A stretch of DNA of 64,000 bases from positions 124,001-188,000 of the forward strand of contig JAFTMI010000035.1 of NCBI GenBank assembly GCA_017452505.1. Direction: 5' to 3'. A model generated the notes under the pieces. That model did no database searches, was not told where the DNA came from, and saw only the letters and a list, made by a program, of their open reading frames with translations. This DNA is from Oscillospiraceae bacterium (lineage in GTDB: Bacteria > Bacillota > Clostridia > Oscillospirales > Oscillospiraceae). The translations under genes were made by a program, and so were the position numbers. Below, in pieces: positions 1 through 64,000 of this stretch (its first letter is position 1; each line of letters begins with the position of its first letter).

Positions 1-2
1 TT

Positions 3-884
3 GTTTTCAGTAAGGATGGATATATCCTCACCAATTACCATGTAGTGGACGATTCTACCTCTATCACCGTTTCCATGTATGACGGCACCACATACGATGC
101 CAAGCTTGTTGGCTATGACGAAAGCAACGATGTGGCTGTTCTGAAGGTAGAGGCAACGGATTTAGTGCCTGTTGTGCTCGGTAACTCCGACAACTTGAAT
201 GTAGGCGACAGTGTGGTGGCCATCGGCAATCCTCTCGGCGAGCTGACCTTCTCCCTCACTGCCGGCTCTATCAGCGCCAAGGATCGGGATATCACCATGT
301 CCAACGGCAGCTCCATGCAGCTGTTGCAGACCGATTGCGCGATCAACTCCGGTAATTCCGGCGGCGCACTGTTTAATCTGTACGGCGAGGTAGTTGGCAT
401 CACCAATGCCAAGTATTCCAGTTCTTCTTCCTCCTCCACTGCATCCATTGATAATATCGGTTTTGCCATCCCCATCAACAAGGCTCGGTCCATTGCTGAA
501 AGCATCATTGAAAAGGGTTATGTTTCCAAGCCCTATGTTGGTGTTTCCGTTGCCACTGTCAGCGAGGAGACACAAATGTACGGCCTTCCCCAGGGCGCAT
601 CGGTACAGCAGATCGTGGAGAACTCCCCTGCTGCCGAAGCCGGTCTGCAGATCAACGATATCATCACCCATGTAAACGGCAATGAGATCGCAAGCAGCAA
701 TGATATGGTTGCCGCTGTCCGCAATGCCGCCATTGGCGACGAGCTGAAGCTTACAGTTTATCGCATGGGTAAGACTGTGGAAGTTACGGTTACGGTTGGT
801 GAGCAAAAAACCTCTGTGCAAGAGCAGGAACAAACACAGAACCAAAGCCAGTCTCAGCGCCCCCAATTCCCCTTTGGGTATTAA
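3..884 (+). CDS. HtrA/DegP-like trypsin-family serine protease with PDZ domain (5' end missing)
   Basis: The reading frame is open from the window edge, so the N-terminus (probably a membrane anchor) lies outside. The visible part starts just before the catalytic His (ILTNYHVV). The catalytic Asp follows in NDVAVLKV and the nucleophile Ser in NSGNSGGALF. A PDZ domain comes next (from about GYVSKPYVGVSV to the KTVEVTVTV strand), and the protein ends in a Gln/Ser-rich tail. All three catalytic residues are present, so this should be an active envelope quality-control protease. A strong terminator follows at once, so it ends its transcript. The family call is firm; the DegP/DegS-type subfamily cannot be decided without the N-terminus. 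Confidence 0.93.
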   Translation, partial: VFSKDGYILTNYHVVDDSTSITVSMYDGTTYDAKLVGYDESNDVAVLKVEATDLVPVVLGNSDNLNVGDSVVAIGNPLGELTFSLTAGSISAKDRDITMSNGSSMQLLQTDCAINSGNSGGALFNLYGEVVGITNAKYSSSSSSSTASIDNIGFAIPINKARSIAESIIEKGYVSKPYVGVSVATVSEETQMYGLPQGASVQQIVENSPAAEAGLQINDIITHVNGNEIASSNDMVAAVRNAAIGDELKLTVYRMGKTVEVTVTVGEQKTSVQEQEQTQNQSQSQRPQFPFGY

Positions 885-891
885 ACAGCTG

Positions 892-929
892 CACCCGGAC
901 AGGGAAAACCTGTCCGGGTGTATTTTTTT
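892..929 (+). terminator. Rho-independent terminator of the HtrA gene
   Basis: A perfect 12-bp stem (CACCCGGACAGG with its complement), a GAAAA loop and a run of T residues lie 8 bases after the stop codon. Confidence 0.95.
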
Positions 930-995
930 CTTGATTTTTTTAAAAAAATGAATAGAATATAGGATATATGTATCTGTCACAAGGAGGATACTCTT

Positions 996-2003
996 ATGAA
1001 CCAAATTTATATCCCCGAAGGCTACCGCCCCCCCTTAGATGCCTATGAGACTCAGCGGGCCATTGCCTACATCAAAAGAATTTTCCAGGAGGAGTTTTCC
1101 AACGCGCTGAATTTGAAGCGCGTATCCGCTCCTCTGTTTGTTACCGACGCCTCCGGTCTTAATGACAATCTGAACGGCTTTGAGCGCCCTGTAAGCTTTG
1201 ATATTCCCGCGGTAGGCATGGATGCTGAGGTCGTCCATTCCTTAGCAAAATGGAAACGACTGGCCCTCAAGCGCTACGGCTTCGGTTTGGGGCAGGGTCT
1301 GTACACCGATATGAACGCCATCCGGCGGGATGAGGAATTGGACAATATCCACTCCATTTATGTGGATCAGTGGGACTGGGAAAAGATTATCACCGCTGAA
1401 AACCGCAATATCGATTACTTAAAGCTGATCGTTACCGCAATCGTCAAGGCAATCTGCGATACCAACGAACAGCTCCATGTGCGATTCCCGCAGATCCCGG
1501 CTAAGCTTTCCCGTGAGGTCAGCTTTGTGACCACCCAGGAATTAGAGGATATGTATCCCGATCTGGATGGCACCGCCCGGGAGAATGCCTATGTAAAAGA
1601 GCATCACACCGCCTGCATTATGCAGATCGGCGGCAAGCTCCGCTCCGGCAAGCCTCATGGCGGCCGCGCCCCCGACTATGACGATTGGCAACTTAACTGC
1701 GACATCTTCTTCTGGAACGACACACTGGGCCGAGCCTTAGAGATCTCCTCTATGGGTATCCGGGTGGATGCCGAAGCTATGGATCGCCAGCTGAATCTGG
1801 CCGGCTGCAATGACCGCAGAGAGCTTCCCTTCCACAAGATGCTTTTGAATAACGAACTGCCCCTCACCATCGGCGGCGGTATCGGTCAGTCCAGACTGGC
1901 AATGCTGATGCTTGGCTGCGCCCATATCGGCGAAGTACAGTCCAGTGTTTGGGACGAAGAAACCGTAAAGGCTTGTAACGAAGCCGGCATTCCTTTGCTG
2001 TGA
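996..2003 (+). CDS. asnA: Aspartate--ammonia ligase AsnA
   Basis: Makes asparagine from aspartate, ammonia and ATP in the cytoplasm. The 335-residue length is close to the ~330 of the AsnA family. The fold is related to class II aminoacyl-tRNA synthetases. Recognisable blocks include SGLNDNLNGFERPVSFDI, the DQWDWEK segment near residue 125 and the GGGIGQSRLAMLMLG motif near the C-terminus. The start is set by AAGGAGGA about 7 bases upstream. It is flanked by terminators on both sides, so it appears monocistronic. No T-box or other leader fits in the short upstream gap. Confidence 0.96.
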   Translation: MNQIYIPEGYRPPLDAYETQRAIAYIKRIFQEEFSNALNLKRVSAPLFVTDASGLNDNLNGFERPVSFDIPAVGMDAEVVHSLAKWKRLALKRYGFGLGQGLYTDMNAIRRDEELDNIHSIYVDQWDWEKIITAENRNIDYLKLIVTAIVKAICDTNEQLHVRFPQIPAKLSREVSFVTTQELEDMYPDLDGTARENAYVKEHHTACIMQIGGKLRSGKPHGGRAPDYDDWQLNCDIFFWNDTLGRALEISSMGIRVDAEAMDRQLNLAGCNDRRELPFHKMLLNNELPLTIGGGIGQSRLAMLMLGCAHIGEVQSSVWDEETVKACNEAGIPLL

Positions 2004-2013
2004 TTACTTTTTG

Positions 2014-2052
2014 TCATTCTGCGCCGGCGCTGTCGGTGCAGAATGATTTTTT
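2014..2052 (+). terminator. Terminator after asnA
   Basis: A 9-bp stem TCATTCTGC/GCAGAATGA closes a GC-rich loop and is followed by six T residues. It sits directly upstream of the ABC transporter ribosome site. Confidence 0.8.
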
Positions 2053-2068
2053 ATGACTGGAGGTTACT

Positions 2069-2974
2069 ATGATACTGGAACTCAAGGATATTTGTAAGTC
2101 CTTTGGAGAAAAGCAGGTTCTTACCGGTGTTTCATTCAAGGCTGAGGGTGGCAAAGCTTTCGGCCTGTTGGGCAGAAACGGTGCCGGCAAGACCACAAGC
2201 ATCCGCATTCTGATGGATGTGTTCCCCGCAAACAGCGGTAGTGTTCTCATCGACGGCAAACCCATCGACTACAGCAAGGTAGGCATCGGCTATCTGCCGG
2301 AGGAACGGGGTCTTTATCCCAGGAAGGTCATTATTGATCAGCTTACGTATTTTGCAGAATTAAAGGGTATGAGCAAGAAAGATGCCGTGAAGTCCGTTGA
2401 TTATTGGCTGGAACGGCTGGGTATGACTGAATACCGCAACAAGAGGCTGGACACGCTTTCCAAGGGCAATCAGCAGAAGATCCAGCTCATCACAGCGCTG
2501 GCTCATGATCCGGACATTGTGATCCTGGATGAACCATTCTCCGGACTTGACCCGGTGAACGCAATGCTTCTGAAGGATGTAGTGAAGGAACAGATCAGCA
2601 AGGGAAAAATCGTGCTGTTTTCCAGCCATCAAATGGCTTATATTGAAGAGTTTTGCGACAGCATTGCCATCTTAAATGCCGGCAAGGTAGCTATCTCCGG
2701 TGATCTGCGGGAGATCAAGCGGGATTACCCACGGGATCGGCTTGTCGTGCGCACAGAAATGCCCGAAAAGATCCTATATGACTTCGGAGACGCCTGCTCC
2801 CGGGCAGAAAACGGTGATCTGCTGATCCGACTAAATGCCCCCTCCGAAAAGAAAGCAATTATGACCCGGCTTACAGAAAACTATGATATTGATGAGGTGC
2901 GGGTGTTCGAGCCTTCGCTGAATGATATTTTTGTAGAGTATGCCGGCAACAGCGGAAAGGAGGCGCAGGTATGA
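2069..2974 (+). CDS. ABC transporter ATP-binding protein (NatA/YhaQ-like)
   Basis: ATPase subunit of an ABC exporter. Walker A is GRNGAGKTT at about residues 35-43, the signature is LSKGNQQK, Walker B is IVILDEPFSGLDP, and the switch His lies in FSSHQM. About 80 residues follow the nucleotide-binding domain, as in NatA-type proteins that carry a DUF4162-like tail. The stop overlaps the start of the permease gene by 4 bases (ATGA), which implies translational coupling. NatAB homologues export Na+ or small toxic compounds; the substrate here is unknown. Confidence 0.93.
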   Translation: MILELKDICKSFGEKQVLTGVSFKAEGGKAFGLLGRNGAGKTTSIRILMDVFPANSGSVLIDGKPIDYSKVGIGYLPEERGLYPRKVIIDQLTYFAELKGMSKKDAVKSVDYWLERLGMTEYRNKRLDTLSKGNQQKIQLITALAHDPDIVILDEPFSGLDPVNAMLLKDVVKEQISKGKIVLFSSHQMAYIEEFCDSIAILNAGKVAISGDLREIKRDYPRDRLVVRTEMPEKILYDFGDACSRAENGDLLIRLNAPSEKKAIMTRLTENYDIDEVRVFEPSLNDIFVEYAGNSGKEAQV

Positions 2975-4212
2975 AGCAATTTGGTAAAATTTTGAAATTT
3001 GAGCTGAAAGATTATGCCAAAAATAAAGCCTTTGTTGGCATAACGATTTTTCTTGTTGTGGCAATCGCTCTGGTGATGTTTTTTCCCCGCATTAAGATGC
3101 TGTTCAAATCCAATAGTGTTTCGGATGCCCCTGCTGAGAAAGCTGTTATATTGATCAAAGCTGAGGACGACACTCTGGGCGATATAGTACACCAAACCTT
3201 TTCCTCTGCTTTTTCCGATTACAATGTACAAATGACGGACAAAAATACAGACAGCATTAAGCAGGATATCCTTGACGGCAATGCCGAATGCGCCTTTGTG
3301 TTGACCGGCCCCGCCTCCTACACCTACTATGTGAACAATCTGTCAATGTACGACACCAACCAAGCCACTGCTGCGGAGGTATTACAGCAGATCTATCAGA
3401 TGAAAACTATGCTTGACTACGGTATGACCCCAGAGCAGGCTTTGGATGTTATGACACTTCCCATCGACGGTCAAGTAGAGACCTTGGGCAAAGATCAGAT
3501 GCAGAATTTCTTCTACACCTACATTATGATCTTCGCTTTGTATATGGTGATACTCCTATACGGACAGATGGTAGCAATGAGCGTAGCTACGGAGAAAAGT
3601 TCCCGGGCAATGGAGCTGCTTATCACCAGTGCCAAACCTATCAATATGATGTTTGGCAAAGTACTGGCAGCCTGCGCTGCCGGCTTGATCCAGCTTGCTG
3701 CCATTTTCGGTTCAGCACTTCTGTTTTACAACCTCAACCAGACCTACTGGGGCAGCAACGAGATCATTGGATCCATTTTTGCCATCCCGCCGGAGCTGCT
3801 GGGCTATATGCTGGTATTCTTCCTGCTGGGGTTCCTGATCTACGCCTTTTTGTTCGGCGCCATTTCCTCCACGGTGTCCAAGTTAGAGGACATCAACACA
3901 GCGGTACAGCCGGTGACATTTCTGTTTGTGATCGGATTTATCGTGACGATGATCTCAATGAGCAGCGGCAACGTGGATACTACTTTGATGAAAGTATGCT
4001 CCTACATTCCGTTCACCTCTCCCATGGCAATGTTTACAAGAATAGCAATGGGTACGGTCGCTTGGTATGAGATCATAGCATCGATTGTGATTTTGGTGGG
4101 CTCTACCGTTGGTATCGGTATCCTTTCCGCTAAGATCTACCGGGTGGGCGTTCTGCTTTACGGCACACCTCCCAAGCTCCCTGCAATCATAAAAGCAGTT
4201 TGGAAAGCATAA
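2971..4212 (+). CDS. ABC-2 type permease (NatB/YhaP-like)
   Basis: Membrane partner of the preceding ATPase. There is one N-terminal membrane segment (about residues 22-40), a soluble extracytoplasmic region of about 140 residues, then five hydrophobic segments from about residue 180 to the C-terminus. This is the usual ABC2_membrane_3 architecture. The MSVATEKSSRAMELLITS segment is the typical cytoplasmic coupling region of this family. It overlaps the ATPase gene by 4 bases and ends at a terminator shared with the convergent XRE gene. The substrate is not predictable. Confidence 0.92.
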   Translation: MKQFGKILKFELKDYAKNKAFVGITIFLVVAIALVMFFPRIKMLFKSNSVSDAPAEKAVILIKAEDDTLGDIVHQTFSSAFSDYNVQMTDKNTDSIKQDILDGNAECAFVLTGPASYTYYVNNLSMYDTNQATAAEVLQQIYQMKTMLDYGMTPEQALDVMTLPIDGQVETLGKDQMQNFFYTYIMIFALYMVILLYGQMVAMSVATEKSSRAMELLITSAKPINMMFGKVLAACAAGLIQLAAIFGSALLFYNLNQTYWGSNEIIGSIFAIPPELLGYMLVFFLLGFLIYAFLFGAISSTVSKLEDINTAVQPVTFLFVIGFIVTMISMSSGNVDTTLMKVCSYIPFTSPMAMFTRIAMGTVAWYEIIASIVILVGSTVGIGILSAKIYRVGVLLYGTPPKLPAIIKAVWKA

Positions 4213-4218
4213 CAATTA

Positions 4219-4245
4219 GACCCGGTAGGAAAAACCTACCGGGTC
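4219..4245. terminator. Hairpin between convergent permease and XRE genes
   Basis: A perfect 11-bp stem GACCCGGTAGG/CCTACCGGGTC with a five-A loop. The flanking T runs are short on both sides, so it is a moderate, probably bidirectional terminator. Confidence 0.8.
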
Positions 4246-4251
4246 ATGTTG

Positions 4252-5343
4252 TTAATTTCTCATTGGTATTTCTTTCAGACGGTTAACCAAATCTTCATAA
4301 CGCTTGTCATTGCGCAAGACAGCAGCTTCCTCATCTGTTGTCAGCCAATTAAGCATTTTTTGTGAAAACTTATCTCCCCTTGACACAATCCAACCACCAG
4401 GTATCACACCCCGGTTGATGGGGGAAGTAAACGGTGCATTGAAATCATAGGTTTCCATATGGATGACAAAATCCGCGCGTTTTTCGAGCCAATGCCACGC
4501 CTCCTCATAATCACCCTTTTCCAGATATAGGCTGCACAGGTGGGTACAGGCCTGATCTCCGAATTGTGCATAAAACAGAAAGTCCCCATCGGGAAAGAGT
4601 AATTCCAAGAGGGCAACTCTTGTTTTCCATAAAAGAATTCTATCCTCAAGAGAATACATAAACTCGTTGTTATCGTGACGGTACTGGGCAGCAATTCCCA
4701 GCATTTCAACAACGCGACCAATCAAAAAATCCATATAACCTTGAAATTTCTCGTAGTCAACATCCCCCTTCCAACGATAGCGCATAACATCTTCCCGGCT
4801 AAAAAACACATTGGGCAATTCTTCTGCCAGTTTGAGCATCTCGTCCTGTTTGTCTGCATAATCATATATTCTGACAAGTGTACTGAGCGCTTCATAGCGT
4901 GTAAAACTATCAGTACACTCTGCTAGAACCCGCTTGCAAAGTCCTAAAGCTTCATCATACGCATTAACACAATTGCGCTTATTGACACAAATACACGCGT
5001 TTGCAAGACACAGCATAATTTCGAAGGATTTCGGAAATTTGCGAAGCGCCTCTCTGAGTGTTGCCGCGCTACTCTCAAAATCTCCCTGTTTCTCATAGTT
5101 GACAGATTTATCAATATACTTCTTAATTTCCTCACTGTTCTTCTCAATATCTATACCCAGCAGTATATCGGAGGAAACATCGAAGATTTGGCAAAGGACG
5201 GGCAGCTGCGAAATATCGGGGGCGGTACGGTCGCACTCCCATTGGGAAATAGCTCGGGAGGTGATGCCAAGATATTCCGCAAGTTGTTCCTGTGTAATGT
5301 CCTTTTCTCGTCGCAGGCGTTTGATCGTAGTTCCAATGGACAT
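4252..5343 (-). CDS. XRE-family transcriptional regulator with helical C-terminal domain
   Basis: An N-terminal helix-turn-helix (about residues 3-60, with QEQLAEYLGITSRAISQWECDRTAP) is followed by about 300 residues rich in helices and resembling TPR repeats (QGDFESSAATLREALRKFPKSFE and later KGDYEEAWHWLEKRAD). Such proteins often sense a peptide or a metabolic state through the TPR part. The start is taken at the second ATG because GGAGG is 8 bases from it and only 1 base from the first. A 14-bp palindrome sits downstream of its predicted -10 box and suggests autoregulation. It is convergent with the NatAB-like exporter; no functional link is proven. Confidence 0.88.
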   Translation of the reverse strand: MSIGTTIKRLRREKDITQEQLAEYLGITSRAISQWECDRTAPDISQLPVLCQIFDVSSDILLGIDIEKNSEEIKKYIDKSVNYEKQGDFESSAATLREALRKFPKSFEIMLCLANACICVNKRNCVNAYDEALGLCKRVLAECTDSFTRYEALSTLVRIYDYADKQDEMLKLAEELPNVFFSREDVMRYRWKGDVDYEKFQGYMDFLIGRVVEMLGIAAQYRHDNNEFMYSLEDRILLWKTRVALLELLFPDGDFLFYAQFGDQACTHLCSLYLEKGDYEEAWHWLEKRADFVIHMETYDFNAPFTSPINRGVIPGGWIVSRGDKFSQKMLNWLTTDEEAAVLRNDKRYEDLVNRLKEIPMRN

Positions 5344-5365
5344 ATTCATACCTCCAAATATGTAT

Positions 5366-5388
5366 CAAAAGCGCTTTTGTAATTATAT
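5366..5388 (-). promoter_or_regulatory. Candidate autoregulatory operator and -10 box of the XRE gene
   Basis: A TATAAT -10 box (5383-5388, minus strand) is followed 3 bases downstream by the perfect palindrome CAAAAGCGCTTTTG (5366-5379), near the expected transcription start. No convincing -35 box is present. Palindromes placed like this are usual for XRE repressors that control themselves. Confidence 0.5.
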
Positions 5389-5489
5389 TGTAGCAAATCT
5401 CAAAAAGGATTCCACGAAGTGTTTGTTGATATCCGGCATAGTTCCACTTTGATTTTCAAAGTAATTATATACTAAGTACATTTCAATTG

Positions 5490-5526
5490 CAAAAGAAACA
5501 GCACCTTCCAAATTGGAAGGTGCTGT
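5490..5526 (-). terminator. Terminator of the kinase/SDR/PHP/dehydrogenase operon
   Basis: A 12-bp stem ACAGCACCTTCC/GGAAGGTGCTGT lies 14 bases beyond the last stop codon, followed on the minus strand by a T-rich stretch. Confidence 0.85.
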
Positions 5527-5540
5527 AAATATTTGGATAA

Positions 5541-6800
5541 TTAGTTCTTAGGGGCATTGGCCAGCAGGTAACGCTCAGCTTCGGCGCTCCACAGGTTGTT
5601 GTGAGCCTTACAAATCTTGTCCAGCTCAGCAAACAGAGGATCGGTCTTACCCTTCTCCTCGAAGTCTGCAATCGCGGTGAGGGGCAGCTCGATATGGTTG
5701 TAGATCAGCTTCTTGCCGCCGGGGATGGAGGGCAGGTTCAGCACAGTTTCGGGAACAGCATTCAGGCCGCCGATGTGGGTAACCAGCGCAGCGGGATTCA
5801 GCTTGCCTGCGCTCATCATCTCGATAGCTTCACGCAGGTCGTCGTTGTTACCGCCGGAAGTGCCGACCACATGGGTGTACAGGTAGTGGACATTGTACCA
5901 GTTGAAGGGAGCCTTAAACTGATTGTCGGTAGGACCGGCAAAGAAGTTCAAGCAGCCGTCGTAGCCCAGGATATCGTCAGCCTGCTCGATGAGGGGCTTC
6001 ACAGGAGCGAAGCAGATAACATCATCGTAGCCGGTGCCGCCGGTTAAGGACCGCAGATACTCGGTTGCGCCTTCCATCTTGGTGTTCACATAGTGCAGCT
6101 CGATGCCCTGCTTCTTAGCTTCCTCAACGGTGTAGATGGAAGCGGCACGCTCCAGTCTTGCATCATCAATATCGGTAATGACCAACAGGCTGGGACGGCG
6201 GTCGCAGTGCAGAGCGTAGTCGATAGCGCCCAGGCCCATAGGACCGACAGAAGCCAACATAGCCATCTTGCCGCCCTCCTTAATGCCCATTTCATGGACA
6301 TAGGAACCGGCCTTGGTGTGGTACATTGCGTGGAAAGTGCCGATAACGCAGCTGATGGGCTCAGCCAAAGAACCATAGAAGTAAGCATCTGCGCTGTAGG
6401 GCAGCAGGCAATCGGTCAGCAAAGTCTCGATGGGCACATTGCCGTAGGTTGCGGAGCCGCCGCAGAAGTTGTAGGAGTAGCCGGGAGCCATCTGAGAGCC
6501 CTTATAGTAGTGAGCGGGCTGGATAGCGAACTTATCGCCCACCTTGTACTTATGCTTCCAGTTCTCGCCAACAGCGACGATATCGCCGCAGAACTCGTGG
6601 CCGATAATGGTGGGGTTGGTAGCGCAATCGTCGGGAACACGCTTGTGGTCGCCGCCCTCAATGGCTGCCTTGTAAGTGGACATACATACAGAGTCGGAAA
6701 CTACCTTGATCTGTACATCATCGGGACCGACCTCGGGCAGAGGGAACTCCTCCAGACGCAGGTCCTGCTTGCCGTAAATTCTAACTGCTTTGGTATTCAT
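5541..6800 (-). CDS. Zinc-dependent medium-chain alcohol/polyol dehydrogenase
   Basis: A 419-residue zinc dehydrogenase of the COG1063 type. The catalytic zinc ligands look like C48 in SDSVCMS and the GHEFCG motif, and the nucleotide-binding fold starts near MLASVGPMGLGAIDYAL. It resembles the sorbose-1-phosphate reductase-like branch, which is larger than classic ADH. It is the last gene of the four-gene sugar cassette, so it probably oxidises or reduces a phosphorylated sugar or polyol intermediate. The start is the ATG 7 bases from AAGGAGGA; an upstream in-frame start would skip that site. The substrate is inferred only. Confidence 0.85.
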   Translation of the reverse strand: MNTKAVRIYGKQDLRLEEFPLPEVGPDDVQIKVVSDSVCMSTYKAAIEGGDHKRVPDDCATNPTIIGHEFCGDIVAVGENWKHKYKVGDKFAIQPAHYYKGSQMAPGYSYNFCGGSATYGNVPIETLLTDCLLPYSADAYFYGSLAEPISCVIGTFHAMYHTKAGSYVHEMGIKEGGKMAMLASVGPMGLGAIDYALHCDRRPSLLVITDIDDARLERAASIYTVEEAKKQGIELHYVNTKMEGATEYLRSLTGGTGYDDVICFAPVKPLIEQADDILGYDGCLNFFAGPTDNQFKAPFNWYNVHYLYTHVVGTSGGNNDDLREAIEMMSAGKLNPAALVTHIGGLNAVPETVLNLPSIPGGKKLIYNHIELPLTAIADFEEKGKTDPLFAELDKICKAHNNLWSAEAERYLLANAPKN

Positions 6801-6819
6801 AATAATCCTCCTTATAGAA

Positions 6820-7974
6820 TCAAGCATTTTTCTCGTGTTCGATCAGCTTCCAGGTAGCATCGATCAGGTTCTGGAACATAGGATTCTCCATTGCCTTGAT
6901 TACGAAGCTCTGCCGGGGAGTGTTAATATCCTCACCGGAGATCTGGAACATTCCGTATGCGTCGCACAGATTGCGCAGACGCTCCAGCTGTGCGGGGGTG
7001 TTGCGGGTAGGCATATAGGTAACAGCCTTTACACCCTCTTCCTTCAGACATTCAAACACATCGTCCAGGTAGTCGTCCTCAAACTTCTGTGCTTTCTTGT
7101 CGCCGGTGACGGAGTCACCTACGTCGCCTAAGTAAGCATAGCAAAGGTAAGCATCCACTTCCTTGCACAGCTTTACCATATCGGCAAGCTTGGGGCATTC
7201 GTCAGTAGCATCAATGAATATCTTGGGAACAAAGGTGCCTTTCAGCATACCCAGCACATCATAAGCATAGAAAGGATACGCAGTATCCAGGAGCAGTGTC
7301 TTCTGCTTTTCAGACAAGGTCATACCCATCTGGGTGAGCTTTTCGATCATAGGCTCTCCCCTGCCTACCTGCTTTTCCAGGCACAGGGCCAGGGCATACA
7401 TCAGATGGCGCTCAGTAACACCGCCGTTCTCCTGAGCCATAAACAGGGGCAGAACATCCCGGTCATAGTCCAGCTCCACGCCAACAAGCGTGTTGATTTT
7501 CTCCAGCATCTTGCGGTTACGGGCATGACGGGCAGCCTGGTAGGGCTTAAAGAACTCGGTGAGCGTGTTGATCTTATCGTGGGGCACGGACTGGATGGTC
7601 ATATAGCTGACACCCACCTGGTCCGGGTTATTGGTGCGGCGGCCCTCTAAACGGGTACCGTCCATAGACACACGGGCCTCCATGCCGATGGTCACAGGCA
7701 TATCCACGATCGCAGCCGCCTCAATGAACTCCTCTGCGCCGGAAATGGAATCATGGTCAATGATACCGGCGGTGCAAAGTCCTTCCATACGGGCAGCATA
7801 CACCGCAGCCGTGGGAGAATAGGGAGAGAAGGAATAGGTGGTGTGGATGTGGTTATTTATGTACTGGGGTACCATCGGAGGAAATTCGGTAGTCTTCAGC
7901 ACCTCCCGCAGGTTCGCAAGCCGTTCCTGCTTGGTAGGCGCATTCAGTTTGTTAAGAATTTCAATATCGATCAT
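6820..7974 (-). CDS. PHP-domain phosphoesterase/hydrolase
   Basis: The PHP metal-binding motifs are clear: NNHIHTTYSFS near residue 40 and GIIDHDSISGAEEF near residue 73. IGMEARV and the later SGEDIN block also fit PHP hydrolases. The 384-residue length is greater than a minimal PHP phosphatase, and the middle (about 150-300) has no motif I can name. It lies between an SDR and a zinc dehydrogenase with gaps of 10 and 19 bases. In such a cassette it could dephosphorylate or hydrolyse a sugar intermediate. That role is inference. Confidence 0.8.
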   Translation of the reverse strand: MIDIEILNKLNAPTKQERLANLREVLKTTEFPPMVPQYINNHIHTTYSFSPYSPTAAVYAARMEGLCTAGIIDHDSISGAEEFIEAAAIVDMPVTIGMEARVSMDGTRLEGRRTNNPDQVGVSYMTIQSVPHDKINTLTEFFKPYQAARHARNRKMLEKINTLVGVELDYDRDVLPLFMAQENGGVTERHLMYALALCLEKQVGRGEPMIEKLTQMGMTLSEKQKTLLLDTAYPFYAYDVLGMLKGTFVPKIFIDATDECPKLADMVKLCKEVDAYLCYAYLGDVGDSVTGDKKAQKFEDDYLDDVFECLKEEGVKAVTYMPTRNTPAQLERLRNLCDAYGMFQISGEDINTPRQSFVIKAMENPMFQNLIDATWKLIEHEKNA

Positions 7975-7984
7975 AGCTTCCCTC

Positions 7985-8863
7985 TTAGTTCAGCATAACC
8001 TGACCGCCGGTAACGGGCAAAGCCTGGCCGGTCTCGTACTTCTGCTCAACACAGTACATAACAGCACGGGCAACGTCGATGGGCAGGCAGCCGCGGTTCA
8101 TGGGAGCCTTAGCCTCGTAGAACTTGCGGACATCCTCCACGGTCTTGGCACCGGGAACTTTGCCGGCCTTCAAGTACTGAACAAACAGGCCTCTCTCGGG
8201 ATCGGACCACAGAGGACCATCCAGGTAGTTACCGGGGCAGATAGCATTGACCTTGATGTTGTAAGCGCACAGCTCCAGTGCAAAGGACTGAACCAGACCG
8301 ATTGCACCGAACTTGGAGCCTGCGTAGGCAAAGTTCTTGTTGGAGCCTTCCAGCCCGGACTTGGAGGACATGGCAATGATATCGAACATGGCCTCGGGAT
8401 CAGCCTCGTGCTGGGCTTCCATAATGATGGCTGCATACTTACAGGTCAGGAACAGGCCGGTATAGTTGATAGCGGTAACGAAGTCAAAGTCCTTTTTCTC
8501 GAACTCAGCGATGGGGCCGGAACGAACAACACCAGCGTTGGCAACCATAATATCCAAGCCACCGAACTTCTCGACTACCTGTGCAACCATATTTGCACAA
8601 CTTTCTTCGTCGGACACATTTACGGCGATGGCCCAGGCGCGCTCGCCCATTTCCTTGGCCACGGTCTCAGCCAGAGGCAGGTTCATATCCGCAATGATGA
8701 TGGTTGCACCCTCTTTGTACAGTTCCTCAGCAATGCCCTTGCCAAAGCCCTGTGCAGCACCGGTGACAATGGTGATCTTACCGGCCAGACGGCCCTCACC
8801 TGCAGGACGGTTGTGGATGTTCTTCTTGGCAATTTCCTGCCATTTGGTCATATCTACGCTCAT
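7985..8863 (-). CDS. Short-chain dehydrogenase/reductase (sugar or polyol type)
   Basis: A classical SDR of 292 residues. The cofactor motif is TGAAQGFG near residue 36, the structural motif NAG lies near 109, and the active-site YAGSK lies near 176. Asp after the second beta strand (IIIADMN) suggests NAD+ preference. It resembles sorbitol-6-phosphate 2-dehydrogenase-like proteins. It sits 24 bases after the kinase gene and 10 before the PHP gene, so all are one operon. GGAGATGT precedes the ATG. Confidence 0.88.
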   Translation of the reverse strand: MSVDMTKWQEIAKKNIHNRPAGEGRLAGKITIVTGAAQGFGKGIAEELYKEGATIIIADMNLPLAETVAKEMGERAWAIAVNVSDEESCANMVAQVVEKFGGLDIMVANAGVVRSGPIAEFEKKDFDFVTAINYTGLFLTCKYAAIIMEAQHEADPEAMFDIIAMSSKSGLEGSNKNFAYAGSKFGAIGLVQSFALELCAYNIKVNAICPGNYLDGPLWSDPERGLFVQYLKAGKVPGAKTVEDVRKFYEAKAPMNRGCLPIDVARAVMYCVEQKYETGQALPVTGGQVMLN

Positions 8864-8887
8864 ATTGACATCTCCTTTAAGAATAGT

Positions 8888-10351
8888 TTACAAATATGTA
8901 AGCAGTTTTTTATAAGCGGCTTCCCAGTCATCGGTATGGTTGGGCTGCCAGGTTTCCACGGATTCAGAGTTGCGGACGATCTGCCGCAGGTGGTCTAAGT
9001 CATTGATATCACCCAAGGCCATTGCCTGGGTCAGCAGGTTACCAATGGCTGCACCCTCCACAGGGCCGGTAACCACTTCCCGATCCAGGGAGTCAGCGAT
9101 GAGCTGGTTCAAGAACTTGTTATTGATAGGACCGCCGACAATGTTCAGAGAATCGATCCGCTGACCCTTCATAGCCTCCAGGCCTTCCAGGGCGTTGCGG
9201 TACTTCAGTGCCAGGGATTCATAAACACAGCGGGCGATCTGACCCACAGTTTCGGGAATGGGCTGGTTGGTATCCTTACAGAAGTCCTTGATCTTCTGCA
9301 CCATATTACCGCCGGCATAGAACTGGGGCGCATCGGGGTTGATGATGCTGCGCAGGGCTTCAGCCTTACGGGCCTCCACAACGATCTCATCCCAGCTAAG
9401 CTGAATACCTGCCTTGATCCAATCCCGACGGCATTCCTGGATGATCCACATGCCGATGATGGTGTTCAGGGGGCGGTATGTGCCCTGGATAGTGCCCTCA
9501 TTGGAGAAGCCGCGGGCCTGTGCCTCGGGGGTCAGGTCGGGCTTGTCCATCTCAGCGCCGAACAGACTCCAGGTGCCGGAGGAGCAGAACGCAAAGCTGC
9601 CCTTACCGGGAATGGCTGCCACCGCAGAGGCGGTATCGTGGCTGCCAACAGCTACGAAGGCTGCCGGATTCAGACCCAGCTCCTCACAAAGCTCTTTCCG
9701 CAGATGTCCACGAACTGTGCCGGTTTTATCGATCTTGGTAAAGATCTTCTTGGGCAGGCCCAACTCCTCGATGGTCTGCCAGTCCCAATCCTTGGTAGTG
9801 GGGTTATACAGGCCGGTTGTGGTAGCAATGGTATACTCTGTACCCTTGCAGCCGGTGAGGAAATAGCCCAGCAGATCAGGTGTCAGCAACATGGTGTCGG
9901 CAATCTCCAAAGCTGCATCCTCTTCCCGCAGACGGCGGTAAAGCTGATAGATAGTGTTAAAGGTCAAGGTGGTGTCTATGCCGGTGCGGGCGTACAAAGA
10001 ATCGCCGGGGATCTTTTCCTTTACCGCATCAATATCCGCCTGGGTGCCCAGCCGATAGGAACGGGGCACGCCAGCCAGGTGACCGTTCTTGTCAAGCAAA
10101 CCGTAGTCAACGCCCCAGGTATCAATACCGAAAGCATCCAGGTCACCATAGCCACCTTGCTTAAAAGCAAGCAGACCCTGCTTCAGCTGATTGTAAAGAT
10201 ATGGTGTATCCCAATAGAAAACACCGTTCATTTCGATGTAGTTGTTCTCAAAGCGGTGCAACTCCTTCATCGTGATCTTCTCGCCGTCAAACTGACCGAG
10301 AATGGCACGACCGTTACTGGCACCTAAGTCAAATGCCAACAGGTTTCTCAT
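8888..10351 (-). CDS. FGGY-family sugar kinase, rhamnulokinase-like
   Basis: A 487-residue kinase. The N-terminal phosphate motif is FDLGASNGRAI, the adenosine/Ser-rich motif is SHDTASAV..SSGTWSL, and the C-terminal block is LNIVGGPINNKFLNQLIADS. It aligns best in memory with rhamnulokinase RhaB. However, the usual RhaA isomerase and RhaD aldolase are not adjacent, so the true substrate may be another ketose. It is the first gene of the cassette and has a good promoter and a TAGGAGGA site. The family is certain; the substrate is not. Confidence 0.88.
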   Translation of the reverse strand: MRNLLAFDLGASNGRAILGQFDGEKITMKELHRFENNYIEMNGVFYWDTPYLYNQLKQGLLAFKQGGYGDLDAFGIDTWGVDYGLLDKNGHLAGVPRSYRLGTQADIDAVKEKIPGDSLYARTGIDTTLTFNTIYQLYRRLREEDAALEIADTMLLTPDLLGYFLTGCKGTEYTIATTTGLYNPTTKDWDWQTIEELGLPKKIFTKIDKTGTVRGHLRKELCEELGLNPAAFVAVGSHDTASAVAAIPGKGSFAFCSSGTWSLFGAEMDKPDLTPEAQARGFSNEGTIQGTYRPLNTIIGMWIIQECRRDWIKAGIQLSWDEIVVEARKAEALRSIINPDAPQFYAGGNMVQKIKDFCKDTNQPIPETVGQIARCVYESLALKYRNALEGLEAMKGQRIDSLNIVGGPINNKFLNQLIADSLDREVVTGPVEGAAIGNLLTQAMALGDINDLDHLRQIVRNSESVETWQPNHTDDWEAAYKKLLTYL

Positions 10352-10405
10352 GGTCCGATCCTCCTATTTAACAGAATATAAATCTGCACATTCTTATTCC
10401 AATTT

Positions 10406-10434
10406 ATTATACACGCTTTTCGTCCACAGCGCAA
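10406..10434 (-). promoter_or_regulatory. Promoter of the kinase cassette
   Basis: -35 TTGCGC and -10 TATAAT with 17-bp spacing on the minus strand. GCGCAA recurs at 10478-10483 inside an imperfect palindrome (10461-10483), which may be an upstream regulator site. Confidence 0.75.
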
Positions 10435-10504
10435 TAGCTAAATTCGTTTTTATTCCATTATTGCGTCTAATATTAACGCGCAAAGGAATTTTATGTTAAC
10501 CGTC

Positions 10505-10533
10505 TTGACAAGAAAATGGCCAAATGTTACAAT
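10505..10533 (+). promoter_or_regulatory. Consensus promoter for the 10584 gene
   Basis: -35 TTGACA, 17-bp spacer, -10 TACAAT. It is divergent from the sugar cassette promoter. Confidence 0.85.
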
Positions 10534-10583
10534 ATAAAATACTTTTTGACTTATTATCTCACTTTTGAATGGAGGTTTCGGCA

Positions 10584-12998
10584 ATGACTTTCGTTGATGA
10601 ACTGCAAAAAGACAGCTTGCCTTATCTTTCTGACGATGCTGCTACCGCATCTTTGCTGAAGCGTATTCTTTTATTCTTGGAAGACGGAGAATTCATTCAG
10701 GCCGACTTATATTGTGAAAAGGTTTTAGATGCAGAACCAGAAAATCCTTTAGCCTATCTATACAAGCTGATGGCATCACGCCGAATCTCCTCCCTTAAGG
10801 ACTTAGCTTCGGCGCAGTACATCATAGACAATGACAGCTCTTACAAAAAAGCCGTTCGCTTTGCTCCCGCGCCGATGCAGTTACATCTGCACCAGCTGAA
10901 TATGCATATCTACGCGGGCAGCATCAAGGCTTGTCGCAGCCGGGCAAAGATTCATTTGGCCCACGGAGAGCTGAAGGAAACCGCTCAACAGTATCACAAT
11001 GCTATGAAAATGTGGGAAGACAGCCACGAGACACTTCCCGATGCAGATGCAATATACAGCGATTTAACCAACGAAATTGCCGATTTCAACTGGAAGCTCT
11101 TACTTCATAACCGGCAATGTCCTGACGACGAACAGCTGATCGCCAGAAGCATCCCCATTGATAACGACCGCTGGTACTTAAGCGCCATAAAATGGGCCGA
11201 TGCCGAAAAGAAGGCTTATTTTGCTTCCGTAGCAAAGCGCACCCTGTTGGGTACCCATCTAAAATGCTTAGACGCCATCAAATCCAAGCAGACACAGCTG
11301 GCCCGTATTTGGACCGATCACTATAAGGCAGCAGCATCCACCGACGATCCTTTGGTGAGCATTCACCAAGCTTTGGTGGATACGGACGGCTTTACCAAAT
11401 TTTCAGCTGACGCACCCGCCGCAATGCTGAAACTGATAAAACTGTATAAAACAACCGATCCGCAGCTTACCGACGAAATAAAAGGAATCCTCCAGGATTA
11501 TTACGCAAGGATATTCCGCTCCATTCTGGATTTTACAGGAAAAGAGCCACAAGCAGCCGCAAAACCTGCTCGATTAGATGCGGATAGCTATGCCATAATG
11601 ATCGCACAACAGGAGGCCAACGCCTGCGCTCCCAACGGAGAAGCTATCCCAGTTCCGGACTTCAGCGCACCTGCGGAAGTGTCCACCATCGACCCTGTTT
11701 GGGCAACGGAAACCGCTCGAAGGATCACAGCAGAAATGATAAATGCCGTTTCCGAGGAGCTCTCCCCATACAGCACCGTAACCACTTATTTGATTGCTGC
11801 CAAAGGCTTGACTGTCCGTTACGGCAAAAAAGACGGCATTGTTACGGACCCCTTGCTATTCAACTTCATCTGCCAATACTACGCGGATGCTATTGCCAAT
11901 GCCCAGCAGGAGCAGGTTGAAGCCATTCAAACCAAATTTAATGATTTTCTGCTGGACACCGTGCAGTTACCATCCGCCTCCGCTGAAATCGTCACAGAAG
12001 CTTCCGCCTATATGCAAGGAAGTCTCCTCCCCTATCAGATTTTTTTGGCCCGCATTACCAATAACTTCTCAGCAAGGACTGAGTCGCTGATCCCTCCGGA
12101 AGTCACAAAAAATATAGAAAAATGGCAGCAGTATTTGGAAAAGGCCGACCCCAAACGGAGTTGCTACCAAATCAGCGATAAGCAAGAATCCATCATCACA
12201 GCCTTCGCTGCAGCTGAAGACGCAATCGATAATTGCCATCACTATACCGAATCCTTGCAAAAGGATCTGGACGCCCCCTATCAACAAGTCCTCGCCGCCT
12301 CCGGCGACGGCCTGGAAGCGCTTTCTTCCGACTGGAATCAAAAGATGGCTGCCCTGCAGGTCACCTGTGATAATTGGGCAGCAGATCTGGAAACCAAACT
12401 GAATCAAGTTAAAGAGCTCAACAGTGCCAAGCTGGCATTGGCCCAAAAGCAAATCAAAGCAACGGAAGCACGACAGTTGACTCTGTCCATTGCGCTAAAC
12501 TTACTTCTTGTGTGCGCTGTTTTCGTGTTTGGAAAGTTCTTGGCATCTGCCATCGGAAGCACCTGGAAGCTTATGGGGGCATACCGGGAACTCCCCCAAC
12601 AGATCGGATTCTACGCTATCAACATTATCGCCGCATTGATTGCCGGCAATCTGTCCCTGACAAACGGTATGGTTGCGCCCACCTATGTCAGCAAAAACAG
12701 ATCAAAATTACTTTGGTTGTTTGCTGTCTTTGGTATTTTGACCTATGTTTGCATATGTCCGGACATCGCAGGGTTCAATGCCTCCCCTGCTGTCGCAGGC
12801 GTTTTGGCTTTGATCGGCATGATCCGCACACTGCTTGAGTTCTATCTATGCAAGCTTAAGGCTCATACCCGAAGCCATAGCGCGCAGGTCAGTTGCGGTA
12901 TTGGCAGTACGATCGCTAAGGTTGCAGGTATTGCCCAGTGGCTTATTTGCCTTGGTCTGACCGCGCTGCATGTCTGCTGCCTGCTCCTTATCCTGTGA
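10584..12998 (+). CDS. Uncharacterised large membrane protein with helical repeat N-terminus
   Basis: An 804-residue protein I do not recognise. The N-terminal ~130 residues look TPR-like (LEDGEFIQADLYCEKVLDAEPENP). A long, mainly helical soluble region follows, with a predicted coiled coil at about 590-640 (WAADLETKLNQVKELNSAK and following). Five hydrophobic segments fill the last ~170 residues. No signal peptide is visible, so the large N-terminal part is probably cytoplasmic. The start is the ATG 8 bases after GGAGG; an ATG 15 bases upstream overlaps that site. A 22-base gap to the zinc-ribbon gene suggests an operon. Confidence 0.8.
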   Translation: MTFVDELQKDSLPYLSDDAATASLLKRILLFLEDGEFIQADLYCEKVLDAEPENPLAYLYKLMASRRISSLKDLASAQYIIDNDSSYKKAVRFAPAPMQLHLHQLNMHIYAGSIKACRSRAKIHLAHGELKETAQQYHNAMKMWEDSHETLPDADAIYSDLTNEIADFNWKLLLHNRQCPDDEQLIARSIPIDNDRWYLSAIKWADAEKKAYFASVAKRTLLGTHLKCLDAIKSKQTQLARIWTDHYKAAASTDDPLVSIHQALVDTDGFTKFSADAPAAMLKLIKLYKTTDPQLTDEIKGILQDYYARIFRSILDFTGKEPQAAAKPARLDADSYAIMIAQQEANACAPNGEAIPVPDFSAPAEVSTIDPVWATETARRITAEMINAVSEELSPYSTVTTYLIAAKGLTVRYGKKDGIVTDPLLFNFICQYYADAIANAQQEQVEAIQTKFNDFLLDTVQLPSASAEIVTEASAYMQGSLLPYQIFLARITNNFSARTESLIPPEVTKNIEKWQQYLEKADPKRSCYQISDKQESIITAFAAAEDAIDNCHHYTESLQKDLDAPYQQVLAASGDGLEALSSDWNQKMAALQVTCDNWAADLETKLNQVKELNSAKLALAQKQIKATEARQLTLSIALNLLLVCAVFVFGKFLASAIGSTWKLMGAYRELPQQIGFYAINIIAALIAGNLSLTNGMVAPTYVSKNRSKLLWLFAVFGILTYVCICPDIAGFNASPAVAGVLALIGMIRTLLEFYLCKLKAHTRSHSAQVSCGIGSTIAKVAGIAQWLICLGLTALHVCCLLLIL

Positions 12999-13020
12999 TG
13001 ATTAGAAAGGAAGATACGTT

Positions 13021-13593
13021 TTGAAAATTCGTTGCACTACCTGCGGCGCACCCTGCGAAACAGAAGACGACTTTGAAACCGCTTACTGTCTGACCTGCGG
13101 CAGTCAAATCACTGTGAAGGATGCTTTGGCCTATCACTTTTCTCCAGAAACCTTGGATTCCCTTGAAACAGAGTCCCTGGTGCAGTTAGCCAAAGAAGCC
13201 TACCACACCCACAAGATCACTCCCGAGGTGCTGACGCTGCTGAAGGCTGCCTCCCCCTCCGGTGATGTGGAGATTCTCTATGTGCTGGGGCTTAACCACT
13301 TTAACAACAAAGCCTATGCCCAGGCTATTCCGTATCTGTATATCGCCGCTGAAAAGATGTATCCGGACGCGCAATGCCTTTACGCTGTTTGCAAATATAT
13401 GCAGAACCCGGAAGATCATACTGTTTACCCCCGGATCCGCAAGTATCTGCTCAATGCAAAGGAAACCTACAGCAAGATCTACGATAAGATTGACGGTGAA
13501 AAGCTTCTCGCTTACATCAATGCTGTTTTGGATTCCAAGTCAAGCAGCACGCCAACAGCTCCCAGCTTGGAAAAAGTTTCTACTGTTAACTAA
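13021..13593 (+). CDS. Zinc-ribbon protein with helical repeats
   Basis: A 190-residue protein with a TTG start, placed by AAAGGAAG upstream. The N-terminus is a four-Cys zinc ribbon: CTTC at residues 4-7 (with C11) and CLTC at about 23-26. Residues ~75-160 resemble Sel1/TPR repeats (LGLNHFNNKAYAQAIPYLYIAAEKMYPDAQCLYAVC). Function is unknown. It is probably co-transcribed with the large membrane protein, and both share a TPR-like character, so they may act together. A strong terminator follows. Confidence 0.8.
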   Translation: MKIRCTTCGAPCETEDDFETAYCLTCGSQITVKDALAYHFSPETLDSLETESLVQLAKEAYHTHKITPEVLTLLKAASPSGDVEILYVLGLNHFNNKAYAQAIPYLYIAAEKMYPDAQCLYAVCKYMQNPEDHTVYPRIRKYLLNAKETYSKIYDKIDGEKLLAYINAVLDSKSSSTPTAPSLEKVSTVN

Positions 13594-13594
13594 A

Positions 13595-13630
13595 ATTAAC
13601 ACCCACGGGATCATTCCCGTGGGTGTTAAT
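13595..13630. terminator. Bidirectional terminator between zinc-ribbon gene and metY
   Basis: A perfect 16-bp stem ATTAACACCCACGGGA and complement around a TCAT loop, with T-rich sequence on both sides. It serves two convergent genes. Confidence 0.93.
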
Positions 13631-13633
13631 ATT

Positions 13634-14920
13634 TTATACCTTTTCGATAGCCTGCTTCAAATCAGCAATCAGGTCTTCGCTGTTTTCCAAGCCACAGCTC
13701 AAGCGGATCAGGTCTGCGCCTACGCCGGCAGCTTCCAGCTGCTCGTCGGTCATCTGCCGGTGGGTAGCAGATGCCGGGTGCAGGCAACAGGTGCGGGAGT
13801 CAGCCACATGGGTCTCGATAGAGCCAAGCTTCAGGTGTTTCATGAATACCTCAGCAGCCTTCCGGCCGCCCTTGAGGCCGAAGGAGATAACACCGCAAGA
13901 ACCATTGGGCATATACTTCTTGGCAACTTCGTAGTACTTATCTTCTTTCAATCCGCAGTACTTGACCCAAGCGACCTTTTCATTGGTGCTGAGGAACTCG
14001 GCAATGGCCTGGGCATTGGCACAGTGCTGCTTCATACGGAAAGGCAGGCTTTCCAGGCCTAAGTTCAGATAGAATGCGCTCTGAGGAGACTGGATAGAAC
14101 CCAGGTCCCGCATCAGCTGAGCGGTACACTTGGTAATAAACGCGCCCTCCAAGCCGAAACGCTCGGTATAGGTGACACCGTGGTAGCTGTCATCGGGAGT
14201 GCACAAGCCGGGGAACTTGTCCGGGTACTTGGTCCAATCAAACTTGCCACTGTCGACGATACAGCCGCCCACAGCAACACCGTGGCCGTCCATATACTTG
14301 GTAGTAGAGTGCGTGACGATGTCAGCGCCCCACTCAATAGGCCGGCAATTGACCGGCGTCGCAAAGGTATTGTCAATGATAAAGGGCAGGCCGTTGTCGT
14401 GAGCCGCCTTGGCAAACACTTCAATATCCAGCACATTCAGTGCGGGATTTGCAATGGTCTCACCGAACACCAGCTTGGTATTGGGCCGGATGGCAGCGCA
14501 GATCTCCTCGTAGGTAGCATCGGGGCTGACAAAGGTCACATCGATACCCATGCGCTTCATAGTCACAGAGATTAGATTGAATGTGCCGCCGTAAATTGCG
14601 GAAGAAGAAACGATATGATCACCGCAGGAAGCGATGTTGAACATAGCATAAAAGTTTGCAGCCTGGCCGGAGCCGGTGAGCATAGCGGCTGTGCCGCCCT
14701 CCAGGGCTGCGATCTTGGCTGCCACCATATCGCAGGTGGGATTCTGCAAGCGGGAGTAGAAATAACCGGAGGCCTCCAGGTCAAACAGCTTACCCATATC
14801 CTCTGATGTTGCATACTTAAAGGTAGTGCTTTGAATAATAGGAATCTGGCGGGGTTCGCCGCTTTCAGGGCTGTAACCTGCCTGGATACACAGGGTTTCG
14901 GTACGGAGTTTTTGTTCCAT
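13634..14920 (-). CDS. metY: O-acetylhomoserine sulfhydrylase (PLP-dependent)
   Basis: Cys/Met metabolism PLP enzyme that makes homocysteine from O-acetylhomoserine and sulfide. The length of 428 matches MetY. The PLP lysine is in THSTTKYMDGHG, the cofactor contact in TGSGQAA, YSRLQNPT contributes the neighbouring-subunit site, and SCGLEN is the C-terminal signature. It is monocistronic, with its own consensus promoter and a GAGGTG ribosome site. No SAM or T-box riboswitch fits in the 60-base upstream region. Confidence 0.95.
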   Translation of the reverse strand: MEQKLRTETLCIQAGYSPESGEPRQIPIIQSTTFKYATSEDMGKLFDLEASGYFYSRLQNPTCDMVAAKIAALEGGTAAMLTGSGQAANFYAMFNIASCGDHIVSSSAIYGGTFNLISVTMKRMGIDVTFVSPDATYEEICAAIRPNTKLVFGETIANPALNVLDIEVFAKAAHDNGLPFIIDNTFATPVNCRPIEWGADIVTHSTTKYMDGHGVAVGGCIVDSGKFDWTKYPDKFPGLCTPDDSYHGVTYTERFGLEGAFITKCTAQLMRDLGSIQSPQSAFYLNLGLESLPFRMKQHCANAQAIAEFLSTNEKVAWVKYCGLKEDKYYEVAKKYMPNGSCGVISFGLKGGRKAAEVFMKHLKLGSIETHVADSRTCCLHPASATHRQMTDEQLEAAGVGADLIRLSCGLENSEDLIADLKQAIEKV

Positions 14921-14949
14921 TTAAATCACCTCAAAAAGTAGATAGCAAT

Positions 14950-14978
14950 ATTGTAATACCCCCAGGGGATTTTGTCAA
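14950..14978 (-). promoter_or_regulatory. metY promoter
   Basis: -35 TTGACA, 17-bp spacer, -10 TACAAT. The spacer contains a small GC palindrome (ATCCCCTGGGGGTA) that could be an operator. Confidence 0.85.
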
Positions 14979-14983
14979 TTTGA

Positions 14984-15017
14984 AAAATACGCCTCCGAAA
15001 CATCGGAGGCGTATTTT
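14984..15017 (-). terminator. Terminator of the GPH symporter/GH2 operon
   Basis: A perfect 15-bp stem AAAATACGCCTCCGA and complement with an AACA loop, 5 bases past the GH2 stop. It is followed by T residues on the minus strand. Confidence 0.92.
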
Positions 15018-15021
15018 ATAT

Positions 15022-17262
15022 TTATTTCTTGCACTTGATCTTGTTGAGCTTCTTATTCAAAGCCAGCAGTTCTTCCTTGGTAAAGGAAACATTCAGCATA
15101 CCCACCAAGCTGGTCATACGCAGCAAGGTGAAACCGCCCATCATCTGCATCATATCTTCGGTCATCTCAAAACCGGATGCCTTAGCACCGCCGGACATAC
15201 CCTTCTTCAGCTTCATAAAGATCTTGCCCAACAGCAGCTTACCGCGGAAGGTAGCCATGATCTCGCTCATCTTGCTGTTCAGAGACAGACGACCCTCGGG
15301 TGCATCCACATCAAACCAGTTGAGAACAGCACCCTTTTCTTTCAGACGGTAGTCCTCATTAAAGGTTTCCACCTTCTTGATAACGCTTTCATCCTTCAGT
15401 TCACCGGCAACGGCAACCAGCTTGGTTTCGCCCTTGTTGGGAACATCAAAGTAGAAGAAGGGCAGGCCATTATTCTTCTGCACGCCCAGGGACTCACCGT
15501 TTGCAAACAGCTCAACGGTCTCGCAGTTGGAGTAAACAGTAACCTTTGTCACATCCTCCACGCGGTCCACATAACGCTTGCCGCACAGGTGGATCATAGG
15601 CTCGGGATTCAGCCATGCCTTGTAAGCAAAGAACGCATCCTTCTTATACTTACGGTCGATGGTGATCAGACCCTTATGGTTCTGACCGTTCTCACCACCC
15701 TCGGAACGGGCATCGGCGCCAAAGTCGTACATATTCCACACATGGGTCGCCCACAGGTAGGGACGCTCAGCAATGCACCTGATGAGCTCCTCGTGGTAAT
15801 ATGCCTGGTATTCCTCGGTATAATCACCCTGGGTGGGCGTAGAGGTGTGCCAGTTCAGTGCCTCACAGCCGTACTCGGAAATGCCAACAGGCAGGTTGGG
15901 GTGCATTGCATGGAACTTATCGAACCAAGGGCCGTTCATAGAGGTCTCGCCGCCGTACCAGCCGAAATAGTGGTTATAGGACACACAATTAGGAATCTGC
16001 AGGTACTCTGCATCCATGGGACACATGGAAATTGCGGCCAAGGTGGTAAGGCGGGTCTTATCCATTTCGTGGACAAGGTCATTCAAAATGCGGTGATTTT
16101 CCAGCAGGTCAGGGTCCTTCTCACCCTTCATGGTGATCTCATTGGACAGACCCCAAACTACGATACAGGCGTGGTTGTAGTTCTGGGTGATCAGTTCCTT
16201 CATCTGGCTGATGGTGTTTTCACGGCCACCGGGCATATGCTGGGAAATATAGGGAATCTCAGCCCAAATCACCAGACCGGCCTCGTCACACAGGTCATAG
16301 AAGTACTGGTCGTGCTGGTAGTGAGCCAAACGGATAGTGGTAGCGCCCACCTCGCAGATCAGCGCCACATCCTCCGCGTGGTCTTCCTTGCTCAATGCGT
16401 TACCCTTCTGCCAGCGGTCCTGGTGACGGGAAACACCACGCAGGGGGTACTCCTCACCATTGAGGATGAAGCCCTTGTTGGGATCGATCACATAGCTGCG
16501 GCAACCGAAACGGGCAGAAACCTCATCGATGGCTGCATCATTTTCCAACAGTTCAGCCTTGGCAGTATAGAGGTAAGGGTCCTTGCGGCCGTGCCACTTG
16601 TGCACATTTTCCAGGTGGAAGCTTACCTTGGTGTCAGCAGTGGTGGTTTCAGCAACAGCATTGCCTTCCTTATCCAGCAGGGTGTAGCGGATCTGCTTGC
16701 CTTCAGCATTGGATACAAACACTTCCACTTCCACATCGGCATTGGCGCCGTCGATGGCGGGGGTAATCTTAATACCGGGTGTGCCGTAGTACTCCAGATC
16801 AAAGTGAGCAGCAGGAACAGCAATCAAATTCACATCCCGGTACAGGCCGCCGTAGAAGGTAAAGTCTGCCATCTGGGGATAGACACGGTCGTTGGGCGCA
16901 TTGTCCACAGCCACGACCAGCAGGCACTCCCCTGCCAGATGCTCGGTCAAATCTACACGCCAGGTGGAATAACCGCCGTCGTGGTGGGCCAGGTGCTTGC
17001 CGTCCATATACACATCGGCAGAAGAGTTTGCGCCCCGGATTTCCAGGAAGAAACGCTCGCCGGCGGGCAGCTCGCTCTTATCCAGCTTCTTTGCATAGTA
17101 GCAAGTGCCGCGGTGGTAGTCATTGCCGCCGTCCTGGCCGTCAATGGCGTTCCAGGTATGGGGCAGGTTTACGGTCTCCCAGCTGTTGTCAATCTCAGCA
17201 GGCACAGCAGTAGCGGCCTTGGAGAAAGACCACTGGCTGTTCAGGTTCATAATTGTTCTCAA
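15022..17262 (-). CDS. Glycoside hydrolase family 2 (beta-galactosidase/beta-glucuronidase type) with extra C-terminal tail
   Basis: A 746-residue GH2 enzyme. The sugar-binding jelly roll spans about 1-150, the Ig-like domain about 155-260 and the TIM barrel about 265-560. The acid/base Glu is in GLSNE (E375) and the nucleophile Glu in ISEYG (E463). A DUF4982-like beta domain follows at about 560-640. The last ~85 residues are a Met- and Lys-rich helical tail with no role I can name. There is no signal peptide, so it should act in the cytoplasm on a glycoside imported by the symporter upstream. TTG is used as start because GGAGG is about 8 bases away. Beta-galactoside versus beta-glucuronide specificity is undecided. 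Confidence 0.9.
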   Translation of the reverse strand: MRTIMNLNSQWSFSKAATAVPAEIDNSWETVNLPHTWNAIDGQDGGNDYHRGTCYYAKKLDKSELPAGERFFLEIRGANSSADVYMDGKHLAHHDGGYSTWRVDLTEHLAGECLLVVAVDNAPNDRVYPQMADFTFYGGLYRDVNLIAVPAAHFDLEYYGTPGIKITPAIDGANADVEVEVFVSNAEGKQIRYTLLDKEGNAVAETTTADTKVSFHLENVHKWHGRKDPYLYTAKAELLENDAAIDEVSARFGCRSYVIDPNKGFILNGEEYPLRGVSRHQDRWQKGNALSKEDHAEDVALICEVGATTIRLAHYQHDQYFYDLCDEAGLVIWAEIPYISQHMPGGRENTISQMKELITQNYNHACIVVWGLSNEITMKGEKDPDLLENHRILNDLVHEMDKTRLTTLAAISMCPMDAEYLQIPNCVSYNHYFGWYGGETSMNGPWFDKFHAMHPNLPVGISEYGCEALNWHTSTPTQGDYTEEYQAYYHEELIRCIAERPYLWATHVWNMYDFGADARSEGGENGQNHKGLITIDRKYKKDAFFAYKAWLNPEPMIHLCGKRYVDRVEDVTKVTVYSNCETVELFANGESLGVQKNNGLPFFYFDVPNKGETKLVAVAGELKDESVIKKVETFNEDYRLKEKGAVLNWFDVDAPEGRLSLNSKMSEIMATFRGKLLLGKIFMKLKKGMSGGAKASGFEMTEDMMQMMGGFTLLRMTSLVGMLNVSFTKEELLALNKKLNKIKCKK

Positions 17263-17294
17263 AGAATTTTCCTCCTTAAATATATTCTCAAGAA

Positions 17295-17325
17295 CTGCCG
17301 CATCTACCGGTGGCAGATGCGGCAG
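17295..17325. promoter_or_regulatory. Intercistronic hairpin between symporter and GH2 genes
   Basis: An 11-bp stem CTGCCGCATCT/AGATGCGGCAG with a 9-base loop. On the minus strand the sequence after it is poor in T, so it is more likely a processing or stabilising hairpin or a leaky terminator than a full stop. Confidence 0.6.
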
Positions 17326-17333
17326 TGGTTTTA

Positions 17334-18731
17334 TTACTCAGCAATTCTTCTTGCTTCCAGTTCCTCATTCATCTTTGCCATAGTCTTCTTATCCAGGTTG
17401 TAGATCAAACCCAAACCAACAAACTGCAACAATGCAGAGAACAGGAAAGTTGCTGCAACCAGGTAGCGCATTCTCACTGCAACTTCCCACAGCTGGTTGC
17501 CTTCGTTGGCGCCAACATAACCCAGAGCTACCATAATGATGAGAACCAGAGAAGGCCCAAGGCCCTGTGCCAACTTACGGAAGAAGGAGTGCAAAGAATA
17601 AACTGTGCCTTCCTCGCGGACACCAAACTTCCATTCATTATAGTCAATGGCATCGCCCATCATTGCCCAGGAAACAGTGGAGTAGATACCCAGGCCCAAG
17701 CTGTAAATCAACTGGCAACCAATATAAATCACCAGATCCAACTGCGTGTTATTCGGAGTTACAACAAACAGGCCCAATGCTGCAACGACAGAACAGATAG
17801 AGCCAAAGGTAGCCAGTTCCTTCTTGCCGTACTTGACAACCATCTTACGGGCAAGAGGGGTAAATACCACAATGGGAATCATTGCAAAAAGCTGCACAAT
17901 ACCGGAAATCTGCACATTCTTAAAGTAAGACTGGAAAATAACCGTAACTGCAGAAGTAGCGCCCTGCATACCGATAAACATACCCATAGCTGCCAGGGTT
18001 GCACCCACGGCAGGACGGTTTTTAATGAAGTTGCCAAAAGCCTTAAATACATTGAACTTAGGCTGATCTTCATTGCATGCCACATCAGTATCCACACGGA
18101 TTTCGGTGTTCTTGATCATAAACTGGAAGCAGATAAAGCCCAGTGCACCCATAACCAAAGCAGCAATAAAGACACGATTGCCCACCAGGTTATTGTTGGA
18201 ATCATAAATGATGAAGGGCAAAATTACCATAGGCAGCATATTACCAAAAATAGAGCCGATGGAACGCCAGGCAGAAAGGCTTGCACGGTCAGCAGGCTCC
18301 TTGGAGATCAAAGAAAGCAAACTGCCGTAAGGAACATTGGCAACAGTATAGAAAGCATCCCACACAACATAACCAGCAATAAAGATGATCATTTTTGCCC
18401 AAACAGGTGCGTTGGGGAAAGGCAGGAAACAGCAAGCGCCGCCAACAATCAAACCAATAGAACCGGCCCAAATGTACTGCAGAAACTTATTTCTCTTGTA
18501 ATTGTGCTTATCTGCATCGATCATAGAGCCAATCAGAGGATCATTGATAGCATCCCAAACCTGCACTACAATCAGCAGCAGTGCATACCACAGGTCCAGA
18601 CCCATAAACTGAGTCCAGAAAATAGACATTGTGCCCTTCAAGGCAAAGCTCATATTACAGCCCAGATCACCGGCTGCATAGGCAATACTGTCCCGAATAC
18701 CAAAGGGACGGGGTTGTTTTGTAGTTTTCAC
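17334..18731 (-). CDS. GPH-family glycoside/hexuronide:cation symporter (MFS)
   Basis: A 465-residue MFS protein of the glycoside-pentoside-hexuronide type, with about 12 hydrophobic segments. MelB/GPH signatures are visible: YAAGDLGCNMSF at the N-terminus, DAINDPLIGSMIDAD near residue 70 and GVREEGTVYSL near 380. It should import a glycoside with Na+ or H+ for cleavage by the GH2 enzyme encoded downstream. The start is the GTG 8 bases from GGAGG; an in-frame TTG two codons upstream is too close to that site. It is divergent from the AraC regulator, which probably controls it. Confidence 0.92.
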   Translation of the reverse strand: MKTTKQPRPFGIRDSIAYAAGDLGCNMSFALKGTMSIFWTQFMGLDLWYALLLIVVQVWDAINDPLIGSMIDADKHNYKRNKFLQYIWAGSIGLIVGGACCFLPFPNAPVWAKMIIFIAGYVVWDAFYTVANVPYGSLLSLISKEPADRASLSAWRSIGSIFGNMLPMVILPFIIYDSNNNLVGNRVFIAALVMGALGFICFQFMIKNTEIRVDTDVACNEDQPKFNVFKAFGNFIKNRPAVGATLAAMGMFIGMQGATSAVTVIFQSYFKNVQISGIVQLFAMIPIVVFTPLARKMVVKYGKKELATFGSICSVVAALGLFVVTPNNTQLDLVIYIGCQLIYSLGLGIYSTVSWAMMGDAIDYNEWKFGVREEGTVYSLHSFFRKLAQGLGPSLVLIIMVALGYVGANEGNQLWEVAVRMRYLVAATFLFSALLQFVGLGLIYNLDKKTMAKMNEELEARRIAE

Positions 18732-18758
18732 AGACAAAACCTCCTAAACATTTTTAAC

Positions 18759-18785
18759 AAAGAAACGCATACCTCTCGTTTCTTT
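18759..18785. promoter_or_regulatory. Inverted repeat in the symporter leader, candidate AraC operator
   Basis: AAAGAAACG and CGTTTCTTT form a 9-bp inverted repeat with a 9-base spacer. It lies between the symporter start and the divergent AraC promoter, so it could be a regulator site or a leader hairpin. Confidence 0.45.
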
Positions 18786-18811
18786 TTTTACATTTTACCA
18801 TACAAGCCCTA

Positions 18812-18840
18812 TTGCGAAAACAATAAATCTCTGTTATTAT
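18812..18840 (+). promoter_or_regulatory. Promoter of the AraC gene
   Basis: -35 TTGCGA, 17-bp spacer, -10 TATTAT, about 35 bases upstream of the start codon. Confidence 0.75.
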
Positions 18841-18874
18841 AACACATATCTCATATACATCAAGAGGTGTCTTT

Positions 18875-19987
18875 ATGGAAGAAACACTTATCTTTCTGCA
18901 AAAATTATTGAATCTCACAACCGGGATTCCATTAACTGTTGTCCCTTTGGATAGACATTCTCTGACAACATTTTTGAAAAACGCAACAGCTCATACTTTT
19001 GATCCGGCAGTTACGGATGCAGATTCTCTCTTACAGCAGATTATAACAGGTAAGAGTAATATTTTTGAATACAAATTGTCGGACAATATCTTCATTTGGG
19101 TAATACCACTCAGAACCCAAAACCGGGTACTCATATTAGGTCCGGTTATAACAGTGTCCGCAGAAAACTCCCCACTCCCTTTTGCAGAATATAACACCGT
19201 TTGCAGAATTGGACAATTATTGTCCCAATTCGCCTTTGGTCAGGTGCTTCCCCCTGTGCTCTCCACAGATGCCCATTTGATTCGTCACACCCCAATTGCC
19301 GGCGAGGACATCTCACAAATGCGCCAGGTCGAGCAGCGGTATGAATACAGCGCAGCCCTTACCAATGCTGTTCAGCAGGGCAACCTGTCTTTGGCAATGC
19401 ATTTGATCGGTCAGTATGACCCCGCCAAAAACACTTCCGTAAGAAACACCAACCCTCTGCGGAACGCGCAGAATTACTGCATCGTGCTGAACACGCAGCT
19501 TCGTCACGCGTTGGAGGAAACCGGTATTCACCCCTATCAAGTGGACAGGCTATCCAACGAGATCGGTTTAGAAATCGAACAACTGAAAAATATTTCTCAG
19601 TTGCCGGATTTCTTCAGCGGTGTCATCCGACGGTACTGTAGACTGGTGCAAGAACACGCTTACCCCAATTTGAAGCCACTGACCAACCTGGCTGTGACAT
19701 ATATCAAAGAGCATTTGGCAGACAATCTCACCGTCAAAGATACCGCAAAAGCCCTGACCATCAACGCAAACTACCTGTCCTCCCTTTTTCACAAGGATAT
19801 GGGAATGACTTTCATTGATTTTGTCAACAAAGAACGGACAAACCAGGCCGCTGCCCTGCTCCGCCACACCAACCTGCAAATACAGCAGATTGCCTCCACT
19901 GTTGGGTATAACAACACCAGCTATTTTGCCAAGCAGTTTGTACGGTTTCAAGGAATCAGCCCCAGCCATTATCGGCGTGAGATATAA
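18875..19987 (+). CDS. AraC-family transcriptional regulator
   Basis: A 370-residue regulator. The C-terminal ~100 residues are the AraC double helix-turn-helix (NLTVKDTAKALTINANYLSSLFHKDMGMTF and IQQIASTVGYNNTSYFAKQFVRFQGISPSHYRR). The first ~260 residues are a sensor region without a cupin signature. It begins 143 bases from the divergent symporter start, so local control of the symporter and GH2 genes is likely. GAGGTG precedes the ATG. Confidence 0.9.
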   Translation: MEETLIFLQKLLNLTTGIPLTVVPLDRHSLTTFLKNATAHTFDPAVTDADSLLQQIITGKSNIFEYKLSDNIFIWVIPLRTQNRVLILGPVITVSAENSPLPFAEYNTVCRIGQLLSQFAFGQVLPPVLSTDAHLIRHTPIAGEDISQMRQVEQRYEYSAALTNAVQQGNLSLAMHLIGQYDPAKNTSVRNTNPLRNAQNYCIVLNTQLRHALEETGIHPYQVDRLSNEIGLEIEQLKNISQLPDFFSGVIRRYCRLVQEHAYPNLKPLTNLAVTYIKEHLADNLTVKDTAKALTINANYLSSLFHKDMGMTFIDFVNKERTNQAAALLRHTNLQIQQIASTVGYNNTSYFAKQFVRFQGISPSHYRREI

Positions 19988-19992
19988 CAACC

Positions 19993-20026
19993 CCCTCTGT
20001 GCTTAGAGCACAGAGGGATGTTTTTT
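19993..20026 (+). terminator. Terminator after the AraC gene
   Basis: An 11-bp stem CCCTCTGTGCT/AGCACAGAGGG with a TAG loop and a six-T run. The T run overlaps the stop of the convergent aldo-keto reductase gene. Confidence 0.93.
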
Positions 20027-21203
20027 AATACAATTTGAAAACCTCCACCACTTTGCGGGCTGTTTTGTATACGGGGCCTTCCAGGTCCTTCTTCACATTT
20101 TTCAATTCCTGGCGAATGGATATTCCCTGAGGGCAATGACTTTCGCACTTGCCACAACCGATACACAGTGATGCAGCGGTAGAATCCTTTCGTGCTGCGC
20201 TGCACATAAAATGCTCCCGCAGGCCGGCAAACTTACCCTCAGAAGCCATTCGGTTATACGCGGCAAAAGCGCCGGGAATGTCCACACCTTTGGGGCAAGG
20301 CATACAGTAGCCACAGCCGGTACAGCCAACCTTCAATTTGGCATTGATAGCCGCCACAACCTTTTGGAACATTGCTTCCTCTTCTGTCCCCATCTCACCG
20401 ATCTTTGCATCAGAAGCGGTCTGCACATTCTCCCTAAGCATTTCCATAGAATTCATACCGGACAGAACGCAGGTAACTTCCTCCTGGTTCCACAGCCACC
20501 GAAACGCCCACTGGGCCGGAGTCCGGGAGATGGGATGCTCAGCAAAAGCATCAACAGCAACCTGTGGCAATCGGTTTACCAGCTTGCCGCCACGCAGCGG
20601 CTCCATAATAATCACCGGCAGACCCTTGCTATGGGCATATTGCAAACCGCGGCGGCCTGCCTGGGAATGTTCGTCTAAGTAGTTGTACTGGATCTGGCAA
20701 AAATCCCAATCGTAGGCATCCACCAGCTTGCAGAACATATCTGAATTGCCGTGGTAAGAAAAGCCGATTTGACGGATAGCACCGGAACGCTTTTTCTCCT
20801 CCAAGAAGTCCAGCACACCCAGTTTTATTTGTTTTTCCCAAGTGGCAATATCTGTGAGCATGTGCATCAGATAGTAGTCCACATAATCGGTTTTTAAGCG
20901 TTTCAGCTGTTCGTTGAACAGTTTTTCCATTCCCTCCCGGGATTTGATCAGGTAATGGGGCAGCTTGGTAGCGATCTTTACCTTCTCACGAACACCGTTT
21001 TTCGCCAGTATCTCACCGAGAGCTGCTTCACTGCCGGGGTAAATATAGGCGGTATCAAAGTAATTCACACCGGCTTCGATAGCGGCCAAAATTTCTCTTT
21101 CAGCCTCTGCCATATCGATGGCCGGGCCGTTGCGGCGAAACCGCATGCAGCCAAAGCCCAGGACAGATATGTCATTGCCGTATTTATCCTTCCGATACTG
21201 CAT
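20025..21203 (-). CDS. Aldo/keto reductase with two 4Fe-4S cluster motifs
   Basis: A 392-residue fusion. Residues ~1-270 are an aldo-keto reductase barrel (FDTAYIYPGSEAALG with catalytic Tyr; Lys in ATKLPH; His in YLMHML). The C-terminal ~110 residues carry two ferredoxin-like Cys motifs, CTGCGYCMPCPKG and CIGCGKCESHCPQG. This architecture is common in anaerobic Clostridia, with unknown electron partners. The start at the inner ATG fits GAGGAAG upstream and overlaps the PAP2 gene by 20 bases. It ends a three-gene operon. Confidence 0.92.
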   Translation of the reverse strand: MQYRKDKYGNDISVLGFGCMRFRRNGPAIDMAEAEREILAAIEAGVNYFDTAYIYPGSEAALGEILAKNGVREKVKIATKLPHYLIKSREGMEKLFNEQLKRLKTDYVDYYLMHMLTDIATWEKQIKLGVLDFLEEKKRSGAIRQIGFSYHGNSDMFCKLVDAYDWDFCQIQYNYLDEHSQAGRRGLQYAHSKGLPVIIMEPLRGGKLVNRLPQVAVDAFAEHPISRTPAQWAFRWLWNQEEVTCVLSGMNSMEMLRENVQTASDAKIGEMGTEEEAMFQKVVAAINAKLKVGCTGCGYCMPCPKGVDIPGAFAAYNRMASEGKFAGLREHFMCSAARKDSTAASLCIGCGKCESHCPQGISIRQELKNVKKDLEGPVYKTARKVVEVFKLY

Positions 21204-21879
21204 TTTTACACCACTTCCTCTTATAATATTTGCCGAAGGCAACGATCTCCGCTACCAAGCAAACAGGGATCGCTGCGAAAATATCCACCACAGAATGCTG
21301 CTTGGTAAAGGCCACAGACAGGCATACAAAAATCACAAAGATCACAACAAAGGTCTTTACATACCATGTAGCAGACTTTTCCTTCAACCAGGCAGAGGCG
21401 ATACCCAAAGAGTACGCCACATGCAGCGAGGGGCAAACGCCGGTGTTGGTATCCTGGCTATAAATGATATTCATAATCCAAGTGAGGAAATTCTCCCGGC
21501 CCAAAGTGTCTAAATCCGGGCGCAGATCCTGTCGGCTGGGCCAAACAATATAACACACCACTGCGATAGCCTGGGTGACAATAATGTAAGTCTGCAGTCC
21601 CTTGAAATTATCGATATGGTAAAGCAGGAAATAGCCCAAGGACACCACGATCAAGAAGTACCAACCCACATAAGGAATGACAAACCACTCGTTAAAGGGA
21701 ATCACATCGTCCAGCGGATGCCACACCACATGGCACTTTTCCGCAGGAATCAGATTCTCCGTGAGAAAATAGCACAGAAAATACACCACCCAGCCTAACA
21801 GCAACAGCACATGGCGGTACTGGGGGCTTGTTATATTGGAAAAACGCAATTTGCTGTAATCCACAACAGGTTTTCTCAT
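21184..21879 (-). CDS. PAP2-family membrane phosphatase
   Basis: A 231-residue integral membrane protein with about six hydrophobic segments. The PAP2 motifs are CPSLHVAYS near residue 150 (motif with catalytic His) and KQHSVVDIFAA near 195 (nucleophile His and Asp). It resembles the inositolphosphotransferase-like branch of PAP2 enzymes. Its start overlaps the stop of the acyltransferase gene by 4 bases, so a lipid substrate is a fair inference. Confidence 0.87.
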   Translation of the reverse strand: MRKPVVDYSKLRFSNITSPQYRHVLLLLGWVVYFLCYFLTENLIPAEKCHVVWHPLDDVIPFNEWFVIPYVGWYFLIVVSLGYFLLYHIDNFKGLQTYIIVTQAIAVVCYIVWPSRQDLRPDLDTLGRENFLTWIMNIIYSQDTNTGVCPSLHVAYSLGIASAWLKEKSATWYVKTFVVIFVIFVCLSVAFTKQHSVVDIFAAIPVCLVAEIVAFGKYYKRKWCKNAVSEG

Positions 21880-22640
21880 TTTTCTGTTTCCTCCTCAGGA
21901 CGGTTTTGGGGATAGTACTTTGCACCCACATTGGGGTACGGCACTACAGTATGCTGCGGCAGATTTACCGCAATTTGGGTAATCTCCTCCATCAGATAAT
22001 TTGTGATCCGCTGGCGCTCTTGTTCTATAGGGGCATTGGGATCAAATACGGTAGGTTTGCCGATATACATTTTCTTTAGGTTGGGTGCAACATACAGCGG
22101 CACAAAAGGCACTACCTTTCCGGTGCGCTTATAGTAGAGTTTTGCCACATCGATATACTTATCCTGGAACTGATAAACGATGTTGTTATACGGGGTGTAG
22201 CACTCCGGGAAGATGATCACATTGGTGCTGTCCTCCAGGGCAGAGATGGTCAGCTTAAAGGTGGTAAGCAGGCGGTTATCCCGGTAGACAGGAATCGTTT
22301 TGGCATTACGGAACAGGCACACGGCAAGCGGTGCGATCAAATAGGACGCAATACGGTAAAACCAATGGGTCCACTTGGGCTTCATGCTCCAAAAATCCTC
22401 AAACGCATACGCAGGAACTTCTTTCAGATACATCATCTGATGGGCACACCACATCTTTCGCTTGCCGGGAAAATAAAACTCACCGGCCAACGGTCCGTGC
22501 ATATGAGAATGGTTACCCACCACGATACAGGGCTCCTGGGGCAGGTTCTCCTGCCCTACCACCTCAATTTTCGGATATATCAAGCCCAATATCCAGCGAA
22601 TAACACGGAAACAGGCTTGAGAAAACTTACTGGACTTCAT
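21876..22640 (-). CDS. PlsC-like 1-acylglycerol-3-phosphate acyltransferase family protein
   Basis: A 254-residue membrane-associated acyltransferase. The block I region reads VVGNHSHMHGP near residue 40. It has His residues but not the canonical NHxxxxD spacing, since the Asp position is Pro. Block III reads IIFPECYT, close to the FPEGTR consensus, and IGKPTVFDPN fits the C-terminal block. The changed block I makes activity uncertain, or points to a related acyl transfer reaction. It is the first gene of the operon with PAP2 and the aldo-keto reductase. Confidence 0.8.
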   Translation of the reverse strand: MKSSKFSQACFRVIRWILGLIYPKIEVVGQENLPQEPCIVVGNHSHMHGPLAGEFYFPGKRKMWCAHQMMYLKEVPAYAFEDFWSMKPKWTHWFYRIASYLIAPLAVCLFRNAKTIPVYRDNRLLTTFKLTISALEDSTNVIIFPECYTPYNNIVYQFQDKYIDVAKLYYKRTGKVVPFVPLYVAPNLKKMYIGKPTVFDPNAPIEQERQRITNYLMEEITQIAVNLPQHTVVPYPNVGAKYYPQNRPEEETEK

Positions 22641-22738
22641 TTATGTACTTCCTCTCAGCTATAACTTATCAAGTATTATAGCACAAAAATGTTAAAAGTA
22701 TATAAATATTTTCATCTTCTAAAAAATGGGAATCCGGG

Positions 22739-22767
22739 TTGCTTTCCCGGTTGTATTATGCTATACT
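22739..22767 (+). promoter_or_regulatory. Promoter of the M20/CapA/Gfo operon
   Basis: -35 TTGCTT, 17-bp spacer, -10 TATACT, about 50 bases upstream of the first start codon. Confidence 0.75.
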
Positions 22768-22817
22768 GTCTTTGATTATGGCCAGCTGGCTAAAATACAG
22801 AAAACAAGGTGATTTTT

Positions 22818-23969
22818 ATGGTCTTATCCAAGGAAATTTTAGAGCATATAGAAGCAAATTCCCAGGAAGCTTTGGACCTGCTGATGGAGTTAGGTAAGAT
22901 CCCCGCACCCTCCAATCACGAAGAAAAACGGGCAGCTTTTTGCAAGGAATGGCTGGAAAAGCAGGGCGCTACGGGTGTGTACATAGATGAAGCGCTGAAT
23001 GTGGTATATCCTGTGGGCAATGTGGAAAGCGGTCCGCTGGTGGTATTTATGGCCCATACCGATGTGGTCTTCCCCGACACCGAGGAACTGCCTATGCGTG
23101 TGGAAGACGGCAAACTTTACTGCCCCGGTATTGGCGATGACACCATCCATTTGGTTGCGCTGCTGATGGCCGCCAAGTACATTGCACAGAACAACCTTGT
23201 TCCCAAGAATGTGGGCATGCTGCTGGTTGCCAACGCCGGTGAGGAAGGTCTTGGCAATCTGAAGGGCTGCAAGAAGATTTTTGAAAAGTACGGCGACCGT
23301 GTAACCGAGTTTGTTACCTTCGATGGTCCTTTCGCCCCTAACGCAACCTCCGGCAAGATTGCGACGGTTGCCGTAGGCTCCAAGCGGTATAAGATTGAAA
23401 TCGATACCGAGGGTGGCCACTCCTACAGCAAATTCGGCAACCGGAACGCCATTGCTTATATGGCCTCCTTGATCGACACTCTGTATAACATCAAGGTTCC
23501 CAACCGGGGCAAGACCACTTACAATGTGGGCCTTATCTCCGGCGGTACTTCTGTCAACACCATCGCTCAGCACGCGGAAATGCTTTATGAGTTCCGTTCC
23601 GACAACCGGGATGACTTAGCAGAGATGGAAGCACACTTAAATGCCGCTTTGGCCTTCTATGCCACCAAGGGCATCAAGGTTACGACTACAATTGTTGGCA
23701 ACCGCCCTTGTGGCATTGAAGTAGATGCTGAACGCCACAATGCACTGATCAACCGCACCCAGGCAACTGTCGAAAAATACTTTGGCTTTGTACCAGTACC
23801 CGGCTCTGCTTCCACCGACTGCAACATTCCTCTGTCTATGGGCATTCCCTCCGTTGAAGTTTCCTGCGGACGGGGCGGCGGTGCTCACACCCGTGAGGAA
23901 TTCATCGAGATCGACAGTCAGCTCCCCGGCATCAAACTGGCATTTGAATTGATCCTGCACCATATGTAA
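22818..23969 (+). CDS. M20-family metallopeptidase/amidohydrolase
   Basis: A 383-residue cytoplasmic M20 enzyme. Metal-binding motifs are FMAHTDVVFPD near residue 80, PGIGDDTIHL near 107 and NAGEEGLG near 143. The dimerisation domain inserts at about 190-300, and GGGAHTREEF near the C-terminus supplies the last His. The ATG at 22818 is preferred to a GTG 9 bases upstream, which lies in the AAGGTGA ribosome site. It is followed after 12 bases by CapA. The substrate is unknown; a peptide or N-acyl amino acid is likely for the family. Confidence 0.88.
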   Translation: MVLSKEILEHIEANSQEALDLLMELGKIPAPSNHEEKRAAFCKEWLEKQGATGVYIDEALNVVYPVGNVESGPLVVFMAHTDVVFPDTEELPMRVEDGKLYCPGIGDDTIHLVALLMAAKYIAQNNLVPKNVGMLLVANAGEEGLGNLKGCKKIFEKYGDRVTEFVTFDGPFAPNATSGKIATVAVGSKRYKIEIDTEGGHSYSKFGNRNAIAYMASLIDTLYNIKVPNRGKTTYNVGLISGGTSVNTIAQHAEMLYEFRSDNRDDLAEMEAHLNAALAFYATKGIKVTTTIVGNRPCGIEVDAERHNALINRTQATVEKYFGFVPVPGSASTDCNIPLSMGIPSVEVSCGRGGGAHTREEFIEIDSQLPGIKLAFELILHHM

Positions 23970-23981
23970 GGAGAGAGATAA

Positions 23982-25280
23982 ATGGCTGAGAAAACAACTT
24001 TTATCGCCACCGGCGATGCCTTTATGACCCGTCGGTTGCCTGAGGGCGGCTACCCCGGCTTTGCTGAGATCCAGGAGATCATTGGAAGGCACGATGTAAA
24101 GTTCAACAATCTGGAGATCACCATTCACAATCAGGAGGGTTATCCGGCGGTTGTATCCGGCGGCACCTGGGCTATGGCAGAACCGGAGATTTTGGACGAT
24201 TTGAAGCAGTACGGCTTTAATTTATACAATACTGCCAACAACCACTCCGGTGACTACGGCAGTGGCGGCATTTTGGCTACCTGCAAGTATCTGCGGGAGC
24301 GGGATATGGTCTATGCCGGTACTGGTGCAACGCTCCGTGAGGCTGCTGCCCCCGCTTATCTGGAAACCGAAAACGCCCGTGTGGCACTGCTTGCCTGCAG
24401 CGTTTGTGACGGCACTTACGCTTCCATAGCAGGTGATCAGAGCGTGGATATGATCGGCCGTCCCGGTCTGAACCCCCTGCGGTTCAAGACTACCTACCAC
24501 GTGGAGCAGAAGTACTTTGATGTACTGAAGGAAGTTGTGGATAAGACTGATATGAACGCCAGCAAACTCTACTCCATTGCCTGCGGTTATGCCAATCCCC
24601 TACCTGAGGACGAACTGGCAATGGGCAGCCTGGGCTTCAAGCTGGACACCAAGACCGAACAGCACACTGCCCCGCTGAAGAAAGACCTGGACCGCATGAT
24701 CGCCAACATCCGGGAAGCCCGCCGGCAGGCTGACTATGTGCTGGTCAGCATCCACTCCCATAAGTTTGCCGGTCTGGACACTGTCAATCCCGCTGAGTTT
24801 ATGCAGACCTACTGCAAGGCCTGTATCGATGCAGGAGCTGATGCGATTCTGGGCCACGGCCCCCACGAACTACAGGGCATCGAGATCTACAAGGGCAAGC
24901 CCATTTTCTATTCTCTGGGCAACTTTATTTTCCAAACCGAGACTGTTTCTCTGCAGCCTGCTGATGCCTATCAGAACAAGGGTATGGCGCATGACACCTT
25001 CGTAGGTGAATATATGAACAACCGCAGCCAAAACGGCACCCGCGGTTACTGCGTACTGGAGAATATTTGGCGCAGCGTGATGGCAGGCTTCACCGCTGAG
25101 GACGGCAAGATCGCCCAAATTCAGCTCTACCCCATCGATATGCGTATGGGCGCCCCCAGAAGCAAAATGGGTATCCCCCACCTGTCCGACGATAAGGTAT
25201 TGCATTACCTTGCGGAGCTTTCCGCTCCCTTTGGCACTAAGCTGAATATCCAGGATAATATTGCTACCATTGATCTGTAA
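23982..25280 (+). CDS. CapA-family metallophosphatase-like protein
   Basis: A 432-residue member of the CapA/PgsA family (poly-gamma-glutamate synthesis type, calcineurin-like fold). Visible motifs: IATGDAFMTRR at the N-terminus, NLEITI near 45, NTANNHSGDYG near 85, SIHSHKF near 255 and LGHGPHELQGIEIYKGKPIFYSLGNF near 290. There is no signal peptide or transmembrane anchor, unlike the classic membrane CapA, which argues for a cytoplasmic hydrolase role. It is the middle gene of an operon with the M20 and Gfo/Idh genes. Confidence 0.88.
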   Translation: MAEKTTFIATGDAFMTRRLPEGGYPGFAEIQEIIGRHDVKFNNLEITIHNQEGYPAVVSGGTWAMAEPEILDDLKQYGFNLYNTANNHSGDYGSGGILATCKYLRERDMVYAGTGATLREAAAPAYLETENARVALLACSVCDGTYASIAGDQSVDMIGRPGLNPLRFKTTYHVEQKYFDVLKEVVDKTDMNASKLYSIACGYANPLPEDELAMGSLGFKLDTKTEQHTAPLKKDLDRMIANIREARRQADYVLVSIHSHKFAGLDTVNPAEFMQTYCKACIDAGADAILGHGPHELQGIEIYKGKPIFYSLGNFIFQTETVSLQPADAYQNKGMAHDTFVGEYMNNRSQNGTRGYCVLENIWRSVMAGFTAEDGKIAQIQLYPIDMRMGAPRSKMGIPHLSDDKVLHYLAELSAPFGTKLNIQDNIATIDL

Positions 25281-25295
25281 GGAGTATCAAAAGAT

Positions 25296-26471
25296 ATGGA
25301 TACGATTCGTGTCGGTATAATCGGCATAGGAAATATGGGCAGTGCCCACGCATCCTGTGTGGCCAGTGGCAAGATTGCGGGAATGGAACTGGTTGCAGTC
25401 TGTGATCCCATTCCAGCAAGACAGGAATACTGTCAAAAGACCTTTCCCCAGGCACAGGTTTACAGCGACTATCCCGCTCTTTTGCGGGACGAAGCTGTTG
25501 ATGCTGTGATCATTGCCGTCCCCCACCCTCTCCATAGTGAGATCGCATCTGCTGCACTGAAAGCAGGCAAGCATGTGCTGCTTGAAAAGCCGGTGGATAT
25601 TGCTGTAAGCAAAGCAAAGCAACTGAATAAGATAGCAGAAGAATCCGGCAAGGTGTTTGGCATTATGTTCAACCAACGCACCAATGACCTGTTCCAGCGG
25701 GCAAGAGAAATTATCCGTGGCGGTCAGTTGGGCGAATTGAAGCGTTCCGTTTGGATCATCACTAACTGGTACCGCACCCAGCACTATTACGATTCCGGCT
25801 CCTGGCGAGCCACCTGGGCCGGCGAGGGCGGCGGTGTTCTGCTTAACCAAGCACCCCACAATCTGGATCTGTGGCAATGGATCTGCGGTATGCCCTGTGA
25901 AGTCACAGGCTTCTGCGACATCGCCAAGTACCACAACATTGAAGTGGAGGACGATGTGACCATCTTTGTCCGCTATCCCAATGGGGCAACCGGCACCTTT
26001 ATCACCTCCACCGGTGAGGCTCCCGGCACCAACCGTTTGGAGATCACCGGCACATTGGGCAAGATCATTTTGGAAAACGGTTTACTCAAGTGGTGGAAAC
26101 TGAAGAGCCCCGAACCCCAGGTCCGGGTGGAATCTCAAAAGAATTTTGAGATCATTCCTTCTGATTATGAGGAGATCAAGCCCCGCTTTGAAGAACCTGC
26201 TCACGCAGGTATTCTGCAAAATTTCACCAACGCTATTTTGCACGGTGAGGAACTGCTGGCTCCCGGCATTGAAGGCATCAACGAGTTGACTATCTCTAAT
26301 GCAGCCTATCTTTCCAGCTGGAACGGCAGCCGTCCTGTAAAGCTGCCTTTGGATTGCGAAGCTTTTGATAAAAAGCTTGCTGAGCTTGCAGCAAATTCCA
26401 GCTTAAAGGATGCCAAGGTTTCCGATAAGTACAACACCGCTTACAGCAAGCGCTGGCAAATCAACTGGTAA
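25296..26471 (+). CDS. Gfo/Idh/MocA-family oxidoreductase
   Basis: A 391-residue NAD(P)-dependent sugar-type dehydrogenase. The Rossmann motif is GIIGIGNMGSAHA at residues ~7-19 and the hallmark EKPVDIAV lies near 100. The active-site region is NQAPHNLDLWQWICG near 190, with the expected His. It closes the M20/CapA operon with a 15-base gap and precedes a strong terminator. The substrate is unknown. Confidence 0.92.
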   Translation: MDTIRVGIIGIGNMGSAHASCVASGKIAGMELVAVCDPIPARQEYCQKTFPQAQVYSDYPALLRDEAVDAVIIAVPHPLHSEIASAALKAGKHVLLEKPVDIAVSKAKQLNKIAEESGKVFGIMFNQRTNDLFQRAREIIRGGQLGELKRSVWIITNWYRTQHYYDSGSWRATWAGEGGGVLLNQAPHNLDLWQWICGMPCEVTGFCDIAKYHNIEVEDDVTIFVRYPNGATGTFITSTGEAPGTNRLEITGTLGKIILENGLLKWWKLKSPEPQVRVESQKNFEIIPSDYEEIKPRFEEPAHAGILQNFTNAILHGEELLAPGIEGINELTISNAAYLSSWNGSRPVKLPLDCEAFDKKLAELAANSSLKDAKVSDKYNTAYSKRWQINW

Positions 26472-26484
26472 TTACATAACGCAA

Positions 26485-26510
26485 AGAGCCGCCGGGATAC
26501 CGGCGGCTCT
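26485..26510. terminator. Terminator between the Gfo/Idh and CNNM genes
   Basis: A perfect 11-bp stem AGAGCCGCCGG/CCGGCGGCTCT with a GATA loop between convergent genes. The T runs are modest. Confidence 0.85.
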
Positions 26511-26514
26511 TATA

Positions 26515-27840
26515 TTATTCAGCTTCAACAGGTTCTTCTAAAACGGTTTTGCGGATAATGGCGGTTTCTACCTGGTAGTTATCTACCTGTGTAACCTGGA
26601 TCTCCAGACCCTCCAGTTCCACCTTGTCATCCTTTTCGGGAGAAGTACCCAAATGATGGAATATCAAGCCGTTAAGGGTATCGTACTCCTCGGATTCCAG
26701 GTACATTCCAATGGCTTCAGAAAGTTCCTCCAAAAGCACACTGCCATCGGCCTGCCACAGATTCTCCTCCAGGGAAACGATCTTTTCTACGGTTTCCTCC
26801 GGCTGAATATCGTCCTCCAGGTCGCCCACCAATTCTTCGATCAAGTCCTTGATGGTGATGATACCACTCAATCCGCCGTACTCATCCAGTACAACAGCGA
26901 TCTGCTCGTGCTCTCTTTTCATATTGCGGAAAAGCACATCCGCCTTCAAGGTTTCCGGCACTACATAGGCCTCGGTGACCGCCTGCTCCATAACATTTTC
27001 CTTGGATTTATCGGCCAGGCGGAAATAGATCTTACTGTTCAGCACACCAACAATTCGGTCGGGGGTTTCCTCGCAAATGGGATAGTAGGTAAAACGACTG
27101 TTTATGATGGTATCGTGCCAGGTCTTCACACTATCCTCTAAGTACAGGAAAGTCACGTCAGTGCGGTGGGTGATGATCTCTGCAATAGGAAGATTATCAA
27201 ACTCAAACACATTCTCAATGAATTCCCGCTCTTCGTTGTCAATGGTGCCTTTTTCGTTGCCTACGTCCACCATCATACGGATCTCTTCCTCGCCAACTTC
27301 CTCTTCCTGCGCATTGGGGTCAATGCCCATCAGACGCAGAACGCCGTTGGTAGAAACCGTCAACAATCCAACCAAGGGAGAAAACACCTTGGCAATGCCG
27401 CTGATCAAGCCGGACATACCCAATGCCAGCTTTTCTGCGTTGCGCATAGCCACCTGCTTGGGCACCAGCTCACCAAAGACCAATGTGAAGTAGGACAGCA
27501 CGATGGTAATAAAGATAACCGCAATGGAGTCAAGGAGTTCCGCGTTCATACCAACGCCCAGGCCCAAAAGCCAATCTACCAGCACGCCGGAGAAGTTCTC
27601 CGCTGCAAAAGCACTTCCCAAAAACCCGGACAGGGTAATTGCAACTTGAATGGTAGCCAAAAAACGGGCAGGCTGACTGGTCAGCCTGGCAAGGCGCACC
27701 GCCCGCTTATCCCCTTCCGATACCATTTTTGCAAGTTTTGCATCGTTCATAGAGATCACCGCGATCTCCGCGCAGGCAAAAATCGCGTTCAATGCGATGA
27801 GTATTACTTGTAAACCTAGTGTTAACCCAATACTATTCAT
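26515..27840 (-). CDS. CNNM/CorC-type transporter (DUF21, CBS pair, CorC_HlyC domain)
   Basis: A 441-residue member of the so-called hemolysin C family. The DUF21/CNNM membrane domain spans about 1-185 with three to four helices (first QVILIALNAIFACAEIAVISM). A tandem CBS pair follows at about 205-330 (VLDEYGGLSGIITIKDLIEELVGDL closes it). The CorC_HlyC domain is last, at about 350-435. Relatives such as MpfA and CNNM proteins move Mg2+, mostly outward. The start at the ATG after GGAGGAAACT leaves a ~180-base leader that contains a small ORF and a terminator, so expression is probably attenuated. Confidence 0.92.
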   Translation of the reverse strand: MNSIGLTLGLQVILIALNAIFACAEIAVISMNDAKLAKMVSEGDKRAVRLARLTSQPARFLATIQVAITLSGFLGSAFAAENFSGVLVDWLLGLGVGMNAELLDSIAVIFITIVLSYFTLVFGELVPKQVAMRNAEKLALGMSGLISGIAKVFSPLVGLLTVSTNGVLRLMGIDPNAQEEEVGEEEIRMMVDVGNEKGTIDNEEREFIENVFEFDNLPIAEIITHRTDVTFLYLEDSVKTWHDTIINSRFTYYPICEETPDRIVGVLNSKIYFRLADKSKENVMEQAVTEAYVVPETLKADVLFRNMKREHEQIAVVLDEYGGLSGIITIKDLIEELVGDLEDDIQPEETVEKIVSLEENLWQADGSVLLEELSEAIGMYLESEEYDTLNGLIFHHLGTSPEKDDKVELEGLEIQVTQVDNYQVETAIIRKTVLEEPVEAE

Positions 27841-27881
27841 AGTTTCCTCCAAATATATCTCATTTTCCTCAAAAAGGGCGC

Positions 27882-27931
27882 AAAAAAGCAAAGCCTATGC
27901 CTTACATCCGCAGATGCAGCCTACGCTTCGC
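27882..27931 (-). terminator. Attenuator-like terminator in the CNNM leader
   Basis: On the minus strand GCGAAGC (27931-27925) pairs with GCTTTGC (27894-27888), with further internal pairing (GGC/GCC steps and GCATC/GGATGT). Six T residues follow at once (27887-27882). It lies between the leader promoter and the CNNM start, and the 3' end of the leader ORF runs through its 5' half. A ribosome reaching the leader stop would cover the 5' arm and prevent the hairpin. Confidence 0.72.
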
Positions 27932-27988
27932 CAAAACAAACTTCCGATATAAGGGAGGATTTTCGGGATTACTGTCGCCGTCGTCCAT
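27902..27988 (-). CDS. 28-residue leader peptide upstream of the CNNM/CorC gene (MgtL-like composition)
   Basis: An ORF of 28 codons plus stop in the untranslated leader. It begins MDDGDSNPENPPLY, with acidic residues and three prolines, and ends KRRLHLRM. Enterobacterial MgtL ([17 protein letters not shown]) has the same plan of acidic, proline-rich start and Arg-rich end, and acts as a Mg2+ sensor for a Mg2+ transporter. AAAGGAG lies about 14 bases upstream of the ATG, a rather long spacing. The last 10 codons lie inside the terminator hairpin. Regulation by translation of this peptide is inference; the ORF, hairpin and promoter are seen directly. Confidence 0.62.
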   Translation of the reverse strand: MDDGDSNPENPPLYRKFVLAKRRLHLRM

Positions 27989-28027
27989 AGTTTCTTAGGG
28001 AACTCCTTTCTGCATTTATTCACGTAC

Positions 28028-28055
28028 AGTATAGCAGGTTTTTTGCAAATTGCAA
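28028..28055 (-). promoter_or_regulatory. Promoter of the CNNM leader transcript
   Basis: -35 TTGCAA, 16-bp spacer, -10 TATACT on the minus strand. It gives a leader of about 180 bases before the CNNM start codon. Confidence 0.78.
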
Positions 28056-28137
28056 GTATTTTTTATTTTTCCGTGTTTCTTGGTTTGTGTTCATCAAAAT
28101 CACTAATAAATTCGTTGTGTTTTGTGCAATTTTACTG

Positions 28138-28166
28138 TTGTATCGAGTGGGCGGTTATGTTAAAAT
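28138..28166 (+). promoter_or_regulatory. Promoter of the SGNH triplet operon
   Basis: -35 TTGTAT, 17-bp spacer, -10 TAAAAT. The divergent CNNM leader promoter is about 80 bases away. Confidence 0.65.
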
Positions 28167-28228
28167 ATGGGAAACGCAAGAATTTTTCTTGCAACTTCAA
28201 AAAATTCTGCAAATTGGAGGACCTGACA

Positions 28229-29536
28229 ATGGCAGAGAAAATCAGAGTAAATATTCCCAAGAAGTACGATTTGGTGGTTGGTGATACCTTCCAGCTGTAT
28301 TACCGCGGTATCATCGAAGCCCCCAACCCCTATGTATATTCCATCGTATCTATTTGCGATAAGGGCCGGAACTTCCCCCGGTACTTTGAATATGCGCCCA
28401 CCGAGCCCGGCCAACACAAGCTGACCATTAAGGTTTACGATGCACAGCGGAATCTGCTGGGTGAAGGCGAAACCATGCTGAATGTGGTTGTTCCCAAGGA
28501 GCCGAAGAAGTGCACCAATATTTTGTGCATCGGCGCTTCCACCACTGCCGGTGGTCAATGGGTGGGTGAGCTTAACCGCCGTATTACCGGCGAAGGCGGC
28601 GAGCCTGCAGCGCTTGGCTTTAAGAACGCCGTGAAATTCGTTGGCACCTGCAAGCCTGCGAACTATCCAGATGTGAATTTGACCGCTTATGGTGGCTGGC
28701 ACTGGGATTCCTATTTGACCAATGCTCCCGGCGCTATGTGGGTCAAGTGCGACAACAATCGGCAAGTGGATGACCAGCACTCCCTGTGGCAGGACATAAA
28801 CGGTGCGATTTGGCAACTGGAGACCCTGCAGATTGATTATTTGAAGTTTAACCGCTGGAAGGACCACACCTCTCCCCGTCCCACTGAAGGACCTCTCGTC
28901 CACTACGCTAACGCAGCAGACACGTCCCCCATTGAATTTACCAGCTCCAGCGATGCTCCTAAAACACCTTTCTTCATCGATGAGTTGGGCAAGATTGATT
29001 TCAAGGCCTATGCCGAGCAAATTGGTGCTGAGAGCATTGACGCAGTATACATTTGGCTGGGTGGCAACGGTCTGATGGGCCAGCAGGCTCTGTCCTTGCC
29101 CCGGAAAGAATACTGCCAGGTGGTGGTCAGCAAGGGCAAGAAGTTGGTTGGTCTCATCAAAGAGGCATTCCCCAATGTAAAGGTTAAGATCATGGGCCAG
29201 CATCTGTCTTCTCTGAACGGCGGTACCGGCACCAGCTATGGCGCTATGCTGCCTCTGACCGATACTTATGAGATCTGCAATTATAAGTGGGAACTGAACC
29301 TGGCATACGAGGCCTGGTGTCTGGAAGACGAGTACAAGGACTTTATGGAGTTCATTAACATTGCCGGTCAGTTTGACTGCGAGTACGGCTACCCCTGCAA
29401 ACAGAAGCCCGTAAACACCAGAAGCACTGTTACTGAGCGTTTGGATACCAACAGTGTCCATCCCACCACAGAAGGCTACTATCAGGTGGCTGATGCGGTT
29501 TATCGCAATGTAGTAGCAAGCTTCTGCAGCGAATAA
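28229..29536 (+). CDS. SGNH/GDSL-type hydrolase, paralog 1 of 3
   Basis: A 435-residue protein with an N-terminal beta-sandwich (about 1-85) and a SGNH hydrolase domain. The catalytic Ser block reads CIGASTTAGG; GDS is changed to GAS but the Ser is kept. Block II Gly lies in YGGWHWDS, block III in GGNGLMG, and the Asp/His pair in DTNSVHPT near the C-terminus. There is no signal peptide, so it should be cytoplasmic. The family deacylates carbohydrates or lipids; the substrate is unknown. The start follows TTGGAGGA; an upstream in-frame extension has no homology or ribosome site. Confidence 0.86.
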   Translation: MAEKIRVNIPKKYDLVVGDTFQLYYRGIIEAPNPYVYSIVSICDKGRNFPRYFEYAPTEPGQHKLTIKVYDAQRNLLGEGETMLNVVVPKEPKKCTNILCIGASTTAGGQWVGELNRRITGEGGEPAALGFKNAVKFVGTCKPANYPDVNLTAYGGWHWDSYLTNAPGAMWVKCDNNRQVDDQHSLWQDINGAIWQLETLQIDYLKFNRWKDHTSPRPTEGPLVHYANAADTSPIEFTSSSDAPKTPFFIDELGKIDFKAYAEQIGAESIDAVYIWLGGNGLMGQQALSLPRKEYCQVVVSKGKKLVGLIKEAFPNVKVKIMGQHLSSLNGGTGTSYGAMLPLTDTYEICNYKWELNLAYEAWCLEDEYKDFMEFINIAGQFDCEYGYPCKQKPVNTRSTVTERLDTNSVHPTTEGYYQVADAVYRNVVASFCSE

Positions 29537-29551
29537 CAGGAGGAATGTATA

Positions 29552-30856
29552 ATGGAGAATCAGATTCGTATTATTTTGCCCAAGAAATATGATCTGGTAG
29601 TGGGCGATACTTTCCAGCTTTATTACCGTGGTGTCATCGAAGCGCCCAATCCCTATGTCTATTCCATCGTTTCTATCTGCGACAAGGGACGGAATTTCCC
29701 CCGGTACTTTGAGTATGCGCCCACCGAGCCCGGTCAGCACAAGCTGACCATGAAGGTCTACGATGCCCAGCGGAATTTGCTGGGCGAGGCTGAAACCCTT
29801 TTGAATGTGGTTGCCCCCAAGGCACCGGAAAAGACCACTAACATTTTGGTGATTGGTGACTCCCTTACCGGCGGCGGCCACTGGATCAACGAGGCCCGTC
29901 GTCGCATCGTAGAAACTGAGGGTGAACCTGCAGGTTTGGGTTTTGCCAATGCGGTAAACTTCATTGGAACCCAAAAGGGCTACTATGCCGATACCCGCAA
30001 CGAAGGTTACGGCGGCTGGCACTGGGATTCCTTCCTGTACAATGTTCCCGGCGCTATGTGGATTGATTGCCCCAACAACCGCGGCGTTGAGGATCAGCAC
30101 TCTCTGTGGCAGGATGTAAACGGTGCCGTTTGGCAGCTGGAGACCCTGCAGATCGACTATCTGAAGTTTAACAGATGGAAGGATCACACCTCTCCCCGCC
30201 CCGAACACGGTCCTCTGATCCATTATGCAAATGCCGTGGATACCTCACCCATTGAATTCAAGAGCTCCAGCAATGCCGGTGGCTCTCCCTTTGTGAACCC
30301 GGAAACCGGCAAGATCGACTTTACCGATTACCTCAAGAGAAACAATTTAGAAAAGCCCGATGTGGTGTATATTCTCTTGGGCGGCAACGGTCTGATGGGC
30401 ACCGAAGCTATGAGCAACACCCGCGAGACTTACTGCCAGATCGTAATTAACAAGGGCAAACAACTGGTTGGCTTTATTAAGGAAGCCTTCCCCAATATTA
30501 AGGTCAAAATCATAGGCCAGCCCATGGGTTCTGTCAACGGCGGCATGGGTGCAAACTACGGCGCACAGTTGCCCCTCACCGATCACTACGACATCATCCA
30601 CTACAAAATGGAGCTGAACAGATGCTATCAGGCCTGGTGTTTAGAGGATGATTACAAAGACTTTATGGAATATGTAGATCTATCCGGTCAATTCGACTGT
30701 GAGCACGGCTACCCCTGTAAGGAAAAACCCGTAAACACCAGAAGCACTGTTACGGAGCGAATGGACACCAACGCTGCACATCCCACCGCAGATGGCTACA
30801 AACAATTTGGCGATGCCGTTTACAGAAACATCGTGGCAAGCTTCTGCTGCGAGTAA
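29552..30856 (+). CDS. SGNH/GDSL-type hydrolase, paralog 2 of 3
   Basis: A 434-residue tandem paralog of the preceding protein, 15 bases downstream. The first ~110 residues are nearly identical. The catalytic Ser block is the canonical VIGDSLTGGG; block II is YGGWHWDS, block III GGNGLMG, and the Asp/His pair DTNAAHPT. All catalytic positions are intact. The middle of the protein keeps the WQDVNGAVWQLETLQIDYL insert shared by all three. Divergence is greatest in about residues 245-345, which probably shape the substrate pocket. Confidence 0.87.
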   Translation: MENQIRIILPKKYDLVVGDTFQLYYRGVIEAPNPYVYSIVSICDKGRNFPRYFEYAPTEPGQHKLTMKVYDAQRNLLGEAETLLNVVAPKAPEKTTNILVIGDSLTGGGHWINEARRRIVETEGEPAGLGFANAVNFIGTQKGYYADTRNEGYGGWHWDSFLYNVPGAMWIDCPNNRGVEDQHSLWQDVNGAVWQLETLQIDYLKFNRWKDHTSPRPEHGPLIHYANAVDTSPIEFKSSSNAGGSPFVNPETGKIDFTDYLKRNNLEKPDVVYILLGGNGLMGTEAMSNTRETYCQIVINKGKQLVGFIKEAFPNIKVKIIGQPMGSVNGGMGANYGAQLPLTDHYDIIHYKMELNRCYQAWCLEDDYKDFMEYVDLSGQFDCEHGYPCKEKPVNTRSTVTERMDTNAAHPTADGYKQFGDAVYRNIVASFCCE

Positions 30857-30871
30857 TTGGAGGAAAGTGAA

Positions 30872-32176
30872 ATGGCTGAGAAAATTCGTGTGATTCTGCC
30901 CGAAAAGTATGACCTGGTGGTGGGTGACACCTTCCAGCTCTACTATCGGGGTGTTATTGAATCACCCAATCCCTATGTCTATTCCATCGTTTCTATCTGT
31001 GATAAGGGCCGCAACTTCCCCCGCTACTTTGAATATGCGCCCACTGAGCCCGGCCAGCACAAGCTGACTATCAAGGTTTACGATGCTCAGAGAAATCTGT
31101 TGGGCGAAGACGAGACCTTGTTGAACGTGGTTGCGCCCAAGGAGCCCAAGAAGACCACCAACATTCTGTGTATTGGTGACTCCCTCACCGGCGGTGGCTG
31201 GACTTACGAGGCATTCCGCCGCATTACCCAGGAGGGTGGTGCGCCTGCCGGCTTGGGTTTCAAGGATGCTGTTAAGTTTGTTGGCTCCTGCAAGCCCTCC
31301 AAGTATCCCGGCATCGCTTTGGAAGGCTACGGCGGCTGGCACTGGGACAACTTCCTGTATAACATTCCCGGCGCAATGTGGGTGGAATGCGACAACAACA
31401 GAGGTGTTGAAGATCAGCATTCTCTGTGGCAGGACGAAAACGGTGCTATTTGGCAGCTGGAGACTTTGCAGATCGATTATCTGAAGTTCAACCGCTATAT
31501 GGATCACGATTCTCCCCGTCCTGAGAAGGGTGTGTTGACCCATTATGCCAACGCCCATGACACCACCCCCATTGAATTCAAGAGCTCCAGCACCCCCAAA
31601 GGTTCTCCTTTCCTGAATCCCGAAACCGGCAAGGTCGACTTCATCGACTACTGCAAGCGCAACGAGATTGATCACATTGATGCCGCATATATCTTCCTGG
31701 GCACCAACGGTCTAATGAGCCAGGAGGCCATGACACACACCCGGAAGGAATATGCCGAGATCGTCGCCAATAAGGGCAAAAAGCTGGTAGATTTCCTGAA
31801 GCGGGACTTCCCGAACATCAAGATAAAGATCATGGGCCTGCCCCTTGCTTCTCTCAACGGCGGAGGCGCATCCAACTACGGTGCGATTATGCCGCTGACT
31901 GATGTTTACTACGGTGTCCATTACAGGATGGAGATCAACCTTGCTTACCAGGCTTGGTGCTTGGAAGACAAGTACAAGGATTTCTGCGAGTTCATTAACC
32001 TCAGCGGTCAGTTTGACTCTGAGTACAACTACCCCTGCAAGCAGGTCCCTGTGAATACAAGAAGCGAAGTCACCGAGCGACGGGACACCAATGGTGCTCA
32101 CCCCACTATGGCTGGCTACTACCAAATCGGCGACGCTGTGTACAGAAACATCGTTGCCAGCTTCTGCAGCGAGTAA
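30872..32176 (+). CDS. SGNH/GDSL-type hydrolase, paralog 3 of 3
   Basis: A 434-residue third tandem copy with the motifs CIGDSLTGGG, YGGWHWDN, GTNGLMS and DTNGAHPT. It follows paralog 2 after a 15-base gap containing TTGGAGGA. The ATG at 30872 is preferred over an upstream TTG that overlaps that site. The NGLM motif after the block III Asn is kept in all copies. Three intact copies in one operon point to selected duplication with specialisation, not decay. A terminator closes the operon. Confidence 0.87.
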   Translation: MAEKIRVILPEKYDLVVGDTFQLYYRGVIESPNPYVYSIVSICDKGRNFPRYFEYAPTEPGQHKLTIKVYDAQRNLLGEDETLLNVVAPKEPKKTTNILCIGDSLTGGGWTYEAFRRITQEGGAPAGLGFKDAVKFVGSCKPSKYPGIALEGYGGWHWDNFLYNIPGAMWVECDNNRGVEDQHSLWQDENGAIWQLETLQIDYLKFNRYMDHDSPRPEKGVLTHYANAHDTTPIEFKSSSTPKGSPFLNPETGKVDFIDYCKRNEIDHIDAAYIFLGTNGLMSQEAMTHTRKEYAEIVANKGKKLVDFLKRDFPNIKIKIMGLPLASLNGGGASNYGAIMPLTDVYYGVHYRMEINLAYQAWCLEDKYKDFCEFINLSGQFDSEYNYPCKQVPVNTRSEVTERRDTNGAHPTMAGYYQIGDAVYRNIVASFCSE

Positions 32177-32183
32177 ACCCAAC

Positions 32184-32216
32184 AAAAAAGGCGGTTGCAA
32201 TGCAACCGCCTTTTTT
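32184..32216. terminator. Bidirectional terminator after the SGNH triplet
   Basis: Six A, a GGCGGTTGC stem and its complement, and six T form a symmetric hairpin that serves the SGNH operon and the convergent FAD oxidoreductase gene. Confidence 0.93.
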
Positions 32217-32223
32217 ATATCAA

Positions 32224-33591
32224 TTACGCTTCTGTAATATTCCGGGCAACATACACGCCGCTGGCTGATGCGTGGGACAAAGAGTGGGTAATGCCACTGC
32301 CATCACCAATGATGTACAGTCCCTTGTAATTGGACTCCAGGCGCTCGTTCACTTCCACTTCCATATTGTAGAACTTCACTTCCACGCCATAAAGGAGAGT
32401 ATCGTCGTTGGCAGTACCGGGAGCGATCTCATCCAACGCATAGATCATCTCAATAATACCGTCCAGAATCCGCTTAGGCAGCACCAAGCTCAAATCACCG
32501 GGTGTTGCATTCAAGGTGGGAGTAATAAAGGCCTCTTCAATCCGGCTGGGCGTGGATCGGCGTCCACGGATCAGATCACCAAACCGCTGCACCATAACAC
32601 CGCCGCCCAGCATATTGCTCAAGCGGGCAATGGACTCGCCGTAACCGTTAGAATCCTTAAAGGGCTCGGAGAAATGCTTGGCAACCAGAAGCGCAAAATT
32701 GGTATTTTCCGTCTGCTTAGCCGGATCTTCGTAGCTATGACCGTTCACGGTAATGATGCCGTTGGTGTTCTCGGTAACCACTGCGCCCTTGGGATTCATA
32801 CAGAATGTACGGACCTTGTCGCCATATTTTTCGGTGCGGTATACGATCTTGCTTTCGTACAGTTCATCTGTCAAGTGGGCAAACACTGCCGCAGGCAGCT
32901 CCACACGGACACCGATATCGACTCGGTTGGATTTGGTGGGGATCTTCAGATCCCGGCACACAGTTTCCATCCACTTACTGCCACTGCGTCCCACGGAGAT
33001 AACACAATCCTTGCAGGTATATGTGCCATCGGCACAGACGATCTCGTAGCCATTATCCAAGGCAGTAATAGATTGCACAGGTGTATCGAAGTAGAACTGC
33101 ACCTTGTCTTTCAAATAGGTATACAGATTCTCCAGCACCACATAGTTGATATCTGTACCGAGATGACGGACAGACGCATCCAGCAGATGCAGATCGTTTT
33201 GGATGCACAGGGTCTTAAACCGGCTGCCGGCTGTGGAGTAAAGCTTTGTGCCTTCCCCGCCGTAGCGCAGGTTGATCTCATCTACATAGTGCATCAGATC
33301 CAAAGCCCGCTTTTTACCAATATACTCATAAAGCGTGCCGCCAAAGTCATTGGTAATATTATACTTTCCGTCAGAAAAAGCACCGGCGCCGCCAAAGCCG
33401 CTCATGATGCTACAGCTTTTGCAACCAATGCAGCTTTTTACCTTATCACCGTCAATGGGACAGCGACGCTTACTCAGCGCGTGACCGGCCTCAAAAACCG
33501 CCACCTTCAAATCAGGTGCTTTTTGCATCAGCTCATAGGCCGCAAAAATGCCACCAGGGCCAGCGCCCACAATAATTACATCAAAACGCAT
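32224..33591 (-). CDS. Uncharacterised FAD-dependent dehydrogenase (COG2509-like)
   Basis: A 455-residue flavoprotein. The N-terminal dinucleotide motif is VGAGPGGIFAAYEL. A CIGCKSC segment near residue 53 lies ahead of SGFGGAGAFSDGKYN, typical of the COG2509 family. The C-terminal FAD contact is YIIGDGSGITHSLSHASASG. The substrate is unknown in the family. It follows the C39-like gene after 12 bases on the same strand and is probably co-transcribed with it. Confidence 0.9.
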   Translation of the reverse strand: MRFDVIIVGAGPGGIFAAYELMQKAPDLKVAVFEAGHALSKRRCPIDGDKVKSCIGCKSCSIMSGFGGAGAFSDGKYNITNDFGGTLYEYIGKKRALDLMHYVDEINLRYGGEGTKLYSTAGSRFKTLCIQNDLHLLDASVRHLGTDINYVVLENLYTYLKDKVQFYFDTPVQSITALDNGYEIVCADGTYTCKDCVISVGRSGSKWMETVCRDLKIPTKSNRVDIGVRVELPAAVFAHLTDELYESKIVYRTEKYGDKVRTFCMNPKGAVVTENTNGIITVNGHSYEDPAKQTENTNFALLVAKHFSEPFKDSNGYGESIARLSNMLGGGVMVQRFGDLIRGRRSTPSRIEEAFITPTLNATPGDLSLVLPKRILDGIIEMIYALDEIAPGTANDDTLLYGVEVKFYNMEVEVNERLESNYKGLYIIGDGSGITHSLSHASASGVYVARNITEA

Positions 33592-33603
33592 ACAATGTTC
33601 TCC

Positions 33604-34185
33604 TTACTGTTTTTTCTTGAACATATGGAAGTGGATTCTGTCGGCATAGCAGGCTTCATCCACCACTTCGGGAGCAGCATAAATAAAAGGCTCTTCCTTC
33701 CGGACCAGGCCCTTGCGACCCTCAATTTCGTACTTCTCCGGCTTATCGCTAGGGTCCATAATCTGCACTTCATCCCCAACCATAGCGGTTGCCAGGATAT
33801 AATGCCCCCGGTTGGAGAACACACCGATGTGCCCGTCCTTATCTCCCTGGGCGTGGACAATGGCCTCGCCACCGTCTTTCAGCCAGGCAATTAGCTCATC
33901 TTTATCGCTGGACTGAACATACTCCAGGTCAAAAAGCTTCGCAAGCACAGGACCCAAAACCTTCATATTTGTACCCAAATCTTGGTTAGCCAAATTCTCT
34001 TCAGAAAGCTTTACAAACTCAGCAATGGGCAGTATTTTACCGGTCTGGTGGGCTACCACCATACAAGCGCAGCACAGACCACAACCGGAGGTCTTCACAC
34101 TGGTTCTGCCTTCAGGTGGGCCACCGTGAGCCATATTGTGGTTATAGGGAATATGTGGATAGTCCAGCTGATTGACGTAGAACAT
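33604..34185 (-). CDS. C39-like cysteine peptidase fold protein
   Basis: A 193-residue protein with the papain-like C39_2 pattern. A candidate catalytic Cys is in KTSGCGLCCACMV near residue 34, the His in RGHYILAT near 132, and a following Asp in QIMDPSDK. No signal peptide or ABC partner is present, so it is not a bacteriocin exporter peptidase. It may cleave an intracellular amide or peptide. It has its own promoter and is the first gene of a pair with the flavoprotein. Confidence 0.75.
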   Translation of the reverse strand: MFYVNQLDYPHIPYNHNMAHGGPPEGRTSVKTSGCGLCCACMVVAHQTGKILPIAEFVKLSEENLANQDLGTNMKVLGPVLAKLFDLEYVQSSDKDELIAWLKDGGEAIVHAQGDKDGHIGVFSNRGHYILATAMVGDEVQIMDPSDKPEKYEIEGRKGLVRKEEPFIYAAPEVVDEACYADRIHFHMFKKKQ

Positions 34186-34216
34186 CTAAACACCTCCCAT
34201 ATTTCTGTCTGCAGAT

Positions 34217-34245
34217 ATAATATACTTTTTTGCTTATAATTGCAA
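34217..34245 (-). promoter_or_regulatory. Promoter of the C39-like/FAD operon
   Basis: -35 TTGCAA, 17-bp spacer, -10 TATTAT on the minus strand. Confidence 0.72.
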
Positions 34246-34279
34246 TAGTTATTTCCTATGCACTTAGCGGTTTCGCTGA

Positions 34280-34307
34280 TTGACAGGCATTTTCTTTGTG
34301 CTATAAT
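34280..34307 (+). promoter_or_regulatory. Promoter of the M20 dipeptidase gene
   Basis: -35 TTGACA, 16-bp spacer, -10 TATAAT, divergent from the C39-like gene promoter. Confidence 0.85.
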
Positions 34308-34325
34308 GGGGGCGAGGTGATTCAA

Positions 34326-35732
34326 ATGCATACAGAACTTCTGACCAAAATCGACGAGATGATCGAAGCCTCTACTGAAAAATTAGCAGCTGACACCATC
34401 CGTCTTGTAAACATCAACAGTGAAAAAAGCGAACCCGTTCCCGGCGCACCCTGGGGTATCGGCCCCCGTGCTGTTTTGGACGAGGTTTTGAAAATGGGTA
34501 AGGCTGCCGGTTTCTATGCCACCGACTATAATGTGGGTGTCGTCAGCACTGCTTTGAAAGAAGGTCAGCCGGATCTGGGCATTTGGCTCCACGGTGATGT
34601 GGTGGCTGCCGGCGAGGGCTGGAACTACCCTCCCTATGATGCCACTGAATATAAGGGCTGCATCATCGGCCGCGGCGCTACCGACAACAAGGGTCAGCTG
34701 GCTGCTATTTTCAATCTGCTGAAAATTTTCAAGGAACTGAATATTGAACTGAAGTACAACCCTGCCCTTTATGTAGGCAGCAACGAAGAACTGGGTATGC
34801 AGGATCTGATTGGCATCCCCGGAAATCCCGATGCAAAGGGTTTTCTGAATGTGTGCACGCCCCCCAGAATGTCCCTGGTTCCCGACAGCAGCTTCCCGGT
34901 AGGCTACGGTGGCAAGGGCGCTGTGTCTGTTGTTCTGCGCAGCAAGACCCCTCTCCATGGTATCAAGCTCACCGCCGGTCAGCCCGGCAAGCCCGGTGAT
35001 GCCCTGGCAATTCTTGACCGCAGCGATGTTCCTGCAGCGCTTCCCAAATGTGCGGTTGCCAAGGGAGAGAAAACAGAAGTTTCTGCCTATTCCCCTCCCC
35101 GTCACGGTGCCAATCCCGACCCTAACGGCAATATGATCACATTCATCTGCGAAGATTTGCTGGATGCAGGATTGGTTTCCGAAGAGGACAAGCACATCTT
35201 TGAATTTCTGAAAACTCTGTCCAAGGATATTTACGGGCACTGTCTGAATATTGCTTACGAGCACCCTGCTATGGGTCTGCCCAGAGTGGCTACCACCTGT
35301 ATCGACGATGTGGACGGCTGCCCCGAGGTTTCCTTCCGTATTCGCTACCCCGTTGGCATCACCGTTGCAGAAATTGAGGAGAATATCCGCAAGGTTGCCG
35401 ACGCCAAGGGCTTCACTGTTGAAAAGTGCGCTGCCGGCACACCCGCATATATGATTGATCCTGAGAACGATATGGTCAAAATGCTGGCTCGTATTGCCAA
35501 CGAGATCACCGGCGACAACAGCGCGCCCTATACTATGTCCGGCGGTACTTATGCACACCGCTTGCCCAACGCCTATCCCTTTGGCATGGACAGCAACTGC
35601 CCCCCGGAGGACTTCCCCAAGGGCCGTGGCGGTGCACACGGTATTGACGAATGTGTTTCCCTGGCCCGCCTAAAGATCGCAATGCGGATTTATGCGCGGG
35701 CTCTGCTGGAGTTGAATGATATTTTAGGTTAA
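34326..35732 (+). CDS. Sapep/PepV-like M20 dipeptidase
   Basis: A 468-residue M20 peptidase of the PepV/Sapep type. Metal ligands lie in IWLHGDVVAAGEGW, GRGATDNKGQ and GSNEELGMQD. The lid domain is at about 195-370, and the C-terminal motif with the last His is in GRGGAHGIDE. It is about 85 residues longer than the M20 protein at 22818 and belongs to a different branch. The probable role is hydrolysis of dipeptides in the cytoplasm. The start fits GAGGTGATTCAA-ATG. It is monocistronic, with its own promoter and terminator. Confidence 0.9.
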   Translation: MHTELLTKIDEMIEASTEKLAADTIRLVNINSEKSEPVPGAPWGIGPRAVLDEVLKMGKAAGFYATDYNVGVVSTALKEGQPDLGIWLHGDVVAAGEGWNYPPYDATEYKGCIIGRGATDNKGQLAAIFNLLKIFKELNIELKYNPALYVGSNEELGMQDLIGIPGNPDAKGFLNVCTPPRMSLVPDSSFPVGYGGKGAVSVVLRSKTPLHGIKLTAGQPGKPGDALAILDRSDVPAALPKCAVAKGEKTEVSAYSPPRHGANPDPNGNMITFICEDLLDAGLVSEEDKHIFEFLKTLSKDIYGHCLNIAYEHPAMGLPRVATTCIDDVDGCPEVSFRIRYPVGITVAEIEENIRKVADAKGFTVEKCAAGTPAYMIDPENDMVKMLARIANEITGDNSAPYTMSGGTYAHRLPNAYPFGMDSNCPPEDFPKGRGGAHGIDECVSLARLKIAMRIYARALLELNDILG

Positions 35733-35737
35733 TTTAT

Positions 35738-35770
35738 AAAAGCACACCGATGTATCATCGGTGTGCTTTT
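35738..35770. terminator. Bidirectional terminator after the dipeptidase gene
   Basis: A perfect 15-bp stem AAAAGCACACCGATG and complement with a TAT loop between convergent genes. Confidence 0.92.
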
Positions 35771-35774
35771 AACT

Positions 35775-36938
35775 TTATTTTGCTGTATGGTAATCGATAA
35801 ATTCGATAGCTCTGAGCCAGTCCGTTTCAGTAAAAGCATGGGAGCCTTCACGCAGGTGGTAGCCGATATCGCCTTGCAGGAATGCGTCGCCGGCAACAGC
35901 CATAACATCACAAGCAAAGCCATTCTCGAAGGCTGGCGATGCAGCCAAACAGCCAAGCTGCTCAGACAGCGGATCGGCATTGATGTCCTTGGACGCACTG
36001 CCTACCAGGACCTTCCGGGGCGCGATGGATGCCAGCAGCCAATGCTGATCAAAGGGCATCTCCGCTTCCCTGCCTGCCCAATGCTTGTAATTCTTGCAGA
36101 ACCAGTACGGAAATGTACCGGTAATTCGGGCAATACTCTCACCGGCCTTCCGGCGGGAGATAGCTGAGCCGGCACAGCCGGATTCATTGGAATAGGTAAA
36201 CTGGATACGGGTATCGGTAGCGCCGGCAAGCAAGGCAGCCTTGCCGGTACGGGAGTGACCGCAAACCGCGGAACGATTTAAGTCCAGTTTGTCACTGATG
36301 CTCTGTGCATAGTCCATCATTCTATGTGCGCCCCAGGCCCACATTGCAACCTTACCGGGATCGGTATCACCACGCTTGCCATCGGGGTACAGAATTGTGG
36401 ACAGGCCATTGTCAAACTTGCCGTCGTCACTGGCAATATCCTGGTAATCATAGTAGATAATGGCATAACCCTTGTCGATCACAGCTTCCGTAGATTGATA
36501 CTTGGAAGTTGGTCCCTTTGTAAATCCAATGAACATAAAGAAAGGCACTTTGCCATTGGTATTTTTGGGGAATACCATACTGAAGGGAAATGCAAATTCC
36601 TGTCCGTTTACGGTACATTTTGCCACAATGGAATAGCGATTTGCTTTCCCGTTACAGTAATCATCGGTAGTAATGTCCTTACTGGTAAATTCGATATTCG
36701 TGGGAGCCGCAGGCATATAGCCGTAGACCTCTTTCTGAAGTGTGTCCAGCATTTCCTCCCGGGATTTGAGAGCCGGAAGCTCACCGCGAAGTTCCAGCAA
36801 AGGTTTTAGTTCCTTCCTGTCTGCAGCAGGTTTTGTTGCCTCTGTCGGTGCAGAAGGCTCAGTACGTTTCTCACCACAGGCAACCAGGCCAAACACAGTG
36901 ACCAAAGCAAGCAACCACGCAAGAAACTTTTTTGTCAT
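35775..36938 (-). CDS. Lipoprotein alpha/beta hydrolase, CE15 (glucuronoyl esterase)-like
   Basis: A 387-residue secreted lipoprotein. The signal peptide ends in a lipobox (GLVAC near residue 21), followed by a Thr/Pro/Glu-rich linker. The nucleophile Ser is in CGHSRTGKAAL, close to the GCSRxGK motif of glucuronoyl esterases. NESGCAGSAISRR and the final His in REGSHAFTETDW also fit family CE15. Such enzymes cut ester links between lignin or other groups and glucuronate in xylan. The start follows GGAGGATACAAA; longer in-frame starts would destroy the signal peptide. Confidence 0.82.
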   Translation of the reverse strand: MTKKFLAWLLALVTVFGLVACGEKRTEPSAPTEATKPAADRKELKPLLELRGELPALKSREEMLDTLQKEVYGYMPAAPTNIEFTSKDITTDDYCNGKANRYSIVAKCTVNGQEFAFPFSMVFPKNTNGKVPFFMFIGFTKGPTSKYQSTEAVIDKGYAIIYYDYQDIASDDGKFDNGLSTILYPDGKRGDTDPGKVAMWAWGAHRMMDYAQSISDKLDLNRSAVCGHSRTGKAALLAGATDTRIQFTYSNESGCAGSAISRRKAGESIARITGTFPYWFCKNYKHWAGREAEMPFDQHWLLASIAPRKVLVGSASKDINADPLSEQLGCLAASPAFENGFACDVMAVAGDAFLQGDIGYHLREGSHAFTETDWLRAIEFIDYHTAK

Positions 36939-36966
36939 TTTGTATCCTCCGTTTGTAATTTTCTCT

Positions 36967-36994
36967 ATTATAGCACAGAAGAAATCACAGTCAA
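36967..36994 (-). promoter_or_regulatory. Promoter of the CE15-like gene
   Basis: -35 TTGACT, 16-bp spacer, -10 TATAAT on the minus strand. Confidence 0.8.
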
Positions 36995-37027
36995 GTCTTG
37001 GTGGATACAAAAAAGCGATCATTCTAA

Positions 37028-37828
37028 TCAGATACAATACCATTTTTGCGGAATGGCTTCCTCGTCTGCCAAGGGGTCTGCGTTACCGCAATTCCGATAG
37101 ATCAGCTCGATGGTTTCCTTCATTTTTCTGGCGCTGCACAGCTGTGTCGGCGCATTTCCCAGGAAACCGTCAGTAATGCATCTGTGGTAGCGGAAAGCGG
37201 TTTCATACTTTGTGAATCGGTAGGAAATGTCCTCCGTATAGTCGGTTTCAAACAAACACAGATTTGTTTTGATAACCTGACCGTCTTTTTTGCGCACAAC
37301 CATTGGAACAGGCTTATTTCCCATTCTGTTGGGTATGTTCAGCATTTCGTCTACTGTGTGGAGGAATGTGTTTTTATTGTGTGCAACACCTGCCAGCAAG
37401 ACATAACCACCCATATCAAAAAGCTTACCATAGCAGCTACTGGGCGCAGTGGGAGTGGGTACAGAGCTTTCGTCCTTGACAAAGGCTTGTGCTTTATCCC
37501 CGAAAACCACCATAGAATGGCAAGGATTCTCCGAACGGATTCCCCGGGGATCCCGGATGGCAACGGTGGAGAAAGCACCCAGGCAATTATCGTCGCTGGT
37601 TACATCCAAGGTGATCTCTTTCTCCAAATTATGCCAGGTATGGGTCGGCACACAGAACAGGCCGCCATCCCGGGCAAAGTATTCAACCAAAACATCCAAA
37701 AGTGCCTCTGCCCCGCCCTCTACCGGGCCGATAGCCCGCAAAGAAGAATGGAACAGGACCGGGACACCCTTGGGCGTATGTAATGCATCTAACTGTCGGA
37801 TGATTTCGGATTTTGTATATTGGTTCAT
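37028..37828 (-). CDS. AAC(3)-family N-acetyltransferase-like protein
   Basis: A 266-residue protein of the aminoglycoside 3-N-acetyltransferase (Antibiotic_NAT) fold. LFHSSLRAIGPVEGGAEALLDVL is the N-terminal acetyl-CoA region, CVPTHTWHN holds a conserved His, and RSENPCHSMVVFG and LLAGVAHNKNTFLHTVDE are further family blocks. Chromosomal members of this fold often do not confer resistance, so I do not call it a resistance gene. It is between a HAD phosphatase and the CE15-like lipoprotein on the same strand. Confidence 0.85.
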   Translation of the reverse strand: MNQYTKSEIIRQLDALHTPKGVPVLFHSSLRAIGPVEGGAEALLDVLVEYFARDGGLFCVPTHTWHNLEKEITLDVTSDDNCLGAFSTVAIRDPRGIRSENPCHSMVVFGDKAQAFVKDESSVPTPTAPSSCYGKLFDMGGYVLLAGVAHNKNTFLHTVDEMLNIPNRMGNKPVPMVVRKKDGQVIKTNLCLFETDYTEDISYRFTKYETAFRYHRCITDGFLGNAPTQLCSARKMKETIELIYRNCGNADPLADEEAIPQKWYCI

Positions 37829-37875
37829 TGGGTTTCTCCTCGGTCATTAGATGGCTTGCGCTTTCTGGTTTGCAT

Positions 37876-38697
37876 TTAAAAGAAGTGGGACAAAACATAA
37901 GCGATGGCATGCTCTTCGTTGGAACAAATAATTTTGTCTGCTACCGCCTTCAAGGATTCACAGGCGTTGGATACAGCAAGCCCCAGGCCTGCAGCCTGTG
38001 TGATACTGCTGTCATTATCGCTGTCACCAATGCTGATGGTATCTGCATAGGAAATGCCCAGCATATCTGCAAGACTGTATAGTGCATTCCCTTTACCCGC
38101 ATGGATGTTTACGATTTCAATATTATACTCGCTGGCTTCCACAACACGAAGCTTTCCGCTTTTCTCAAGCTGCTTTTTGCAGGCAAGCTTGTCTTCATAG
38201 CTGTGAAAGAATGCAGAGAACACCTCTACCTGGTCTGCGGCATAGGCATATTCCAAAAAATTGTCAGATTGAATGGCATAATTCAGAACGCAGTCCCGGT
38301 GCGCCTCGATCACATTGTAATAATCGAAAGCCTGCTCATTTTGAAATGCTGCATCTACTATGCAGTTTCCGTTATGGCGAATGGTAATATGCGCTTGGGT
38401 GGATGTAAGCGCGTCCAGGATCTCCCGCCCAAGGGCATTGGGAATACAGGTCAGAATCCGCTGTCCTGTCTGCTTATCCAAAACCACTGCACCGTTGGAA
38501 TGAATGATGTAACGAATTGCGGATTCATTCCGGATCAGCGACGGTATTTCAGCAAATGTCCGGCCGGAAGAAGGCACAAAATACGCCCCTTTTTCTATCA
38601 GTCCGTAAATGGCAGCCATATTCTCCGGACTTATTTCAGATTGGTTGTTCAGCAGCGTGCCGTCAAGATCGCTGGCGACAATTTTATAATTTTGCAT
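37876..38697 (-). CDS. Cof-type HAD-IIB phosphatase
   Basis: A 273-residue HAD hydrolase. Motif I is SDLDGTLLN (two Asp), motif II is PSSGRT, and motif IV is ISIGDSDNDSSI; the type IIB cap lies between them. Substrates of this family are usually small sugar phosphates or nucleotide-like phosphates. The start is the ATG after GAGGAGGTGC, with a good promoter upstream. A longer in-frame ORF has no ribosome site. It may share a transcript with the AAC(3)-like gene 47 bases downstream. Confidence 0.9.
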   Translation of the reverse strand: MQNYKIVASDLDGTLLNNQSEISPENMAAIYGLIEKGAYFVPSSGRTFAEIPSLIRNESAIRYIIHSNGAVVLDKQTGQRILTCIPNALGREILDALTSTQAHITIRHNGNCIVDAAFQNEQAFDYYNVIEAHRDCVLNYAIQSDNFLEYAYAADQVEVFSAFFHSYEDKLACKKQLEKSGKLRVVEASEYNIEIVNIHAGKGNALYSLADMLGISYADTISIGDSDNDSSITQAAGLGLAVSNACESLKAVADKIICSNEEHAIAYVLSHFF

Positions 38698-38731
38698 TTT
38701 GCACCTCCTCAAGCTTTGCTTATTCAACAAC

Positions 38732-38759
38732 ATTATAACAGGATAATCTATTATTGCAA
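38732..38759 (-). promoter_or_regulatory. Promoter of the HAD gene
   Basis: -35 TTGCAA, 16-bp spacer, -10 TATAAT on the minus strand. Confidence 0.78.
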
Positions 38760-38807
38760 TCCAAAATTTCCCGGTTCGCCTTGATGCGTCCAAAAAATAT
38801 AATCACA

Positions 38808-38835
38808 AAAGGCCAATCCAAGCGGATTGGCCTTT
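38808..38835 (-). terminator. Terminator after the MFS gene
   Basis: A 12-bp stem AAAGGCCAATCC/GGATTGGCCTTT with an AAGC loop. T-rich sequence follows on the minus strand. Confidence 0.88.
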
Positions 38836-38864
38836 GCAGTTGTTATAAACAGAATCTTGCCACT

Positions 38865-40070
38865 TTAATGTTTTTCATCCCTGATTTGATATTTCTTTAT
38901 GCCTCTTAAAACGGTTAGTCCAACAACCAATATTATGGGGAACAGTGTGGCTGCAAACAAACCAGTTTTCAAATCGTCGCCTGCCTTTTCGGCAAGACTT
39001 CCCACCATAGCAGGGCTGACCATAGCTCCCAAATCGCCGGCCAAGGCTAAGAATGCAAACATAGCTGTACCGCCCATTGGGCAGCTCTGGGAGGATACGC
39101 TGATAGAGCCGGGCCACATAATGCCCACAGCCAAACCGCAAAGGGCGCAGCCTGCAAGCCCCAGAATCGGCACTTTAGACAAGGAAGCCAGCAAATAACA
39201 GCAGGCACACATAATGCCGCAAACAAGCATTACCTTGGTCAAATCAAGCTTCTCGCTGAATTTACCGTACAGCATACGGGATATACCCATAAACATAGCG
39301 AACAGGCACGGGCCTGCCAAATCGCCAACGGCCTTGGATACGCCGATAGCAGACTCGGTAAATGCCGATGCCCATTGGGACATCGTCGCTTCGGATGCGC
39401 CAGAGCACACCATAAGCAATATCATCAGCCAAAAGATGGGTGTTTTCAGCAGTTTGCGAATACCCATACTCTTGCCCTCTTCAACCAATCGCTCTATGGG
39501 ACAGTTAATAAAGTTGAATGTGTTATACAGCGGCACCAGCGCCCAAACAAAAGTAAGAATCTTCCAATTCTCCACACCGAAGACCGCAAAGAAAAGCGTG
39601 GAACCCAAAATGACACCCATTGCACCCCAGCAGTAGAAGGAATGTAATGTGCTCATCACGCCGTCCTTATTTTCAAAAGGACAGGCCTCCACAATGGGGC
39701 TTACCAGCACCTCGATAAGGCCACTGCCGATGGCATAAAGCACTACAGCAATTAAAATGCCAACAAACGGCGCAGGAAGTATCTCCGGTAAAATTGCCAT
39801 CAAGACAAGACCGACAGCCGATAACACCTGCGATGCCACAACGCAAACGCGATATCCGATTTTGTCGGCGAATTTGGTAGCCGCAAGGTCAACAAGCAAT
39901 TGGGTTAAATAGAACACCAGCGGAATCATGGCGATCTTATCCAGTGTAATTCCGTAAGTGCTTCTGAATGTTAAAAACAGCAGTGGCGCAAAATTTGCAG
40001 ATATTGCCTGTGTAACAAAACCAAGATAGCAAGCTATCAGTGTCTTTTTGTAATTCTTTTGTTTTATCAT
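38865..40070 (-). CDS. MFS transporter (FucP/sugar-type)
   Basis: A 401-residue major facilitator with 12 hydrophobic segments. The A-like motif is seen at DLAATKFADKIGYRVCV near residue 60, and MGISRMLYGKFSEKLDL at the second half marks the duplicated repeat. It resembles sugar-specific MFS proteins (FucP/YfkF-like). It has its own promoter in the 93-base gap after the AraC gene, and the AraC protein is the obvious local regulator. The substrate is unknown. Confidence 0.87.
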   Translation of the reverse strand: MIKQKNYKKTLIACYLGFVTQAISANFAPLLFLTFRSTYGITLDKIAMIPLVFYLTQLLVDLAATKFADKIGYRVCVVASQVLSAVGLVLMAILPEILPAPFVGILIAVVLYAIGSGLIEVLVSPIVEACPFENKDGVMSTLHSFYCWGAMGVILGSTLFFAVFGVENWKILTFVWALVPLYNTFNFINCPIERLVEEGKSMGIRKLLKTPIFWLMILLMVCSGASEATMSQWASAFTESAIGVSKAVGDLAGPCLFAMFMGISRMLYGKFSEKLDLTKVMLVCGIMCACCYLLASLSKVPILGLAGCALCGLAVGIMWPGSISVSSQSCPMGGTAMFAFLALAGDLGAMVSPAMVGSLAEKAGDDLKTGLFAATLFPIILVVGLTVLRGIKKYQIRDEKH

Positions 40071-40109
40071 AGCGATCTCCTTTGCGGTCGATTTGCAATT
40101 CCAACCTTA

Positions 40110-40138
40110 ATTATATCACCAAAGAATTCAATAGCCAA
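40110..40138 (-). promoter_or_regulatory. Promoter of the MFS gene
   Basis: -35 TTGGCT, 17-bp spacer, -10 TATAAT on the minus strand. Confidence 0.72.
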
Positions 40139-40163
40139 GACACAAAAGCGCCGAAGTTAAGCA

Positions 40164-41054
40164 CTATTTACCCGCATTCCCACTTTGGCTGGGAGCGTAT
40201 CCATATTTTTTCTTGAACTGACGGCTAAAGTAGTTCACTGAATTAAAGCCGCAGGCATAGCTGATCTGCTGGAGCGTTTGTGTTCTTTCTCGCAATAATT
40301 GATGCGCCATTTGAAGTCTGTATTGAATCAACGCGTCAACTGGTGAACACCCCATATATGTATGAAAGCATCGCCCTGCCTCACTTCGGCTGATATTTGC
40401 GGCTTTGGCAATATCCGCAAGTGTCACCGGCGCTGCATAGTTTTCGTAAATGTAACTCAACATCTTCTGGAGACGAATCTGATTCGTTGTCTGTATGCGC
40501 GTCGCCTCAGTTTTGGGAAGTTCATCAAAATTACAGGCCAAATATTCAAATATACAGTTGAGGTTACGCTGAACGGCTAATTCATAGCATCCTCTTTTCT
40601 CAGTCATTTGCCTGTAAATATCTTTAATCAAGGCGTTAATCTCGCTGTGCGAAGGGTCGTTATGTCTAAACACAACGAAAGGCAGCAAATCACATTGTGC
40701 AATGGGCAGTATATGCTTTTGATAAATAGTGCTTGTTTCCGGAGCTATTAACGTACCGGAAAACACAATATTGGGCATGGGATCAGGAACAGTATCTGAC
40801 AGCTGTTTTATTCCGTGCAGCATATTTCCATTGACAAATATGCCGTCACCTGCTTCCAGAATGATGTGCTGTCCGCCAACTTGGTAATCTAAAACTCCGC
40901 ATTCTGCTGTTGCGATCTCAAAATCCGGATGCCAATGCAACGGCCTTGCCCAGCCGGGAAGCGTTATTAACTCATCGTGAAAATAAGTAATTGGAAATTC
41001 CAAAGCGTTGTGCGGTATTTGTTCTCTCAACTGATGATCGAGTATTATAGGCAT
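40164..41054 (-). CDS. AraC-family regulator with cupin sensor domain
   Basis: A 296-residue regulator. The N-terminal ~150 residues are a cupin (HWHPDFEIATAECG, EAGDGIFVNGNMLHGIK). The C-terminal ~100 residues are the AraC DNA-binding domain (VTLADIAKAANISRSEAGRCF and LQQISYACGFNSVNYFSRQFKKKYGYAPSQ). This layout is typical of sugar-responsive regulators. It is immediately upstream of the MFS gene on the same strand. Confidence 0.92.
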   Translation of the reverse strand: MPIILDHQLREQIPHNALEFPITYFHDELITLPGWARPLHWHPDFEIATAECGVLDYQVGGQHIILEAGDGIFVNGNMLHGIKQLSDTVPDPMPNIVFSGTLIAPETSTIYQKHILPIAQCDLLPFVVFRHNDPSHSEINALIKDIYRQMTEKRGCYELAVQRNLNCIFEYLACNFDELPKTEATRIQTTNQIRLQKMLSYIYENYAAPVTLADIAKAANISRSEAGRCFHTYMGCSPVDALIQYRLQMAHQLLRERTQTLQQISYACGFNSVNYFSRQFKKKYGYAPSQSGNAGK

Positions 41055-41086
41055 ATATTTGGCGCTCCCTCATAACAAGTAAAGCC

Positions 41087-41115
41087 ATTATAGCACCATA
41101 TAAATCATTTAACAA
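41087..41115 (-). promoter_or_regulatory. Promoter of the cupin-AraC gene
   Basis: -35 TTGTTA, 17-bp spacer, -10 TATAAT on the minus strand. The rest of the 41055-41268 gap holds a small AACTATC hairpin (41161-41180) and the next terminator; I see no gene in it. Confidence 0.78.
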
Positions 41116-41206
41116 TTACATAAATAAAAAAGCAGCATATGCACGGCTAAATCCGGACAAACTATCTTTTTCGATAGTTCAAGGAACTCCTCCAAATGCC
41201 CATAAC

Positions 41207-41248
41207 CACAAAGAAGACCAATCCTTTCGGATTGGTCTTCTTTGTGGC
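41207..41248 (-). terminator. Terminator of the YdcF-like gene
   Basis: A perfect 19-bp stem (CCACAAAGAAGACCAATCC and complement) with a TTTC loop. The flanking T run is weak, but the stem is long. Confidence 0.82.
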
Positions 41249-41268
41249 TGTACAGACTATTATGATGC

Positions 41269-41877
41269 CTATCTAAAAACTCTTACAATGGAATATCCAA
41301 TATAGAAAAACTCTTCTCTTGCTAAAAAGGGAATCTTTGTTTTGAAGCTTCTATACATTGTTGTTGGAGTGGGTGATGAACAAGCATCAATGCCATAATC
41401 ACCTGCCATTAACATTGCTCTTTTCATATGAAGCGGATCGCTGACAATAATTGCCGTATCAAAAGAATTCTCATCCATTATCACTTTTGCTTTTTCGAGA
41501 TTTTCTTCGGTAATTGTGGATTTTTCTTCTATAAAAATCACTTGTTCTGGAACGGATTTGGAAAGTGCATATTGTTTTGCAATGTATGAATCGGAAGCAT
41601 TGTTTCCTTGGCCAACACCACCGGTCAGTATCAAATAATCAACATAATCGTTCTCGTAAAGCCAAATTCCGTGATCAATCCTTTCACGGTATACAGGCGA
41701 AACCTCGCCGTTTGATGTGCCTGCGCCTAAAACAATAGCAACATCGGAATTTGCTTTTTCGTCTATTTTGCCGTAGCTCACAATACTAATTGCGGTAAAT
41801 ATCAAATAAAATAGTATTAATAAAACAAGAAATAGACAAATTAAACGAAAAGCTTTTTCCTTACCTACCGTATACAT
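41269..41877 (-). CDS. YdcF/SanA-like DUF218 protein
   Basis: A 202-residue protein with one N-terminal membrane segment (about residues 12-33) and a DUF218 domain facing outward. Motifs are AIVLGAGTSNGEVSPVYRERIDHG, LILTGGVG and EEKSTITEENL, then IVSDPLHMKRAM. The family (SanA, ElyC, YdcF) is tied to envelope polysaccharide or vancomycin tolerance; the reaction is not settled. Its base composition is visibly more AT-rich than its neighbours, which may reflect transfer. A promoter TTGTTT-16-TATAAT lies upstream. Confidence 0.87.
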   Translation of the reverse strand: MYTVGKEKAFRLICLFLVLLILFYLIFTAISIVSYGKIDEKANSDVAIVLGAGTSNGEVSPVYRERIDHGIWLYENDYVDYLILTGGVGQGNNASDSYIAKQYALSKSVPEQVIFIEEKSTITEENLEKAKVIMDENSFDTAIIVSDPLHMKRAMLMAGDYGIDACSSPTPTTMYRSFKTKIPFLAREEFFYIGYSIVRVFR

Positions 41878-41929
41878 AAAATCACCACCTTAATTTGATT
41901 ATAGCATAAATTTAAAATCAAACAAGATA

Positions 41930-41960
41930 TATCTTACTTTCGGTGGTTCGAATGCATTTT
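41930..41960. other. Isolated T-arm-like fragment in a gene-free stretch
   Basis: The gene-free stretch 41878-42282 holds the YdcF promoter, this fragment (GGTTCGAATGC at 41944-41954), the hairpin cassette and two terminators. GGTTCGAA is the core of a tRNA T-arm, but no acceptor or anticodon arms are found around it. It may be a decayed tRNA end. The match is short and could be chance. Confidence 0.3.
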
Positions 41961-42077
41961 GACCTAAATTATAGTGATATTGTGCCTGTGACAGATTCTA
42001 CTTCTTCACTATTACTTCTTACCTCCCACAAATCCGAGTGTATAAGAGAAAAGCGAAAAGGTAATACGGAAAAAGTA

Positions 42078-42107
42078 AAAATCCCCGTTCTTGTGAACGA
42101 GGATTTT
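42078..42107 (-). terminator. Terminator following the duplicated tRNA-Tyr 3' fragment
   Basis: AAAATCC-CGTTC pairs with GAACG-GGATTTT around TTGT, with a single C/A mismatch. A T-rich stretch follows on the minus strand. It sits directly next to the tRNA-like CCA end, as at the intact tRNA-Tyr. Confidence 0.75.
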
Positions 42108-42128
42108 GGTGGGGGAGGACGGATTCGA
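42107..42128 (-). repeat. Duplicated 3' end of tRNA-Tyr (22-bp exact copy)
   Basis: These 22 bases are identical to 42283-42304, the acceptor and T-arm 3' strand including CCA of tRNA-Tyr. No matching 5' half is found next to it, so it is a tRNA fragment and not a gene. Such exact tRNA 3' ends are the usual footprint of integrase att sites, or of local duplication. Confidence 0.8.
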
Positions 42129-42231
42129 TTGCGTTTTCGCCAAAGGCGAAAACAAAGGTAGCGACCAGTGTTTGCACTGGTCGCAGCAACACCCCACCGG
42201 GGTGTTGCACTGCTATGGGTTCGAATCCGTC
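42118..42231. repeat. Cassette of three hairpins enclosed by inverted T-arm sequences
   Basis: GACGGATTCGA (42118-42128) and TCGAATCCGTC (42221-42231) form an 11-bp outer stem. Inside are three perfect hairpins: GTTTTCGCC (42133-42153, 9 bp), GCGACCAGTG (42161-42184, 10 bp) and GCAACACCCC (42186-42208, 10 bp). The whole could fold as a three-armed structure, like an RNA or a mobile palindromic repeat. No known Rfam-type motif is recognised by eye. Confidence 0.7.
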
Positions 42232-42247
42232 TGTACCTTACACATAG

Positions 42248-42281
42248 AAAAAGTCCAACACCACAAGGTGTTGGACTTTTT
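42248..42281 (-). terminator. Terminator of the tRNA-Thr/tRNA-Tyr transcript
   Basis: A perfect 15-bp stem AAAAAGTCCAACACC and complement with an ACAA loop, directly after the tRNA-Tyr CCA end on the minus strand. Confidence 0.93.
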
Positions 42282-42282
42282 C

Positions 42283-42367
42283 TGGTGGGGGAGGACGGAT
42301 TCGAACCATCGAAGCGATACGCAGCAGATTTACAGTCTGTCCCCTTTGGCCACTCGGGAACTCCCCC
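42283..42367 (-). tRNA. tRNA-Tyr (anticodon GUA)
   Basis: An 85-base class II tRNA with a long variable arm. Acceptor GGGGGAG pairs with its complement, the anticodon loop is CTGTAAA with GTA read at 42333-42331, the T-arm is GGTTCGAATCC, and CCA is encoded. It lies 24 bases after tRNA-Thr on the same transcript. Confidence 0.96.
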
Positions 42368-42391
42368 ATATTTAATTCTCTACCGTCTGCT

Positions 42392-42467
42392 TGGAGCCGG
42401 TAGACGGACTCGAACCCCCGACCTGCTGATTACAAATCAGCTGCTCTACCAACTGAGCTATACCGGC
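42392..42467 (-). tRNA. tRNA-Thr (anticodon UGU)
   Basis: A 76-base tRNA. The acceptor is GCCGGTA/TACCGGC, the D-arm is AGCTCAGTTGGTAGAGC, the anticodon is TGT in the loop TTTGTAA, the T-arm is GGGGGTTCGAGTCC, and CCA is encoded. It is the first gene of the pair. Confidence 0.97.
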
Positions 42468-42487
42468 GGCTCAAACAGAACACGCTT

Positions 42488-42516
42488 ATTATAGCCACGT
42501 TATGCCATTTTGTCAA
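42488..42516 (-). promoter_or_regulatory. Consensus promoter of the tRNA pair
   Basis: -35 TTGACA, 17-bp spacer, -10 TATAAT, about 20 bases upstream of tRNA-Thr. Confidence 0.92.
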
Positions 42517-42646
42517 GGGTTTTTTTCATGAATAACAAAGGATTTTGCAAAAAGTAAACTTTTTTGAAATTGATGAGGAATAACATTGTTTTTCTGCATT
42601 TTTTATGGTAGTATAAGGGCAATTCTTCTAAAATCAGGTGATTTTT

Positions 42647-44539
42647 TTGAAAGCATTTCTACGCAAATTTCAAAATGTATTAGAAAAGCCCTTAACCTAT
42701 TATCTGATAGGCTTTTTTGCTATATTCGCCCCATTCTTTACCATAGAACTGCTGTTGTTATCCATACTGGGCGCCGATACTTTATTCGGTTTGGCTTTCG
42801 GTTTTCTGTGGTCTGTTTTGATTGCGGGTATCATTCTGTTTCTGCCACGGCTGGCAGGTCGTATTGTATTCGGTGTTCTGTATTTTGCGTTACTCCTATG
42901 GGCCTTGGCGCAAAGCGGCTACTATATGGTCTTGGGCAATATGATGTGGGTCTCTACAACCACATTGGCCAAAGAAGGTACAACTTTTATCGGCGATGTG
43001 CTTTCCCAATTCCCAGCCCTTTGGTGGATCGTTGCAACGGTTATGATCATTCTTGGGGTCGTGATCATCTGCATTTTTCCCCATCCTCCTGCCAAGCACC
43101 TACGGCGGCTCCCCTATTTGGCTTGCAGCGCACTGTGCATTATCGGATTGTGTTTCCTGCCGGAGTTAATATTCCGTCAGGATAGGGTTACCGCCAACAA
43201 CTACAACGCATCCTCTTCCTATCGGACAACCTACAACACAATGTATGATGCCAAAGAGGTTTATAATATCACGGGACTGTATCAGCTCCTCGCCAGGGAT
43301 ATTTGGGTCAACGAGCTCTACCCCCTCACCCCCGGCTATAAGACGGCACTTTCAAACCAGCAAAACGAGGTTGATGCATTCTTTAACAAGCGAGGCGAGA
43401 AAAAGCCTAATGAAATGACTGGTGCTTTTGCCAACAAAAATGTGATCCTGGTAATGATGGAGTCTATGGACGACTGGATGATCACACCTTATGACACGCC
43501 CACCTTATCCCGTTTGATGGAAGAAGGTATAAATTTCACCAACTTCTACACCCCGGGTTACGGCAATGGCAGAACCTTAAATTCCGAATTCTGTATGAAC
43601 ACCGGTATCTATCTGCCCACCACGAGCAACCTGGTATTTGACTATGTCACCAATGATTTTAATCAATCCTTGGCTGCGCAGCTTGGCAATTTGGGTTATG
43701 ATTCCCGTGTATTTCACTATAACAGAGCAAGCTACTACAGCCGCAATGTATTAGAGCCGGCGATGGGCTACTCGGAATACGTCAGTTATTTGGATTACAC
43801 CACCGTCAAACAAGACCTCTGCAACGAGCAATACTTCCTGGACAATGATCAAATAAACGACATCTTCTTCCGGGAAGGACCTACCCTTAACACCATTCTT
43901 ACCCGCTCTGCCCATCTTGGCTATACCTATCGGGAGATCACCGGCTACTATGCGCTGAAAAAGTATCCGGAATACAAGACCCTCTACGGCAGTGAAGAAG
44001 AAAACTGTGCCCGGGTAAAAGCGAAAATTGTGGACGATATGTTTAAGCAGCTTTTGAATGCCCTGACCGCCCGGGGAGAACTGGAAAACACCGTGATCAT
44101 CGGTATGACCGACCACTACACCTACGGCTACAAGAATTTGGAAGAGCTGTACAAGCACTCCGGTGTGAACAGCGATCTTCTGCTGGAAAAGACCCCCTGC
44201 TTCATTTGGTCTGTGGGCGGTCCTTCTGTACAAGTGGACAAAACCTTAAGCACCGCCGATTTTCTCCCCACAGTTTTGAACCTTTTGGGCGTGGATTCTC
44301 CCTACAACTATCTCGGCCAGGATGCATTTGATCCTCATTACCAGGGCTACGCTTTGTTCCCCGATGGCAGCTGGATCTGCGACGGCGTTGCCTGGCAGAA
44401 CGGCAAGATTTTAATGAATGAAAAGAACAGAACTGTTACCAATACTGAAATTCACAACATGCAGACACTGTCCCAGGAGTTCCGGGCAGTAAGCAATCTG
44501 CTGCTTACCAGCAACTACTACAAAAACGCACCTGGTTAA
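42647..44539 (+). CDS. LTA synthase-type sulfatase-fold phosphoglycerol transferase
   Basis: A 630-residue membrane protein. About five N-terminal transmembrane helices (1-165) precede an extracellular alkaline phosphatase-superfamily domain. The metal ligand Glu is in VILVMMESMDDW, the nucleophile Thr in GNGRTLNSEF, and Asp-His in GMTDHYTYG. These match LtaS. It probably transfers phosphoglycerol onto a lipid or glycan at the cell surface. The TTG start 5 bases after AGGTGA is chosen by analogy with similar sites here; a GTG nine bases earlier is possible. Confidence 0.9.
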   Translation: MKAFLRKFQNVLEKPLTYYLIGFFAIFAPFFTIELLLLSILGADTLFGLAFGFLWSVLIAGIILFLPRLAGRIVFGVLYFALLLWALAQSGYYMVLGNMMWVSTTTLAKEGTTFIGDVLSQFPALWWIVATVMIILGVVIICIFPHPPAKHLRRLPYLACSALCIIGLCFLPELIFRQDRVTANNYNASSSYRTTYNTMYDAKEVYNITGLYQLLARDIWVNELYPLTPGYKTALSNQQNEVDAFFNKRGEKKPNEMTGAFANKNVILVMMESMDDWMITPYDTPTLSRLMEEGINFTNFYTPGYGNGRTLNSEFCMNTGIYLPTTSNLVFDYVTNDFNQSLAAQLGNLGYDSRVFHYNRASYYSRNVLEPAMGYSEYVSYLDYTTVKQDLCNEQYFLDNDQINDIFFREGPTLNTILTRSAHLGYTYREITGYYALKKYPEYKTLYGSEEENCARVKAKIVDDMFKQLLNALTARGELENTVIIGMTDHYTYGYKNLEELYKHSGVNSDLLLEKTPCFIWSVGGPSVQVDKTLSTADFLPTVLNLLGVDSPYNYLGQDAFDPHYQGYALFPDGSWICDGVAWQNGKILMNEKNRTVTNTEIHNMQTLSQEFRAVSNLLLTSNYYKNAPG

Positions 44540-44553
44540 CCAGGTGCGTTTTT
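44522..44553. terminator. Palindromic bidirectional terminator overlapping two stop codons
   Basis: A perfect 16-bp inverted repeat (AAAAACGCACCTGGTT and complement) spans the stop of the LtaS-type gene and reaches the stop of the convergent MBL gene. Confidence 0.9.
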
Positions 44554-45181
44554 ATATGGTGATTATTTCTCCCATTTGGGGAATAAACAAATTCGTTGCG
44601 CCGGCAGTGGCGCTTTCCACCGCTGTCCACAGGCCGTAAGGGTCATTGTTTCGCTCCGGTAAGTGGAGCAAAACCACCTTATCTGCCAAAGAGCAGGACA
44701 GTTCCCAAGCGGACTTCGTATTGGCATAGGCATACGGCCCGATCAGCACATCCGGCTTGGGTAGGTCTGAACGGTTCTTCCACTGCAGGGGAGCTGCATC
44801 GCCCATAAACCATACGCACTTGCTACCTTTTATAATAAAGCTATGGTGCACAAGGCCCGGTTCAGTTTTGCCGATATGGCGGCTGGGTACGGGTCTAATC
44901 GTTACCTCCCCTATCCGCACCCCCTCCATAGGCAGATACTCCGGCCCAAGGATGGGCCGGAGATTCTGATTGCGGTATGGGAGAAGCAACGCTTCGCTGC
45001 AGTGATCCGGATGGTTATGGGTAAATGCAAAAACATCGGGAGGACTAATCAGCAGGCTGTCTGCGATGGCAGCCGGTGTAGGAAGATAGATATCAATTCC
45101 ATCACACAGACCGTCCAGCAGAATGGACACGCCATCCATTTTCAGCAACACGCCGGCATTGGCTGTGCGTTGTATCTCCAT
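44552..45181 (-). CDS. MBL-fold metal-dependent hydrolase
   Basis: A 209-residue metallo-beta-lactamase fold protein. The metal motif is FTHNHPDHCSEAL near residue 54, SRHIG supplies a further His, and WFMGDAAPL the bridging Asp. It resembles UlaG/YtnP-like small hydrolases. It is the last gene of the dehydrogenase operon, 6 bases after E1, so it may hydrolyse an intermediate or thioester of that pathway. The role is inference. Confidence 0.87.
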   Translation of the reverse strand: MEIQRTANAGVLLKMDGVSILLDGLCDGIDIYLPTPAAIADSLLISPPDVFAFTHNHPDHCSEALLLPYRNQNLRPILGPEYLPMEGVRIGEVTIRPVPSRHIGKTEPGLVHHSFIIKGSKCVWFMGDAAPLQWKNRSDLPKPDVLIGPYAYANTKSAWELSCSLADKVVLLHLPERNNDPYGLWTAVESATAGATNLFIPQMGEIITI

Positions 45182-45187
45182 TGGAAA

Positions 45188-47662
45188 TTACACGCCTTCC
45201 TTAGCGCGGCGGATGGTCTCAGCCTCAGTGCAGCCGGTGGTGGAGACATGGTCTTCCAGGGGAACCAGCTTGTCGTTGATAGCATCGAGGATCCAGCTTG
45301 CCTGGGGGAAGAAGTACTCGTCGAACTCGAAGGGAGGAGTGATCCAGTTCTTAGCACCGATCACAACGGGAGGTGCATCCAGATCGTCGAAGCACAGCTC
45401 GGTGATGTTACGAGCCACATCGTTCATGAAGCTGCCACGGGCGCAGGCATCGGATACCAGGACAACGCGGCCGGTCTTGCGGACGGACTCAACGATTTTG
45501 GTGTAATCCAAAGGAGCCAGGGAGTGGATGTTGATAACATCAGCCTCCATGCCGTACTTCTCGGACAGGGTCTTAACAGCGTCCATAGCGCGGTACAGAA
45601 CTGCGCCAATGGTCAGAATGGTAACATCCTTACCGTCGCGGACCTTGTTCACATCACCGATGGTGATCTCGTAACGCTCCTCAGGAACGCCACCCTCGTG
45701 GAACTGCTCGCCCACGTCGTAAATTCTCTGAGATTCGAAGAAGACAACGGGGTCAGTGCCCTTCAGAGCGGTCTCCATCAAGCCCTTAGCTTCCCAAGGA
45801 GTTGCGGGGAACACGACCTTCAAACCGGGAATGTGAGCACACAGAGCGGTCCAGTCCTGAGAGTGCTGAGCGCCGTACTTGGAGCCCACGGAAACACGCA
45901 GAACCAGGGGCATCTTCAAAATGCCGGCAGACATTGCCTGCCACTTAGCCATCTGGTTGAAGATTTCATCACCGGCGCAGCCGATGAAGTCAGCGTACAT
46001 CAGCTCAACCAAAGCGCGGCCGCCGGACAGAGCGTAACCGACAGCAGTACCAACGATAGCGCCCTCAGCCAGAGGAGAGTTGAACAGACGGCAGTGAGGC
46101 AGAGCGTCCATCATGCCACGGTAAACAGCGAATGCGCCACCCCAGTCACGGCAATCTTCGCCGTATGCGATCAGAGTGGGATCCTCATAGAAACGGTCCC
46201 AGATAACCTCGGACAGAGCATCGCGGAGGTTATACAGCTTCATCTTGGAAACGGGCTTGCCGTCGGGGCCGATGGGGCTGCGGCTCTTGGACTTGATCTT
46301 CTTGTAGCCCTCAGCCTCTTCCTTGGGAACGGTGAACTCGGGCTCACGGTCGGTGAACTTCTCAACCTTCTGGTTGGAGTACATCAGGCGCTCCACAACA
46401 GCGGGGTCCTTATCGAAGTCGCAGTAGGGGCTGATCTCGGGATCAGCAGCAGCCTTGCAGATAATGGTCATGCGCTCCTTTGTCTCAGCCAGGATAGCAT
46501 CCACATCAGCCTGGGTCATCACACCGGCCTCGATCAGAGCAGCGGGATAGGTGGTCAGAGGATCAACTTCCTTCCAAGCATCCATCTCTTCCTTGGTGCG
46601 GTATGCGTTCTGGTCGGAGACGGAGTGGCCGGAGAAGCGGTAGGTCAGGGTTTCCAGCATGACAGGACCCTGGCCGTTACGCAGCAGCTCCAGCTTGCGC
46701 TCCATGGCATCGATCACTGCCAGGGGGTTGAAGCCGTCGACAGTCTCTGCGTGGAACTGGGTGGGGCTGACGCCGGAAGCGATACGGGACATACAGCCCT
46801 GGCCCATGGTCTCGCCGCGGGTCTGGTCGCCCATACCGTAGGAGTTATTGAAGATGTTGTACAGGATGGGCATGCCTTCCTTGTGGGACTCCCACAGGGT
46901 CTTGTACTGGTCCATAGCGGAGAAGTTCAGAGCTTCCCACACAGGGCCACGGGCCATAGCAGCATCGCCCACGTTGCAAACAACGATACCCTTCTGCTCG
47001 TTGACCTTCTTAAACAGAGCTGCACCGGTGGAGATGGTGCCGGAACCGCCAACGATAGCATTGTTGGGGTAGATACCGAAGGGCAGGAAGAAGGCGTGCA
47101 TAGAACCGCCCATGCCCAGGTGGAAACCGGTCTCACGGGCGAAAATCTCGGACAGCGTACCGTACAGGATGAAGCGGATAGCCAGGTCCTTGGTGTCCTT
47201 AGCTTCGCCCAGCTTCTGAGCAGCGCGCAGGCACTTGCCTTCCAGGAAGTTCTCCATCACGTTCATCAGCTGCTCATCGCTCATCTTGTTGATGGTGGAC
47301 AGAGCCTTAGCCAAAATCTCGGAGTGAGAACGGTGAGAACCGAAAGCGAAGTCGTTCTCGTCCAGCAGGTAAGCCTGGCCGACACAAGCTGCTTCCTGGC
47401 CGATGGACAGGTGAGCAGGACCGGGATAGGTGTGGTCGATGCCGTTGTAGCCGCCCTGAGTCTTGATGTTGTTCAGCATGGTCTCGAACTCACGCAGAAC
47501 AGTCATATCACGGAAAATGCGAATCAGGTCTTCCTTGGTGTACTTACCGGACTCCAGCTCTTCCTTGACGGTCTTGTTGTACTGGTTTACGGGGATTTCG
47601 TTGAAGGTGACCTTGCCAGCCTCGCGGACTTTGGCAGGATCCACAAACAAACTCTTAGGCAT
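45188..47662 (-). CDS. Fused E1 alpha-beta subunit of a 2-oxoacid dehydrogenase complex
   Basis: An 824-residue thiamine diphosphate enzyme. Residues ~1-440 are the E1 alpha half (HLSIGQEAACVG; the TPP-binding GDAAMARGPVWEALN...NN motif near 230-270; phosphorylation-loop-like YRFSGHSVSDQNAYR). Residues ~480-824 are the E1 beta half (IAYGEDCRDWGGAF, FNSPLAEGAIVGTAVGYAL). The halves are separate proteins in most PDH, acetoin and branched-chain complexes. It decarboxylates a 2-oxoacid and acylates E2. Substrate (pyruvate, acetoin or branched-chain) is undecided. GGAGGAAATGAAAA precedes the ATG. Confidence 0.92.
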   Translation of the reverse strand: MPKSLFVDPAKVREAGKVTFNEIPVNQYNKTVKEELESGKYTKEDLIRIFRDMTVLREFETMLNNIKTQGGYNGIDHTYPGPAHLSIGQEAACVGQAYLLDENDFAFGSHRSHSEILAKALSTINKMSDEQLMNVMENFLEGKCLRAAQKLGEAKDTKDLAIRFILYGTLSEIFARETGFHLGMGGSMHAFFLPFGIYPNNAIVGGSGTISTGAALFKKVNEQKGIVVCNVGDAAMARGPVWEALNFSAMDQYKTLWESHKEGMPILYNIFNNSYGMGDQTRGETMGQGCMSRIASGVSPTQFHAETVDGFNPLAVIDAMERKLELLRNGQGPVMLETLTYRFSGHSVSDQNAYRTKEEMDAWKEVDPLTTYPAALIEAGVMTQADVDAILAETKERMTIICKAAADPEISPYCDFDKDPAVVERLMYSNQKVEKFTDREPEFTVPKEEAEGYKKIKSKSRSPIGPDGKPVSKMKLYNLRDALSEVIWDRFYEDPTLIAYGEDCRDWGGAFAVYRGMMDALPHCRLFNSPLAEGAIVGTAVGYALSGGRALVELMYADFIGCAGDEIFNQMAKWQAMSAGILKMPLVLRVSVGSKYGAQHSQDWTALCAHIPGLKVVFPATPWEAKGLMETALKGTDPVVFFESQRIYDVGEQFHEGGVPEERYEITIGDVNKVRDGKDVTILTIGAVLYRAMDAVKTLSEKYGMEADVINIHSLAPLDYTKIVESVRKTGRVVLVSDACARGSFMNDVARNITELCFDDLDAPPVVIGAKNWITPPFEFDEYFFPQASWILDAINDKLVPLEDHVSTTGCTEAETIRRAKEGV

Positions 47663-47676
47663 TTTTCATTTCCTCC

Positions 47677-49044
47677 TTAAATATGGAAAATTGCTTCTCG
47701 GATAATTTCTGCAACAGTGGGATGGGGGAACACAAATTTCTTTAGTCGCTCGGGGTTCAATTCGGTATCCACCATCATCGTTGCGGTCATAATGATTTCA
47801 GAGGCGTAGGAGCCAACCATATGGCAGCCCACCAAGCGGTTGCGGTCAGTATCCACCACCAGCTTGATAAAGCCCTTGCCGCCCTCAGTCTCGGCCAGGT
47901 AACGGCCGGCATAGGACATGGGGAGCTTGACCTCTTTAACAGTCATTCCCAGCTTTTCTGCGCCCTCCTTGCTATGGCCAACAGAGGCCACCTCGGGATC
48001 GGTGTAGATCACAGCGGGAATCACATCATAACGCATTTCGTCGGGCTTGCCCAACATATGGTTCACAGCCACCTCGGCTTCCCGGTAAGCGGTGTGAGCC
48101 AGCATAGACTTGCCATTGCAGTCACCGATGGCATATACATTCTGCACAGTGGTGCACATATGCCGGTCAGTAACGATGGCGGCTCTGTCCATCTGCAGGT
48201 TCAGAGTTTCCAGGCCGATACCTGCAGTAGCAGGACGGCGGCCGGCAGAAAGCAGGACCTTATCGCAGGAAATTTCCTTCTTCTCGCCATTTTCTTCGTA
48301 AATGACGGAGTTGGTCTTAACTTCCAGAACCTTGGAAGAAAGCTTGAACTCCATTCCACGCTTTTGGAAAGCATCGGTAAGGACCTTGCAAATTTCCGGG
48401 TCAGTAGCGCCGGCAATCTTGGGCATCATTTCAATAACGGTAACGGGAACGCCCACACTTGCAAAGTAGTAGGCCATTTCCAAACCGATGACACCGCCAC
48501 CGATAACCACCATTTTCTTGGGAAGCTCGGTCATATCCAGCACTTCCCGGTTGGTGACCACAAAGCCGGATGCCAGGCCTTCCTTCAGACCGGGAACCGG
48601 AGGAACCACCGTTTCGGAGCCGCTGGCAATTGCCAGCCGGCGTCCGATATAGGTGTTTCCATTGGCAGCTACAGAAAAGCCGTCCTCTGCCCTGCCGGTG
48701 ATCTGCGCCTCGCCGGTAATAACAGTAACATTGTTAGCACCCATGGTAGCGCCCACACCGGACACCAAGGTCTTAACAACCTTATTCTTCCGGGCGATCA
48801 CCTTGGCATGGTCATAGGTAACACCTGTTGCCACAACACCGAAAGCTTCGCTTTCTGTTGCATGTCGATACATCTTGGAAGAGTTCAACAGGGTTTTGGT
48901 GGGGATGCAACCCTCGTTGAGGCAGGTGCCTCCCAGGGCTCTTTTCTCGAACAGGGCAACCTTCAAGCCACCCTGTGCGGCTCTTTCGGCACATAAGTAA
49001 CCGCCGGGGCCGCCGCCAACAACCAATAAATCGAACATTTCCAT
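47677..49044 (-). CDS. lpdA: Dihydrolipoyl dehydrogenase (E3)
   Basis: A 455-residue flavoprotein disulfide reductase. FAD motif VGGGPGGYLCAERAA, redox disulfide GGTCLNEGCIPTK (C42 and C47), NAD motif VIGGGVIGLEMAYYFA and the catalytic His in FPHPTVAEII are intact. It reoxidises the lipoyl groups of E2 and reduces NAD+. It lies between E2 and E1, with gaps of 4 and 14 bases. There is no lipoyl domain fused to it. Confidence 0.96.
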   Translation of the reverse strand: MEMFDLLVVGGGPGGYLCAERAAQGGLKVALFEKRALGGTCLNEGCIPTKTLLNSSKMYRHATESEAFGVVATGVTYDHAKVIARKNKVVKTLVSGVGATMGANNVTVITGEAQITGRAEDGFSVAANGNTYIGRRLAIASGSETVVPPVPGLKEGLASGFVVTNREVLDMTELPKKMVVIGGGVIGLEMAYYFASVGVPVTVIEMMPKIAGATDPEICKVLTDAFQKRGMEFKLSSKVLEVKTNSVIYEENGEKKEISCDKVLLSAGRRPATAGIGLETLNLQMDRAAIVTDRHMCTTVQNVYAIGDCNGKSMLAHTAYREAEVAVNHMLGKPDEMRYDVIPAVIYTDPEVASVGHSKEGAEKLGMTVKEVKLPMSYAGRYLAETEGGKGFIKLVVDTDRNRLVGCHMVGSYASEIIMTATMMVDTELNPERLKKFVFPHPTVAEIIREAIFHI

Positions 49045-49048
49045 AGGC

Positions 49049-50932
49049 TTATTTACTCAGCAGAACGGTGAAGTTCTCAAGGTTGAAGCCCAGTTCCTTC
49101 TGGAACTTGGCAGCGGGTGTGCCGTCCACAGCGCGGTGATCGTAGGTCAGGCTCAAGCCCATAGCGGGATATATCTCGATGCCGCCGTCCTTGCCCTTAC
49201 GGACACGGTCAATGGTACCGCAGACGCCCAGGATACCGGTCTGGGGAGGATTGATAACGGGCGTGAAGGACTCAACACCCATATTGCCCAGGTTGGACAC
49301 GGTGAAGCTGCCGCCGGATAGCTTGTCGGGGCTGATGGCGCCGTCACGGCACTCAGCAGCCAGTTCCTTAACAGCCTTGGAGATCTCCAGCAGGCTCATC
49401 TCGTCAGCATGACGGATGGTGGGAACCATCAAGCCGCGGGGCGTATCCACAGCAACACCCAGGTTGACATGGTTGAAGATGCGGATGTTGTTATCATCCA
49501 GCATATTTGCGTTCAGATCGGGGTGGTTCAGCAGCGTACGGGAAACAGCGTACAGAACAATGTCGCCCAAAGTGATGCCTGCGTACTCGCCACCGGCAGC
49601 CTTCAGCTGCTTGCGGTAGTTGAGGATTGCGGTAGCATCAAAGGAAGTGTTGTGGGTCAGCTGAGCCATGGTATGCAAGGAAGTGGTCATGGACTTGCTG
49701 ATCGCGCGGCGGATACCGCTGAACTTCACATCGCGGTACTCGGCCTCTGCCTCGGCAGCAGCAGGTGCAGGAGCAGCGGCGGGTGCGGGAGCTGCAGCAG
49801 GTGCAGCCTGGACAGCGGGAGCAGCCTGTGCCACAACAGGAGGATTGGCCATCAGCTCACGGACATCACGCTCGATGATGCGGCCATTGGGACCGGTACC
49901 GGTAGCCATAGTAGCATCCACGCCGGCAGTAGCAGCCAGCTTCTTGGCTCTGGGAGATACAGCAGCGCCTGCGTTAGCAGCAGGAGCAGCAGCGCCACCG
50001 GGCACACCGATGGTACAAACGGGATCCAGGCAGGGAACTTCGTCGCCTTCCTCGTGGAGGATCTCCAAGATCGTACCGGTAGCAGTGGACTCGCACTCGA
50101 AGGATGCCTTATCGGTTTCGTAGGTAAACAGGATGTCGCCTTCCTTAACGGAATCGCCAACCTTCCTCAACCACTCGCCGATGATGCAGCTTTCCACGGT
50201 GATGCCAGCCTTGGGCATGATCACGGTCTGCGCACCGGCAGCGGCAGGAGCAGCGGCTTCAGCAGCAGGCGCAGCCTCAGCAGGTGCTTCGGCAGCGGCG
50301 GGAGTACCGCCAATGCCCTTCAAGCAATCGGTGGGTTCGCCGTGGGGACCAACGGCACAGACATTCTCCAGGCAGGGAACTTCATCGCCCTCTTCATAGA
50401 AGATAGCCAACAGCTCGCCTTCCTCGGTGGACTCGCACTCGAAGGATGCCTTATCGGTTTCGTAAGTAAACAGAACATCGCCGACCTTGATCTGGTCGCC
50501 AACCTTCTTCAGCCACTCGCCAATGATACAGCTTTCTACGGTGATACCGGCCTTGGGCATCAGAACGCCACGGGCCTTGGTAGCGCATGCAGCGGCAGGA
50601 GCAGCTGCGGGAGCTGCGGCTGCAGGTGCAGCAGCAGGTGCTTCGGCAGGAGCCTCAGCAGCGGAACCGCCACGCAGGGCGGAGGTGTCTTCGCCGGGGT
50701 TACCGACAGCACAGACATTTACAAGGCAGGGAACCTCGTCGCCCTCTTCAAAGAAGATGTCGAGCAGGGTGCCTGCTGCGGTGGATTCGCATTCGAAAGA
50801 TGCCTTATCGGTTTCATAGGTGAACAGAACGTCGCCAACATTTACAGGGTCGCCGACCTTCTTGATCCACTCACCGATAATACAGCTTTCCACGGTGATG
50901 CCCGCCTTGGGCATGATGACTGCATTTGCCAA
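49049..50932 (-). CDS. Dihydrolipoamide acyltransferase (E2) with three lipoyl domains
   Basis: A 627-residue E2. Three lipoyl domains start with MPKAGITVESCIIGEW at about residues 6, 130 and 246, and each carries the lipoyl Lys in ETDKASFECES. Ala/Pro-rich linkers join them. A peripheral subunit-binding domain follows (SPRAKKLAATAGVD..GPNGRIIERDV, about 355-395), and then the catalytic domain with the active-site DHRAVDGTPAAKF. A TTG start 8 bases after GGAGG is chosen because it begins MANAVIMPKAG exactly at the first lipoyl domain. Three lipoyl domains are more than the one usual in Gram-positive PDH. Confidence 0.93.
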   Translation of the reverse strand: MANAVIMPKAGITVESCIIGEWIKKVGDPVNVGDVLFTYETDKASFECESTAAGTLLDIFFEEGDEVPCLVNVCAVGNPGEDTSALRGGSAAEAPAEAPAAAPAAAAPAAAPAAACATKARGVLMPKAGITVESCIIGEWLKKVGDQIKVGDVLFTYETDKASFECESTEEGELLAIFYEEGDEVPCLENVCAVGPHGEPTDCLKGIGGTPAAAEAPAEAAPAAEAAAPAAAGAQTVIMPKAGITVESCIIGEWLRKVGDSVKEGDILFTYETDKASFECESTATGTILEILHEEGDEVPCLDPVCTIGVPGGAAAPAANAGAAVSPRAKKLAATAGVDATMATGTGPNGRIIERDVRELMANPPVVAQAAPAVQAAPAAAPAPAAAPAPAAAEAEAEYRDVKFSGIRRAISKSMTTSLHTMAQLTHNTSFDATAILNYRKQLKAAGGEYAGITLGDIVLYAVSRTLLNHPDLNANMLDDNNIRIFNHVNLGVAVDTPRGLMVPTIRHADEMSLLEISKAVKELAAECRDGAISPDKLSGGSFTVSNLGNMGVESFTPVINPPQTGILGVCGTIDRVRKGKDGGIEIYPAMGLSLTYDHRAVDGTPAAKFQKELGFNLENFTVLLSK

Positions 50933-50985
50933 AGGGAATTCCTCCTTTATTCTTAGGGGTTTGCGACATATCCGCAACACACCAT

Positions 50986-51029
50986 TGTTATACATGTTAA
51001 TTATAACACTACATAACACAATTCGTCAA
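50986..51029 (-). promoter_or_regulatory. Promoter and candidate operator of the dehydrogenase operon
   Basis: -35 TTGACG, 18-bp spacer, -10 TATAAT on the minus strand (51000-51029). TGTTATA (50986-50992) and TATAACA (51002-51008) form an inverted repeat overlapping the -10 box. The same heptamer occurs twice at the DeoR gene promoter, suggesting a shared regulator. Confidence 0.62.
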
Positions 51030-51055
51030 TAGTGATTTGCTACAAAAATACAGAA

Positions 51056-51084
51056 CCGAACCTGTCTGTTATAGACAGGTTCGG
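51056..51084 (-). terminator. Terminator of the DeoR gene
   Basis: A perfect 12-bp stem CCGAACCTGTCT and complement with a five-base loop, followed on the minus strand by a T-rich stretch. Confidence 0.88.
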
Positions 51085-51089
51085 CATTT

Positions 51090-51839
51090 TTACAGCAGCT
51101 TGAGACCGGCTTTATGGGCTGCGATTTGAAACTGTTCCGGCATAGGTCCATCAGAAACAAGATAGTCCACATCGGACAGCTGTGCAAAGGTATAGGGCAT
51201 CAAGCATTTCAGCTTTTCCCGGCCGCACATCACCACACTGGTGCGGGCCTTTTGAATCACCTTGCGTTTCACTAACATATCGCTCTCCGTACCGCAGGTA
51301 AAACCGGCGTCCACACTGCAGCCGGACACACCGATGAAAGCAAGGTCAATATTGATCTTGTCTAACATTTCCAAAGTATTTTGTCCGGAAAGCGCCAGAT
51401 TTTTCCGATTTATGGTGCCGCAGCACAAGGTTACCACAGGATTGTGCAGGCGGCATAATTCCAACGCAATACTGGGTCCGGTAGTAAAAATATTCACATT
51501 GATATCCGGAAGACTCCGGGCCAACATCAAGTTTGTTGTACTGGCATCTAAGAAAATGGAACTATGGGGCTGGAGAAATTCCATGGCTTTTTGGGCAATC
51601 GCAAACTTACCTGCATTATTCTCCCCTATCCGCACATTAAATTCCGGGTCACCGCTGTGCCGGACGGATTTTGCACCACCCCGGAATTTCACCACGACGC
51701 CTGCTTCGGTCAGCGCATCCAAATCCCGGTGAATTGTCATCAAAGAGACCTCCGGAAACAGTGCTTGCAGCTCCTTGATGGTCACAACATTCTTCTGCTC
51801 TATGTATTCTTTCATTCTATCCAGGCGAATATTATTCAT
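51090..51839 (-). CDS. DeoR/GlpR-family transcriptional regulator
   Basis: A 249-residue regulator. The N-terminal DeoR helix-turn-helix spans about 1-57 (VVTIKELQALFPEVSLMTIHRDLDALTEAGVVVKFRGGA). The ISOCOT sugar-phosphate-binding fold follows, with DASTTNLMLAR, TTGPSIALEL, GG/CCGTINRKNLALSG and GVSGCSVDAGFTCG. DeoR proteins normally sense a phosphorylated metabolite. The ATG is preferred over a GTG four codons upstream that lies in the ribosome site. It separates the dehydrogenase operon from lplA, and probably controls one or both. Confidence 0.93.
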   Translation of the reverse strand: MNNIRLDRMKEYIEQKNVVTIKELQALFPEVSLMTIHRDLDALTEAGVVVKFRGGAKSVRHSGDPEFNVRIGENNAGKFAIAQKAMEFLQPHSSIFLDASTTNLMLARSLPDINVNIFTTGPSIALELCRLHNPVVTLCCGTINRKNLALSGQNTLEMLDKINIDLAFIGVSGCSVDAGFTCGTESDMLVKRKVIQKARTSVVMCGREKLKCLMPYTFAQLSDVDYLVSDGPMPEQFQIAAHKAGLKLL

Positions 51840-51873
51840 AATGTACCTCACAAATGTTAAAACCTTAAATATT

Positions 51874-51909
51874 TATAACAAATATAACACCATCATAATT
51901 TCTTGTCAA
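51874..51909 (-). promoter_or_regulatory. DeoR gene promoter with repeated TGTTATA
   Basis: -35 TTGACA (51904-51909), 17-bp spacer, -10 TATATT (51881-51886). Two direct TATAACA repeats (51874-51880 and 51883-51889, period 9) overlap the -10 box. They match the heptamer at the dehydrogenase operon promoter and may be the DeoR site. Confidence 0.65.
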
Positions 51910-51931
51910 GTGAATTTTGAAAATTCTCTTG
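51907..51931. promoter_or_regulatory. 25-bp near-perfect palindrome between divergent promoters
   Basis: CAAG-N-GAATTTT and AAAATTC-N-CTTG are symmetric around one central G, with 11 of 12 positions matching. It overlaps the -35 boxes of both the DeoR gene and lplA, so a bound protein would block both promoters. Confidence 0.7.
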
Positions 51932-51957
51932 ACGGACAGGAAATACTATTTTATAAT
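51929..51957 (+). promoter_or_regulatory. lplA promoter
   Basis: -35 TTGACG, 17-bp spacer, -10 TATAAT, 27 bases upstream of the start codon. Confidence 0.88.
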
Positions 51958-51984
51958 AGCCAAAACTTTTATAAGAGGTTTTAT

Positions 51985-52968
51985 ATGATTACAAAACTTC
52001 GCATTTATGTCACTGCCGAAACCGATCCTCATTGGAATTTGGCTACTGAAAAGCATTTAATGGACATTACCCAGCCCGGTGAATGTCTGCTTTACCTGTG
52101 GCAGAACAAAAACACCGTAGTTATCGGCAAAAATCAGAACCCCTGGTTAGAGTGCCGTACTTCCCTGCTGGAAGAGGAAGGCGGAAAGCTTGCCCGGAGG
52201 CTGTCCGGCGGCGGCGCGGTCTTTCACGATTTGGGGAATTTGAATTTCACCTTTATTATGTGTAAAGAAGATTACGACCTGGACAGGCAGCTATCTGTTA
52301 TTCAGACAGCCTGCGCCATCGCCGGTATACAGGCAGAAAAATCCGGTCGAAATGATATACTGGCCGATGGACGGAAGTTTTCAGGCAATGCATTCTATCA
52401 GAACCGCACCCACGCCTATCACCACGGCACTTTGATGGTGGATGTAAACAAGGATAAGCTGGGCAGATATCTCAGCCCTCCCAAAGCCAAGCTGGAGGCA
52501 AAAGGCGTAACCTCTGTCCGTTCCCGGGTGGTAAATCTCAAGGAACTGAACACGGAACTGTCCATTGAAAAAATGAAAGCCTATATGGCTGAGGCATTTA
52601 GCAAAGTTTACGGTATGGCCGCAGAGCCCCTGACCCTTACTGACACCGATTTCAACGCAATCGAAAAGGTTGCGGAAGAATACGCTTCCTGGGAGTATTT
52701 GTATGGAACTCCCCTGCCCTTTACTTTTTCCTGTGAGGCCCGTTTTGACTGGGGCTATATTCACTTGCAATTAGAGGCCAAGGATGGCATTATCCGTGGC
52801 GCAAAGGTCTACACCGATGCCATGGACTGGACCTTTCCGCAAGCAGTAGAAAACGCCTTGATAGGCTGTCGGTTTGAAACATATGCAATGCAGAAGGCCT
52901 TGCATAACTTGCATGATAAATCCATTGTCGAAGATCTCTGCCATTTATTGGCCGAGCAAGTCTTATGA
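51985..52968 (+). CDS. lplA: Lipoate--protein ligase
   Basis: A 327-residue LplA. The lipoate/AMP site motifs are WQNKNTVVIGKNQNPW, RRLSGGGAVFHDLGNLNFTF and KFSGNAFY, with the catalytic Lys in GRKFSGNA. A C-terminal accessory domain is present (about 250-327). It attaches free lipoate to E2 at the ETDKAS lysines, and its locus next to the dehydrogenase operon makes that the obvious partner. The gene is the first in a transcript with the GH3 gene. It has a consensus promoter. Confidence 0.96.
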   Translation: MITKLRIYVTAETDPHWNLATEKHLMDITQPGECLLYLWQNKNTVVIGKNQNPWLECRTSLLEEEGGKLARRLSGGGAVFHDLGNLNFTFIMCKEDYDLDRQLSVIQTACAIAGIQAEKSGRNDILADGRKFSGNAFYQNRTHAYHHGTLMVDVNKDKLGRYLSPPKAKLEAKGVTSVRSRVVNLKELNTELSIEKMKAYMAEAFSKVYGMAAEPLTLTDTDFNAIEKVAEEYASWEYLYGTPLPFTFSCEARFDWGYIHLQLEAKDGIIRGAKVYTDAMDWTFPQAVENALIGCRFETYAMQKALHNLHDKSIVEDLCHLLAEQVL

Positions 52969-52984
52969 AACAGGAGGTAGTATT

Positions 52985-54607
52985 GTGCGTCGTTCTTTGA
53001 AGAAATATGCTTCTATGGTAGCCAAGCTGAGCTTAGATGAGCTGATTGGTCAGCTGATGTGTGTCAACATTTCCCTAAGTACCACACCGGAGCAATTTGA
53101 AGAGTATTGCAAAGAAAGAAAGCCCGGCAGCATTTTCTTGAACGGTCATACCGGCAGCAGCATCAAAACCTTCACAGAAATCGCCAATCGCCATTCTCCT
53201 ATCCCCGTGATCGTTGCCAGCGATATCGAGCACGGCCCCGGTATGGAACTGCCGGGTGAGCGGATGCTCCCCAATTGTATGGCCTGGGGTGCTTGCAACG
53301 ATGCAGAACTGGTGAAACAAGCCGGTGCGGATACCGCCAAGATCTGCCGCAAGAATGGCATTCACTGGACCTTTGCACCGGTGGTTGACCTGAACATCAA
53401 TTCCAACAACCCGGAGTCCAATATCCGTTCCATCTCCGATGACCCTAACCGTGTCATTGCTATGGCCGGCGCCCACATGGAAGGTATGCAGGAAAAAGGC
53501 TATATGATGACTACCTGCAAACACTTCCCCGGTCAAGGTATGGACGACCGGAACTCCCATTTTGTTACAGTAGAGAACCCACTGTCCCAGCGGAAGTGGA
53601 TAAGCACCTATGGCGCTGTGTACAAGGAAATGATTCGCCGGGGTACACCCGCCATTATGACCGGACACATTACCCTGCCTGCATTCCAGTCTCAGGACGA
53701 AGGTCCCCTCGGCCCGCTCCCCGCTACTCTCAGCAAGGCCTTAACCACGGATCTGCTGAAGAACAAGCTGGGCTTCAAGGGCTGCATCGTATCCGATGCA
53801 ATGGGTATGATCGGCGCATCCTCCCACTACCCCATCGATGAGATGATCGTCCGATTCTTTAATGCCGGCGGCGATATGTATCTATTCCCCCGGCTGATCG
53901 ATTATGACTTCTTGAAAAAAGCCGTAGAAGATGGCGAAGTATCTATGGAACGCTTGCAGGATGCCGCTATGCGTGTCATGTATCTGAAAGACCGGGCACG
54001 ACTTTTTGAGGATGAGGAAACGGTTTTATCCGAGATTGAAGACAATGTCCCCATCGGCGAAACCGCTCAGAAAATCGCCGATAAGAGCATCTGTGTTGTC
54101 CGTGATCAAAACGGCATTATTCCCACCAAGCTCCCCAAAGGAAGCAAAATTCTTTTGGTAAACGCAATGGAAGATTTCTTCCACAAAGGACCCAAGGGTG
54201 ACGAATTCGCACCGTTAAAACAGGCCTTTCTGGATGCGGGGCATCAGGTCACAGAGCTTTATGTCCCCTCTTACACGCAAATCAAAGACGAACGGGACAA
54301 CTACGACTTGATTCTTGTAAATCTGAAGTTCAGCTCCCGGGACACTCACGGTGGCTCTCTGCGGATTGGCTGGGATAACATTGACGCTTTCTGGCATACA
54401 TACGTTTTCCAGCACCCCAAGGCAGTTTTGACTTCCTTTGGTGATCCCTACAAGATTCGGGAATTCCCCTATGTAAAGACATATATTAACGCCTTTTCTT
54501 ACACAGAAGATTCTCAAAGATCTGTCGCCAAGGTAATTCTTGGTCAGATCCCTGCACAGGGTAAGAGCCCTGTAAGCTTCCCGCCCTACTTTGACCGCGA
54601 AGATTGA
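52985..54607 (+). CDS. Glycoside hydrolase family 3 (NagZ-like)
   Basis: A 540-residue GH3 protein. The barrel domain (about 1-340) contains VASDIEHGPGMELPGE, the NagZ-type loop CKHFPGQGMDDRNSH with its catalytic His, and the nucleophile Asp in IVSDAMGM. A second domain resembling GH3_C follows (about 375-540, NKSICVVRDQ-like start). No signal peptide is visible, so it acts in the cytoplasm, perhaps on imported glycosides or muropeptides. GTG start fits CAGGAGGTAGTATT. It lies 16 bases after lplA; no functional link is obvious. Confidence 0.87.
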   Translation: MRRSLKKYASMVAKLSLDELIGQLMCVNISLSTTPEQFEEYCKERKPGSIFLNGHTGSSIKTFTEIANRHSPIPVIVASDIEHGPGMELPGERMLPNCMAWGACNDAELVKQAGADTAKICRKNGIHWTFAPVVDLNINSNNPESNIRSISDDPNRVIAMAGAHMEGMQEKGYMMTTCKHFPGQGMDDRNSHFVTVENPLSQRKWISTYGAVYKEMIRRGTPAIMTGHITLPAFQSQDEGPLGPLPATLSKALTTDLLKNKLGFKGCIVSDAMGMIGASSHYPIDEMIVRFFNAGGDMYLFPRLIDYDFLKKAVEDGEVSMERLQDAAMRVMYLKDRARLFEDEETVLSEIEDNVPIGETAQKIADKSICVVRDQNGIIPTKLPKGSKILLVNAMEDFFHKGPKGDEFAPLKQAFLDAGHQVTELYVPSYTQIKDERDNYDLILVNLKFSSRDTHGGSLRIGWDNIDAFWHTYVFQHPKAVLTSFGDPYKIREFPYVKTYINAFSYTEDSQRSVAKVILGQIPAQGKSPVSFPPYFDRED

Positions 54608-54614
54608 TAATCAA

Positions 54615-54641
54615 AAACGCCCCGCTTATAGCGGGGCGTTT
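54615..54641. terminator. Bidirectional terminator between GH3 and lipoprotein genes
   Basis: A 12-bp stem AAACGCCCCGCT and complement with a TAT loop between convergent genes. Confidence 0.9.
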
Positions 54642-54643
54642 CG

Positions 54644-56458
54644 TTATTCTTTCACATAAGCCAAAGAGGTTTTCAAATACTGTTCCCAAAGATAGGTTTT
54701 CTCACTCTTTTGCAAGCCGCAGGCTTCCCGTATACCGATACAGATCCGGTGCAGCTTTGCCTGCATGGTGGGTGCCTGGAATAGCTCCGCATTATCTGTC
54801 AGCATTGCATTGTAGATGATACTACGGCGATCCTCACTGATACTGGTCATAGCCTCTGCATCAACAAAAGCCCGGGTGTCACCCTGCAAATACTTGGGGT
54901 TCGGCTCTACATCGGCAACATTGGCATACACAAACTCTGCCGGGTTCAACGGATTCCACCGGTCAAATTCATAGTCGCGGCTGTTGCCGATTACATGGCT
55001 TTCAATGGGCAGCGTCATGCCACTGATAATGGCATCCGTCAAATCTGCTTTCGCAGAGATCAAGAACCACCATGTTTTGTTATGTTGGAAACGGACCCAC
55101 GCTTCCCCACCTTCAATGCTGCGAACGAAACACAAATTGATTGCTTTTCCTTTACCGGCATATGACGCAAAAACGGGCTTTAGTTTCTCCAAAACAGGCT
55201 TTACACTCTCCAGCGCAGCACGAATGTTTTGCGGTTGGTGTTCTGCCACCACCTTATAATCTCCCGTTGTTTTCATTGCGTTTGTACCAATATGCATTCG
55301 CACGCGATAGGTGCTCTCATAGGTATTCGCCAGCTTTACACATTCTTTTAGACCCTTTTCATCAGGATTATCCGGTGTGTAGAAAGGGCCAATATAAACA
55401 GTCTCATCTGCAATAGCAGACTTGGCAATATCCCAACGAAGCAGAGTTTGCTTATCCCCTTCCCGGGCAAGGATCCAAATATAAGCACCGTTACCGTGGA
55501 TTGCCTTCACGTTCTTGGTTGCAGGCAGTACCACCTGAGCTGTGCGCTTCCCTGTTTTCAAATCATAAAAAGACAGGTCCAGGCCCTTCTCCGTATCCCG
55601 GCCGGAAACAACACCGTTCATTTCAAGCACCGGCACCAACAGGGTATTCTCAGCCGGTTGCAGCAAAAAGCTTTGCTTCTCCCCGCTTCGGGTACCAAAA
55701 ATCAGTTGTTGGGCATGTATATCCAGTCTGTCGATAAAGTACTGATCCTTGTAGGTCTGCATTTTATCAATTCCCTGATCCTGGCTATAGGTCTGTCCGG
55801 TTTCCGAAGAGAAATACTCTGTACGAATCTCTCCTGCAGCATCCTTCACACGGCAGGAAAGCACATTGCCATCAAAGTAGTCATCGGGCAAAAGAGCCTC
55901 CATAGAATTCTGCTGACGCAGAAGCCGGGAGCGGGATGCGCCGGGGGTAAGTTCCATTGCCCGGATCTCCGTACCGTTAAAATAATAAGCTTCATTGCGG
56001 ATCATACTGATCACCGGCGCGCCTTCTATATCCTCCGGCAACACTTTCTGCGTTACCAGCTGCAACTCAGCATCCAACACCGTCACTGTTCTGGTATTAG
56101 GATCATAATAACCGACGCCGGTGGTATAAGTGTCCATTTCCGTATTTTCAGACAGACCGTTTATTTCTGCCACCGTAGTCCATCCTTGTTCACCGGTCAG
56201 CAGTAGCATTTCTCCATTGCCAATCACGAGCAGTTTTTCTCCTACTGTGGAAAGGCCAAACCACTCGCCTTCTTCCAAAGAATAGCTGCGTACAGCGCCG
56301 GCGGTCTGCTTCTCCAAGTCACTGCCCGGCACATACAAACCGGGTTCAGTTGGTGCTATTGTGACAGATGTGGGTTCTGTCTGCTCAGTTGCGGGTTGCT
56401 TTTTGGAACAGCCAGCCAGCAACACAATTGCCAGCAGTATCCATAAAAACCTTTTCAT
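54644..56458 (-). CDS. Uncharacterised lipoprotein with beta-propeller-like region
   Basis: A 604-residue lipoprotein: signal peptide with lipobox LLAGC near residue 17, then a Thr/Glu/Pro linker. Residues ~55-340 look like repeated beta strands, as in a propeller (GEKLLVIGNGEMLLLTGEQGW, RTVTVLDAELQLVTQK, KAIHGNGAYIWILAREGD). Residues ~345-604 are mixed helix and strand, with conserved-looking segments such as RICIGIREACGLQKS and EAWVRFQHNKTWWFL. No active-site motif is certain. Its ATG directly follows the stop of the DUF6472 gene, so translation is coupled. It ends the operon. Confidence 0.78.
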   Translation of the reverse strand: MKRFLWILLAIVLLAGCSKKQPATEQTEPTSVTIAPTEPGLYVPGSDLEKQTAGAVRSYSLEEGEWFGLSTVGEKLLVIGNGEMLLLTGEQGWTTVAEINGLSENTEMDTYTTGVGYYDPNTRTVTVLDAELQLVTQKVLPEDIEGAPVISMIRNEAYYFNGTEIRAMELTPGASRSRLLRQQNSMEALLPDDYFDGNVLSCRVKDAAGEIRTEYFSSETGQTYSQDQGIDKMQTYKDQYFIDRLDIHAQQLIFGTRSGEKQSFLLQPAENTLLVPVLEMNGVVSGRDTEKGLDLSFYDLKTGKRTAQVVLPATKNVKAIHGNGAYIWILAREGDKQTLLRWDIAKSAIADETVYIGPFYTPDNPDEKGLKECVKLANTYESTYRVRMHIGTNAMKTTGDYKVVAEHQPQNIRAALESVKPVLEKLKPVFASYAGKGKAINLCFVRSIEGGEAWVRFQHNKTWWFLISAKADLTDAIISGMTLPIESHVIGNSRDYEFDRWNPLNPAEFVYANVADVEPNPKYLQGDTRAFVDAEAMTSISEDRRSIIYNAMLTDNAELFQAPTMQAKLHRICIGIREACGLQKSEKTYLWEQYLKTSLAYVKE

Positions 56459-56632
56459 TTACTGCCTCCTTGCCAGGGTATAGTCATCCCCCTGCCGATA
56501 ATATGGGCAACGGGCCTTGGGGTTGGTGTAAAGCCTGTACACCTCGTCCTCATCCAAGTCCATCTTGCAGTAATACTCCTCGTATTCTTCATCGTAATCA
56601 TAATGCCAACAGGTTTCGCACTGTTCTTCCAT
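56459..56632 (-). CDS. Small Cys-rich acidic protein, DUF6472-like
   Basis: A 57-residue protein. It has CETC near residue 5, C22 after a Tyr/Glu-rich stretch (YDYDEEYEEYYC) and C42 in the RCPYYRQGDDYTLARRQ tail. Four Cys in this pattern suggest a metal site. It resembles a small family typical of Oscillospirales and related Clostridia (DUF6472). The stop TAA is directly followed by the lipoprotein ATG. Function unknown. Confidence 0.82.
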   Translation of the reverse strand: MEEQCETCWHYDYDEEYEEYYCKMDLDEDEVYRLYTNPKARCPYYRQGDDYTLARRQ

Positions 56633-56647
56633 ACCGGGGCCTCCAAA

Positions 56648-57259
56648 TCACAAAGTTTCCAGGTATCCATCCACATCAAAGGGGCGGATCTTTTCATCCT
56701 TCCGCAGGTAAAGGGGATGATGGGGGTGTCCTTTTTTGCTGACACGCCCGGCACAGTACCAGGTCGCGCCATATTCATTACCTACCTGCAACATATCACG
56801 CAGGCAAGCAGGCAGGTAGTCCCGCTTTTCTATGATCGTACCCCATGCAGCCCACACAGCAGGCTTACTGGATATAGAAAGCACATAACGAAAGGCTTCT
56901 AAATTCTCCCGGTGGAGCTGCATATTGCAGGTTTTCTCCATAGCATCCGGGTCAGTAGCCCGCTGGGCATAGACATTGAACATAATAAAGCTGTCAAAGC
57001 CATTGCCCAAAGCAATCCGTTCCACAGATTTGAGGGTATTGTCCAAATCTCCCGGCTGGGCAGTGGAGGGATTGATGCCGATGCAGATCAAGGGATTCTC
57101 ACCCCGAGTACCCAAAATATACCGGTACTCCGAATAGAAATTGGGCGCATACAGCCATTTCTCAATATCATAGGTTTCACTGGGGGTATTGGCGGCCTTC
57201 AGCGCCTGCCGAAAGGTTACCAATTCCAGTTTATCCGTAGTAACAGTGGGAATATGCAT
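56648..57259 (-). CDS. DUF1643 domain protein
   Basis: A 203-residue protein with the DUF1643 pattern: YRYILGTRGENPLICIGINPSTA, DNTLKSVERIA, GFDSFIMFNVYAQRATDP, and the later WAAWG and HPHHPLYLRKD. The family is found widely in bacteria and phages and has no known activity. The ATG after AAAGGAGC is chosen; the TTG seven codons upstream has no ribosome site. It lies 11 bases after the 5-formyl-THF cyclo-ligase gene and 15 bases before the DUF6472 gene. Confidence 0.86.
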   Translation of the reverse strand: MHIPTVTTDKLELVTFRQALKAANTPSETYDIEKWLYAPNFYSEYRYILGTRGENPLICIGINPSTAQPGDLDNTLKSVERIALGNGFDSFIMFNVYAQRATDPDAMEKTCNMQLHRENLEAFRYVLSISSKPAVWAAWGTIIEKRDYLPACLRDMLQVGNEYGATWYCAGRVSKKGHPHHPLYLRKDEKIRPFDVDGYLETL

Positions 57260-57270
57260 ACCATGCTCCT

Positions 57271-57804
57271 TTATGCCCAAATTACCATATCCACGGGAAT
57301 ATCAAATTCCTCTGTATCCAAGTGGGCATACATTTGAAAATCATAGCACAAAGCCACGGTGGGGTGATTCGGTTCTGCGGTCAGAAACTTATCGTAAAAA
57401 CCGCCGCCGTAGCCGATCCGGTGACCGGCTTTGTCAAAGGCCAGGCCCGGCATCAGAACCAGCGCAGTCTTGTCATCGGCCACAGGCGCATCAGCAATAG
57501 GCTCGGGAATACCCATATCACTGTTTGCAACCTGGGTCAGGTCATCTAAGTATATGAACTTCATGGTGTCCCCGTAGACCTTGGGAACAGCAACCCTTTT
57601 GCCATCCCGGATAGCCCGTTCCAAAATAGGAATCGTACGGACTTCCTGGTTATAGGGCATATAGCCGTAGACGGTCATCGCCTGACGGTAGGCATCGGTC
57701 TGCGCAAACAATTCTCCCAAGCGGGCGCTGCGCTCTTCAATTTCCGACAAGGACATCGCTTTTTTCTTTTCTCGAATCTCCCGGCGCAAAGCGGATTTAT
57801 CCAT
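57271..57804 (-). CDS. 5-formyltetrahydrofolate cyclo-ligase
   Basis: A 177-residue ATP-dependent enzyme converting 5-formyl-THF to 5,10-methenyl-THF. The N-terminal KSALRREIREKKKAM and the ATP-loop motif GHRIGYGGGFYDKFL near residue 130 are diagnostic. Length is slightly below the family's usual 180-200. It overlaps the XRE-membrane gene by 8 bases, so expression is coupled. Its role in one-carbon metabolism is clear; the reason for this neighbourhood is not. Confidence 0.93.
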   Translation of the reverse strand: MDKSALRREIREKKKAMSLSEIEERSARLGELFAQTDAYRQAMTVYGYMPYNQEVRTIPILERAIRDGKRVAVPKVYGDTMKFIYLDDLTQVANSDMGIPEPIADAPVADDKTALVLMPGLAFDKAGHRIGYGGGFYDKFLTAEPNHPTVALCYDFQMYAHLDTEEFDIPVDMVIWA

Positions 57805-58444
57805 TCTGCTCCTCCTTAGGCTTGCAGATCATACGGAACCACAAAAGCACAGCGATTTGACCGGGAACACCCAACAGGAACAGTTTCCATACATTCGCCT
57901 GCGCAAACAGCAGCAGCGACAAATACAGACTCAGCAGGACGCCCCATACCATAACGGAAATCAGCGTCTTGTTCCAGCGGAAATCGTGCCAGGCAGACAG
58001 CAGGCTCAGCCGCACGATAGCATCGGCAGGAATGGCATAGATAAAGGCAATCCAGCTCTTTTCGATACCCAAGGAAGAGATCACCACAAAGGCCAGCAGC
58101 GCCACAAACCACACAAGCAGAGAGCTAAGGCCCAAGATACTTTTTTTGTCCGCTTTCCGCTTAAGGGTCTTCTCCACAGCCTTTTCCATCTTTCCCACCA
58201 CAGCGCCGGTTTCCTCCGGCAGCTCATTGGGGTCGCGGAGCAGATCGTCCACCTTCACGCCAAACAGCTCCGCAAGCTGCATAAGTGTCAGCACATCCGG
58301 AATAGACTCGCCCCGCTCCCATTTGGAAACGGCTTTGTCGGAATAATTCAGTTTCTCCGCAAGGCCAGCCTGGGTCAAGCCCATACCCTTGCGGTGTGTC
58401 ATAATATGTATACCAAGATATTGTTTCAGGTTTTCGTCGTTCAT
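57797..58444 (-). CDS. XRE-family regulator with C-terminal membrane domain
   Basis: A 215-residue protein. The helix-turn-helix (about 10-65) contains GLTQAGLAEKLNYSDKAVSKWERGESIPD. A linker is followed by four predicted transmembrane helices from about residue 105 to 205. Membrane-bound XRE proteins of this kind are common in Firmicutes and may sense envelope state. It heads the operon with 5-formyl-THF cyclo-ligase, DUF1643, DUF6472 and the lipoprotein. Confidence 0.9.
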   Translation of the reverse strand: MNDENLKQYLGIHIMTHRKGMGLTQAGLAEKLNYSDKAVSKWERGESIPDVLTLMQLAELFGVKVDDLLRDPNELPEETGAVVGKMEKAVEKTLKRKADKKSILGLSSLLVWFVALLAFVVISSLGIEKSWIAFIYAIPADAIVRLSLLSAWHDFRWNKTLISVMVWGVLLSLYLSLLLFAQANVWKLFLLGVPGQIAVLLWFRMICKPKEEQNG

Positions 58445-58471
58445 ATTTCCCTCCGGGGCATAGTTTTCTTT

Positions 58472-58500
58472 ATTTTAACAGAAAACAGAAAAGATTTCAA
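58472..58500 (-). promoter_or_regulatory. Promoter of the XRE-membrane operon
   Basis: -35 TTGAAA, 17-bp spacer, -10 TAAAAT on the minus strand. Confidence 0.72.
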
Positions 58501-58509
58501 CCCATAGAA

Positions 58510-58534
58510 AAATGCCGCCCTTTGGGCGGCATTT
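58510..58534 (-). terminator. Terminator of the CBS-domain gene
   Basis: An 11-bp stem AAATGCCGCCC/GGGCGGCATTT with a TTT loop, 2 bases from the stop codon. The T run is short. Confidence 0.82.
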
Positions 58535-58536
58535 CA

Positions 58537-58950
58537 CTACTTTTCCGGGAAAAGCTGTTGGTAGCAGTATTTCATGATGGCGCTTCGGGTAACGATGCCG
58601 ATAAAGGTATCCTTATCGTCCACCACCGGCACAAAGTTCTGACCGCTGGCCCGTTTGACCAGGTCCTGCATATCGGTGGTGACGCGGACAGGTACATTAT
58701 CCTTCCGGCGATCGATCTCCATAATCTTTCTGGCCTCTGCCTGGCGCATATCCATATAACACAGATTCTTCAGCGCCCACAGCAGGTCACCCTCAGTAAC
58801 GGTGCCCCGGTATTCGCCCCGCTTATTGAGAATGGGCAAAGCCGCATAGCCGGCAGATTCCATTTTCTCCAGGGCTTGACGGATGGTGTAATCATCATAT
58901 ACCAAGGCACACATTGCCTTGGGGGTTAAGAAAAACAATATGTTATTCAT
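58537..58950 (-). CDS. CBS-pair domain protein
   Basis: A 137-residue protein that is almost entirely a tandem CBS pair: YDDYTIRQALEKMESAGYAALPILNKRGEYRGTVTEGDLLW and VRVTTDMQDLVKRASGQNFVPVVDDKDTFIGIVTRSAIM. CBS pairs bind adenosine nucleotides and act as energy or redox sensors. The start is the ATG after GGGAGGCACC. It is monocistronic; the partner is unknown. The 272-base gap upstream holds the hemolysin III -10 box (TATAAT, 59189-59194) and no gene I can support. Confidence 0.88.
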   Translation of the reverse strand: MNNILFFLTPKAMCALVYDDYTIRQALEKMESAGYAALPILNKRGEYRGTVTEGDLLWALKNLCYMDMRQAEARKIMEIDRRKDNVPVRVTTDMQDLVKRASGQNFVPVVDDKDTFIGIVTRSAIMKYCYQQLFPEK

Positions 58951-59222
58951 AAAGGTGCCTCCCATAAGTATGGCGGCTTCCCTGCCGCCACTAATATTAT
59001 AGCATAGATTTTCCAAATAAGCATCAAAACTTTTTGTAAATTTCCTGTAACGATGCCAAATTTTGTGTTCTATTTTTGTGCAAGTTGTACATTCTACCAA
59101 TAAAATCTACTGCTCTACTTGGAAGAGAATCGCTTTTCTCTCCTTCCGGGAGCAAAAAACTATGCTGTAGGGTGCTTTTTGTCTGCCGGGTGGTATAATA
59201 ATCACAGCAAGAAAGGGGCGAT

Positions 59223-59900
59223 ATGATGGCAAAACGCATTAAGCTTCGGGACAGGCTTCTGCCCAACTACTCCCGGGGCGAGGAAATTATGAATATGGTT
59301 ACCCACATCGTAGGCGGTGGATTGGGTGTATTGATTTTGGTTGCCTGTGTATTAAAATCAGCCGTGAGAAGTAACATTCCCGGAGTTATTGGCTCTGCCA
59401 TTTACGGCGGCATGATGATCACGCTGTACTGCATGTCCAGCATCTATCACGGCCTGCGGCCAGGCACCGGCAAGAAGGTCATGCAGGTCATTGATCACTG
59501 CACCATTTACTTTCTGATCTGCGGCACCTACACACCCATTATGCTCTCGGCATTCGTACCGGTATATCCGGTGATTGGCTGGAGCGTACTGATCGCTGAA
59601 TGGGCCTTGGCATTTTTGGCAGGCACTCTCACAGCCGTTGATCTCAAGAAATACAACGCCTTTTCTATGGTCTGCTACATTCTGATGGGTTGGGGTATCA
59701 TCTTCTTCCTGCCGCAAGCAGTGGCAGTACTGACAAAACCGGGCTTTCTTCTGCTCCTGTTCGGCGGCATTGCCTACACCGTCGGCGCTGTACTCTATGG
59801 CATTGGCTCTAAAATGCCCTGGATGCACTCGGTATTCCACATCTTCGTGGTACTGGGAAGTGTACTGCAATTCTTAGCTATATTTTTCTACGCACTGTAA
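59223..59900 (+). CDS. Hemolysin III/PAQR-family membrane protein (YqfA-like)
   Basis: A 225-residue protein with seven hydrophobic segments. The HlyIII/PAQR signatures are NMVTHIVGGGLGVLIL (His in helix 1), MSSIYHGL (helix 3), DHCTIYFLICGTYTP and the final HSVFHIFVVLGS. The conserved His and Asp residues of the zinc-binding site are present. The family includes hydrolases related to ceramidases; a true haemolysin role is unlikely. Two adjacent ATG codons are possible starts after AAAGGGGC. Confidence 0.93.
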   Translation: MMAKRIKLRDRLLPNYSRGEEIMNMVTHIVGGGLGVLILVACVLKSAVRSNIPGVIGSAIYGGMMITLYCMSSIYHGLRPGTGKKVMQVIDHCTIYFLICGTYTPIMLSAFVPVYPVIGWSVLIAEWALAFLAGTLTAVDLKKYNAFSMVCYILMGWGIIFFLPQAVAVLTKPGFLLLLFGGIAYTVGAVLYGIGSKMPWMHSVFHIFVVLGSVLQFLAIFFYAL

Positions 59901-59958
59901 AACACTGTACAAATCCCTGCGTGTATGATACAATACATTTAGAAAGCGGGGTGTTATT

Positions 59959-60513
59959 ATGAAGTACATACAGATTTTGATAGTCATTACGTTAATCATA
60001 ACTGCGTGGCTGTTTTTGCGTTTTATTCTGAAAAGAATTTGGCTTTTTACAGTTCTGCGCAGGTTTGCAAAAAAGCATGGCTACACCTGCAAACTACCTC
60101 TTTCCTGTTTATGGCCAAATAACAGAAGCGATAGTATTGTGCAATTGGAAACAGGCAGCACACTTTATGCTGTTAAGCTGTTCGGACTATTGCGGAAGCA
60201 CTGCGATATTCACTTCTGGAGCTTAAAAGAATATTCGGCAACCCAGTATTTCTCAAGGCGCGAATATGTTGGAGGCACCCCGATCGGGCTGACCGGTGCA
60301 AGGCGCAGAAGTTTGGGAAATGGGAATTGGACTGTCAGCAGTGAAAAAGAGGTTATTCCCGTTTTGCTCATCTCCCCTGCCAACGCACCTGTACGGCTGT
60401 CCCAAACACAAGTTAATCATTTTGAGTATCTACGAGCCGGAGAAAGAATTGAAAACGCGGTATTTGCCGATTGGGATTATCTGTGGCGGTTTATTGAGAA
60501 TCGGGAACATTAA
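59959..60513 (+). CDS. Uncharacterised small membrane-anchored protein
   Basis: A 184-residue protein with one N-terminal membrane segment (about residues 4-22), then a basic stretch and a mixed soluble domain. I recognise no family. It contains LYAVKLFGLLRKHCDIHFWSLKEY, which may be a beta core. It follows hemolysin III by 58 bases, with a possible weak promoter between (TACAAT), so it may be independent. Its stop overlaps a strong terminator. Confidence 0.68.
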   Translation: MKYIQILIVITLIITAWLFLRFILKRIWLFTVLRRFAKKHGYTCKLPLSCLWPNNRSDSIVQLETGSTLYAVKLFGLLRKHCDIHFWSLKEYSATQYFSRREYVGGTPIGLTGARRRSLGNGNWTVSSEKEVIPVLLISPANAPVRLSQTQVNHFEYLRAGERIENAVFADWDYLWRFIENREH

Positions 60514-60542
60514 AAAGAGCGTGTCGGTTGACACGCTCTTTT
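60513..60542. terminator. Bidirectional terminator between the 59959 gene and ftsH
   Basis: A perfect 13-bp stem AAAAGAGCGTGTC and complement with a GGTT loop, T-rich on the plus strand, between convergent genes. Confidence 0.93.
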
Positions 60543-60544
60543 CT

Positions 60545-62419
60545 TTATTCTTCTTCGGTTTTTGCAAAATCAAACAGGGTGGATTTCTCAGCCTCGCTGA
60601 TCTCCTTACCTGCCATGCAGTCAGCAAACTGCTTGCCGGTCATGGTTTCGTTCTCCAGGAGGAACTCCACCACCTTCTTCATCTTGTCCGCATCCCGGGT
60701 AAGGATCTCACGGCAGTGGTCATAAGCCTTATCCATCAAAGCCTTGACTTCATCGTCAATGGTGCCAGCTACCTTTTCAGAATAGCCCTTTACCTTCTCA
60801 TAGTCACGGCCAATGAACAACTCATCGCCACCGGTATAGGACACAGTACCCAAGCTCTCACACATGCCGTACCGGGCGATCATATCCCGGGCCAGCTTGG
60901 AGGCTCTGTCGATATCGTTGGATGCACCGGTGGAAATATCCTTTAAGAACAAAGCTTCCGCTACGCGGCCACCCAGCAGGCCAACGATCTGCTCGTACAT
61001 CTCGTTGCGGGTCAGATGGTTGCTGTCTTCCTTGGGCTGCGTCCAGGTCAAGCCCAACGCATGGCCACGGGGAATGATGGAAATCTGATGAACCGGATCG
61101 TGGGTGGGCAGACTGTGCATAGCCACTGCGTGACCGGCCTCGTGAACAGCAGTGATCTGCAGATCCTTTTTCAGACGGACACGGCTCCGCTTTTCCGGGC
61201 CTGCCAGGATTTTCATCATGGCTTCATTCATATCATCCATATTCAGCACCGGGCGATTTTCCCGGGCTGCCAGGATGGCTGCCTCGTTCAGAAGGTTTGC
61301 CAGGTCTGCGCCAGTAAAACCGGATGTAGACAAAGCGATGGTCTTGAGGGAAACAGAATCGTCCAACCGCTTATCCTTTGCGTGGACCTTGAGGATCTCC
61401 TCACGGCCCTTGGCATCGGGGGCGTTCACATAGATCTGACGGTCAAAACGGCCGGGTCGGAGCAGTGCCGGATCCAAAATATCCGGGCGGTTGGTAGCTG
61501 CCAGGACGATAACGCCCTCTGTTCTGCTGAAGCCGTCCATTTCAACCAGCAGCTGATTCAAGGTCTGCTCACGCTCATCGTGGCCGCCACCCATACCGGA
61601 GCCGCGCTTACGGCCCACAGCATCGATCTCGTCGATAAAGATGATTGCCGGAGCGATCTTCTTCGCCTGCTCAAACAGGTCTCGGACACGGCTTGCGCCC
61701 ACACCCACGTACATCTCCATAAAGTCGGAGCCGGAGATGGACAAAAACTGCACATCCGCCTCGCCGGCCACTGCGCGGGCCAGCATCGTCTTACCGGTAC
61801 CAGGCGCACCGGAGAGCAAAATGCCGTGGGGGATTTTTGCGCCTATGTCAGCAAATTTCTTGGGGTTGCGGAGGAAGTCAACCACCTCCTGCAACTCAGC
61901 CTTCTCCTCATCCACACCGGCCACATCAGCAAATGTGATCTTCTTTCCGCCGGGTTGGCCGTGGCCGACACGGGCTCTGCCAAAATTGGCCATGGGGTTA
62001 TTCTGATTTGCCCTGCCCATCAGCAGCGCCCAGGCCAGCAAAATCACCAAGCCTGCCACGATGATGGGAAACACATAGTCCCAGGGGGAGGCCTTTTTCC
62101 CGGCAACAAGGTCATAGCTCTTCAAGGTACCGTTCTTGGTTTGTTCCTCCAGGGTGGTCTGCATGCTTTGCAGGAAGCCCTCAGGATCGGCCAGCTTGCC
62201 GACTAACTCCTTCTTGCCATCGTAAGGATTATACATCTTAAGCTTGATGTACTCCCCTTCCACGACAAAGCTTTCCACTTTTCCGTCCTGGATCATAGAC
62301 ACGATCTCGGAACGGGTGATATTATCCACACTGCCTCCAAACAGGCCGAATATCCAGGAAAACAGCAGAGCCAAAATAGCAATATAAAAAATGACAGTTG
62401 TCAGTTTCAGCTTTTTCAA
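60545..62419 (-). CDS. ftsH: ATP-dependent zinc metalloprotease FtsH
   Basis: A 624-residue AAA+ membrane protease. Two N-terminal transmembrane segments (about 5-27 and 112-130) flank a small extracytoplasmic domain. Walker A is GAPGTGKT, Walker [11 protein letters not shown], the SRH is [20 protein letters not shown], and the zinc motif is HEAGH with the third ligand downstream. The start is a TTG; AAGGAGAAAACA lies about 12 bases upstream, a little far. It closes the tilS-hpt-ftsH block, an order conserved across Firmicutes. Confidence 0.96.
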
Positions 62420-62434
62420 AATCGTGTTTTCTCC

Positions 62435-62977
62435 TTATTTCTCATATGCTTCCGGCTTCAAAACACCCACATAGGGCAGATTCCGGTAATGCTCATTAAA
62501 GTCCAGGCCATAGCCCACCACAAACTCGTTGGGAATGGTAAAGCCCACATAATCCGGCACCAAGGTGATGCCATCCACCCGCCGCTCAGGCTTATCCAGC
62601 AGGGTGCAGATCTTCAAGGACGCAGGCTCCTTGCTCAGCAGGTACTTCCGGGTAAAGTCCAGGGAACGGCCGGTGTCGTAAATATCCTCCAAAATCACCA
62701 CATGGCGGCCCTTGATGTCCACAGACAGGTCCTTCTTCACCACCACATTGCCGGAAGAATTTGTTCCGCCATAGGAAGACAGACACATAAAATCGATCTC
62801 ACAGGGAATGCTGATTTCCCGAACCATATCCGCGAAGAAGATCACCACACCCTTCAAAACACCCACAAAAACCGGGTCCTTATCGGCATATTCCGCAGAG
62901 ATCTGCGCTGCCATCTCCTGTACCTTGGCCCGGATCTGCTCCTGGCTGATGAGGACTTTCTGAATGTTATTTTCCAT
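62435..62977 (-). CDS. hpt: Hypoxanthine phosphoribosyltransferase
   Basis: A 180-residue purine salvage enzyme. The PRPP-binding motif is VVILEDIYDTGRSLDF, with FVGVLKGVVIF near the N-terminus and YVGFTIPNEFVVGYGLDFNEHYRNLPYVGV near the C-terminus. It is between tilS and ftsH with gaps of 16 and 15 bases. In Bacillus a HprT-TilS complex also influences ftsH transcription; the same could hold here but cannot be seen. Confidence 0.96.
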   Translation of the reverse strand: MENNIQKVLISQEQIRAKVQEMAAQISAEYADKDPVFVGVLKGVVIFFADMVREISIPCEIDFMCLSSYGGTNSSGNVVVKKDLSVDIKGRHVVILEDIYDTGRSLDFTRKYLLSKEPASLKICTLLDKPERRVDGITLVPDYVGFTIPNEFVVGYGLDFNEHYRNLPYVGVLKPEAYEK

Positions 62978-62993
62978 AACGGAACCTCTCTAT

Positions 62994-64000
62994 CTATAAT
63001 TTCTCTATGGTAATGCGTACTGCATTGGTATCTGTAGAAAGTCTGTCCACATTGGCGCCGATGCCGGCAACACCCAAAACACCAGCCGCGTCTGCGATCA
63101 CAGGAATGGTGTTTCGCAGGGATTCGGGGATCTTTTTGTCAATGAACAACTTTTTCAGGCTCTTTGTGCCGGCATTCAGGCGGATGGTATCCCCCTCCTG
63201 TCGGCAGCGAATCATCATTTTACCCTGGGGCACGACCGCAAAAGACCAGGCAGTTTGCTCTGACCGGGTATTGGGTTCGCAGGTGATTCGGTAGCCTGCA
63301 ATACTTAGTTCGTTGGTCAATTCCCGGGCAGTAATTCCCTCCGTTTTCAGCGCTGTTTCCAGCATATCATAGTTCCGGGCGATGGTCACATCGCCGGGAA
63401 ATTCCGCTTTTGCAGAGGGTTTTGGGGAAATCAGCAATCCCTCCAAGGCGGCAATATGGGCAGCCTCCGGCTCTTTCACGCCGGCTTTCAAAAGGATCTT
63501 TGCCAGCACACGGCTACGGATCGCCGAGTGCAACGCCAGCAAATCCGTTACCTTATTTGTGTACATTTCTTCCGCGATGGTGTCGAGCGCATCTTCATCC
63601 TGCCGCAGGCGCAGCGCCATTGCAGAAAGATTTTGGGATAAACTGGGGTTTTCTTTTTTTAGCTGCGGCACAATATGATGCCGCAGGCGGTTGCGGAGGA
63701 AATCATCTTCCCCATTGGAGCTGTCTTCCACAAAAGGAATGCTGTATTCTTCCAGGAATGCCAGCACCTCTTCCCGGGTGACAGTCAGCATAGGGCGAAT
63801 CACGCAGCCGTTCACGGGGGTCACGCCGCCCAAGCCCTTTAGGCCAGTGCCGCGCACCAAATGTAAAAGCACGGTTTCTGCGTTGTCAGAAGCGGTATGG
63901 GCTGTGGCGATCTTGCCGGGCAGGCTGCGCAAAAAGGCATATCTTGCCTCCCGGGCAGCGGCTTCCAAACCCTTCGGTCCGGCAACCACATTCCCGGAGC
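62994..64000 (-). CDS. tilS: tRNA(Ile)-lysidine synthase TilS (5' end missing)
   Basis: The frame stays open to the window edge, so the start and the PP-loop ATP motif are outside. The visible N-part contains the AREARYAFL and TAHTASDNAETVLLHLVRGTGLKGLGG segments of TilS, followed by RPMLTVTREEV. The TilS substrate-binding and C-terminal domains follow. It modifies the CAU anticodon of tRNA-Ile. It is 16 bases upstream of hpt, as in the conserved cluster. Confidence 0.94.
   Translation of the reverse strand, partial: SGNVVAGPKGLEAAAREARYAFLRSLPGKIATAHTASDNAETVLLHLVRGTGLKGLGGVTPVNGCVIRPMLTVTREEVLAFLEEYSIPFVEDSSNGEDDFLRNRLRHHIVPQLKKENPSLSQNLSAMALRLRQDEDALDTIAEEMYTNKVTDLLALHSAIRSRVLAKILLKAGVKEPEAAHIAALEGLLISPKPSAKAEFPGDVTIARNYDMLETALKTEGITARELTNELSIAGYRITCEPNTRSEQTAWSFAVVPQGKMMIRCRQEGDTIRLNAGTKSLKKLFIDKKIPESLRNTIPVIADAAGVLGVAGIGANVDRLSTDTNAVRITIEKL

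Follow-up and report, generated by a model that had tools for sequence, protein, structure and literature searches.

In a 64,000-nucleotide stretch of DNA from an Oscillospiraceae bacterium (contig JAFTMI010000035.1), referred to here as the window, a promoter, a short leader ORF, a terminator hairpin, a U-run, and a CNNM/CorC-family transporter gene all lie on the minus strand (Table 1). A sequence-only reading of this DNA had named these parts, and the promoter, the 28-codon ORF, and a transporter start about 40 bases downstream were found where it had placed them, with the ATG 41 nt beyond the U-run. The hairpin with six T residues at the end of the ORF was also present at the right coordinates, but it is longer than claimed. 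It spans the last nine codons of the leader ORF, and the leader stop codon lies inside its 3′ arm. Judged by eye, a promoter-like sequence occupies the same position in genomes G060 and G041 and in other relatives. The transporter carries CNNM, CBS, and CorC_HlyC domains (Pfam PF01595, 8.9e-50; PF00571; PF03471), and its best NCBIfam score was to the polyamine exporter PaeA-like model, at 235 bits, short of the cut-off of 500; from its family, the product is presumed to export Mg2+ or another cation. No Pfam or NCBIfam family matched the window leader peptide, the acidic N-terminus of which is presumed to be the sensor. Three tandem paralogues of ~435 aa each (MAEKIRVNIPKKYDLVVGDTFQLYYRG...) lie in the window at 28229-32176 on the plus strand, oriented away from the CNNM gene, and the first of these matched no Pfam family.

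Table 1. Features of the leader region and transporter gene in the window.
Feature	Position	Strand	Basis
Sigma-70-type promoter, TTGCAA-16 nt-TATACT, TG ahead of second hexamer	28028..28055	-	pattern match
Shine-Dalgarno of leader ORF, AAGGAG, start codon 14 nt further	28003..28008	-	sequence reading
Leader ORF, 28 codons, MDDGDSNPENPPLYRKFVLAKRRLHLRM	27902..27988	-	ORF list and comparison
Terminator hairpin, GGCGAAGCGTAG...ATAGGCTTTGCT, ~46 nt	27887..27932	-	folding; core matched by model R1
U-run of terminator, six T	27882..27887	-	sequence reading
Shine-Dalgarno of CNNM gene, GGAGG	27846..27850	-	sequence reading
CNNM/CorC-family transporter gene, 441 aa, ATG at 27840	26515..27840	-	Pfam domains

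Taken singly, the parts of the window leader are not above chance expectation. The region holds one promoter-like site against 3.0 in shuffled sequences and three terminator-like sites against 3.6, and the 189-nt leader folds no better than its shuffles (z = 0.08). No Rfam family matched the window leader or eight loci from relatives and its own genome, nor did the M-box covariance model (RF00380) match at the leader in the window or the eight further loci; with the leader unmatched, a known riboswitch or other Rfam element was ruled out. The M-box Mg2+ riboswitch itself was found in 1 of 14 chosen genomes, the other 13 being without it. A dispersed repeat (REP or MITE) was likewise rejected, as the leader is single-copy in its own genome, with 10 other matches of 14–27 nt. 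We therefore took the element as real on the strength of its conservation across genomes rather than of single-site patterns. The leader region is 97% identical to the window in G060 (over 231 nt) and 74% in G041 (over 178 nt), and in further genomes the leader plan is preserved and the sequence has diverged. The start MDDGDSNP[DE]N is kept in five related genomes (L010, L061-L064), the remainder of the peptides differing, and other leaders have acidic starts too. A chance ORF over a plain terminator was ruled out by this conservation together with the geometry and covariation described below. On these comparative grounds, the window leader and its hairpin are predicted to be a real, conserved leader-peptide attenuator.

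A CNNM protein search of 394 genomes of the order gave 134 matches at E ≤ 1e-80, in 133 genomes. Upstream regions were taken for 133 of the 134, omitting one match at a contig edge, and start codons were assigned by eye in seven of these loci. A strict leader rule, requiring a Shine-Dalgarno sequence (SD), 10–60 codons, and at least three Asp or Glu among residues 2–10, was passed upstream of 38 of the 133 CNNM genes, compared with 3 of 118 intergenic upstream regions of control genes (Fisher p = 4e-9, kinship ignored). Examples of such leaders are MDDGDSNAPAKPPSYNYEQ (L012), MDAGDSTPDPERNN (L016), MEDSSDGDPHTAAF (L131), MDGSDSNAADRSV (L160), and MSDEESDSTGDH (L073). The degenerate pattern ATGGAYGANGGNGAYAGT matched six times in the 394 genomes, each time upstream of CNNM by coordinates, and its reversed control matched nowhere in them. 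A hairpin with a T-run lies 20–150 nt upstream of 64 of the 133 CNNM genes and of 24 of 112 control genes, the two control sets differing by six genes near record ends. Because so many controls also carry a hairpin and T-run, terminator strength alone is weak evidence, and we dropped it as a sole argument.

The hairpin itself is more informative. Across relatives, the outer stem reads GGCATARYCTG...CAGGYTRTGCC and is mostly followed by TTTTTG. In an alignment of 18 sequences, 92.8% of 180 cells were paired and 7 of 10 pairs had two-sided changes; pairing fell to 29–53% when one arm was slid by 1–3 columns. A set of 22 sequences gave 94.1% of cells paired. None of 500 shuffles equalled the alignments in paired cells, in cells changed on both sides, or in covariation score, and the count of pairs with two-sided changes was less distinct, being reached by 33 of 500 shuffles (18 sequences) and 59 of 500 (22 sequences). 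Ahead of the gene there is thus an intrinsic terminator with a conserved, covarying stem, as a leader-peptide attenuator should have.

We built a covariance model, R1, from 13 hairpins, leaving out the window's clade. Its best site in the window was the hairpin at 27879-27927, a weak match (23.7 bits, E 0.028 in 525 kb), and in the window's own genome this hairpin was again the best site but narrowly, at 23.7 bits (E 0.108) against 22.8 for an ordinary-looking terminator. In 91 sources (525 kb), R1 gave 25 matches at E < 0.05, a count in which L010 and L060 represent the same genome, with L080 resembling a copy of training locus L055; 24 of these, the window included, lie just upstream of CNNM and on its strand, and one, in L014, precedes another gene. 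Another 87 sources yielded 12 matches at E < 0.01, of which 11 lie at most 120 nt from the CNNM start and the twelfth (L188) 339 nt from it. A second model, R2, was trained on 22 hairpins; 18 of these turn up again among the 39 exporter hits that it produced, which makes searching with R1 the fairer test.

The relative position of leader and hairpin was measured in 71 of 99 rows, from loci preselected for a visible leader or hairpin. The 28 rows dropped were mostly opposite-strand echoes, along with the L014 site described below, L035, L040, and a second site each in L055 and L059. Of the 71 hairpins, 65 are accompanied by an ORF that follows an SD and has two or more acidic residues at positions 2–10, a figure that is not an unbiased rate because the loci were picked for a leader or hairpin already seen; 57 of the 71 have at least three acidic residues. 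Among the six that fail the leader rule, L121 and L133 have an acidic ORF but no evident SD, and the ORF of L055 has one acidic residue. In the 65 leaders, the start codon lies 47–105 nt upstream of the hairpin (median 67), SD-to-start spacing is long (median 13 nt), and the stop codon ends between 9 nt before and 81 nt after the hairpin start in every case, despite differing peptide ends. In 46 of the 65, the leader frame has no stop before the hairpin, and in the remaining 19 it closes at most 9 nt short of it; of the 130 alternative frames, 29 run open as far as the hairpin. A short ORF with its own SD thus stands between promoter and gene, and in all 65 of these preselected pairs a translating ribosome could reach and cover one arm of the terminator. 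By this geometry, a ribosome completing the leader would arrive at the 5′ arm, whereas a halt within the first ten codons would keep it away. The overlap of hairpin and ORF end proposed from sequence alone is borne out by the window coordinates. The attenuator reading gains support from the leader, the covariation, and the overlap together, and the proposed sign, exporter on when translation is complete, would follow from the same measurements.

Next, we considered the peptide. Over 73 distinct leaders, residues 2–10 are 44% acidic, a share owed partly to the selection rule, and 1.2% hydrophobic or aromatic, and residues 11–18 are 5% acidic and 33% hydrophobic or aromatic. Proline makes up 7.6% and 6.2% of the two segments, respectively, and is absent from residues 2–10 of the ten leaders ahead of Ca2+-ATPase-like genes. 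By this comparison, acidic residues are the feature common to the leaders and prolines appear optional, a composition that would fit an intrinsic ribosome destabilisation (IRD) sequence. The C-termini vary among relatives and coincide with the hairpin, so that the Arg-rich end of the window peptide, which is not conserved, is the hairpin read as codons. The earlier likening of the peptide to MgtL accordingly holds in part: comparison of regions upstream of related CNNM genes shows the acidic start (MDDGDSNPENPP in the window) and the hairpin to be conserved, but prolines are not general and the Arg-rich C-terminus is variable. Codon choice is uneven, with AGT used for 62 of 133 Ser codons in leader residues 2–15 (9.5% in CNNM genes) and CGA for 29 of 44 Arg codons (6.1% in CNNM genes), kinship being ignored in both comparisons. 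Starvation for Pro, Arg, or Ser was weighed as a signal and not adopted. Substitutions at codon positions 1, 2, and 3 of the leaders numbered 33, 42, and 65, and the dN/dS-like ratio was 0.49 overall and 0.39 in codons 2–11 (17 pairs, some sharing a member). The comparison of synonymous and non-synonymous changes, which had been named as a test of the ORF, thus points to moderate coding constraint. Because that constraint is moderate and the codons themselves are under selection of their own kind (AGT, CGA), the RNA or codon speed may carry some of the signal.

We also examined where else the leader and hairpin pair occurs. In 197 genomes, R1 found 18 sites, of which 8 lie ahead of the query CNNM and 10 elsewhere. 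Seven of these 10 stand behind an acidic leader ahead of another transporter gene: five precede P-type, Ca2+-ATPase-like genes, with leaders such as MDDADSSDADRSNIHCKLNTFYI, and the other two, whose leaders are MEDSGTRSCGRYTRIR and MEDSGNRLCDRNTYRVA, each stand before a second CNNM gene. The remaining three resemble ordinary terminators. In 394 genomes, R2 gave 51 hits in 47 genomes, comprising 25 at the query CNNM, 4 at other CNNM genes, 10 at ATPases, and 12 others. The leader rule of the geometry set is passed by 36 of the 39 exporter-type sites, 18 of the 39 being training sequences and L145 being doubtful. For the 12 hits without a demonstrated exporter and acidic leader, 10 were read and 2, at contig ends, were not; one of the 12, L261, is at a gene that by eye resembles a Na/Pi transporter and has no acidic leader. 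In a class-wide sample of 245 genomes, two hits reached E ≤ 0.003: G072, which belongs to the same order and is already counted, and G526, outside the order, where leader and CNNM gene resemble their counterparts in L067, a locus of the named strain Ructibacterium gallinarum DSM 107454, which has a leader. In L014, an element on the minus strand (hairpin 993-1039, leader MDTADSSNTARID) precedes a YtvI/AI-2E family gene (970-2), divergent from a CNNM gene with its own leader.

ATPase sites with an acidic leader and hairpin are L226-L230, L239, L243, L246, L249, L250, and L256, and 8 of 10 leaders ahead of Ca2+-ATPase-like genes start MDDADSSDADR. For one full-length ATPase, the PMR1-type Ca2+ model gave 699 bits against a cut-off of 798, the SERCA-type model 656 against 703, and the Mg2+ import model 411 against 611; the protein is nearer the PMR1 type than the import type, with all scores below their cut-offs. 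The closest solved structure to the N-terminal half is the Listeria Ca2+-ATPase lmo0841. The leader target in the window is the CNNM/CorC gene, not an Mg2+ importer of the mgtA kind. In L246 (G001), leader and hairpin are followed by an apparently truncated Ca2+-ATPase reading frame. In the window's own genome, the Ca2+-ATPase homologue (G000:C14, L241) has a terminator-like hairpin directly upstream and no acidic leader. Loci L233 and L266 carry a terminator-like hairpin, GGCATAGCCG...CGGCTGTGCC, without an acidic leader and ahead of an ABC-transporter-like gene; these hairpins are probably ordinary.

Other arrangements appear outside the attenuator form. Among 16 loci of Paenibacillus, Bacillus, and Gorillibacterium, 13 have a leader by rule (L082-L085, L089-L091, L094, L095, L098-L100, L105), most starting MDDEP or MDDDP, and no convincing terminator was found with them. 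In the Paenibacillus folds read, which carry no shuffle control, RNA at the leader end mostly pairs with part of the SD or start region of the CNNM gene, so the leader end may mask the SD in a translational form of the same control. A third arrangement concerns the transporter itself. In 27 of the 95 leaderless CNNM genes, the protein starts acidic, for example MDPDGG or MDADPG. The 133 CNNM genes divide into 2 with both leader and acidic N-terminus, 36 with the leader only, 27 with the N-terminus only, and 68 with neither under the rules used, a tendency towards mutual exclusion (p = 0.002, kinship ignored); a second table, of leader or terminator against acidic N-terminus, gave p = 0.02. AGT is frequent among the Ser codons of acidic CNNM starts too (17 of 30, all loci). 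Because 21 of the 118 controls have an N-terminus that passes the same rule, the idea that these acidic N-termini are fused sensors is suggestive only.

From the covarying hairpin, the leader that overlaps it, and the genes behind them, we infer a probable mechanism for the window: transcription of a cation exporter would be attenuated in dependence on leader translation, as one case of a wider family, with ribosomes expected to drop off acidic codons at low Mg2+. The mRNA would begin just downstream of the -10 box (28028), and a ribosome would initiate on the leader ORF. By default the hairpin would form and transcription would end ahead of the CNNM gene. A ribosome that passed the acidic first ten codons would continue until it met a stop codon at the hairpin, within it, or past it, covering the 5′ arm, whereupon RNA polymerase would read through and the exporter would be made; drop-off or stalling on the acidic stretch would leave the 5′ arm free and the exporter off. 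Drop-off should be favoured on acidic nascent chains with destabilised ribosomes, for instance at low Mg2+. Since the family also lies ahead of Ca2+-ATPase-like genes, what is sensed may be whether divalent cations suffice to keep the ribosome intact. Several observations count against this reading, namely the weakness of the window copy, the 68 of 133 CNNM genes with neither leader nor acidic N-terminus, the 12 of 51 R2 hits that show no exporter behind an acidic leader, the ATPase homologue without a leader in the same genome, and the moderate coding constraint; the Ca2+-ATPase-like targets speak against Mg2+ as the sole signal. Direct blocking of a terminator hairpin by a ribosome keeping pace with polymerase, without an antiterminator, is familiar from the pyrL-pyrBI attenuator, which differs in sensing UTP through polymerase pausing and not through an acidic nascent chain.

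The sensing step resembles that of mgtL-mgtA in E. coli and Salmonella, where, in the text available of PMC11282234, acidic and proline codons come early, the acidic EPDP motif of MgtL leads to ribosome dissociation at low Mg2+, and the output is termination. There, the gene is an importer switched on at low Mg2+ and termination is Rho-dependent, whereas the window has a presumed exporter, an intrinsic hairpin and U-run, and a leader whose full translation should switch the gene on. The likeness is thus by analogy in sensing, with target, terminator, and presumed sign different and the output apparently reversed; an MgtL orthologue was ruled out, given a target that is not of the mgtA kind, an Arg-rich end that is not conserved, optional prolines, and a terminator that appears to be intrinsic. 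In Salmonella mgtQ-mgtB, a small ORF before an Mg2+ transporter likewise needs acidic codons 2 and 5 and acts through ribosome destabilisation, but its output is translational, its gene encodes an importer, and its sense is reversed (PMC8092293, available text). A CorC-family target is shared with YoaL-mgpA and CorC of Enterobacteria, as described for Salmonella in the main text of PMC12421838. There, mgpA and corC rise at high Mg2+ (mgpA only at neutral or alkaline pH), CorC and MgpA protect against excess Mg2+, the CorC N-terminus is reported to hold a ribosome-destabilising sequence, and YoaL is a positive leader of mgpA (yoaE), its translation raising MgpA by a mechanism that the authors call unclear. 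The resemblance is one of description, and the word terminator is absent from that main text. In E. coli mdtU-mdtJI, leader translation is needed to induce a spermidine exporter and early termination means off; that system differs in being Rho-dependent, in its conserved C-terminus, and in its signal, spermidine (PMC7815308, available text). Given acidic drop-off in MgtL and mgtQ and the induction of CorC and MgpA, the likely logic would be that enough Mg2+ or other divalent cation gives stable ribosomes and hence exporter. In the open-licence literature, supplements aside, we found no leader described for CNNM or Ca2+-ATPase genes of Clostridia, and the available text of PMC2965389 and PMC10219788 describes none.

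The strongest competing account, which we consider unlikely but weighty, keeps the same attenuator and sign and changes the signal to Ca2+, Mn2+, polyamines, or the general capacity for translation (EF-P, ABC-F factors, or charged tRNA for AGT and CGA). The Ca2+-ATPase-like genes among the targets imply that the element may respond to more than Mg2+, the CNNM protein has its sub-threshold resemblance to PaeA, both rare codons are overused in leader residues 2–15, and a spermidine exporter with a leader ORF exists in mdtU (PMC7815308, available text). Set against this, CNNM genes are the main target, lying behind 29 of the 39 exporter-type sites, and PMC8242095 associates the CNNM/CorB family with Mg2+ transport. 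Moreover, each rare codon is missing in some leaders and the acidic block in none of those counted, partly through the rule.

It is improbable that the terminator is constitutive or sensed by the RNA itself, as a riboswitch-like or protein site, with the leader ORF an overlapping passenger. The hairpin sequence is indeed conserved beyond the needs of a plain terminator (GGCATARCCTG...CAGGCTATGCC TTTTTGCG), and six of the 71 hairpins have no leader by the rule. However, the other 65, preselected as noted, have an acidic SD-preceded ORF that always reaches the hairpin, no Rfam family matches the leader, and the ten R2 hits that were read and lack a leader stand ahead of assorted genes or of no gene. 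More improbable still is the opposite sign, with a ribosome stalled in the acidic stretch freeing an antiterminator and the gene on at low Mg2+, as the acidic leaders MgtL and MgtQ act for importers (PMC11282234 and PMC8092293, available text): window codons 2–10 lie 29–53 nt ahead of the hairpin, so that a ribosome held there would leave the 5′ arm free, no antiterminator is evident in a single fold of the window leader, and in Paenibacillus the 3′ RNA of the leader can pair with the transporter SD region, so that full translation should free the SD.

Taking drop-off at an acidic start peptide as the sensing step, we tentatively extend it to a cation-excess regulon of Clostridia with the ribosome as sensor, an idea that is possible though short of being the favoured expectation. 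Drop-off at one acidic start peptide would control CNNM exporters, Ca2+-ATPases, and a YtvI-type protein, with three outputs: an attenuator in the window's order, masking of the ribosome binding site in Paenibacillus, and fusion of the acidic block to the transporter start in leaderless genomes. Control of bacterial Mg2+ exporters is poorly understood, and that of mgpA and corC is called unclear in the main text of the 2025 Salmonella study (PMC12421838). If the proposed mechanism is true, the stability of the ribosome on an acidic nascent chain would be a direct read-out of divalent cation excess, with an output opposite to that of MgtL and shared by several exporters.
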